Assembly (NCBI GenBank): GCA_021324075.1
Contig: JAJPJW010000209.1
Span: 1 to 32,721 of the forward strand
Origin: Pseudomonadota bacterium
GTDB taxonomy: Bacteria > Oederibacteriota > Muellerivitia > Muellerivitales > Muellerivitaceae
DNA: 32,721 nt
Direction of reading: 5' to 3'
The notes under the pieces were generated by a model. That model was not told where the DNA came from and did no database searches. It saw only the letters and a list, made by a program, of their open reading frames with translations. Position 1 is the first letter of the stretch. The number at the start of each line of letters is the position of its first letter. Below are positions 1 to 32,721 of the stretch, piece by piece. The position numbers and the translations under genes were made by a program.

Positions 1-231
1 CCCATCCAGTTTGAGGTGAACCTGGGCGAAGCCGTGCCGCTGGAATTGGACCTCTTCAGCGTGACGGGTGAAAAGGTCGCCGCAATTAACACCGAGGGCG
101 CAATCGGCATGAACACGCTCACCTGGGACCTGACCAATACTTCCAAGAGCCAGGTCGCCAGCGGTCTTTATATTTACGTCTTAAGGGCCGGGGATTTGAC
201 CCAATCCGGCAAGGTAGTCGTAGTCCACTAA
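1..231 (+). CDS. C-terminal end of an exported protein with a FlgD-like Ig domain (partial)
   Basis: The frame is open from base 1 to a TAA at 229-231, so only about the last 76 residues are in the window. They have the FlgD-type Ig-like pattern: a strand with VTGEKV, then LTWDLTN, then a glycine-containing turn and SGLYIYVLRAG, ending in a short KVVVVH strand. In many environmental bacteria this domain is the last domain of large secreted or surface proteins and is thought to act in sorting (family knowledge). A strong terminator follows 28 bases after the stop, so this gene ends its transcription unit. The function of the missing N-terminal part cannot be told. Confidence 0.75.
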   Translation, partial: PIQFEVNLGEAVPLELDLFSVTGEKVAAINTEGAIGMNTLTWDLTNTSKSQVASGLYIYVLRAGDLTQSGKVVVVH

Positions 232-258
232 AGCGCTCCGCTTCAAACAGTGTTTTTG

Positions 259-290
259 AAAGGGCCTCCTTTCGGAGGCCCTTTCTTTTT
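259..290 (+). terminator. Rho-independent terminator after the exported-protein gene
   Basis: An 8-bp stem GGGCCTCC/GGAGGCCC (262-269 with 274-281) with a TTTC loop, extended by three A-T pairs, is followed directly by a T-rich tract (282-290). It separates the upstream gene from the methyltransferase promoter that starts at the end of the T tract. Confidence 0.9.
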
Positions 291-316
291 GTCCCTGTAA
301 AAGCAATCGCTATAAT
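289..316 (+). promoter_or_regulatory. Promoter of the methyltransferase gene, near-leaderless
   Basis: TTGTCC (289-294), 16-bp spacer, perfect TATAAT (311-316). The expected transcription start is about 322-324 and the in-frame ATG is at 325, so the mRNA would have almost no leader. No Shine-Dalgarno sequence precedes the ATG, in agreement with this. Confidence 0.6.
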
Positions 317-324
317 TGGAACCC

Positions 325-1311
325 ATGCCATCCGCCCGCTTGCCCGAATTATTCCTGGAAAAACTTCGCCGGATCATCCCTTCCAACCAATGGGACAAGG
401 TCCTCAAGACCTTCGCCGAAGAACGCCCCACCACTTTCAGGATCAACACCCTCAAGACTTCGTCGGCTTCCCTCAAAGAGCGGCTCGAACCCCAGGGGTT
501 CAAGATCGAAAACGTTCCCTGGTACAAGGACGCCTTCATTCTCAGGAAGGGAAGGCAGAAAGACCTGGAAAAGACCGGCCTTTACACGCGGGGGGAAATT
601 TACGTCCAGGGTCTCTCCAGCATGGTCCCGCCGCTGGTCTTGGAACCCCAGCCGGGCGAGATTGTCCTGGACCTGACCGCCGCCCCCGGGAGCAAGACCA
701 CCCAATTGGCCGCGCTGATGAAAAACCAGGGGAGGCTGTTGGCCAACGACAACAACCCCATCCGCGTGGAAAAACTCAAGGCCAATGCCGCCCTGCAGGG
801 CGCTTCCGCCGTTGAGGTCCTGCCCGCGGGTGACGGCGGATTGGTCTGGAAGGAAAACTTTGAGAAGATGGACCGAGTGCTGTTGGATGCGCCTTGCAGT
901 TCGGAAGGCCGCTTCCAGTTGGACACGCCTTCCACCTACGGTTATTGGAAGGACGACACCAACCGCAAAATGGCCAAGGACCAGCGGCGGCTTTTCAAAT
1001 CCGCTTTCCTGGCCCTGAAGCCCGGCGGCACGATGGTTTATTCCACATGTACCTTCGCGCCGGAAGAAAACGAAATGCTCCTGCAATGGGCCCTGGAAAC
1101 CTATGGGGACGCCCTCGAAATCCAGGACGTTGCCCTTCCCCTCCCTCCCCATACCCGGGGCCTGGCGGCCTGGGGGGATTTGAAATTCCACCCATCGGTG
1201 GTAAAGTCCGTCCGCGTTCTTCCCACACCCGATGTGGAAGGTTTTTTCGTTTCAAAACTCGGAAAAACCCGGCAGGTGGAACCCCCGGAACCCTTTTTAC
1301 CGAATCCCTGA
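325..1311 (+). CDS. RsmB/RsmF-type RNA (cytosine-5) methyltransferase, NOL1/NOP2/Sun family
   Basis: 328 residues. SAM-dependent m5C methyltransferase acting on rRNA or tRNA. The SAM-binding loop is DLTAAPGSKT (residues 116-125), the motif IV cysteine is in DAPCSSEG (C191) and the catalytic motif VI cysteine in YSTCTF (C242). Both cysteines of the family mechanism are present. The roughly 110 residues before the SAM loop match the Nop2-type N-terminal region; there is no NusB-like domain as in full RsmB, and no C-terminal PUA-like extension as in E. coli RsmF, so the target base cannot be assigned. I chose ATG 325 because TATAAT at 311-316 rules out earlier starts such as TTG 316. The stop overlaps the Shine-Dalgarno sequence of the next gene, so the two are probably cotranscribed. 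Confidence 0.88.
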   Translation: MPSARLPELFLEKLRRIIPSNQWDKVLKTFAEERPTTFRINTLKTSSASLKERLEPQGFKIENVPWYKDAFILRKGRQKDLEKTGLYTRGEIYVQGLSSMVPPLVLEPQPGEIVLDLTAAPGSKTTQLAALMKNQGRLLANDNNPIRVEKLKANAALQGASAVEVLPAGDGGLVWKENFEKMDRVLLDAPCSSEGRFQLDTPSTYGYWKDDTNRKMAKDQRRLFKSAFLALKPGGTMVYSTCTFAPEENEMLLQWALETYGDALEIQDVALPLPPHTRGLAAWGDLKFHPSVVKSVRVLPTPDVEGFFVSKLGKTRQVEPPEPFLPNP

Positions 1312-1323
1312 AGGAGAAATGAA

Positions 1324-1767
1324 ATGCCCCGCGACCTGCGATGCAAAAACTTCGAGGATATCCGCGCCGAACTCGACCACTTAAGCCGGGGACCCGTGGA
1401 AACCACCGGCAGTTGGTCCTATTACCAGATCCTGGCCCATTTAACCAAGGCAGTGGAAGGCAGCATGAAGGGCGTGAAGCGGGACATGCCCTTTTGGAAA
1501 AAACACCTGCTGGGCCCCGTGCTTTACCGCTTGTTCGTTTTCCGGGGTTATATCCCCCGGGGGATCAAGGGACCGCCCTCCGACCGCATCGAGGGGAACG
1601 AGGCCGAAGCCCTTGCGGCTTTCCGCAAGGTCCTAGGCGACTTTGAGAAGCACGAGGGCCCCTGGAGCGAGCATCCCATCCTGGGACCTTTGAATAAAAC
1701 CCAATGGGCGAACTTCCATCCCCTGCATTTCGCCAACCACGTCAGCCACGTAAGAAAAAAGGAATAA
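1324..1767 (+). CDS. DUF1569 / DinB-like four-helix protein
   Basis: 147 residues, function unknown. The C-terminal signature LGPLNKTQWANFHPLHFANH (residues about 119-138) is typical of DUF1569, a branch of the DinB/YfiT metal-binding four-helix superfamily. The early histidine in YYQILAHL and the two late histidines fit the usual three-histidine metal site of that superfamily (inference). Some DinB-like proteins are thiol-dependent transferases, but nothing here fixes a substrate. AAGGAG at 1311-1316 lies 7 bases before the ATG and overlaps the stop of the methyltransferase, which supports an operon. Confidence 0.75.
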   Translation: MPRDLRCKNFEDIRAELDHLSRGPVETTGSWSYYQILAHLTKAVEGSMKGVKRDMPFWKKHLLGPVLYRLFVFRGYIPRGIKGPPSDRIEGNEAEALAAFRKVLGDFEKHEGPWSEHPILGPLNKTQWANFHPLHFANHVSHVRKKE

Positions 1768-1830
1768 AGAGTTAAAACCGGGCCGAGGACGCTTTCCCCG
1801 TTTTTCTTCCATTTTCCATTCCCGCCGACT

Positions 1831-1859
1831 TTGCTTTTTACCCGGTAAACAACCAAAAT
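1831..1859 (+). promoter_or_regulatory. Possible promoter for lhr
   Basis: TTGCTT (1831-1836), 17-bp spacer, CAAAAT (1854-1859). It is a moderate match. If used, transcription starts near 1866, which would exclude the in-frame ATG at 1858 and favour ATG 1954 for Lhr. Confidence 0.35.
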
Positions 1860-1953
1860 GGGAAAGGCCCGGGAGCAAGGCTTGACCCTTTTCCCCGCGT
1901 GCTTAAATTCATTTCTCAAGCAAACCCGCCTTACAAGGATCGGAAAAACCGCG

Positions 1954-4900
1954 ATGACGACCCCAGAGCCCGTTCAACCCGGGCCATTCGACCTGAACTC
2001 CTTTCACCCGCTCATCACCCGGTGGTTCGGCGAGCGGCTGGGCCGCCCCACGCCCCCCCAGGAACTGGGTTGGCCGGCCATCGCCTCGGGCCGGGACACC
2101 CTCATTGCCGCGCCCACCGGCAGCGGCAAGACCTTGGCGGCTTTCCTTTTCACCCTGGACGGCCTGGTACGGAGCGCCCTGGACGGCGGCCTGGAGGACG
2201 CCCTCCATACCATCTACGTCTCCCCGCTCAAAGCCCTGGGGAACGACATCCAAAAGAACCTCGCCCGGCCCCTGGAAGAGCTGACGGCTCTGGACAAGCG
2301 TTGCGCCGCGATCCGGACGGCCGTGCGCAGCGGGGATACGCCCGCCAAGGAGAGGGTGCAGATGTTGCGCCGCCCTCCCCACATCCTGATCACCACGCCC
2401 GAGTCGCTCTACATCCTTCTGACTTCCGAGAAGGGGCGGGCCATGCTCAAGGGGGCCCGCACGGTGATCCTGGACGAAATCCACGCCGTGGCCGGCGATA
2501 AGCGGGGGAGCCACCTGGCCCTTTCCCTGGAGCGGCTGGACCGCCTGGCGGGCAAAAGGCTCCAGCGGATCGGGCTTTCCGCCACCCAAAAGCCCATTGA
2601 GGCCATCGCGCAAATGTTGGTGGGGGCGGACCGCCTGGACAAGGCCGGCCGGCCCGACTGCCATATCGTGGACGTGGGGCACAAACGCGAGATGGAACTC
2701 TCCATTTGGGTCCCCGACCGGGAAGTCGGTCCCATCGCCCCCCATGAGCAGTGGGACGAGGTCTACGACGAGATCACCCGGCAGGCGGCCCTGCACCGGA
2801 CGACCCTGGTCTTCGTGAACACCCGGGCCCTGGCCGAACGGATCGCCCACCGCCTGACCGCCAAGCTGGGGGAGGGCAAGGTGGCGGCGCACCACGGCAG
2901 CCTCTCCAAGCAGACCCGGCTGTCAGCCGAGCAAAGGCTCAAATCGGGCGAACTGCCCGTGGTGGTGGCCACTGCCTCCCTGGAATTGGGGATCGACGTG
3001 GGCACGGTGGACCTGGTCTGCCACATCGGCGCCCCGCGCGTCCTGGCAGCCCTGCTCCAGCGCGTCGGCCGGGCCGGCCACTGGCTGGGCGCGGTCCCCA
3101 AAGGCATCCTCTTCCCCATGACCCGCGACGAGCTGGTGCAGAGCGCCGCGGCCGTGCGGGCGGTGAAAGCCGGGCAACTGGACCGGATCGTCATGGCCGA
3201 AAAACCACTCGATATCCTCGCCCAGCAGATGGCGGCCGAAACGGCGGCTGAACCCATCGGCGAGGGGGAACTTTACGACCTGGCCCGGCGGGCCTATCCC
3301 TACCGCGGCCTTTCGAGGCCCGAGTTCGACGAAGTGCTCCGGATGCTGGCCGAGGGGCTTTCCACGCGGCGGGGCCGGAGGTCGGCCTGGCTGCATTGGG
3401 ACCAGGTGAACGGCGTCGTCAAAGGCAGGCGCGGCGCCCGGTTGGCGGCCATCACCGGCGGGGGGGCCATCCCGGACACCGGGGATTACGACGTGGTGGA
3501 GGAACCAGGCGAGACCTTCGTGGGCCGGATCAACGAGGATTTCGCCATCGAAAGCCAGGCCGGCGACATCTTCACCCTGGGCAACCGCTCCTGGCGCATC
3601 CGCCGGGTCGAGGCCAACCGGGTCCGGGTGGAGGACGCCCAGGGGGCCCCGCCCACCATCCCCTTCTGGCTCGGCGAGGCGCCGGCCCGTTCCCGGGAGC
3701 TTTCAGAGGAGGTTTCGCAGTTTAGAAGCGAGGTCGCCAAGCGGCTGGGCGACCCCGCCGTGGCCGCGGCCTGGATCACGTCTGAAACGGGCCTTTCCGA
3801 AACCGGCACCCAACAAATTGTCCAATATTTCCGCGAGGAACTGGCCGCCTTGGGCGCCCTGCCCACCCAGGAGGAAATCATCGCCGAACGCTTCTTTGAC
3901 GAAAGCGGCGGCACCCAGTTGGTCATCCACGCGCCCTTCGGCGGCCGCATCATGCGGGCCTGGGGCCTGGCCCTGCGCAAAAGGTTCTGTGTGACCTTCG
4001 ATTTCGAACTGCAGGCCGCGGCCACCGACGATGGCCTCATCCTTTCCCTCGGCGAACAGCACAGCTTCCCTTTGGAATCCGTCTTCAGGTTCGTCCGTAC
4101 CGCCACCGCGCGGGAAGACCTCATCCAGGCCCTGCTGGCCGCGCCCATGTTCACCAACCGTTGGCGCTGGAACGCCACCCGCGCCCTGGCGCTTTTGAGG
4201 CAGCTAGGCGGCCGTAAGGTGCCCATCGCGCTGCAACGCATGCGCTCCGAGGACCTTTTGGCCGCGGTCTTCCCCGCCCAGATCGCCTGCCAGGACAACC
4301 GCTCGGGCCCGGTGGAGGTGCCCGACCATCCGCTGGTGCGGGAGACGGTGGAAAACTGCCTTCAGGAAGCCATGGACCTGAAGGGGCTTTTGGAGGTGGT
4401 GGGGCGCATCGAGAGGGGGGAGATCAAGGTGCGGGCCGTCGAATCCCCCGCACCCTCGCCTTTTTGCCACGAGATCCTCAATGCCCGGCCCTACGCCTTC
4501 CTGGACGACGCGCCGCTGGAGGAGAGGCGGGCGCGGGCGGTGTCGCTCCGGAGGGTATTGCCCGAAAGCGAGCCCGGTTTGAGCCGCCTGGACCCCGCCG
4601 CGATCGAAGCGGTGCGCTCGGAAGCCTGGCCGGATGTCAGGGATGCGGACGAATTACACGACCTGCTCCTGGGAATCGGCTGGCTGCCGGAGTCCGACGC
4701 CAAACCCTGGGAAGAGATGTTGCGCCCTTTGCTTGCGGGCGGCCGGGCGGCCTGGGCCCACTGGCCCCCAACCCGCGCCCTGGTGGCTACGGAACGGGTC
4801 GGCCAGGCGGAAGCCGCCTTGGGCCCCGCGGTGTTGGAACCGGACGTGAGGCCGGCGGCATCGCAGTTCCCCTCCCCGGACCCGTCGGAAGCGGTCCGAG

Positions 4901-6243
4901 CCGCCATACAGGGTTGGATGGAAATCCTCGGCCCCGTGACCGCGGAGGCCCTGTCAAAGCGCCTGGGGCTTGCCGTCGGGAAGGTTCAAACGGCCCTGGC
5001 CCTGCTGGAAGGGGCCGGGAACGTTTTTCAGGGGCAATTCACGGCGGCATCCGCCGGGGGGGAAGTTGAGTGGTGCGACCGTAGGCTCCTGGCCCGGATC
5101 AACCGCATGACGCTCTCCATCCTGCGCAAAGAGATCGAGCCGGTCACCCCGGCGGATTTGACCCGTTTTCTTTTCAACTGGCAGCATGTCGGCGAAGGCC
5201 GCCGCCTGCACGGGGACGAGGGGCTCCGCGCCGTGCTGCACCAGCTTCAGGGGCTAGAACTTCCGGCCCTCTCCTGGGAAAGGGACGTCCTTCCCGCCCG
5301 CATCGAACTCTACGACCCCTCGGCCTTGGACCGGCTCTGCCTTTCGGGGGAAGTCCTGTGGGGAAGGCTCACCCGTCCCAAGGACAAGGGCGAAACGGAC
5401 GAGCCGCGGCACAACACCCCGCTCAAGCGCAATACGGCGCTTTCGCTGGTCCTGCGCGGGGACCTGCCGCACTACCTCGAACCCGGACCCCCGCCTGAAG
5501 CGCTGATCGCCCGGCTGAGGCCGGTCGCGAAGCAGGTATTGGAGATCCTGCAAACCTCGGGGGCTTCCTTCACCACCGACCTGGCCAGGAAGGCCGGGAT
5601 TTTGAAAACCCAGGTGGAAGAAGCGCTCTGGGAATTGGTGAGCCTGGGGCTTGTCACGGGGGACGGACTGGCCGGTTTGCGGGGCCTGCTGGGCACCGCA
5701 AATCCCCGGTGGCAAAGGCGTTGGGCCAACCGGCGTGGCGGCCGGGCGATGCTGGCAACCGCGCCGGCCGGGCGCTGGGCCGTCCTTCAATCGGAAGGAC
5801 CGGCCTTGGGCGAGGAAGAACGGACCGAAGCCCAGGCCCGGCAGTTCCTGCGCCGTTACGGCGTGGTTTTCCGTGAATTGCTCGCCCGCGAACCCCAGCG
5901 GCAGCCCTGGTGGCAGCTGTTGGGCGTCTACCGGCGGCTGGAAGCCCGCGGCGAGATCCGCGGCGGCCGGTTCGTGGGCGGATTCGTGGGCGAGCAATAC
6001 GCCCTTCCCGAAGCCGTGGAAGCCCTTCGCGCGGTACGCCGGGCGCCCGAGGATTCCGCGCCCATCTTTCTGTCGGCGGCCGACCCCCTCAACCTGGTGG
6101 GCATCCTCACCACCGGCCCCAAGGTCCCGTCCTCCCTGGGCCTCCGGGTGGCCTACCGCAACGGCCTGCCGGTGGGCACCGGCACCCTGGGCGAGCTCAA
6201 AAGCGCCCTGCAAACAGCGGGACAGGTCAGCCACTCCTCATAA
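1954..6243 (+). CDS. lhr: Lhr-family superfamily 2 DNA helicase, full length
   Basis: 1429 residues from ATG 1954. ATP-dependent 3'-5' helicase implicated in DNA repair. The helicase core is complete: Walker A APTGSGKT (53-60), DEIH box (174-177), LSATQ (208-212), and VGRAGH (371-376) after LELGIDVGTVD. The Lhr-core winged-helix and beta-barrel follow to about residue 850, then a long C-terminal extension as in E. coli Lhr (about 1540 residues), ending in the characteristic RFVGGFVGEQYALPEAVEAL segment near residue 1345. The last part of the extension is of the AlkZ/HTH_42 type in known Lhr proteins. An ATG at 1858 is in frame and would add 32 residues, but it has no ribosome site and those residues look unlike family members. 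There is no frameshift. It converges on the lipoprotein gene with 31 bases between the stops. Confidence 0.93.
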   Translation: MTTPEPVQPGPFDLNSFHPLITRWFGERLGRPTPPQELGWPAIASGRDTLIAAPTGSGKTLAAFLFTLDGLVRSALDGGLEDALHTIYVSPLKALGNDIQKNLARPLEELTALDKRCAAIRTAVRSGDTPAKERVQMLRRPPHILITTPESLYILLTSEKGRAMLKGARTVILDEIHAVAGDKRGSHLALSLERLDRLAGKRLQRIGLSATQKPIEAIAQMLVGADRLDKAGRPDCHIVDVGHKREMELSIWVPDREVGPIAPHEQWDEVYDEITRQAALHRTTLVFVNTRALAERIAHRLTAKLGEGKVAAHHGSLSKQTRLSAEQRLKSGELPVVVATASLELGIDVGTVDLVCHIGAPRVLAALLQRVGRAGHWLGAVPKGILFPMTRDELVQSAAAVRAVKAGQLDRIVMAEKPLDILAQQMAAETAAEPIGEGELYDLARRAYPYRGLSRPEFDEVLRMLAEGLSTRRGRRSAWLHWDQVNGVVKGRRGARLAAITGGGAIPDTGDYDVVEEPGETFVGRINEDFAIESQAGDIFTLGNRSWRIRRVEANRVRVEDAQGAPPTIPFWLGEAPARSRELSEEVSQFRSEVAKRLGDPAVAAAWITSETGLSETGTQQIVQYFREELAALGALPTQEEIIAERFFDESGGTQLVIHAPFGGRIMRAWGLALRKRFCVTFDFELQAAATDDGLILSLGEQHSFPLESVFRFVRTATAREDLIQALLAAPMFTNRWRWNATRALALLRQLGGRKVPIALQRMRSEDLLAAVFPAQIACQDNRSGPVEVPDHPLVRETVENCLQEAMDLKGLLEVVGRIERGEIKVRAVESPAPSPFCHEILNARPYAFLDDAPLEERRARAVSLRRVLPESEPGLSRLDPAAIEAVRSEAWPDVRDADELHDLLLGIGWLPESDAKPWEEMLRPLLAGGRAAWAHWPPTRALVATERVGQAEAALGPAVLEPDVRPAASQFPSPDPSEAVRAAIQGWMEILGPVTAEALSKRLGLAVGKVQTALALLEGAGNVFQGQFTAASAGGEVEWCDRRLLARINRMTLSILRKEIEPVTPADLTRFLFNWQHVGEGRRLHGDEGLRAVLHQLQGLELPALSWERDVLPARIELYDPSALDRLCLSGEVLWGRLTRPKDKGETDEPRHNTPLKRNTALSLVLRGDLPHYLEPGPPPEALIARLRPVAKQVLEILQTSGASFTTDLARKAGILKTQVEEALWELVSLGLVTGDGLAGLRGLLGTANPRWQRRWANRRGGRAMLATAPAGRWAVLQSEGPALGEEERTEAQARQFLRRYGVVFRELLAREPQRQPWWQLLGVYRRLEARGEIRGGRFVGGFVGEQYALPEAVEALRAVRRAPEDSAPIFLSAADPLNLVGILTTGPKVPSSLGLRVAYRNGLPVGTGTLGELKSALQTAGQVSHSS

Positions 6244-6274
6244 CCCCGACCAGCACCGACGGGAGTCCCGGGGA

Positions 6275-7138
6275 CTAGGACACGGTGATGGTGATGGTCG
6301 CGGTACTGGAATACTTGCCCGTGATCGTATCGTATACCTGGAAGGTAAAACTATCCGTCCCGGTGAAAAAAGTACCCGGCGTATAAGTAAAACTGCCGTC
6401 GGAATTAAGAGTCAAAGTTCCATAGGAAGTGGTACCGACGAGAGAAAAGGTCAGGGGGTCCCCATTCGGATCGGACGTGATAAGGGCGGTCATGGAGGAA
6501 CTGGGGACATTCAACGTCGTATTTGCCGCGTCGCTGAAGCCGCTGTCCGAAACCGCCGGGGGAGGTATGGGCGTCGCCGTTGGCGTCGCGGTGGGTGTGG
6601 AAGTAGGGGTGGAGGTGGCCGTCTGGGTGGGAGTGCTGGTCACAAGGGAGACGACGGTGACCACCATGCTGTGGACCGGGGAATCCTCATTCGTGGCCTG
6701 GTCGTGCACATAGAAGGGAAAAATGTCCGTGCCGTAAAAACCGTTGTTGGGCGTATAGGTGACGGTGTTGGTGTGGCTGATGTGGGTCAACGACACCGTC
6801 CCATCGCTCGGGGGGCCGGGGAAGAGGAAAATGAGCGGGTCCCCGTTAGGGTCTGACGTAAGGGTGTTTAAATCCGAGTTGGAAAGGATCAAGGCCGTGT
6901 TTTCGTCGGTGGAGAAATAGCCGTTGATGACGGAGGGAGGGGGCACGGGCGTGGCGGTGGCCGGCCCGCCGGGTGTGACCGTCGGCGAGGCGGTTGGGGT
7001 TCCGGTAAAAGTGGCCGTGACCAATTCCACGACCGTGACGGGCGCCGGGGCCGCCGGGTTGTTGTTGGACGGGCAGCCCTGGAGCAAAAAGGCCGACAAC
7101 AGCAGGGCGCAAAAAAGGGCGGACAAGCGGGTTTTCAT
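6275..7138 (-). CDS. Surface lipoprotein with two bacterial Ig/cadherin-like repeats and Thr/Pro linkers
   Basis: 287 residues. Signal peptide with lipobox LLQGC; C22 is the predicted lipidated residue. Residues 42-69 and 167-194 are Thr/Pro/Ala-rich linkers (repeats such as TPTATPTATP) that also show as a GTGG/GGCG-type low-complexity DNA tract around 6560-6650. Each linker is followed by a domain of about 95 residues (70-165 and 195-287) with the tandem Ig/cadherin-like pattern: TSDPNGDPL in both, then YTP(N)nGFYGTDIF or YTPGTFFTGTDSF and a final strand. This is the Big_9/VCBS-like fold common in exported adhesins. The two copies are paralogous within the protein. It is probably a stalked outer-surface protein; ligand unknown. 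The gene follows livM with 44 bases between them on the same strand. Confidence 0.8.
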   Translation of the reverse strand: MKTRLSALFCALLLSAFLLQGCPSNNNPAAPAPVTVVELVTATFTGTPTASPTVTPGGPATATPVPPPSVINGYFSTDENTALILSNSDLNTLTSDPNGDPLIFLFPGPPSDGTVSLTHISHTNTVTYTPNNGFYGTDIFPFYVHDQATNEDSPVHSMVVTVVSLVTSTPTQTATSTPTSTPTATPTATPIPPPAVSDSGFSDAANTTLNVPSSSMTALITSDPNGDPLTFSLVGTTSYGTLTLNSDGSFTYTPGTFFTGTDSFTFQVYDTITGKYSSTATITITVS

Positions 7139-7182
7139 AGGCAGGAGCTTAAAGGGCCCCTACGCCTTTTTCAAGCCGACTT

Positions 7183-8151
7183 TCATCTGGAACCTGCGGC
7201 CCGCTTTTTGACCATTTCCCACAATTCCTTGCGGCCAAACATGCCCTTGGGCCGCAGGAGCATCATGAGGATGAGCACCAAGGAGTAGATCACCATGCGA
7301 AGGTCGACGTGGGTGATGTCCTGCAGGGGCCTCAGGGCTTCCGGCAGGAAAGTGATCAGAAAAGCCGCGACGATCGAACCTGAAACCGACCCCATGCCGC
7401 CCAGGACCACCATGACGACGATGGTGACCGATTCCATGAAATCGAAGGAACTGGGCGTGATGATGGAGAGATGATGGGCGAAAAGCCCGCCCGCGACCCC
7501 CGTGACCGCCGCCGAAACCACGAAGGCCTGGACTTTATAGTAGGTCGTATTGACCCCCATGGCCTCCGCCGCGATCTCATTTTCGCGGATCGCCAAAAGC
7601 GCCCGTCCATGGGACGACATGACGAACCGGTGGGTCAGCAGGACACAGAGGACCAGCACGAATACCACCAGGAAAGTCGTTGTGGTCGTGGGAATTCCGA
7701 TGAATCCCCTGGCGCCGCCCACCGCCTGGATGTTGAGGATAACGACCCGGATGATCTCGCCGAATCCGAGGGTGGCGATCGCCAGGTAGTCCCCCCTCAG
7801 CCGCAGGGATGGAAGCCCCACCAGATAGCCGGCCAAGGCGCTGGCCAGGGCGCCCGCCGCTAAGGAAAGAACAAGGGCGATTTGGGCTCCTGCCGGACTG
7901 CCATGCAAGGAGGATAAGAGGAAGACGTCCACTGAAACCGAGACATAGGCGCCCACCGCCATGAAACCCGCCTGGCCCAGCGAAAACTGACCCGAAAGAC
8001 CGTTCACCAGGTTCAAGGCCACGGCCAGGATGGCGTTGATGCTCCCTTCCAGGAAAAGCCGGGCGTAATACTCGGGCAGGATCATTCCCAGGCCCTGCGC
8101 CGCCGCCGAAACACCCAGGAGAACGAGGATCAATTTAAGGTTGGAATTCAC
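7183..8151 (-). CDS. livM: Branched-chain amino acid type ABC transporter permease, LivM family
   Basis: 322 residues with about 8-9 hydrophobic segments. Inner-membrane permease of an HAAT-family importer for branched-chain amino acids or related compounds. Diagnostic stretches are ALNLVNGLSGQFSLGQAGF near residue 50, the cytoplasmic loop GRALLAIRENEIAAEAMGV, and GGMGSVSGSIVAAF near the C-terminus. The start is GTG 8151, with AAGGAA about 10 bases upstream. It lacks the long N-terminal extension of E. coli LivM, like most family members. It is separated from the upstream DUF1330-like gene by a 150-base gap that holds a pair of inverted C-rich hairpins (8179-8280), so expression could be uncoupled from livH. 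Its partner ATPases are not in the window. Confidence 0.9.
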   Translation of the reverse strand: MNSNLKLILVLLGVSAAAQGLGMILPEYYARLFLEGSINAILAVALNLVNGLSGQFSLGQAGFMAVGAYVSVSVDVFLLSSLHGSPAGAQIALVLSLAAGALASALAGYLVGLPSLRLRGDYLAIATLGFGEIIRVVILNIQAVGGARGFIGIPTTTTTFLVVFVLVLCVLLTHRFVMSSHGRALLAIRENEIAAEAMGVNTTYYKVQAFVVSAAVTGVAGGLFAHHLSIITPSSFDFMESVTIVVMVVLGGMGSVSGSIVAAFLITFLPEALRPLQDITHVDLRMVIYSLVLILMMLLRPKGMFGRKELWEMVKKRAAGSR

Positions 8152-8178
8152 AGGTCTAATTTCCTTAGGGCCCTTTTT

Positions 8179-8280
8179 ATCCCCCCTTTGAAAAAGGGGG
8201 GCAGGGGGGTATTAGTCTTTATTGCCAAGCACATCACAGCTAACTCCCCCTCAATCCCCCTCTTTCAGAGGGGGAAGATA
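8179..8280. repeat. Pair of inverted C/G-rich hairpins (MITE-like) between DUF1330-like gene and livM
   Basis: The left hairpin is CCCCCCTTT-GAA-AAAGGGGGG (8181-8201, perfect 9-bp stem). The right hairpin is CCCCCTCT-TTC-AGAGGGGG (8256-8274, perfect 8-bp stem). Each has a second C/G run beside it (8204-8209; 8246-8250), and the two copies are in opposite orientation with about 40 bases between them, so the whole element is a nested palindrome. Similar C-rich hairpin repeats occur scattered in many environmental genomes. A single related copy seems to lie at 15250-15286. Confidence 0.75.
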
Positions 8281-8301
8281 ACCTGGATAAGCCACTCGTC
8301 C

Positions 8302-8607
8302 TTAATGGTTAATTTCATAAGTCGCTAGGACTGTGCTGTTGCGCACTGAAGGATTGAAAAACTTTTCGCGCACTTTCTTGTATTCCGGGTCGGCGAAAAA
8401 GGCTTCATGGGACGCCTTGTCCTTGAAGGCGATGACGAAAAGTCGGTTGATCGGGGCCGGAGTTTCAGATTTGAGGACCTTAGCGACGGTGAAATCGTAA
8501 CGGAAGCTGCCTCCATAGCGGATCAGGATGGGCATCATGCCTTCGCGGTATTGCTGGTACAAGGCCTCATCCACCACTTCCAATCCAACGCATCTTTGAA
8601 AGGACAT
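8302..8607 (-). CDS. DUF1330-like small dimeric alpha/beta-barrel protein
   Basis: 101 residues, function unknown. The pattern YGGSFRYDF, then RLFVIAFKDKASHEAFFADPEYKK, resembles DUF1330 and other dimeric ferredoxin-like alpha/beta-barrel proteins (EthD, Dabb and NIPSNAP types). Its ATG lies 4 bases after the livH stop, and its GGAGAAGG ribosome site lies inside the end of livH, so it is translationally linked to livH. Insertion of such a protein between the two permease genes of an amino-acid importer is unusual. It may act on the imported compound, but that is inference only. Confidence 0.65.
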   Translation of the reverse strand: MSFQRCVGLEVVDEALYQQYREGMMPILIRYGGSFRYDFTVAKVLKSETPAPINRLFVIAFKDKASHEAFFADPEYKKVREKFFNPSVRNSTVLATYEINH

Positions 8608-8611
8608 GGCG

Positions 8612-9514
8612 CTACACCTTCTCCGGTTGGTATTTGCCGAACAACCCGGCGGGTTTGAAGATGAGGATGAGGATCAGGATGGCGAAGGCCAGGGCGTCCC
8701 GGTAGGTCGAGGAGCCGTAGCCCACCACCATGGATTCGGAGATGCCCATGAGGAAGCCGCCCACCACCGCCCCCCGGATGCTGCCGATCCCGCCCAAAAC
8801 CGCGGCCACAAAGGCCTTGATGCCGATCATGACGCCCATCAGGGGGTCCACACGGGGGTAGGAGATGCCCACCAGGATGCCCGCCGCGGCCGCCAGGGCC
8901 GAGCCGATGACGAAAGTGATGCTGATGATGTTTTCGGTAGGGATGCCCACCAGGGAGGCCGTCTCATGGGAATGGGATACCGCCCGCATGGCCCGCCCCA
9001 GCTTGGTTCTCTGCACGATCCACTCCAGCGCGAACATCAGGAAGAGCGAAGTCCCGAACACCGTGACCTGCTGGTTGGTGATGGAAAGCTCCCCCGATTG
9101 GAAAAGGGGGATATTCGGCATGATGGTTGGGAAAACCCGGGGAGTCGCCCCGAAAACCACCTGGCCCAGGTTTTCCAAAAGCAGGGACACCCCCACCGCC
9201 GTAATCAGCAGGTTTAACCGGGGCACGTTGCGAAGGGGCCGGTAGGCGAAGCGCTCGATGAGGTAGCCCAACAGGGCGGAGGCGGCCATGGCCGCGGCCA
9301 TGACGGCAAGGAAGCCGCCCAGCGTGGGGTTGTCCGAAACGTGCAGGGCCAGGGCGGTAAAGAGGCCGGCGTAGGCCCCCACCATGACGATGTCGCCGTG
9401 GGCGAAGTTGATGAGCCGCAGGATGCCGTAAACCATGGTATAGCCCAAGGCGATGAGGGCGTAGATGGAACCCAGGGCGGTGCCGTTCAACAACAGTTGG
9501 AGAAAACCTTCCAT
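8612..9514 (-). CDS. livH: Branched-chain amino acid type ABC transporter permease, LivH family
   Basis: 300 residues, about 8 membrane segments. Second permease of the HAAT importer. It begins LLNGTALGSIYALIALGYTM, with the typical YGILRLINFAHGDIVMVGAY following, and ends in GGIGSIRGAVVGGFLMGISE. These are strong LivH signatures. ATG 9514 has AAGGA 6 bases upstream. It is the first gene of the livH-DUF1330-livM unit. Its predicted promoter (9702-9729) lies beyond a 148-bp palindromic repeat, so the mRNA leader would contain this repeat. Confidence 0.92.
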   Translation of the reverse strand: MEGFLQLLLNGTALGSIYALIALGYTMVYGILRLINFAHGDIVMVGAYAGLFTALALHVSDNPTLGGFLAVMAAAMAASALLGYLIERFAYRPLRNVPRLNLLITAVGVSLLLENLGQVVFGATPRVFPTIMPNIPLFQSGELSITNQQVTVFGTSLFLMFALEWIVQRTKLGRAMRAVSHSHETASLVGIPTENIISITFVIGSALAAAAGILVGISYPRVDPLMGVMIGIKAFVAAVLGGIGSIRGAVVGGFLMGISESMVVGYGSSTYRDALAFAILILILIFKPAGLFGKYQPEKV

Positions 9515-9530
9515 TTAAGTCCTTATAGCT

Positions 9531-9678
9531 GTCATTGCGAGGAGTGCCCTGCGAATAGCAGGGCGATTAAGACGAAGTAACCTCAGTCCAAAAATAAACG
9601 CCCGGGAAAAGGCTTATTTCAACTGGGGTTGCTTCGTCATGACCGAGCCCCCATTCGGGGCCCATTCCTCGCAATGAC
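9531..9678. repeat. MITE-like palindrome of the GTCATTGCGAGGAG type in the livH leader
   Basis: Terminal arms GTCATTGCGAGGA (9531-9543) and its exact complement (9666-9678) enclose inner arms GACGAAGTAACCTCAG (9571-9586) and the complement of GACGAAGCAACCCCAG (9623-9638), 14 of 16 matching. This 148-bp nested palindrome has no coding capacity. Repeats that start with GTCATTGCGAG and contain GAAGCAA are a well-known dispersed family in many environmental genomes, and are thought to be non-autonomous elements. Confidence 0.85.
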
Positions 9679-9701
9679 ATCTTTTACTTTTTTGTTAAGG
9701 A

Positions 9702-9729
9702 ATTTTACCTTCGAACACTTGTGCGCCAA
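9702..9729 (-). promoter_or_regulatory. Predicted promoter of livH-DUF1330-livM
   Basis: On the minus strand TTGGCG (9724-9729), 16-bp spacer, TAAAAT (9702-9707). Transcription would start near 9695, giving a leader of about 180 bases that includes the whole palindromic repeat at 9531-9678. Confidence 0.4.
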
Positions 9730-9755
9730 ACATAAAAACAAGCCGCTCCACGCCC

Positions 9756-9783
9756 TTGACAACGCCCCCGATTGACTTAAATA
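9756..9783 (+). promoter_or_regulatory. Promoter of the metallophosphoesterase gene
   Basis: Perfect TTGACA (9756-9761), 16-bp spacer, TAAATA (9778-9783). The start of transcription would fall at about 9789-9791, after the ATG at 9787, which argues for the downstream TTG start at 9814. Confidence 0.55.
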
Positions 9784-9813
9784 TAAATGGCCTTTTCTAT
9801 TACCGGAGCGAAT

Positions 9814-10983
9814 TTGGCCACCAAACGAACCGTCCTCATCGTCAACCTCGTCCTGAGCCTCTTCTTCCTCATGAACGCCCTTTCCATTTGGGCCGGCTTT
9901 TCCCTCTATCCCTCGCGCTGGCACTTCCCCCTCTTCATGTCCGCCGTGCTCGGCAACCTGCTTTGGCTGCTGGTGCCTCTCATGTTCCAGGGCCATTCGG
10001 GCCCCGTGCTGAGGTTGCTGAGGGCGGTCCTGGCGCCTTTCTGGGTGTTCTGGAACCTGCTCATCTTCCTTTATTCCGTCTTCGTGCTCCTGCTGGGCCT
10101 GGTTTGGCTGGCGGGTTTCATGTGGAGGGGCGTCCCCTTCCCCCCCTTCGCGGTGGTCCCTTCGACCGTTTTCCTGGCCGCCATCGCCTTCGTCACCCTG
10201 GTGGGCTTGTTCCAGGCCCTCTTCACCGTGAAGCTGGAGAGGGTGACCGTACCCATCAGGAACCTTCCCCCGGAATTCGCGGGCTTCAAGATCGCCATGG
10301 TGTCCGACCTGCACGTGGGCCTTTTTACCCGCCCCTCGCGGTTGAGGCAGTTCGCGCGGGTGGCCCAGGAAGCCAGCCCGGATCTTTTCCTGGTTTGCGG
10401 CGACATCACCGATGACGACGCCGTCTACCTGCCCAAGTTCCTCAAAAGCCTGGAAGTGCTCGACCCCTATTTGCCCGCCCTGGGCGTTCTGGGGAACCAC
10501 GACGTTTACGCCAACCCGGAGAAAACCCTTCACGTGCTGGAGGACAGCCGGCTTCAGATGCTGGTCAACGAAGGCATGGTGATCAAAAAAGGGGAGGCGT
10601 CCCTTTGGGTCGCCGGCGTGGGCGACCAGGGCGCCCGGCGCATCGGCAAGTGGGGGTCCGTGGCGCCGGATTTCGACAAGGCCCTGGAAGGCAGGCCCGC
10701 GGGAGTGCCGGTGGTACTCATGGCGCACCAGCCCCAGGGTTTCCAGCAGGCAAAGGAAAGGAAGGTGGACCTGACCTTAAGCGGCCATACGCACGGCGGC
10801 CAGGTGGGCTTCAAGGCGCTCAACTGGTCACTGGCCAAGCTCTTCATGAAACACCACATGGGGCTTTTCAACGAAGAAGGCTGCCATCTTTACGTAACGC
10901 CCGGGACGGGCTATTGGGCCCTGCCGGTGAGGTTCGGTTTGACGCCCGAAGTGAGCCTGATCGAACTGCAGCCGGAAGGATAA
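9814..10983 (+). CDS. Membrane-anchored calcineurin-like metallophosphoesterase (YkuE/COG1408 type)
   Basis: 389 residues from TTG 9814 (398 from ATG 9787; residue numbers below use ATG 9787). About four hydrophobic segments (17-38, 48-67, 82-110, 120-145) precede a complete phosphoesterase domain: VSDLHVG (172-178), CGDITDD (204-210), GNHD (236-239), MAHQP (312-316) and SGHTHGGQ (332-339), followed by the typical PGTGYWALPVRFG ending. All dimetal ligands are present, so it should be active. The substrate is probably a phosphodiester or pyrophosphate in the membrane or envelope (inference). The TTG start has GGAG 5 bases upstream and lies inside the predicted transcript; ATG 9787 has neither property. 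It converges on the first EAL gene. Confidence 0.85.
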   Translation: MATKRTVLIVNLVLSLFFLMNALSIWAGFSLYPSRWHFPLFMSAVLGNLLWLLVPLMFQGHSGPVLRLLRAVLAPFWVFWNLLIFLYSVFVLLLGLVWLAGFMWRGVPFPPFAVVPSTVFLAAIAFVTLVGLFQALFTVKLERVTVPIRNLPPEFAGFKIAMVSDLHVGLFTRPSRLRQFARVAQEASPDLFLVCGDITDDDAVYLPKFLKSLEVLDPYLPALGVLGNHDVYANPEKTLHVLEDSRLQMLVNEGMVIKKGEASLWVAGVGDQGARRIGKWGSVAPDFDKALEGRPAGVPVVLMAHQPQGFQQAKERKVDLTLSGHTHGGQVGFKALNWSLAKLFMKHHMGLFNEEGCHLYVTPGTGYWALPVRFGLTPEVSLIELQPEG

Positions 10984-10986
10984 GTG

Positions 10987-11008
10987 AAGGTCCCCTTCCG
11001 GGAACCTT
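10987..11008. terminator. Hairpin shared by convergent phosphoesterase and EAL genes
   Basis: AAGGT (10987-10991) pairs with ACCTT (11004-11008) and CCC (10993-10995) with GGG (11000-11002), with one mismatch between them and a TTCC loop. It overlaps the stop codon of the EAL gene and has no T tract. It could be a bidirectional stop or only an mRNA end structure. Confidence 0.3.
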
Positions 11009-12293
11009 ATTGGCCCGGATCGACGCTCAAGGATTCGGTGTTGATGTCCAGGCAGAGGATGTACTTCTTGCGGTCCACGTTCTTGAAGACCGAGGACAGC
11101 GTCACGCAGTTGTTGCCCGAGGCCATGGAGAGATAGGGCTCGGTCAGGTAGCTGGTCTTGTTCAGCCCCGATTCCATCAGGAAATAATAATAGTCCTTGA
11201 AGTTGTGGTCCGAGCCCTTGGGGCTCGGCTTGAAGACCACCGGGTTGCGGTGGGGCTTGAAGTTTTTACTGAAAATGCTTTCCGTCACCTGGATCCCCGA
11301 CTCATCCAACACATAGATGTTCTCCACGCTGGGCAGGCGCTCCACCATCCGCTGCAGGATCAGGTCGAAATGGATGGGGTGCATTTCCCTCAGTTCCATC
11401 TGGATCTCGAAGAGGTAGGCGTAAAAGCGGTTCATGTTGAACTTGCGCACGCCCAGCCGCCCCAAGAGGTGTTTCTTGAAGGCTTCGCCCAGGTCGCCGA
11501 CCTTTTGCAAGACGGCCTCTTTTTCCAGGCGGTCGTGGCGCTGGGGCTTGGCGAAGTAATAGCCCTGGACCAGGTCCACGTCGATGTCCAAAAGGTGCAG
11601 GGCCTCCGCCTCGGTCTCCACGCCTTCGGCGATGATCAGGGTCCCCAACTGGCGCGCCATGCCGACGAGGGACTTCAGGACCTGTTGTTTGTAGAAATCC
11701 TCGTGGATTCCCTCGACCAGGAAGCGGTCGATCTTGAGGATGTCGGGCTTGATCAGGGGGATTCGGTTGAGGTTCGAATGGCCCGCTCCCACGTCGTCCA
11801 AGGCGATCAGGAAGCCGTAATTGCGGTAAAGCTTCACGAAACGCTGCAGTTCCTTCAGGTCCATCACTTCCGATTCGACGATCTCGATGGCGATGTTCTG
11901 GGGTTGGAGCCCCATTTCATAGACCTGTGTGCGCAGATGGCCCGATCCCGTCACACCCTGGTCGAAGATGGCCGTGTTCAGGTTGAGGGAAAGCACCAGG
12001 TCGGGCGTGAGGCTGTGGATCATCCGGAAATCGTCCAGGGCCTTGTGGCGGCAGAGGCGGTCCAGTTCCACTTCCAGGCCCTGCTGGGCCGCTTCATGGA
12101 AAAGGTCATGGGGGGGAATGAGACCGCGGGAAGTGGGATGGATGCCCCGGCTGAGGCCTTCCAGCCCCACGATGGAGCGCCGTTTGAGCGAGACAATGGG
12201 CTGGAAATGGGGTTCGATCCATTTCCCGTCGATGATTTCACGCAGGTTGAAAATAGCCGGTTGGGCGCCTTGAGTCAGTGTGCCTTTATCCAT
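11007..12293 (-). CDS. EAL-domain c-di-GMP phosphodiesterase with YkuI-like C-terminal sensor domain (copy 1)
   Basis: 428 residues, no membrane segment. The EAL domain fills about residues 20-255. The signature is EGL (45-47) instead of EAL. The residues known to be needed for catalysis are all present: E45, N104, E137, D166 and D167, K187, E223 and Q243. It should therefore hydrolyse c-di-GMP to pGpG. Residues about 275-428 form a PAS/Cache-like domain (contains MNRFYA, YVLDESGIQVTE, KDYYYFL, TEPYLSMASG) resembling the C-terminal domain of Bacillus YkuI, so activity is probably set by a cytoplasmic signal. The ATG has GAAGGAG 7 bases upstream. It is a gapless paralogue of the next gene, and both share an upstream element (12343-12376 here). 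Confidence 0.88.
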   Translation of the reverse strand: MDKGTLTQGAQPAIFNLREIIDGKWIEPHFQPIVSLKRRSIVGLEGLSRGIHPTSRGLIPPHDLFHEAAQQGLEVELDRLCRHKALDDFRMIHSLTPDLVLSLNLNTAIFDQGVTGSGHLRTQVYEMGLQPQNIAIEIVESEVMDLKELQRFVKLYRNYGFLIALDDVGAGHSNLNRIPLIKPDILKIDRFLVEGIHEDFYKQQVLKSLVGMARQLGTLIIAEGVETEAEALHLLDIDVDLVQGYYFAKPQRHDRLEKEAVLQKVGDLGEAFKKHLLGRLGVRKFNMNRFYAYLFEIQMELREMHPIHFDLILQRMVERLPSVENIYVLDESGIQVTESIFSKNFKPHRNPVVFKPSPKGSDHNFKDYYYFLMESGLNKTSYLTEPYLSMASGNNCVTLSSVFKNVDRKKYILCLDINTESLSVDPGQ

Positions 12294-12342
12294 TGGAGGT
12301 CTCCTTCAAAGCCAACCACACCCTTGCTTTATCGGGAAATCA

Positions 12343-12376
12343 AATAAACCACCGGTGCGGAAGCTTTACAAGTTAA
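12343..12376 (-). promoter_or_regulatory. Conserved 34-bp element upstream of EAL gene copy 1
   Basis: It matches the element upstream of copy 2 (13874-13907) at 26 of 34 positions without gaps. Conservation is concentrated at the two ends: on the gene strand TTAACTTG at one end and GGTGGTTTATT at the other. CTTG and TTTATT are about 18 bases apart, so it may be a promoter with non-standard hexamers or a promoter plus activator site. The ATG follows 49 bases later. Confidence 0.5.
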
Positions 12377-12463
12377 ATCCGGGAAAAGGGCGGAATAAGC
12401 CGAAACGACAACAAACCTTCCGGTTGATTCGCACAAGGACTGGCTGGTTTAACCCTTTCAAAG

Positions 12464-12496
12464 AAAAAAACCGAAGGGGTTACCGGCTTTTGCCGG
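12464..12496 (-). terminator. Possible terminator of EAL gene copy 2
   Basis: On the minus strand a perfect CCGGC-AAAA-GCCGG hairpin (12483-12496) is followed by a second short stem AACC/GGTT and a run of seven T (12464-12470). It lies about 50 bases after the stop of copy 2 and within the gap before copy 1, which suggests that the two EAL genes are transcribed separately. Confidence 0.4.
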
Positions 12497-12545
12497 AAAG
12501 TTTTTAGGGCCGAAAACTGCGGTTCAAGATTGACAGGGATCTTCC

Positions 12546-13832
12546 CTAACCTGCGTTTTCGTCGCCCAGGGCGTGCGTGTTGACGTCCAGGCAAAGGATG
12601 AACCGTTTCTTTTCCTCATTCATGAAAAACGAAGAGATGGTGACACAACCCGTCCCCGACGCCATAGAAAGGTGGGGTTCGGTGACATAACTGCCTTTGC
12701 TGGAGCTGGGGTCCATGAGGGAAAAATAATAATCCTTCATCGTGTGGTTCGAACCCTTTGGAAAGGGTTGGAAGACCACCGAACGGCGCCGGGCGTGGCC
12801 GTTGCCGTTGAAGAAATATTCCGAAACCTGGGCCCCCTCTTCATTGAGGACGAAGGCCCCTTCCACGAGGGGGGACCTCCCCACGATTCCCTTCAGGGCC
12901 CCGTCGAAATGGGCCAGGCCCTTCATGCGCAGTTCCATTTGGGCTTCCATGATCATGGCGTAAAAACGGTTCATGTTGAACTTGCGCACGCCCATGCGCT
13001 TGAGGAAGGTCTTCTTGAAGGCTTCACCCAGCCCCTCGATGCGGTCTGTCACCGCCTTTTTCTCCAGGAGCGCACGGCGCTGGGGACGGGCGAAAAAATA
13101 ACCCTGGATCATGTCCACGTCCATGTCCAGCAGGAAAAGGGCTTCTTCCTCGGTCTCCACCCCCTCGGCGATGACCAGGGTGCCCAGGCGGCGGGCCATG
13201 TTCAGGAGGGAGCGCAGGACCTCCTGCTTGTAGAAGTCCCTTTGGATGTCCTGCACCAGGAAACGGTCCACCTTCAGGATATCGGGCTTGATGAGGGGGA
13301 TGCGGTTGAGGTTCGAATGCCCCGCCCCCACGTCGTCCAAGGCGATGAGGAAGCCGTGCCCCCGGAAGTTTTCCACGAAACGCTGCAACTCCTTCACATC
13401 CTCCACTTCGGACTCGATGACCTCCAGGGCGATATGCCCCGGCTCCAACCCCAATTCGGCGACCTGGCGTCCCAGGTGGTCCTGCCCCTGCACTCCTTGG
13501 TCGAAAACGGAGGAATCCAGGTTGATCGATAAAAAGAAATCGGGGGATTCGGCCACAACCTGCCGGAAATCATGCATAATTTTTGTCCGGCAAACCCGGT
13601 CCAGGTCCGCTTCCAGGCCCTGGATCATGGCCTGGTGGAAAAGTTCAGTGGGGGGGATCAGTTGGCGGGTGGCGGGGTGAAGTCCCCGGCTCAGGCCTTC
13701 CACGCCGATGATGGAGCGGCGGTTTAAGGAAACAATAGGCTGGAAATGGGGCTCCACCAGGCCGCCCTCAATGATCTCGCGCAGGTTGAAGGCGGGTGGT
13801 TTGGAAACAAGCGGGTGCTTTTCCGGGTCCAT
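12546..13832 (-). CDS. EAL-domain c-di-GMP phosphodiesterase with YkuI-like C-terminal sensor domain (copy 2)
   Basis: 428 residues, exactly as long as copy 1, and alignable to it from end to end without gaps; well over half of the residues are the same by eye, including one identical run of 28 residues around the DDVGAG motif. Catalytic residues are kept at the same positions (E45 in EGL, N104, E137, D166/D167, K187, E223, Q243). The first 15 residues and the sensor domain (residues 275-428) differ most, so the two copies probably answer to different signals or levels of one signal. ATG 13832 has GAGGAG about 5 bases upstream. No GGDEF domain or diguanylate cyclase is nearby. Confidence 0.88.
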   Translation of the reverse strand: MDPEKHPLVSKPPAFNLREIIEGGLVEPHFQPIVSLNRRSIIGVEGLSRGLHPATRQLIPPTELFHQAMIQGLEADLDRVCRTKIMHDFRQVVAESPDFFLSINLDSSVFDQGVQGQDHLGRQVAELGLEPGHIALEVIESEVEDVKELQRFVENFRGHGFLIALDDVGAGHSNLNRIPLIKPDILKVDRFLVQDIQRDFYKQEVLRSLLNMARRLGTLVIAEGVETEEEALFLLDMDVDMIQGYFFARPQRRALLEKKAVTDRIEGLGEAFKKTFLKRMGVRKFNMNRFYAMIMEAQMELRMKGLAHFDGALKGIVGRSPLVEGAFVLNEEGAQVSEYFFNGNGHARRRSVVFQPFPKGSNHTMKDYYFSLMDPSSSKGSYVTEPHLSMASGTGCVTISSFFMNEEKKRFILCLDVNTHALGDENAG

Positions 13833-13873
13833 GGGTGCTCCTCGTGGAAACCCTGGAACGAACCAGGGGTTTT

Positions 13874-13907
13874 AATAAACCACCAGTTGAGGACCTTGGC
13901 AAGTTAA
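13874..13907 (-). promoter_or_regulatory. Conserved 34-bp element upstream of EAL gene copy 2
   Basis: Partner of the element at 12343-12376: 26 of 34 positions are the same, with the outer 11 and 7 bases fully conserved. It ends 41 bases before the ATG, against 49 bases for copy 1. The similarity in position suggests that the regulatory region was duplicated with the gene and is under selection. Confidence 0.5.
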
Positions 13908-13986
13908 TAAACGCGCCGCCGGAAAAAGCTCCTAAAAATGCCCAAAAGAATTCCGGTCCTGGCTTGTCCCACCGCTGGGACTCCAA

Positions 13987-14016
13987 ATAAAAAAGGCCCG
14001 GGGAAACCCGGGCCTT
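13987..14016 (-). terminator. Rho-independent terminator of the livK-like gene
   Basis: A perfect 10-bp stem AAGGCCCGGG/CCCGGGCCTT with a GAAA loop (13993-14016) is followed, on the minus strand, by a run of T (13987-13994). It lies 27 bases after the binding-protein stop codon. Confidence 0.9.
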
Positions 14017-14042
14017 CAGGAACCCATGGTCGTGGCAGTCGC

Positions 14043-15176
14043 TCAGGGATTGACGGTCGTGACGTAGGAGGACTTCCCACCGGAAATTCTCAGCACTACC
14101 GCGGGCTTCACCGCGTTGCGGTCGGCATCGAGGCTGATGGAGCCCGTGACGCCGTTGTAATTCTTGGTGGCCGCGATGGCGTCGCGCAGGTCCGCGCCCT
14201 CCAGGCTCTTGGCGGTTTTCAAGGCCGCCACCAGCACGCCGGCGGCGTCATAGCCCAGGGTGGCCAGGGCGTCCGGCACCTGCCCGTATTTGGCCTGGTA
14301 CTTCTTCACGAAGGCCTGCACCTTCGGGTCGGTGGAGTCGGGTGAATAATGGCTGGAGAAATAACAGCCGTCCAGGGCCTTGCCCCCGATTTCGTAAAGC
14401 TTTGAGGAGTCCCACCCGTCGCCGCCCATCAGGGGAACCTTGATGCCCAATTCCCGGGCCTGCTGGACGATCAGCCCCACTTCGGTGTAGTAACCCGGCA
14501 CGAAGATCACGTCCGGTTTCTTTTCACGGATGGTGGTGAGCTGGGACTTAAAATCCACGTCGCCCGCCACATAGCTCTGGTCCAGGACGATGCTGCCGCC
14601 CTTGTCCTTGAAACGCTTGATGAAGAAATCCGCCAGGCCCATGCTGTAGTCGCTCTTCTGGTCGCGAAAGACCGCGGCGGTCTTGGCCTTGAGGTTGGCC
14701 ATGGCGAAATCGGCCATGACCTGTCCCTGGAAAGGATCGATGAAGCAGACGCGGAAGACGTAGTCCCCCACCTGGGTCACCTTGGGATTGGTGGAAGAGG
14801 GAGTGATCATGGGCACCTTGTGGTCCTGGCAGATGGGCGCCGCCGCCAGCGAAAGCGAGCTGGCCACTTCGCCCAGAATGACCTGGGCCTTGTCCTCGGT
14901 GATGAGCTTGGTCACCACCACCGCCGCTTCCTCGGGCTTGCCTTGGTCGTCGAGGGCCGTCACCTTCAAGGTCTTGCCGTTCACCCCGCCGGCGGCATTG
15001 GCTTCGTCCACCGCCAGTTGGATGCCGTCCTGGGTGGAGATGCCGAAGGTGGCCTGGGCCCCCGTGAGGGAGCCGTATTCCCCGATGCGGATCTCGTTGG
15101 GGTTCAGCTTGGGCCCACAGGAGAGGACCAGGATCAGGGCCGCCAGGGCGGTAAAAGCCATCAACCGTCGTTGCAT
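14043..15176 (-). CDS. Branched-chain amino acid type ABC transporter substrate-binding lipoprotein (LivK-like)
   Basis: 377 residues. Signal peptide ending in LVLSC, so C20 is the predicted lipid anchor. The mature part is a type I periplasmic binding fold (Peripla_BP_6): it starts IRIGEYGSLTGAQATFG, has DEANAAGGVNGK, VILGEVASSLSLAAAP, then TPSSTNPKVTQ and YVFRVCFID, and in the second lobe GYYTEVGLIVQQARELG and GYDAAGVLVAAL. The likely ligands are branched-chain amino acids, other amino acids or amides. It has its own promoter and terminator and is 4.5 kb away from livH/livM, separated by the phosphoesterase and EAL genes. ATG 15176 has GAGGTG 5 bases upstream. It probably feeds the LivHM permease (inference from being the only such set here). 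Confidence 0.9.
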   Translation of the reverse strand: MQRRLMAFTALAALILVLSCGPKLNPNEIRIGEYGSLTGAQATFGISTQDGIQLAVDEANAAGGVNGKTLKVTALDDQGKPEEAAVVVTKLITEDKAQVILGEVASSLSLAAAPICQDHKVPMITPSSTNPKVTQVGDYVFRVCFIDPFQGQVMADFAMANLKAKTAAVFRDQKSDYSMGLADFFIKRFKDKGGSIVLDQSYVAGDVDFKSQLTTIREKKPDVIFVPGYYTEVGLIVQQARELGIKVPLMGGDGWDSSKLYEIGGKALDGCYFSSHYSPDSTDPKVQAFVKKYQAKYGQVPDALATLGYDAAGVLVAALKTAKSLEGADLRDAIAATKNYNGVTGSISLDADRNAVKPAVVLRISGGKSSYVTTVNP

Positions 15177-15207
15177 GAAGCACCTCGTTGGGAAATTTGA
15201 ACGGCTT

Positions 15208-15235
15208 AGGATAGCAAGATTCCAGGGACCGTCAA
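15208..15235 (-). promoter_or_regulatory. Promoter of the livK-like gene
   Basis: On the minus strand TTGACG (15230-15235), 16-bp spacer, TATCCT (15208-15213), about 31 bases before the ATG. Confidence 0.55.
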
Positions 15236-15249
15236 GAAAGAGAAGCTTT

Positions 15250-15286
15250 GCCCTCTCCCTGATAGGGAAGGTCGGGCTGAGGGGGA
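15250..15286. repeat. Short C/G-rich hairpin repeat fragment
   Basis: TCCCT-GAT-AGGGA forms a small stem (15256-15268) flanked by CCCTC and a GGGCTGAGGGGG tail. Read on the minus strand the order (CCCCCTCA, then a C-rich run, then the hairpin) is like each half of the element at 8179-8280. It is probably a single degenerate member of the same kind of repeat. Confidence 0.4.
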
Positions 15287-15336
15287 AGAAGAATCAAAAG
15301 ATAGGCCGAAGGGCTTGGTTCCATTATCTTAGGCGC

Positions 15337-16524
15337 ATGAAACCCTATGACGTCATCATCCTTGGGGGCGGCGCGGCGGGCCTGATGTGCGCCCGTGAAG
15401 CCGCCGCGCGGGGCCGGAAAGTCCTCGTCTTGGAGCAAAACCCCAAACCTGCCCCGAAGATCCTGGTTTCCGGAGGCGGCCGCTGCAACTTCACCAACCT
15501 CCACGCCACTCCGGCCAACTATGTCACGACGAATCCCTCTTTCGTCCCGGCCGTCTTCTCGCGGTTCACCCCGAAGGATTTCATCGCCCTGGTCCAATCG
15601 CGGTCTATTCCCTACCACGAAAAGAAGGACGGCCAGTTGTTCTGCGACAAGAGCGCCAAGGATATCATCGAACTCTTGGTCACCCGGGCCGGCGAAAAGG
15701 GTGTGCAAATCCTGCTGGGACAAAAGGTGGGAGAGATAACCCATTCGGAAGACTCTTTTATCATCCGCTCAAGCGAAGAAATCTTTTCAGCCCAGCGGCT
15801 GGTAGTCGCCACCGGGGGATTGTCCTGGCCCCAACTGGGCGCTTCCGACCTGGGCTTTAAAATCGCCAACCAATTCGGCCTGAAAATAATTAAACCTTCC
15901 CCCGCCCTGGTAGGGCTGGCCTTCCCGGAAAGGGAAATGGACCGCTTCAAGGATTTGGCGGGTATCCACCTTCGCGTAGGCGTTTCCTGCGGGGATTGGA
16001 ACCTGGTGGAAGACCTCATGATCACCCACAAGGGGCTCAGCGGCCCCGTGATGCTCAACGCTTCCCTTTATTGGAATCCGGGGCAGGAAATCACGGTCAA
16101 CTGGGTGCCCGAATTCACCGTTGAATCAACCTATGACCAATTGAAGAAAGACAGGGCCGCGGGAGGCCGGGGCAAGTTCCGCGTCTGGTTTTCCGAGCGC
16201 ATCCCCCGCCGGCTGGCCGAACGCATCGCCTGGAATGCCGAAGCCCGGGGAGCTTGGTCAGCCCTTTCCGATGAACGGCTTTTGGCCCTGGCCCGTGACA
16301 TTCATGCCTACCGCTTCATTCCGGCCGGCACTTTCGGCTACCGGATGGCCGAGGTGATGAAGGGCGGCGTGGACACCCGGGAGATTTCCCGCGAGACGAT
16401 GGAAGCCAAAAAAGTACCCGGCCTCTTTTTCATTGGTGAGGTGCTGGACGTAACGGGGCAACTCGGTGGGTTTAATTTCCAGTGGGCCTGGGCCTCGGGT
16501 TTTGTGGCCGGCCAAGCCGTTTAA
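15337..16524 (+). CDS. BaiN/HI0933-family FAD-dependent oxidoreductase
   Basis: 395 residues. Flavoprotein with an N-terminal dinucleotide-binding motif GGGAAGL (10-16) and the family hallmark SGGGRCNFTN (45-54); the C-terminus has FFIGEVLDVTGQLGGFN, the second FAD contact. Family members include BaiN, reported to act in bile-acid dehydroxylation, and RdsA; most are of unknown substrate, so no specific reaction can be given. The frame is open upstream to 14782, antisense to the livK-like gene, but the FAD motif begins 10 residues after ATG 15337 as in relatives, so this start is preferred. It is divergent from livK and convergent with the DHFR-like gene. Confidence 0.88.
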   Translation: MKPYDVIILGGGAAGLMCAREAAARGRKVLVLEQNPKPAPKILVSGGGRCNFTNLHATPANYVTTNPSFVPAVFSRFTPKDFIALVQSRSIPYHEKKDGQLFCDKSAKDIIELLVTRAGEKGVQILLGQKVGEITHSEDSFIIRSSEEIFSAQRLVVATGGLSWPQLGASDLGFKIANQFGLKIIKPSPALVGLAFPEREMDRFKDLAGIHLRVGVSCGDWNLVEDLMITHKGLSGPVMLNASLYWNPGQEITVNWVPEFTVESTYDQLKKDRAAGGRGKFRVWFSERIPRRLAERIAWNAEARGAWSALSDERLLALARDIHAYRFIPAGTFGYRMAEVMKGGVDTREISRETMEAKKVPGLFFIGEVLDVTGQLGGFNFQWAWASGFVAGQAV

Positions 16525-16542
16525 AAAGGCCGGACGACACGC

Positions 16543-17097
16543 TTATTTCTTTGCCGGCTCGTAATAAAGAACCACGGCACCGGAGCCGAACGTTTCTGTT
16601 TTTAAGAGCTTGAGGTCGATTCTCTCCTTGATGTCCTTGAACAATGTCAGACCATTTCCCAAAAGGATCGACATAAGGCCGATTTGGAATTCATCGACCA
16701 GGCCAAGTTGCGCGAAGGCGACGATCAAACTGCGGCTCCCAACCAGGATGTTTTTGCCCTTTTGCCGCTTGAGCTTCAAGATTTCCTCTTTATCGATCTT
16801 CTTTTTCAACGTTGAGTTTTTCCATACGACGTCTTTCAACGTTCGGGAATAAACGATTTTCGGGATGTTGTCGATCAATACCGCGAATTCATTCTCCACT
16901 TTACCGCCGTTACGGTTTTTTGCGACAGATGGCCAGAAGCTTTCCATCAGTTGGTAGGTCGTCCTCCCGTAGATGAGGGTGTCCGCGTTGCTTAAGAGGT
17001 CGTTGTAATGTTGGTGCAATCCCTTGGCCGGGACCATGGCCGTGTGGTCGCAAAATCCGTCCAGTGTCATATTCAACGCCGCGATCAGTTTTCTCAT
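16543..17097 (-). CDS. Dihydrofolate-reductase-like protein (RibD C-terminal domain family)
   Basis: 184 residues. Begins MRKLIAALNMTLDGF, as in the stand-alone RibD_C/DHFR-like family, with LIYGRTTYQLMESFWP at 41-56 and a late ILVGSRSLIVAFAQLGLVDEF plus LLGNGLTLF segment, all typical. Probably an NAD(P)H-dependent reductase; substrate unknown. ATG 17097 is preceded by GGGGGAG with a 6-base spacer, so the in-frame TTG at 17112 is not needed. It is transcribed away from a tetR gene, and the shared 69-base gap holds an operator-like palindrome over its predicted promoter, so it is probably the regulated target. Its base composition is clearly more AT-rich than its neighbours, which suggests recent acquisition. 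Confidence 0.85.
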   Translation of the reverse strand: MRKLIAALNMTLDGFCDHTAMVPAKGLHQHYNDLLSNADTLIYGRTTYQLMESFWPSVAKNRNGGKVENEFAVLIDNIPKIVYSRTLKDVVWKNSTLKKKIDKEEILKLKRQKGKNILVGSRSLIVAFAQLGLVDEFQIGLMSILLGNGLTLFKDIKERIDLKLLKTETFGSGAVVLYYEPAKK

Positions 17098-17126
17098 GAA
17101 AGACTCCCCCAAAATTGGTTTTTAAA

Positions 17127-17146
17127 ATTGTACCATTCAGTACAAT
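17127..17146. promoter_or_regulatory. TetR operator candidate
   Basis: Perfect inverted repeat ATTGTAC-6-GTACAAT, two 7-bp arms, placed between the divergent DHFR-like and tetR genes. It covers the -10 box of the promoter toward the DHFR-like gene and lies just upstream of the tetR -10 box. Size and position fit binding by the neighbouring TetR-type protein. Confidence 0.7.
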
Positions 17147-17154
17147 CAATTCAA
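17127..17154 (-). promoter_or_regulatory. Promoter of the DHFR-like gene
   Basis: On the minus strand TTGAAT (17149-17154), 16-bp spacer, TACAAT (17127-17132). The -10 box is the left arm of the operator palindrome, so repressor binding would block this promoter. Confidence 0.55.
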
Positions 17155-17155
17155 G

Positions 17156-17161
17156 TATAAT
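17156..17161 (+). promoter_or_regulatory. -10 box of tetR, near-leaderless
   Basis: Perfect TATAAT with only 5 bases between it and the ATG at 17167. Transcription would start at or next to the A of the ATG. No convincing -35 hexamer at normal spacing and no Shine-Dalgarno sequence is seen. Confidence 0.5.
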
Positions 17162-17166
17162 GAGCC

Positions 17167-17760
17167 ATGGCCAAATCCGACACCCGTCTCAAAATGATTC
17201 AAACGGCCGCCGACCTTTTCCACCGGCAAGGCGTGAACGCGACCAGCGTCGACCAGATCCTGGCCAAATCGGGGACCGGCAAAAGCCAGTTTTCGCACTA
17301 CTTCAAAACCAAGAACGGCCTCATCCAAGCCTCGCTCAAATACCTGCATGAGATTGTCCGCGAAGGCAAAACACCCACCGGCTACAACGTCAAAACTTGG
17401 AAGGACATGGAACAGTGGTTTCAGAAATATATTGATTTTCAGAAGTCGGTCGATTTTGAGCGCTCTTGCCCCATCGGTACGATCGGCAACGATATTTCGA
17501 GCGGTCAACCTTATTTGCGAAGGGAGGTCATCGCCTTTTTTGAATGGGGCCGTGGCCAGCTGGTCCAATTTTTCGGGGATCGGAAGACGGCAGGTGAATT
17601 AATCCCGGAAGCCGACCCGGAAGCCTTGGCCGACTTTTGCATTTCGATCATGGAAGGCGGAATGTTATTAACGAAAATGCAGGGCAACACCCACATGTTC
17701 GAAAATGCCGCAAAACAAGCCCTTGCCCACCTAAAGAGTCTCCGTAAAAAGAAGACCTGA
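17167..17760 (+). CDS. TetR-family transcriptional repressor
   Basis: 197 residues. N-terminal TetR helix-turn-helix at about residues 7-55: AADLFHRQGVNATSVDQILAKSG, then GKSQFSHYFKTKNGL. The ligand domain contains FERSCPIGTIGND (residues about 97-109), a pattern common in the YxaF/AcuR-like TetR branch, in which a Cys-Pro lies near the ligand pocket. A small electrophilic or quinone-type ligand is possible but not shown. It is divergent from the DHFR-like reductase and probably represses that gene and itself through the palindrome at 17127-17146. The -10 box is placed so that the mRNA would start at or near its ATG. AT-richer than its neighbours. Confidence 0.88.
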   Translation: MAKSDTRLKMIQTAADLFHRQGVNATSVDQILAKSGTGKSQFSHYFKTKNGLIQASLKYLHEIVREGKTPTGYNVKTWKDMEQWFQKYIDFQKSVDFERSCPIGTIGNDISSGQPYLRREVIAFFEWGRGQLVQFFGDRKTAGELIPEADPEALADFCISIMEGGMLLTKMQGNTHMFENAAKQALAHLKSLRKKKT

Positions 17761-17831
17761 GCGTCCCGCCTTTTTTCCTGTTTAATTCACATCCCCGCCG
17801 TCACAGGCCGGGTAAAAAATTTCCGGCAGGG

Positions 17832-19166
17832 CTACCTTCCGTCGAATTCCACCACCAGCCGGTCCGGGAAGGGGCCGTCGTAATGGATCTGGCCTTCCTC
17901 GCCCGGTGCCCGGCGCAGGCCCTTCAAGGCGACGACGCTTTTCAAAAGGGCCGGCACCTGGACCCGGTTGATGGGTTCGCCGAAACAGCGGTGTTGCCCG
18001 TAGCCGAAAATAATGTAGGACTCGTAAGGCCGGTCGGTCCGGAATTCCTCCGGGTGGGGGAAGACCTCCGGGTCCATCATGCCGCCCAGGGTCATGGCGA
18101 AAACCTCGCTTCCCGCGGGGATCAGCGCCTGGCGCGGCGTGCCCGCCGCCAGGGTGTAATCCTTCTCGCAATGCCGCAGCAGCAGGGGGTTCAAGGGGTG
18201 GAACCGGAGCGCCTCGAAGACATAGGCCGAAAAGAGCGCGTCGTTCCCCGCTAAGGCGGCCTGGCGGGCGCCTTCCAGTTGGTCGGGCCTCTTCAAGAGC
18301 TCGTCCAGGGCCTGGGAAGCCGCCGTGCAGGTCGTGTCCACCGCCCCCACCACGACCCCGCCGACGTTGCGGCCGACCCCTTCGTCGTCCAGCCGGGTCT
18401 CGGGCTGGGCCTGCAGCGCCAGCAGGCGGGTCAGGAAATCGTCCGGCGCCCGGCCCTGGGCCATCAGGGCCTTGCGGGCCATGATCCAGGAACCCAAATA
18501 GGCCTTCATTTCGGCGGAGGATTGTTCGGCCGCCTGGGCCACCTGGGGGTCATTGGAGAAGTTGAGGAAGATTTCCCAGAAGATGGTCCTCATCCATCGC
18601 ATCTGGGTGGGCTCGTCGGGCCCCGGCACGCCGAAATAGCGGGAAACCAGGCGGGCGGGCACCTGGCGGAAAAGCCCGCCCGCCACGTCCATCCGCCCCT
18701 GGGGCAGGGCCTGGGTGATGATCGCCTCCGTGGATTCCCGGTCGAACTCCCGGATGCGGGCGAAGTCGTCGGGATGGATGGCCGCGTGCAGGATGCCGGC
18801 TTCCCGGCGGTATTGGGGGGTGTCTTCCATGCCCAGGATGAAATCCCCGCTGGTGCGGCGCATCTTGTCGGCATAGATGGAAGCGACGGTGAAGTTGCCG
18901 TTCGCCTTGAGGACCTCCAATACGTCGGCGTATTTGGTCACAAAGGCCTTCTGGCCCACCACCAAGTTGGGGCGCAGGCGCTGGAGGTCCTCCAGGAGCA
19001 TCCGCAGGACTTCGGGCCGGGCGATCCAGGCGGCGATTTCTTTTTTCACCATCTCGGCCAGGTTGGAAAGGTCCTGGAGCAGCTTTTCACCCTCGCGGAA
19101 GGCCCCGCGGAAAAAGCCGGCCAACTCCCCTTCGGCTTCGTGAAGCTTGTCGGAAAAGGAACCCAC
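17832..19166 (-). CDS. Cytochrome P450
   Basis: 444 residues from GTG 19166. Heme-thiolate monooxygenase fold. The heme-binding loop is FGYGQHRCFGE with C394; the K-helix motif is EALR (318-321); the I-helix has GAVDTT (274-279), with an acidic residue and Thr as in oxygen-activating P450s. No membrane anchor and no fused reductase; no ferredoxin or ferredoxin reductase is in the window, so its electron source is unknown and use of peroxide is possible. AGGAGGTG (19171-19178) lies just before GTG 19166; the in-frame TTG at 19181 would overlap this ribosome site and is rejected. It is the third gene of an operon, close behind the DyP peroxidase. Substrate unknown. Sequence is distant from classic bacterial families as far as I can recall. 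Confidence 0.9.
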   Translation of the reverse strand: MGSFSDKLHEAEGELAGFFRGAFREGEKLLQDLSNLAEMVKKEIAAWIARPEVLRMLLEDLQRLRPNLVVGQKAFVTKYADVLEVLKANGNFTVASIYADKMRRTSGDFILGMEDTPQYRREAGILHAAIHPDDFARIREFDRESTEAIITQALPQGRMDVAGGLFRQVPARLVSRYFGVPGPDEPTQMRWMRTIFWEIFLNFSNDPQVAQAAEQSSAEMKAYLGSWIMARKALMAQGRAPDDFLTRLLALQAQPETRLDDEGVGRNVGGVVVGAVDTTCTAASQALDELLKRPDQLEGARQAALAGNDALFSAYVFEALRFHPLNPLLLRHCEKDYTLAAGTPRQALIPAGSEVFAMTLGGMMDPEVFPHPEEFRTDRPYESYIIFGYGQHRCFGEPINRVQVPALLKSVVALKGLRRAPGEEGQIHYDGPFPDRLVVEFDGR

Positions 19167-19187
19167 GGAACACCTCCTCAAGGAAAA

Positions 19188-20633
19188 CTAAAGCTGGGAA
19201 AAGTACTGGATCGCCCGGATGCCCGGGAGGAAAAAATAAGCCCCGCCCCTCACCTTCACGAACCGGGCCATCCCCGAGAGCACCTGGCGGTAATGGCCCT
19301 GGGGAATCACCATCTGGCTGGAGGCGGTGCCGTCATTGGCGCCCACCACCGGGTCCTTGCCGTCGGAGAGCCCGTCGAACTTGGGATTGTTCAGCCAGGT
19401 TTGTTGGATGAACTCGAACTGCCGGCTAATGTTGGCGTTCAGGCAGATGAAAAGCAGGCCCCTTTCCCCGGGGGCTTCCTTGACCTGGAGCGGGTGGTCG
19501 ATGTAGTCGCCGTAAGGGCGGCCCCGCCGTAAAATGCGGTGCCGGTTGACCATGGTCAGGGATTTTTGGCGCTCATCCTCGTTCTGCACCCCGATGTTGT
19601 GGAGCGAATCCCGGGGGTTGGCCCGGCGGATATGGGATCCGACCGGGCATCTCAGGCCCTGGTCGTCCGTGGAGTTGTATTGGAAGTCGTTGCGGGGCTG
19701 GTAATTTTTTTGCCTCTCGCCTTCGTCCTGCTGGGGGGAAAGCTCCAGGGGCGCCCCGCTCGGCCAGCGGCCCACGCTTTTGGAGGCCAGGTAGTCGGCA
19801 CTGGCCTTTCCCGTGGGGTTTCCCCGTTTGTCCGCCTCCCCCTTGAAATAGTTCCAGAACCCAAGCACGTCCTGGGCCAGTACCCGGAAGACCAGATAGG
19901 TGCCGTTGCGGCCCAGGTCCTTGCGGGAATCCTGCGGCGAAGCCACGGGCAGGATATTTTGAGGGTCCTTTGAGGCGGGCAGGAGGGGCGAAAGGGGGAT
20001 CTTGGAGAACTGGTTCTCATAGCCCAGGATGAAATCCCCGGCCTTGATCTCCGCCACTTCGCCGTTGAGCGGCTGGCCTGTGCCCTCCACGACCGGTTGG
20101 GAGATGCCGTCGCGGAAGCCGAAATGTTCCTTGTTGTCGTCCCGCTTCAGGCCCTCCTGCTGGAAAACCACCTTGAGGCCCGACGAGGCGAACACCGTTT
20201 CTTGTTCCAGGGCCAGCTTTTCCAAGTCGGCCTTATTCCCCGCGTAGACCATGAGAAGGGCGTGCACTTCCTCGTTGTTCGGCCCGCCCAGGGCCCAGGT
20301 ACCCGGTCCGCTGTCCTCCGTATCCCCCAGGACACGGGCCTTCTGGGGATCGGCCATGCCCTGCTGGAACTCGTCGGAAAAATAAAGCCCATAGTCCTCC
20401 GAAAGTCCCAAGACCCGGGTGCCCCGGTAGGTCAGGGCCAGGTTGAGGGCGCTGGCAGGCGCCGGTTTCTGGCGGAATTGGGCGGCGGTGGCGACGGCCT
20501 TTGCCGTCTTCCCCATCCAGGCCTTGGCCAGGGCGGGTTCCTCGATTTTCAGGAAAAAGTAACGGGAGGCGGGCAGGTGGTCGTAACCGTCCAGCAGGAT
20601 GCCCTGGATATCCTTGAACTCGAGGCCGGCCAT
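19188..20633 (-). CDS. DyP-type heme peroxidase
   Basis: 481 residues. Two ferredoxin-like halves. The hallmark GxxDG motif is present as GFRDGISQP (172-180) with D175 as the peroxide-activating acid; the proximal heme ligand is H334 in CPVGSHIRRANPRD; the distal arginine region is NRHRILRRGRPYG (363-375). All catalytic residues are kept. There is no Tat or Sec signal and no encapsulin-targeting tail that I recognise, so it is probably cytoplasmic. The length and the insertions around 181-320 fit the larger (class C/D or V) DyPs. AGGAGG lies 4 bases before the ATG. It is the middle gene of the operon: 32 bases after the two-repeat membrane protein and 21 bases before the P450 start. Confidence 0.93.
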   Translation of the reverse strand: MAGLEFKDIQGILLDGYDHLPASRYFFLKIEEPALAKAWMGKTAKAVATAAQFRQKPAPASALNLALTYRGTRVLGLSEDYGLYFSDEFQQGMADPQKARVLGDTEDSGPGTWALGGPNNEEVHALLMVYAGNKADLEKLALEQETVFASSGLKVVFQQEGLKRDDNKEHFGFRDGISQPVVEGTGQPLNGEVAEIKAGDFILGYENQFSKIPLSPLLPASKDPQNILPVASPQDSRKDLGRNGTYLVFRVLAQDVLGFWNYFKGEADKRGNPTGKASADYLASKSVGRWPSGAPLELSPQQDEGERQKNYQPRNDFQYNSTDDQGLRCPVGSHIRRANPRDSLHNIGVQNEDERQKSLTMVNRHRILRRGRPYGDYIDHPLQVKEAPGERGLLFICLNANISRQFEFIQQTWLNNPKFDGLSDGKDPVVGANDGTASSQMVIPQGHYRQVLSGMARFVKVRGGAYFFLPGIRAIQYFSQL

Positions 20634-20665
20634 GCTTCCTCCTTAAAAAAATCAGGGCAAAGCCC

Positions 20666-21955
20666 TTAAAACCGGGCGAGCCAATTTTCGGCCTCGGTGG
20701 GGGACAGGGTCCCCTCCAGGCCCTCGCGGATGGCGACGTTGTTGAAGATGTTGCGCACCGATTCCTGCGCGTGGGCGCTGTACCAAAACTGGGTTTCGAT
20801 CTGGTGCCGCCGGGTCCAGCCCTTGAACTCCTCCTCATAGGCCGCGCCGCTCTGGAAGAGGCCGACCAGGAACCAGGTCTTGGGGAAATTCAGGGTGTTG
20901 CTCCATACGCCCGTCAGGCCCGCGTTGGCCTTGTCGATGAAATCCCCCAGGTAGCTTTCCCAGCTTCCGTCGAAATTGCTCATGAAAAGAACGCGCCGGC
21001 TTTCCCGCAGGATGACCCACCGGGCGAAGTGGATGCTGGGGATGCCGCCCAGGTCCCCCTTGTTGAAGCAGATCTTGGCCAGCAGGTTGATGCCCCAGAA
21101 GACGAGCCGCAGCAGGTGGAAACGGAGCGGCCCGGGCTTGATGCGGACGATGTGGGTCAGCTGGTTCTGGACGATCCGGTCTTCCACGCGGACCAGCTCC
21201 CCTGAGCCGTTGAAGGGCGTGGGCGGGTCGGCCGGGTCCATGATTTCCTTGAGCCGCAGGTAAAGCAGGAAGACCACCAGTAGGGCGAGCAGACTGTAGT
21301 CCAGCCGGGGGTCCCACTGGTAAAGCGCGACGGCCAGGGCCAGCAGGGCCAACCCCGCCAGGAGGCCGATCCGGTTTAAGTCGATCGAAAAAGGTTTTTT
21401 CACCACCGGGAGCAGGGGTTCTTCCTTCAAACCCTCTGCCCGGATACTCGCGTAGGGAAGGCTGGAAGCGCCCTGGTCCATCCCCAGGAGCTTCTCGATC
21501 CTTTCCCGGATGCGCGTGTTCTGGCGCACCTTCTCCAGGGTCTGGCCGCGGTAGGCGATATAGAAGGCTTCATAAGGGATGGAGCGTTGATCGATGAAGG
21601 AACGGAAGGCCGGATAGTCCTTCACGCCCCCGTCCGGGTAGCCTTCGCAATGGCCCCAAATGCGGTCCAGGGCCGGGCCGCCGATGTCGATCATCTCCCG
21701 GAGGTGGCCGTCCAGGTCGCCGTCGTAATTGCTCTCAAAGGCCAAAAGGGGGTCGTCCTGGTCCCCCGTGTCCACGTCCACTCCGTCGATCACGATGAAC
21801 CGGCAGAAGTGGATCAACCTGGATTTCCCCAGGGGAAGCTGCGGGTTGGTCTCCGGATTTTCGCCCATCCCCCGCAGGAAAGTCTTGAGGCCCTCCAGGC
21901 TGGAGGAATCCTGCGCGCGAAGGGGGGCGATCACGGTGAGGGCTTTTTGATCCAT
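20666..21955 (-). CDS. Unknown two-repeat membrane protein, first gene of the DyP-P450 operon
   Basis: 429 residues, no named family recognised. It consists of two related soluble modules on either side of a membrane hairpin. Module 1 (about 45-158) contains LIHFCRFIVI, FESNYDG (73-79) and YIAYRGQTLEKVRQNTRIRE. Module 2 (about 305-412) contains SIHFARWVIL, FMSNFDG (324-330) and YSAHAQESVRNIFNNVAIRE. The order and spacing are the same, so the gene arose by internal duplication. Two strong hydrophobic segments (about 194-213 and 219-235) lie between them; a further hydrophobic stretch is near 279-295. Strand-helix order with the SNxDG turn suggests a ferredoxin-like fold, possibly distantly related to the DyP fold (inference). 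Transcribed from a good promoter at 22019-22047. May anchor the DyP and P450 at the membrane or serve as their partner. Confidence 0.7.
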   Translation of the reverse strand: MDQKALTVIAPLRAQDSSSLEGLKTFLRGMGENPETNPQLPLGKSRLIHFCRFIVIDGVDVDTGDQDDPLLAFESNYDGDLDGHLREMIDIGGPALDRIWGHCEGYPDGGVKDYPAFRSFIDQRSIPYEAFYIAYRGQTLEKVRQNTRIRERIEKLLGMDQGASSLPYASIRAEGLKEEPLLPVVKKPFSIDLNRIGLLAGLALLALAVALYQWDPRLDYSLLALLVVFLLYLRLKEIMDPADPPTPFNGSGELVRVEDRIVQNQLTHIVRIKPGPLRFHLLRLVFWGINLLAKICFNKGDLGGIPSIHFARWVILRESRRVLFMSNFDGSWESYLGDFIDKANAGLTGVWSNTLNFPKTWFLVGLFQSGAAYEEEFKGWTRRHQIETQFWYSAHAQESVRNIFNNVAIREGLEGTLSPTEAENWLARF

Positions 21956-22018
21956 GGTTGTCTTTCATACGAACGGCCCGATAGTCTCAAATGACGGGAA
22001 AAGTTTTCGAGTGCGGTT

Positions 22019-22047
22019 ACTATATCGGCCGCAACAAGGGGGGTCAA
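22019..22047 (-). promoter_or_regulatory. Promoter of the two-repeat protein / DyP / P450 operon
   Basis: On the minus strand TTGACC (22042-22047), ideal 17-bp spacer, TATAGT (22019-22024). Transcription would start near 22012, giving a leader of about 57 bases. The next 100 bases upstream are AT-rich and hold no gene. Confidence 0.65.
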
Positions 22048-22149
22048 TTTTTCACTGGTAACTTTTACGGAACGAAAATGGTTTTAATGTTGTGACGTGA
22101 AACCACTCGGGGCGGATTTAAAATTGCACAAGAAATTACCGATTCAAAA

Positions 22150-24366
22150 TCACGTCTTAAGCCGGTAAAGCCTAAGCGCGTTCAAAATCACCGTCACGGA
22201 GGAAAGGGACATGGCCAGGGCCGCCAGGGCCGGCGGCACTTGGAAAAAGACGGCGAGGGGAAGGGCCACCAGGTTGTAGGCGAAGGCCCAAAAGAGGTTC
22301 TGCCGGATGATCTGGAACGTCGCCCTCGAAAGCTGCAGGGCCTCAATGACTTTGGGAAGACCGCCCTGCACCAACACCATGTCGCCCGCTTCTTTGGCCG
22401 CATCCGTGCCGGACCCCATGGCGATGCCCAGGTCCGCCGCGCTCAAGGCCGCCGCATCGTTGTAACCGTCCCCCACCATGGCGACCCTGAGGCCTTGCCG
22501 CTGAAGGCCCCGGATGTAATCCAGTTTGCCGCCCGGGTCCATTCCGGCCTTCACCAGGTCCACCCCCACCCTTTCGCCCACCTTTTGCGCCACCACTTCC
22601 CCGTCGCCGGTCAGGAGGTGCACCTTCAGGCCCAACCCCCGCAGTTTCTGGATGACGTCCCTCGAATCGGCATGGGGCGGGTCCTCCATGACCAGGATGG
22701 CGCTGATCCTGCCGTCCAAAGCCATGAGGGAAACGGTCTGGCCGCCCTGCCGGTAGGCCTCGATATTGGCGCGGACCTGGGGGGAGGGGACGATCCCCTC
22801 GAGGGATTCGATGAAGGCCTTAGTGCCGATGGCGACCTGGTGGCCTTCCACCATGCCTTGCAACCCCGCGCCGGGCGTTTCCACCACCCGCTCGGCCGAC
22901 GGCACGACCATGTCCAACACCATGATTTCCTTCAGGATGGCCGAGGCCAGGGGGTGGTTGGTGCCCATTTCGAGGGCCGCGGCGTAGCGCAGCAGCTTGG
23001 CTTCCTCCAGCCCGTCGAGGATCATCATGTCCACCAGCCGGGGTTTGCCCTCGGTCAGGGTCCCCGTCTTGTCGAACACCATCACGTCCACGCGGCTGGA
23101 CTTTTCAAGGGCTTCCGCCCGGCGGATGAGGATGCTTCGCTTGGCCGCCACCCCGATGCCGACCATCAGGGCGATGGGAGTGGCCAGCCCCAGCGCGCAG
23201 GGGCAGGCGATGACGAGCACTGCAATGGCGTGGCTAAGCCCCGTTCCCCAAGGGCGGCCCGCGGCGAAAACCCAGCCCAGGACTGTCGCCAGGGCCAGGC
23301 CCAGGACCACTGGCACGAAGACGGCGGCCACCTTGTCGGCGGTCTTTTGCACCGGGGCCTTGGACCCCTGCGCCTCCTCCACCAGCCGGATGATCCCGGC
23401 CAGGGCCGTTTGTTCGCCCACTTCCCGGGCCTTGAGGTTGAGGGTGGTGGTGCCGTTCAGGGTTCCGGCGAAAACCTTGTCGCCCGGGCGTTTCTCCACC
23501 GGCATGGGTTCGCCGGTCAGGAGCGACTCGTCCACCCGCCCCTTTCCTTCCAATATATAGCCGTCCACGGGGATGGCCTCGCCGGGACGGACGCTCAGGT
23601 TGTCACCCACCACCACCATCTCGACCGGCAGGTCCACTTGATGGGTCTCCTTAAGTACATGGGCGATGCGCGGCCGGAGGTTCATCAACAGTTCCAAGGC
23701 CCGGTTGGCCCGGCGCTTGGAAAGGATTTCCAGGTACCGCCCCAGGGTGACGAAGAAGAGAATCAATCCCGAGGCGTCGAAATAGGTCTCCACCGGGTAC
23801 CGGGCCAATGCCGGTAGGGAGCAGAAATAAGCTGCGGAGGAACCCAGGGAGATGAGGCTGTCCATGGTCACCTCCCCGTACCTCAGGCCCTTCAAGGCCG
23901 CCTTGTGGAAAGGCCAGCCCACCACGAAAAAAACGGGGGTGGCCAGGAAAAACTGGACCAGGGGGGAGAGGGTGAAAGGCTTGAACGCCATTAGGAGATG
24001 TTCGGCTAAAAAGGGCAGGACGAGCAGCCCGGCCAAGACCAGTCGCCACCCCATCTGGTGCTGGTCGGCCTCGTAGAGGCGGGCGGCTTGGGGCTGGGGG
24101 GAATAGGGTTTGGCCGAATAACCGGCCTTTTCGACCGCCGCTTCCAAGGCAGGGACGTTGGGGGACGCTTCGGTCTGCACGTAGGCTTTTTGGGAGGCGA
24201 AATTGACGGCGGCGTTCTTTACGCCGGGGACGGTCTTCAGTTTCCGTTCGATGCGGGCCGCGCAGGAGGCGCAGGTCATGCCTTCCACGGCCAAGATGAC
24301 CGATTGGGGCTCTTTTGGCTCTTGAGTAGGCGCTTGAAGAGGAGTTTCAACAGTGTTTTGTTGCAT
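22150..24366 (-). CDS. copA: Copper-exporting P1B-type ATPase CopA
   Basis: 738 residues. Pumps Cu(I) out of the cytoplasm. One N-terminal heavy-metal-associated domain with GMTCASC (C32, C35), eight predicted membrane helices, the ion-site motif CPC (388-390), the dephosphorylation motif TGE (284-286), the phosphorylation site DKTGT (D432), the nucleotide-site NHPLA, and the hinge GDGYND. The pattern with CPC and late-helix NLVALPLAV and [15 protein letters not shown] fits the Cu(I) P1B-1 group. ATG 24366 has AAGG 5 bases upstream. It follows copZ on the same strand, separated by a 112-base gap that is almost wholly an AT-rich palindrome (24384-24475). No CsoR or CueR regulator gene is in the window. 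Confidence 0.95.
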
Positions 24367-24383
24367 TTGGGCCTTAGAAATTC

Positions 24384-24475
24384 TGAATTCTTAATTCTCA
24401 ATTTTTAATTAATGGCATTTTCGCTCTACAAAAATCACCATAATTTAAAATTCAACATTCAAAATTAAAAATTCA
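24384..24475. repeat. AT-rich imperfect palindrome (MITE-like) between copZ and copA
   Basis: The left arm TGAATTCTTAATTCTCAAT (24384-24402) pairs with the complement of TGAATTTTTAATTTTGAAT (24457-24475) at 16 of 19 positions. The homology continues inward with a short bulge (TTTTAATT..ATGG..ATTTT on both sides), so the whole gap folds into one long hairpin. It begins just after the copZ stop (minus strand). It is far more AT-rich than the genes around it. AT-rich palindromes of this sort are dispersed elements in many genomes. Confidence 0.7.
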
Positions 24476-24478
24476 AGC

Positions 24479-24688
24479 TCAAGTGAGGCTGGCTTTATAC
24501 CCTTCCTCTTCCACAGCCTGCACCGCAGCACTTAAATCCAGCGGGCCTTCGGAGACGACGACAGCCTGCTTCTGGGCCAGGCTGACATCGGCTTTTTCAA
24601 CGCCCGGCACCGAGATGAGGGCCTCTTGGACATGATGCGCACAGTTGTTGCAGGTCATTCCTTCGATCTTGAGGGTGGTTGTCGACAT
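24479..24688 (-). CDS. copZ: CopZ-like copper chaperone (single HMA domain)
   Basis: 69 residues, a lone heavy-metal-associated domain: KIEGMTCNNCAHHV with the Cu(I)-binding cysteines in CNNC (C13 and C16), then SVPGVEKADVSL and a final EEGYKA. Soluble carrier that hands Cu(I) to CopA, the next gene on the same strand. AGGAGG lies 6 bases before ATG 24688. Confidence 0.92.
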   Translation of the reverse strand: MSTTTLKIEGMTCNNCAHHVQEALISVPGVEKADVSLAQKQAVVVSEGPLDLSAAVQAVEEEGYKASLT

Positions 24689-25060
24689 TCATTTCCTCCT
24701 TGCCGCACTAAAATAGGCTTATCTCCGTTCTTTTTACATAGTTTCCCCAAACAAGTTTAGGACCCCTTGTCCCAAATTAAAGAAACCTATGTCACCCTCA
24801 TTCCATTTTTATCGGGCTATGACCGATATATTAGGAATATGGGCAATGAGGGTAAAGCGACTCCCTCCTTTTTTCCTTAAGGATCAATGATTTTTGCCCT
24901 GTTGATAACTTTTTAATAACTGCCACCAAACTGTCGGTTCGGCAAATCCGATTGCCTCATTGGGGTTGAATTGGGGGCGGAGGGCGAACCATAATGGCCC
25001 CTCACAAAACAAGCGGGTTGTGCCTATCCTTAATACATCCATCATTTTTCGGAGGAATTC
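24689..25060. other. 372-base intergenic region between divergent copZ and aconitase genes, with nested inverted repeats
   Basis: No gene of coding quality. It holds a perfect 9-bp inverted repeat ACCCTCATT (24794-24802)/AATGAGGGT (24845-24853), extended by CCAT/ATGG with a 2-base bulge and with ATCGG/CCGAT (24811-24827) nested inside. A second, weaker pair ACATAGTTTC (24738)/GAAACCTATGT (24782-24792) lies beside it. Together they could form two neighbouring hairpins in the copZ leader, or be a decayed mobile element. The aconitase side has a predicted promoter (24966-24995) and GGAGG 6 bases before the ATG. Confidence 0.6.
24966..24995 (+). promoter_or_regulatory. Predicted promoter of the aconitase gene
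   Basis: TTGAAT (24966-24971), 18-bp spacer, CATAAT (24990-24995). The leader would be about 58 bases. Confidence 0.45.
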
Positions 25061-27079
25061 ATGCCGGAGAGCGCCAAGCGGTTCAATTTAGTCCAAAAGA
25101 TCGTCAATGCCCATTTGGTTTCTGGCAAACCCGTTGCCGGCGAGGAAGTCGGCATCCGGATCGACCAGACCCTTACCCAGGACGCCACCGGCACCATGGC
25201 CTACCTCCAATTCGAGGCCATGGGCATCGACAAAGTGCAGACCAAGCTTTCCGTATCCTATGTGGACCACAATATGCTCCAGACCGGTTTCGAAAACGCC
25301 GACGACCACCGTTACCTGCAGTCCGTCGCCGCGAAACACGGCATTTACTTCTCCCGCCCCGGAAACGGCATCTGCCACCAGGTGCACTTGGAACGTTTCG
25401 CGGTGCCCGGCATGACCCTCTTGGGCTCCGATTCCCATACTCCTACCTGCGGCGGCTTGGGCGAGCTTTCCATCGGCGCCGGCGGCCTGGACGTGGCGGT
25501 CGCCATGGGTGGCGGCCCCTTCTATATGACCATGCCCAAGGTTTTGCGGGTGGAACTCAAGGGCAAGCTGCAACCCTGGGTGACGGCCAAGGACATCATC
25601 CTGGAGGTCCTGCGCAAGCTGACCGTCAAGGGCGGGGTTGGCAAGATCCTGGAATATACGGGCCAGGGCGTGAAGAGCCTCTCGGCCACCGAGCGGGCCA
25701 CCATCACCAATATGGGGGCCGAACTGGGCGCCACCACCTCCATCTTCCCCTCGGATGAACAAACCCGGGAATATATGAAGGCCCAAGGCCGCGGCAAGGA
25801 CTGGACCCCCCTGGCCCCCGACCCCGGCGCCACCTACGACGAGGAACTCATCATCGACCTGAACAAGCTGGAGCCCTTGATCGCCCAGCCCCACAGCCCG
25901 GACAACGTGATCGAGGTCTCCAAGCTCAAAACCGTGGAGGTCCAGCAGGTTTGCGTGGGGAGCTGCACCAACAGCTCCTACCGGGACCTCATGGCCGTGG
26001 CCAAGATGCTCAAGGGCAAGCATATCCACCCTTCCGTCTCCATGACCGTCACCCCCGGCTCCAAGCAGGTCTTCGAGATGATCGCCAAGAACGGCGCGCT
26101 GGCCGACATCATTGCCTCCGGCGCCCGCATCATCGAGTCCGCCTGCGGGCCCTGCATCGGCATGGGACAGGCCCCCTCCTCCGGAGCCGTCTCCATTCGA
26201 AGCTTTAACCGAAATTTCGAGGGCCGTTCGGGCACCCGCGACGCCAAGGTCTACTTGGCCTCGCCCGAAACCTGCGTGGCCTGCGCCCTGACCGGCAAGA
26301 TCACCGATCCCCGTACCCTTGGCAAGGCTCCCAAGGTCGAAGTGCCGGACAAGTTCGTCTGGGACGACGACGGCATCATCCCCCCGGCCAAGGACCCCAA
26401 AAAGGTGGAAGTTTCCCGCGGGCCCAACATCAAGCCCCTCCCCATCAAGGAGCCCCTGGGCGAGAACCTGTCGGGCGAACTGCTCTTGAAGGTCGTGGAT
26501 AACATCACCACCGACCACATCATGCCCGCCGGGTCCAAGGTATTACCCCTTCGCTCCAACATCCCGGCCATTTCGGAATTCGTGTTCAACATCATCGACG
26601 GCACCTTCCCCAAGCGCGCCAAGGAGGCGGGCGGCGGATTCGTGGTGGGCGGCGAGAATTACGGGCAGGGTTCTTCCCGCGAGCACGCGGCCCTGGCGCC
26701 CATGTATTTGGGCCTCAAGGCGGTCATCGTGAAGAGCTTCGCCCGCATCCACCGGGCCAACCTGATCAACTTCGGCATCCTGCCCCTGACCTTCGTGCAG
26801 GCTTCCGAATACGACGTCCTGACCCAGGGCGACAAGCTGGAGATCCCGGACTTGAAGCAGGTCATCAAGGTGGACCATCCCTTCCCGGTGAAGGACCTGA
26901 CCAACGGCAAGACGGTGCAGGTGGTGCACGGCCTGACCGAACGCCAGAAGGAAATCATCATGGCGGGCGGCCTCTTGAACTGGACCAAGCACAAGAACGC
27001 CGAGGCGCCGGCAGCCAAGTCCGCCGCGGCCAAGAGCCCGAAGGCCGCCAAGGGGTCGAAAAAGGAAAAAGTGAAGTAA
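25061..27079 (+). CDS. Aconitate hydratase with a Lys/Ala-rich C-terminal tail
   Basis: 672 residues. Interconverts citrate and isocitrate in the TCA cycle. The [4Fe-4S] ligands are C302 in VGSCTNSS and C362 and C365 in ESACGPCIG; the swivel domain has GSSREHAA from residue 537. The length and domain order match the short aconitase type of about 640 residues (the TIGR01342-like group) and not the 890-residue AcnA or AcnB. The last roughly 27 residues (from about 646) are an added tail rich in Lys, Ala, Ser and Pro, like a histone H1 tail, with no role in catalysis known. GGAGG lies 6 bases before the ATG. A strong terminator follows the gene at 27100-27136. Confidence 0.93.
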   Translation: MPESAKRFNLVQKIVNAHLVSGKPVAGEEVGIRIDQTLTQDATGTMAYLQFEAMGIDKVQTKLSVSYVDHNMLQTGFENADDHRYLQSVAAKHGIYFSRPGNGICHQVHLERFAVPGMTLLGSDSHTPTCGGLGELSIGAGGLDVAVAMGGGPFYMTMPKVLRVELKGKLQPWVTAKDIILEVLRKLTVKGGVGKILEYTGQGVKSLSATERATITNMGAELGATTSIFPSDEQTREYMKAQGRGKDWTPLAPDPGATYDEELIIDLNKLEPLIAQPHSPDNVIEVSKLKTVEVQQVCVGSCTNSSYRDLMAVAKMLKGKHIHPSVSMTVTPGSKQVFEMIAKNGALADIIASGARIIESACGPCIGMGQAPSSGAVSIRSFNRNFEGRSGTRDAKVYLASPETCVACALTGKITDPRTLGKAPKVEVPDKFVWDDDGIIPPAKDPKKVEVSRGPNIKPLPIKEPLGENLSGELLLKVVDNITTDHIMPAGSKVLPLRSNIPAISEFVFNIIDGTFPKRAKEAGGGFVVGGENYGQGSSREHAALAPMYLGLKAVIVKSFARIHRANLINFGILPLTFVQASEYDVLTQGDKLEIPDLKQVIKVDHPFPVKDLTNGKTVQVVHGLTERQKEIIMAGGLLNWTKHKNAEAPAAKSAAAKSPKAAKGSKKEKVK

Positions 27080-27099
27080 CCTTCCAAAAGCCGTTGAAG

Positions 27100-27136
27100 A
27101 AAAGCCCCGCCTCCCTGAAGCGGGGCTTTTCTTTTT
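27100..27136 (+). terminator. Rho-independent terminator of the aconitase gene
   Basis: An 11-bp stem AAAAGCCCCGC (27100-27110)/GCGGGGCTTTT (27120-27130) with a 9-base loop is followed by CTTTTT. It is 20 bases after the stop codon. Confidence 0.92.
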
Positions 27137-27156
27137 CCGGCAAGAGAGGCCTCTCG

Positions 27157-28476
27157 ATGTCCCGATACTGGAAATGGTGCCTCGTCCTGCCGGCTTTTTT
27201 CGCCCTCCGCCTGGCTTTCGGTCTTTGGTGCGAACCCGTCCAACCCATGTCGGATGAAATCCAAACCTACCTTCTCGGGGTGAAATACGCCACCACAGGC
27301 CTCTGGCCCTATTACGGCAATGACGTGATCAAACCTCCGGAGAACCTGGAATTGTTGACCCAGGATCCCGGCGCCCTGGAGGGCCTGCTGATCGGCCTTC
27401 CCTTCCGCCTTTGGGCCTCGCCGGCGGCGCCCTTTATCCTGGCCAACCTTCTTTCGATGGCGGGTTTCCTGTTCCTGGCCTGGTATATCTCACAACGACT
27501 GCCGAAGCTCCCTGTCTGGTTCGTCCTGGCCTGGACTTTGGTCGCCCCCTGGTGCGTGCATTACACCACCAACATCATGGAGCTTTCCTATTCCATCCCG
27601 GCGGCCTGCCTCTTCTTCGTGGCCTTTTTCGAGTCCTTGCCGCCCTACCGGCTCGGCAAGATCCCCTATCCCTTGGCGAACGGGCTCATGGGTTTGAGCC
27701 TTTCCTGGTGGGTGCAGCTCCACCGCACCTGGGTCATGCTCCTCCCCCTCCTGGCCTTGTCGTTCTACCTGCAGTGGAAGGAGTCCCGCAAACCCACGGC
27801 CCCGGCTTTTTTCGTTCTCGGGTTCCTGCCTTTCTTTTTCCTGCTCCTTCCCACCTTCCTCATGGGGAGTTACCAGCCCGCCCACCAGGCTTCCACCTTC
27901 TTCTACGGGTTCAACTCCCAGAACATGGCGGCTTTCTTCAAAACCCTGGCCCAATTCTTTGCCCTGGCCTGCTTTGAAATGCCTCGCTTCATCGGCATCA
28001 GCACCGCGGGCCGGGTCCAATATTTAAAGGACCATTGGCTCCTGGTTCCCGGCCTTTATCTTTGGTACATGGGGTTCCTGCAGGTGCTGGTCCTGTGGGC
28101 TTTCCTCTTCGTCAAGAAAACGGCCCACCCCGAATGGGTTTTCATCCGTAACCTGACCTGGCTGGTTTTTCTCTGGTTTTACGGCTGCTTCCTCTTCACC
28201 ATCAAGAACCCCGACGTGAACACCTTCGTGGAAATGCTGCCCCTGGTCATGCTTTATTCCTTCTACGTCTGGGAAAGCCTCTGGGAAAAGGTTTGGCCCC
28301 GGCGCCTTCTGGTGCTCCTCGTCCTGTCCGCCCTGCTCTTCCAAACTTGTTATGTCTTCGTGGAAAAACCCTTCGCCAAGTCCTTTTACCTTCAAAACGA
28401 GGAAAAAATAACCCGGGCTTTGGCGGAAAAAAACTACACCCTGCTGGCGGAACGCCGCCCCGGATATTTATACTGA
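27157..28476 (+). CDS. Polytopic membrane protein, GT-C glycosyltransferase-like
   Basis: 439 residues, about 9-10 hydrophobic segments. An acidic pair SDEIQ (D33, E34) sits in the first external loop after the first membrane helix, followed by GLWPYYGNDV. This is the usual architecture of GT-C type transferases (PMT/ArnT-like), which move sugars from a polyprenyl phosphate carrier to an acceptor outside the membrane. No closer family recognised, so substrate unknown. An in-frame ATG at 27094 would place the aconitase terminator inside the gene, so ATG 27157 with AGAGG 7 bases upstream is used. It ends 5 bases before a small zinc-ribbon gene. It has no clear promoter of its own after the terminator. 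Confidence 0.75.
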   Translation: MSRYWKWCLVLPAFFALRLAFGLWCEPVQPMSDEIQTYLLGVKYATTGLWPYYGNDVIKPPENLELLTQDPGALEGLLIGLPFRLWASPAAPFILANLLSMAGFLFLAWYISQRLPKLPVWFVLAWTLVAPWCVHYTTNIMELSYSIPAACLFFVAFFESLPPYRLGKIPYPLANGLMGLSLSWWVQLHRTWVMLLPLLALSFYLQWKESRKPTAPAFFVLGFLPFFFLLLPTFLMGSYQPAHQASTFFYGFNSQNMAAFFKTLAQFFALACFEMPRFIGISTAGRVQYLKDHWLLVPGLYLWYMGFLQVLVLWAFLFVKKTAHPEWVFIRNLTWLVFLWFYGCFLFTIKNPDVNTFVEMLPLVMLYSFYVWESLWEKVWPRRLLVLLVLSALLFQTCYVFVEKPFAKSFYLQNEEKITRALAEKNYTLLAERRPGYLY

Positions 28477-28481
28477 GGCCC

Positions 28482-28703
28482 ATGGAAACCCTGCCTTCCG
28501 GAACGCCCCTGGACCCGGACAACAAAAACAGGATGAATATCGACATCTCCCCCCGCAAGCCGGGGGAGAAAATCCTCTATACCGGGCCCCACCTTTGCGT
28601 GACCTGCGCCGAAGAAAACCGTACGGTGAGCGTCTATCTCAAGGCGGGTGAAACCGCTCCAAGCTGTGAAAATTGCGGCCCCCGTGCCCGCTGGGAGCCC
28701 TGA
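28482..28703 (+). CDS. Small zinc-ribbon protein, YjzC-like
   Basis: 73 residues. The C-terminal part is a compact zinc-ribbon: PGEKILYTGPHLCVTC, then about 20 residues and SCENCGPRARW, giving a CxxC...CxxC four-cysteine site. The order PGE...G..xC..C...V.LK.GE..P.C..C resembles the YjzC-like family. Function unknown. GAGG lies 3-5 bases before the ATG and overlaps the stop of the membrane-protein gene, so translational coupling is likely. A shorter start at ATG 28533 would keep the ribbon. Confidence 0.65.
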   Translation: METLPSGTPLDPDNKNRMNIDISPRKPGEKILYTGPHLCVTCAEENRTVSVYLKAGETAPSCENCGPRARWEP

Positions 28704-28767
28704 AGGGGCTTGAGGCGTCCCCCCTTGCCCGGGGGCCGTCCATTGCCCGACTCAGAGGCCTAAAACA

Positions 28768-28796
28768 TTGCCAAACTGGTTGTTTTTGGAAATAAT
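28768..28796 (+). promoter_or_regulatory. Promoter of the MBL-fold hydrolase gene
   Basis: TTGCCA (28768-28773), 17-bp spacer, AATAAT (28791-28796), about 44 bases before the ATG. The gap before it (28704-28767) has a short CCCCC/GGGGG hairpin without T tract. Confidence 0.5.
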
Positions 28797-28840
28797 GGGC
28801 CGTTGTTTTTCCGCCTGAATCCGCCGGTTGAAGGGGTTGA

Positions 28841-29773
28841 ATGGCTCAGGATTTCACTGTCACGTTCCGGGGGGTTCGCGGAAGCATCCCCGTCCCGGGG
28901 CCGACCACGCTCAAGATCGGGGGCAATTCCTCCTGCGTCCAGGTCAACGTCCTGGACCACACCATCTTCCTGGACGCCGGCACGGGCATCATCGCCGCGG
29001 GCCAGCAGTTGGTGCGCAACTTCTTCGCCAACCGCGACAAGGTGAAGCGGCTGGCCGTTACCGTCCTCATTTCCCATACCCACCACGACCACATCATGGG
29101 GCTCCCCTTTTTCCCGCCCCTTTACATCGGCGATACCTCCCTGTCCATCTTCGGCCCCTCGGTTTACGGGCCCGTGGGCTCCAAGACGGGCCTGGATTAC
29201 GTGCTGGACATGATGATGGACCAGATGTTCTTCCCCATCGACATGAAGGAAACCCACTCCCTGAAGAAGGTCTCCACCCTCAAACCCTTCGACCAGATCC
29301 TCCTGGCCGAGGGCGAGGAGGCCGAACTGGTCAACCTGCAGTCCGACTTCAAGTCCACCTTCAAGGACAAGGCCATCGTCAGCCAGTACCGGGCCTACAA
29401 CCACCCCAAGAACGGTACCCTGGTTTACAAGGTCCAGTACGCGGGAAAATCCATCGTCTACGCCACGGACATCGAGGGTTATGTGGAGGGGGACAAGCGG
29501 CTGATCCAGTTCTCGCGCGGGGCGGACCTTTTGATCCACGACGCCCAATACACCGTGGAGCAATACACCGGGGCTGTTTCCACCCAGGGCTTCGGCCATT
29601 CCACCCCGGAGATGGCCTGCCAGGTGGCCAAGGAAGCGGGGGTCAAGCAGTTGGTGCTTTACCACCACGACCCCAACCACGACGACGCGGCCGTGGCCAA
29701 GAAGGAAGAAAACGCCAAGAAGCTCTTCGCCAATACCATCGCGGCTTACGAAGGCTTGACCATTCCGATTTGA
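28841..29773 (+). CDS. MBL-fold metallohydrolase
   Basis: 310 residues. Dizinc hydrolase fold: motif HTHHDH with H79, H81, D83 and H84 in ISHTHHDHIMG, then YATDIEG as the bridging aspartate strand, HDAQYT, and a late GFGHSTPEMA and YHHDPNHDD. The start FTVTFRGVRGSIPVPG with GGNSSCVQV is typical of the Lactamase_B_2 group, which includes cyclic-nucleotide phosphodiesterase- and RNase Z-like enzymes and PhnP-like proteins. The substrate may be a phosphodiester (inference). AAGGGG lies 4 bases before ATG 28841. It converges on the helical unknown gene with 46 bases between stops. Confidence 0.88.
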   Translation: MAQDFTVTFRGVRGSIPVPGPTTLKIGGNSSCVQVNVLDHTIFLDAGTGIIAAGQQLVRNFFANRDKVKRLAVTVLISHTHHDHIMGLPFFPPLYIGDTSLSIFGPSVYGPVGSKTGLDYVLDMMMDQMFFPIDMKETHSLKKVSTLKPFDQILLAEGEEAELVNLQSDFKSTFKDKAIVSQYRAYNHPKNGTLVYKVQYAGKSIVYATDIEGYVEGDKRLIQFSRGADLLIHDAQYTVEQYTGAVSTQGFGHSTPEMACQVAKEAGVKQLVLYHHDPNHDDAAVAKKEENAKKLFANTIAAYEGLTIPI

Positions 29774-29819
29774 TGACGATGTTCCCGCAGTTTGTGCCCG
29801 CCGAAGCTGAAAAACGCGC

Positions 29820-30500
29820 CTAATTGGTTTTGTATTTTTGGATTTTCTCGTGGAGTTCGCGAAGTTCGTCTTCGGTGGGCTCCACCGACAGGCCTTCCAT
29901 TTCCTCCAATTGGTTGGAGACGTCGAAAAGGATGGACCACAGCTCCTCGGTGGTGAACTTGCGCTGGTTGAGGAAATACTGCAGGAACAGCTGGAAGCGG
30001 ATGCTGCTTTCGTAGAGGTCGATGCATTGCACGCCCGACAGGTCCCCACTGACCAGGGAGAAGGACTGCAGGACGATCTCCACCTCCTCGATGACCTTCT
30101 TCAGGAGGACCCGGATGTCCACACCCTGGATGGCGTCGTAATAAACCGTGTCGAAATGGTCCTTGGAGAGCATTTCCCGGGTGACGGCGTCGTATTTCCG
30201 GAAGGCCTTCCGGTATTCCGTGCCGCTTTCCCGGATGGCCCCAATCATCCCCACCAGGCGGGCCACTTGGGGAAGGAAATTCTTGCGGTCGATCTCCTTG
30301 GTGGTGGCCAGCTCGTGGATGTACTGGATGTAGTCGTAGGTGGCCTCGGAGCAGCGGTGCAAGGCCTGGCTCAAACCGCCGACCAGTTCTTCTGGGGCCT
30401 TGGCCGCGCGCAATTGCTTGTCCACCCGGGTCTCGAAATCCCCCTCGGGTTTCCACGCCTTGGCGCTTTCCAAAAATTGTTCGGCCGTTATTTCATCCAT
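29820..30500 (-). CDS. Unknown, mostly helical cytoplasmic protein
   Basis: 226 residues; no family recognised. It has no signal peptide, membrane segment or conserved metal motif. The predicted structure is nearly all alpha-helix, with heptad-like acidic stretches: 34-90 around SQALHRCSEATYDYIQYIHELA, about 120-145 (VDIRVLLKKVIEEVEIVLQSF), and 190-222 (LEEMEGLSVEPTEDELREL). It is rich in Glu, Asp, Leu and Tyr. It reads as a real gene because GC-rich third positions and codon use match its neighbours. ATG 30500 has AAGG 8 bases upstream. A palindromic repeat (30512-30605) separates it from the PHP gene. Confidence 0.65.
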   Translation of the reverse strand: MDEITAEQFLESAKAWKPEGDFETRVDKQLRAAKAPEELVGGLSQALHRCSEATYDYIQYIHELATTKEIDRKNFLPQVARLVGMIGAIRESGTEYRKAFRKYDAVTREMLSKDHFDTVYYDAIQGVDIRVLLKKVIEEVEIVLQSFSLVSGDLSGVQCIDLYESSIRFQLFLQYFLNQRKFTTEELWSILFDVSNQLEEMEGLSVEPTEDELRELHEKIQKYKTN

Positions 30501-30511
30501 GAAAAACCTTT

Positions 30512-30605
30512 TTAACCACCTAGGTCACAAAGTTCACCAAGAACGGCAAAGCCTTAAATTCTTGGGTCCATCTTTCTTGGTGCGCTTGGTGACCTTGGTG
30601 GCTAA
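30512..30605. repeat. MITE-like palindrome of the CACCAAGG type, overlapping the PHP gene stop codon
   Basis: The left arm TTAACCACCTAGGTCAC (30512-30528) pairs with the complement of the right arm 30589-30605 at 15 of 17 positions. An inner perfect 9-bp pair CACCAAGAA/TTCTTGGTG lies within. Total 94 bp. The right arm includes the TAG stop of the PHP gene (30602-30604), so insertion or expansion has reached the coding end. Sequences with repeated CACCAAGG and ACAAAG are widespread dispersed repeats. Confidence 0.85.
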
Positions 30606-31450
30606 TTGCCTTTCCGTTCTTTAATTCTTTCCCTCAGCCGCTCCAGGAATTCGTAGGGCGGCCGGCCTTGGCCCAATTGGATGCCGGGCTTGTGGTCTCC
30701 GTGGAAGTCGCTGCCGCCCGTGGTCAACAGGCCGAACTCCCCGGCCAATTGTTTGAAGGTTTCGCGGTCCTCCGGCTTGTGGTCGGGATGCACCACTTCC
30801 AGGCCGTCCAGGCCCAACCCGGCCAGTTCCCCTATCTTAGTGCGAAGCTCCATACCCTGGAGTTTCATTTGGACGGGATGGGCCACCACCGCCACCCCAC
30901 CCGATTCGTGCAACATGTCGATGCACTCCTCCGCGCTCCAGGCCGCCTTGGAAACATAGGCCGGCGCGCCCTTGGTGAGGTACTTGTCGAAGGCTTCCTT
31001 GTAGCTTTTCACGTAGCCCTTGGCTTCCAGGGCCCGGGCGATATGGGGCCGGCCCACTTGGCCCTTGGCCTGGGCGATTTCCTGGACTTCTTCTAGGGTC
31101 AGGGGCATGCCCAGGGCCTTGAGTTTTTCCAGGATGCGGGGGTTGCGCTCTTCCCGGGCCTTTTGGAACCGTTCCAGCTTTCCGCGGATGGGACCTTCCG
31201 GGTCGAAGCCATAGCCAAGGATGTGCAGGGTGCCGGGATGGAAATTGGCCGAGAGCTCAACGCCCGCGATGGCCTCCAATCCAAGCCGGTTGGTCTCCTC
31301 CACCAGTTCCTTGATCCCAGTGACGGTGTCGTGGTCGGTCAAGGCCACCGCGTCCACATTCTGGGCACGGGCCAGCCGGGCCAGTTCGGTGGGATTCAGG
31401 GTCCCGTCCGAGTGGTTGGTATGCATATGCAGGTCAGCGACGGTTTTCAT
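30602..31450 (-). CDS. PHP-domain phosphoesterase (RNase AM/YciV-like)
   Basis: 282 residues. Metal-dependent phosphoesterase of the polymerase-and-histidinol-phosphatase superfamily. Ligands: H8 and H10 in DLHMH, D15 in HSDG, H40 in TDHD, E65 in GVELS, VGRPHIARAL, VVAHPV, and the final GSDFHGDH. This set matches the YciV/TrpH branch, in which E. coli RNase AM removes nucleotides from RNA 5' ends and other members hydrolyse 3',5'-bisphosphate nucleotides. ATG 31450 has GAGG just upstream and overlaps the end of the YfhO-like gene by 17 bases, so the two are one operon. The stop codon lies in the arm of a palindromic repeat. Confidence 0.9.
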   Translation of the reverse strand: MKTVADLHMHTNHSDGTLNPTELARLARAQNVDAVALTDHDTVTGIKELVEETNRLGLEAIAGVELSANFHPGTLHILGYGFDPEGPIRGKLERFQKAREERNPRILEKLKALGMPLTLEEVQEIAQAKGQVGRPHIARALEAKGYVKSYKEAFDKYLTKGAPAYVSKAAWSAEECIDMLHESGGVAVVAHPVQMKLQGMELRTKIGELAGLGLDGLEVVHPDHKPEDRETFKQLAGEFGLLTTGGSDFHGDHKPGIQLGQGRPPYEFLERLRERIKERKGN

Positions 31451-32721
31451 GGCCCCTCATTGTAAGTGGAAATAAGACTAAAAAAACGGCCCAAGCGAGG
31501 ATGGAAACCCATTTTCCCGCCTCGAAAGCCGCCGGGTCGTATTCCAGGTAAAAATGGTGGTCCCCCGCGGAGAGCGGAACCGCCCTCTGGAAGCCGTTCG
31601 CCGGCAGGACCTGGTATTGCTTGGGGGCCCCTTCCTCCGCCGGTTCCGCTTTCCAGCCCCTGGCATAGTTATCCGAAAGGACCAGGATGGCCGGCTTTGC
31701 GCATTGGGCCCTGACTTCGAGCCGGTCGGTGGTCAGGTCCCGCACCTCGACCTTTCCCTGTGGGTCTTCCCCCGAAGGGGCCAAGCCGGGCGCCTTTTCC
31801 AAAAGTACTTCCTTTTGCGGGTCAAAAAGGGGGCGGACGGTTTTTTCCAATATCTGGTCCTGCGGCAGCACTTCAAACCGGCCCACCAGGTAGGCCCGGG
31901 GCACTTCTTTCAACCGGGTTTTTTCCACGCTGAAATGGTCCCCTTGGTCGCGGAAGACATAGCGCAGGCGCAGCAGTTCCAGGGCCGGCGTGAACTTTTG
32001 GAAAAAATAAAGCCGCAGGGCGTCGTTGGCCAGGTCGTAGTCCTGGGTGGCCGCGGCGAAGCGGGCGTAACGGTAGGTGTTCAGGGGGTCCTCGCCCCAG
32101 ACGTCAAACCCCGGGGTTCCCAAAGTGTAATTGCCCAGGTCCACCCAGACCCGGTAATCCCCCGGGTCCTTTTGGTAGGTCTGGCCGACCAGGGCCACCT
32201 TCTCCTGCAGGGCCTGAAGGTCGAAGGAAGGCCGGTTCTGCCAGGCAAAGGTGAAGAGTTCCAGGAAGGCCAGGCCTAGGAAACCCCACCGCCAGGCCGG
32301 CCTGAGTGCCGCCAGGCGCGCGAGGAGGGCGACCACCGCCAGGATCACGCAGGCCGCCAGGAGGTTGAGGGCCATGCCATCGGCGTGGGGTAGGAATTGT
32401 TTGAAGAGCCGGCCCAAGCCGAGGCGGGGCGTGGCGAAAAAAAGGAGCGAAAGGAAGCCGAAAACACAGGCCCCCCAGCCCGTTCCCCTGGCCAGGCTTT
32501 TGAGCACTTCCGGTTTTTTGAAAATTTCATCCAGGCCCATGGCCGCCAGGGCCACGGTGAAAAGGGTGGCCAGGATGTGGAGCTTGCTGACTCCCCGGAA
32601 ACTCCCGAAGAGGGGGAAATACTTCACGAAGAGGGGAAAAAGGGGCGTCCTGCGGCCGAAACAAAGCAGCGTGAGCAAAAGGGTGAGCCCCGCCAGGGCT
32701 TTTTTCTCCGGCCGGGACGAG
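31434..32721 (-). CDS. C-terminal part of a YfhO-like large membrane protein (partial)
   Basis: The frame is open to the right edge, so the N-terminal part lies outside the window; 429 residues are seen. Four hydrophobic segments lie in the first 150 or so residues, then a soluble domain, and a last membrane segment near the C-terminus (VSILAWAVFLVLFPLTM). Just before it, ILVLSDNYARGWKA and the VPLSAGDHHFYLEYDPAAFEAGKWVSI stretch (too long to be chance) match the exterior C-terminal domain of YfhO-type proteins, which in Bacillus help glycosylate lipoteichoic acid. Here it is probably a polyprenyl-sugar or envelope glycosylation protein (inference). It overlaps the PHP gene start by 17 bases. 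Confidence 0.75.
   Translation of the reverse strand, partial: SSRPEKKALAGLTLLLTLLCFGRRTPLFPLFVKYFPLFGSFRGVSKLHILATLFTVALAAMGLDEIFKKPEVLKSLARGTGWGACVFGFLSLLFFATPRLGLGRLFKQFLPHADGMALNLLAACVILAVVALLARLAALRPAWRWGFLGLAFLELFTFAWQNRPSFDLQALQEKVALVGQTYQKDPGDYRVWVDLGNYTLGTPGFDVWGEDPLNTYRYARFAAATQDYDLANDALRLYFFQKFTPALELLRLRYVFRDQGDHFSVEKTRLKEVPRAYLVGRFEVLPQDQILEKTVRPLFDPQKEVLLEKAPGLAPSGEDPQGKVEVRDLTTDRLEVRAQCAKPAILVLSDNYARGWKAEPAEEGAPKQYQVLPANGFQRAVPLSAGDHHFYLEYDPAAFEAGKWVSILAWAVFLVLFPLTMRGHENRR

Follow-up and report, generated by a model that had tools for sequence, protein, structure and literature searches.

The window, a stretch of 32,721 nucleotides (contig JAJPJW010000209.1 of assembly GCA_021324075.1), contains a tight minus-strand operon in which three open reading frames, coding for a protein here called X, a DyP-type peroxidase and a cytochrome P450, are transcribed in that order. 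The features of the operon and its surroundings are as follows:

20666..21955, minus strand: gene X, an open reading frame of 429 aa for a two-repeat membrane protein without a family name
21476..21955, minus strand: X repeat 1, residues 1-160 (secondary structure of the model, alignment A3)
21239..21379, minus strand: X transmembrane hairpin, residues 193-239 (model helices 193-214 and 221-239; hydropathy peaks)
20669..21184, minus strand: X repeat 2, residues 258-429 (alignment A3, model)
19188..20633, minus strand: DyP-type peroxidase, 481 aa (TIGR01413 over cut-off)
17832..19166, minus strand: cytochrome P450 (PF00067, 82.7 bits; likely start GTG 19166)
22019..22047, minus strand: promoter-like site TTGACC-17-TATAGT upstream of X (consensus match)
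17167..17760, plus strand: TetR-type regulator, convergent with the operon (PF00440 and PF16925)
15243..22161, no strand assigned: variable block (operon, TetR gene, RibD_C gene, 170-aa gene), missing from the same site in congeners

The gaps between the three genes are short, as an earlier note on this DNA had described: 32 bp between X and the peroxidase gene, whose ATG is preceded by AAGGAGG, and ~21 bp between the peroxidase and P450 genes, counting from the P450 GTG at 19166. This GTG is a likelier start than the listed TTG at 19181 because a strong Shine-Dalgarno sequence, GAGGAGG, lies ahead of it at 19173-19179. The one good promoter that the note placed upstream of X is present, matches 10 of 12 consensus positions and is the best of 4 matches in 5.6 kb; since shuffled sequence is expected to yield 1.2 ± 1.2 matches, the site is suggestive only. 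The convergent TetR-type gene is a candidate, from its sequence, for the operon's regulator.

The ~6.9 kb block that holds the operon lies between a gene that ends near 15242 and codes for a branched-chain amino-acid binding protein and a copper ATPase gene that occupies the other side from 22162 on. In one congener (G001) the counterparts of positions 15242 and 22162 are ~40 bp apart, and in a second (G002) the two flanks are likewise close together; the block was therefore either gained here or lost there. Different genes occupy the site in a third congener (G005). Synteny with congeners on both flanks rules out a contaminant contig, and X had no match in any other searched genome of the source's small phylum. 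An anti-phage defence system was ruled out, as PADLOC gave no match; neither a biosynthetic cluster nor a lipase or fatty-acid gene adjoining the operon is seen in the window. Elsewhere in the window, two adjacent EAL-domain proteins of 428 aa each (11007-12293 and 12546-13832) are apparently a tandem duplication, and a short dispersed repeat (24379-24474), apparently palindromic, is present dozens of times, in either orientation, both in this genome and in those of its relatives.

DyP peroxidases are widespread, and the physiological substrate is known for few. The window protein, the one DyP detectable in the genome, scores 104.4 bits against TIGR01413 (cut-off 100.5), with Dyp_perox_C over the Pfam cut-off and DyP_N just under it; its closest solved relative is 8re3 (E 1e-58). 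It retains the Asp of the GXXDG motif (D175, in GFRDG), the proximal His (H334, in GSHIRR) and, downstream, the distal Arg (Arg369/370), and no signal peptide is evident in its sequence. The P450, the only one in the genome, keeps the haem-thiolate Cys399, the ExxR motif (E323/R326) and the acid-alcohol pair D282-T283; the description of both enzymes as haem oxidases with their catalytic residues was thus accurate.

X had no match over cut-off in Pfam and none in NCBIfam, Pfam families of the ABM clan gave no match to it at E <= 1, and phmmer matches to ricin chains (E 0.15 or worse) were due to chance. An AlphaFold (AF2) model built from 52 sequences is confident (pLDDT 86.8, pTM 0.87) and bears out the two-repeat membrane protein of the earlier note: two beta-alpha-beta-beta-alpha-beta (ferredoxin-like alpha+beta) units are separated by a two-helix membrane hairpin. 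The best solved matches found by Foldseek were WhiE-ORFI (9lmn) and Abx(+)O (9ltx), at E 5e-5, with modest TM-scores against ABM-type structures (0.31-0.55). As modelled, the fold of X is a tandem ABM-type alpha+beta barrel, so that the note's "no known family" holds at the level of sequence and not of fold; a degenerate DyP was ruled out, as Foldseek returned ABM-type structures and not DyP. Tandem ABM or SchA-CurD-like proteins, among them the two best matches, have two ABM-type ferredoxin-like domains as X does, but X has no sequence match to them, carries a membrane hairpin and invariant residues of its own, and has haem oxidases, not PKS genes, as its neighbours.

The invariant residues of X in alignment A3 are His49 (strand beta-2) and Asp78 in repeat 1, His309, Trp313, Asn327, Ser331-Trp332 and Tyr335 in repeat 2, and also Arg382. 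His49 and His309 occupy equivalent positions on strand beta-2 of their respective repeats, and siroheme decarboxylases, members of the same superfamily, have their haem-binding His on beta-2 (PMC4835899); the likeness, drawn by analogy, is a lead and not a test. Such a histidine in each repeat would suit a membrane protein that binds or handles haem and loads the DyP and the P450, a role that we consider highly improbable. Other members of both enzyme families are not known to require a haem loader of their own. At three loci (L008 4157-5396, L009 4953-5426, L010 4728-5363), the DyP has next to it a short form of X that consists of one repeat and lacks the membrane hairpin; two of these loci also carry a catalase-like gene, and the short form is possibly the ancestral one.

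Relatives of X numbered 332 in a scan of species genomes, and the best 80 loci, which span about a dozen phyla, were studied; this sample includes close relatives (Mesorhizobium, Mucilaginibacter), and the counts therefore overstate independence. A DyP adjoins or is fused to X at 78 of these best 80 of 332; of the two exceptions, one is at a contig end (L053) and the other has transposase genes at the expected place of the DyP (L036). A P450 of one distinct clade is found beside or fused to X-DyP at 43 of the 80, and none is nearby at the other 37. Single P450=X=DyP proteins, all without a reductase domain, account for 19 of the 43, followed by a P450 and then an X=DyP fusion (9), P450-X-DyP (8), X-DyP-P450, the order of the window (6), and one locus with genes in opposite direction. 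An independent DyP=P450 fusion occurs at L166. In a quick tree, fusions and gene orders are scattered among branches far from one another, and the fusions arose in several ways, as P450=X=DyP, X=DyP and DyP=P450. The linkage at 78 of 80 loci together with the fusions rules out a chance cluster: X, DyP and P450 are a real recurrent unit, and the 43 loci with all three strongly bear out that the proteins stay together in other genomes, the point that the earlier note had proposed to check. Counted by genome, X is present in 12 of 327 Acidobacteriota, the clade P450 in 7 and both in 5 (Fisher p 5e-7, with genomes taken as independent of kinship), and the single X-bearing genome among 395 Bacteroidota is also the single one with the clade P450. 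A structure model of a fused X-DyP (pTM 0.57) was discarded as too poor to show contacts.

From these locus counts, X and DyP are the core of the unit, and the P450 is an optional third enzyme, for which a catalase-like protein can substitute. A catalase-like gene takes the place of the P450 at three of the 80 loci, and X-DyP stands alone at the remaining ones, a little under half of the 80. At four further Acidobacteriota loci (L162-L165), X-DyP is accompanied by a catalase-like protein and a GMC oxidoreductase, with an additional FAD_binding_4 oxidase at L162 and L165; all four also encode a conserved protein, 146-149 aa long, that belongs to no family. Catalase-related allene oxide synthase and hydroperoxide lyase resemble the catalase-fold third partner (L032, L051, L162-L165) at the family level only, and the distal Thr of the catalase-like proteins was dropped as a mark of allene oxide synthase because this residue is given as common to catalase (PMC5617202). 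At L003 (968-2731), L006 (1059-2747) and similar alphaproteobacterial loci, the P450-X-DyP fusion gene has immediately upstream of it a regulator-like gene, annotated as adenylate/guanylate cyclase or SARP, and a cluster of neighbouring ORFs is common to 20 alphaproteobacterial P450-X-DyP fusion loci.

The P450s of this unit are recognizable as a group: in X-bearing genomes, matches to the P450 query (P0001) were bimodal (E < 1e-57 or > 1e-22), and the closer matches make up a clade of their own (quick tree, 98% SH-aLRT), distinct from the generic P450s that these genomes also encode. Clade copies without X nearby occur in seven genomes (G064, G093, G074, G105, G625, G577, G825), that of G577 being a remnant in which the start of a di-heme gene is joined to the end of a P450. 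One ORF at L154 (6632-7468), in which ~118 residues from the start of a di-heme cytochrome are joined to the last third of a P450, is apparently a deletion remnant of a di-heme-P450 operon. The acid of the I-helix acid-alcohol pair is Pro in all 21 aligned fused P450s; most unfused ones, that of the window included, keep [DE]T, and some have DN, EP, ST or PQ. The acid-alcohol pair is missing from peroxygenase P450s (PMC10988616), and CYP152 fatty-acid peroxygenases are driven by peroxide without redox partners, the chemistry proposed below; the fused relatives have lost the acid, but the window P450 keeps D-T, and its best solved relatives are of the MycG/PikC type.

No ferredoxin or reductase gene is seen in the window, as the earlier note had stated, and a motif scan found no convincing ferredoxin adjacent to the P450 at the 43 related loci; the operon thus differs from those of class I ferredoxin-dependent P450s. 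A single 112-aa 2Fe-2S ferredoxin is encoded elsewhere in the genome, on contig C135. The note had suggested that the DyP and the membrane protein replace the usual redox partners of the P450. The idea is supported in part: linkage, partner switching and the fact that many relatives have lost the acid-alcohol pair agree with it; the D-T pair kept in the window and the ferredoxin elsewhere do not, and because X-DyP is found without a P450 at 37 of the 80 loci, it is more than a stand-in for the redox chain of the P450. These findings also bear on a P450 working as an H2O2 peroxygenase whose peroxide the DyP and X merely manage: tight linkage and fusion of the genes, the altered acid-alcohol pair of the fused P450s and the lack of an adjacent ferredoxin would all fit, yet DyP-X evidently has a job of its own where no P450 accompanies it, and with the D-T pair of the window also against it we regard this reading as distinctly improbable. 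The D-T pair and the ferredoxin together make O2/NAD(P)H monooxygenase chemistry possible for the window P450. The P450 could accordingly be an ordinary monooxygenase fed by that ferredoxin, with DyP-X acting in the same pathway (for example, natural-product tailoring) and not feeding the P450, and the closeness of the X fold to polyketide ABM/SchA-like proteins points the same way. We nevertheless hold this to be unlikely: the P450 is repeatedly fused to X or DyP, no P450 fusion to a redox partner was seen among the related loci, the window lacks a biosynthetic cluster, and sister P450s pair with haem proteins of dioxygenase type.

These sister P450s, on rhizobial and Methylobacterium plasmids, belong to the same clade (31-37% identity). 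Those of R. etli and S. medicae adjoin a COX-like peroxidase, which in R. etli matches prostaglandin synthase 2 at E 5e-57, and those of B. barranii and Methylobacterium adjoin a RoxA-like di-heme cytochrome; the B. barranii locus also has a gene for oleate hydratase nearby. At L168 (991-9152), on a Bradyrhizobium plasmid, oleate hydratase, RoxA-like di-heme cytochrome and P450 genes lie close together on one strand. The CXXCH motifs of the sister-locus di-heme cytochrome are 236 aa apart; the spacing is 245 in the fatty-acid 10S-DOX of P. aeruginosa, 235 in its 7,10-DS and 199 in RoxA (PMC4496055), and by this measure the protein is closer to the P. aeruginosa enzymes than to RoxA. Genes for class-3 lipases (Lipase_3) adjoin three X-DyP-P450 sets. 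Taken together, the COX-like and di-heme partners, the oleate hydratase and the lipase neighbours point to fatty-acid peroxides; none of them is found in the window itself.

The reading that we favor, at a little short of an even chance, is that X, DyP and P450 form a membrane-attached, cytoplasm-facing module that oxidizes a lipophilic substrate in peroxide-driven, oxylipin-like chemistry. The hairpin of X would anchor the set at the membrane, and its two alpha+beta barrels, with their invariant His, Trp, Asn and Tyr, would receive a substrate or a tetrapyrrole, the likeliest substrate being a fatty acyl chain or a hydroperoxide of one. The DyP, driven by H2O2 or a lipid hydroperoxide, would make or process an oxidized lipid together with X, this pair being the part of the module that generates or uses peroxide. 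The P450, or in other clades the catalase-like protein, would then rearrange or use the peroxide, in the manner of the fungal dioxygenase-P450 pairs, so that the electrons need not come from NAD(P)H redox partners. The coupling and fusion of the genes, the folds, the catalytic residues and the swapping of partners are shown by the analysis; the membrane side, the lipid substrate, the use of peroxide and the sequence of steps are inferred. Partner switching and the many relatives that have lost the acid-alcohol pair make peroxide-type chemistry plausible. Against the module stand the D-T pair of the window P450 and the ferredoxin elsewhere in the genome, the 37 loci without a P450 and the lack of an adjoining lipase or fatty-acid gene in the window; the COX-like and di-heme partners, moreover, are linked to the sister P450s and not to that of the window. 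With the same set of partners, DyP, P450 or catalase-like enzymes could instead serve in stress defence by reducing or isomerizing hydroperoxides of the membrane that X holds, and a catalase-like third partner would suit such detoxification; a patchy distribution (one of 395 Bacteroidota) and the neighbouring lipases hint at a specialized metabolite pathway more than at a general response to stress, which makes it rather improbable. More specifically, within peroxide-driven lipid oxidation, X-DyP might be a new type of lipid dioxygenase: compound I of the DyP would generate a radical in the membrane-anchored tandem barrel, which would capture O2 on an acyl chain, the linked P450 or catalase-like protein converting the hydroperoxide. 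This is unlikely in our estimate; if true, X-DyP would be a third, independent type of bacterial oxylipin synthase.

By analogy, the module seems to be a bacterial counterpart, so far undescribed, of the fungal and animal peroxidase-P450 pairs that make lipid signals; in the open literature searched, neither a DyP-P450 fusion nor the X family was named. Fungal dioxygenase-P450 fusions join a haem peroxidase-type domain to a P450 and act on fatty-acid hydroperoxides without an electron-transport chain (PMC13049297). The linoleate diol, epoxy alcohol and allene oxide synthases of this group (PpoA type) resemble the window set in combining a haem peroxidase with a P450, but here the peroxidase is a DyP, a membrane barrel protein is added as a third component and the P450s are of bacterial type. 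The module is not a member of the fungal group because the COX-like haem dioxygenase domain is missing, such a domain being found only beside sister P450s. The oleate 10S-DOX and 7,10-diol synthase of P. aeruginosa (RoxA-like FadCcp) constitute a two-step bacterial hydroperoxide pathway, and di-heme proteins of this kind adjoin sister P450s; the pathway differs in its c-type haems and in having no P450 described, and its di-heme protein has no counterpart in the window. If the favored module is correct, one group of DyPs would gain, through its dedicated membrane partner and the fused P450s, a role open to direct test. The haem-peroxidase-P450 hydroperoxide chemistry of fungi and animals would then reach into many phyla of bacteria, and P450s that may need no redox partners would become available as a new set. 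On two rhizobial plasmids, the P450 gene is directly followed by that of a cyclooxygenase-like (prostaglandin synthase-like) peroxidase (L171 7905-10804, L172 7917-10834), a pair that is a bacterial analogue of the fungal dioxygenase-P450 pair.
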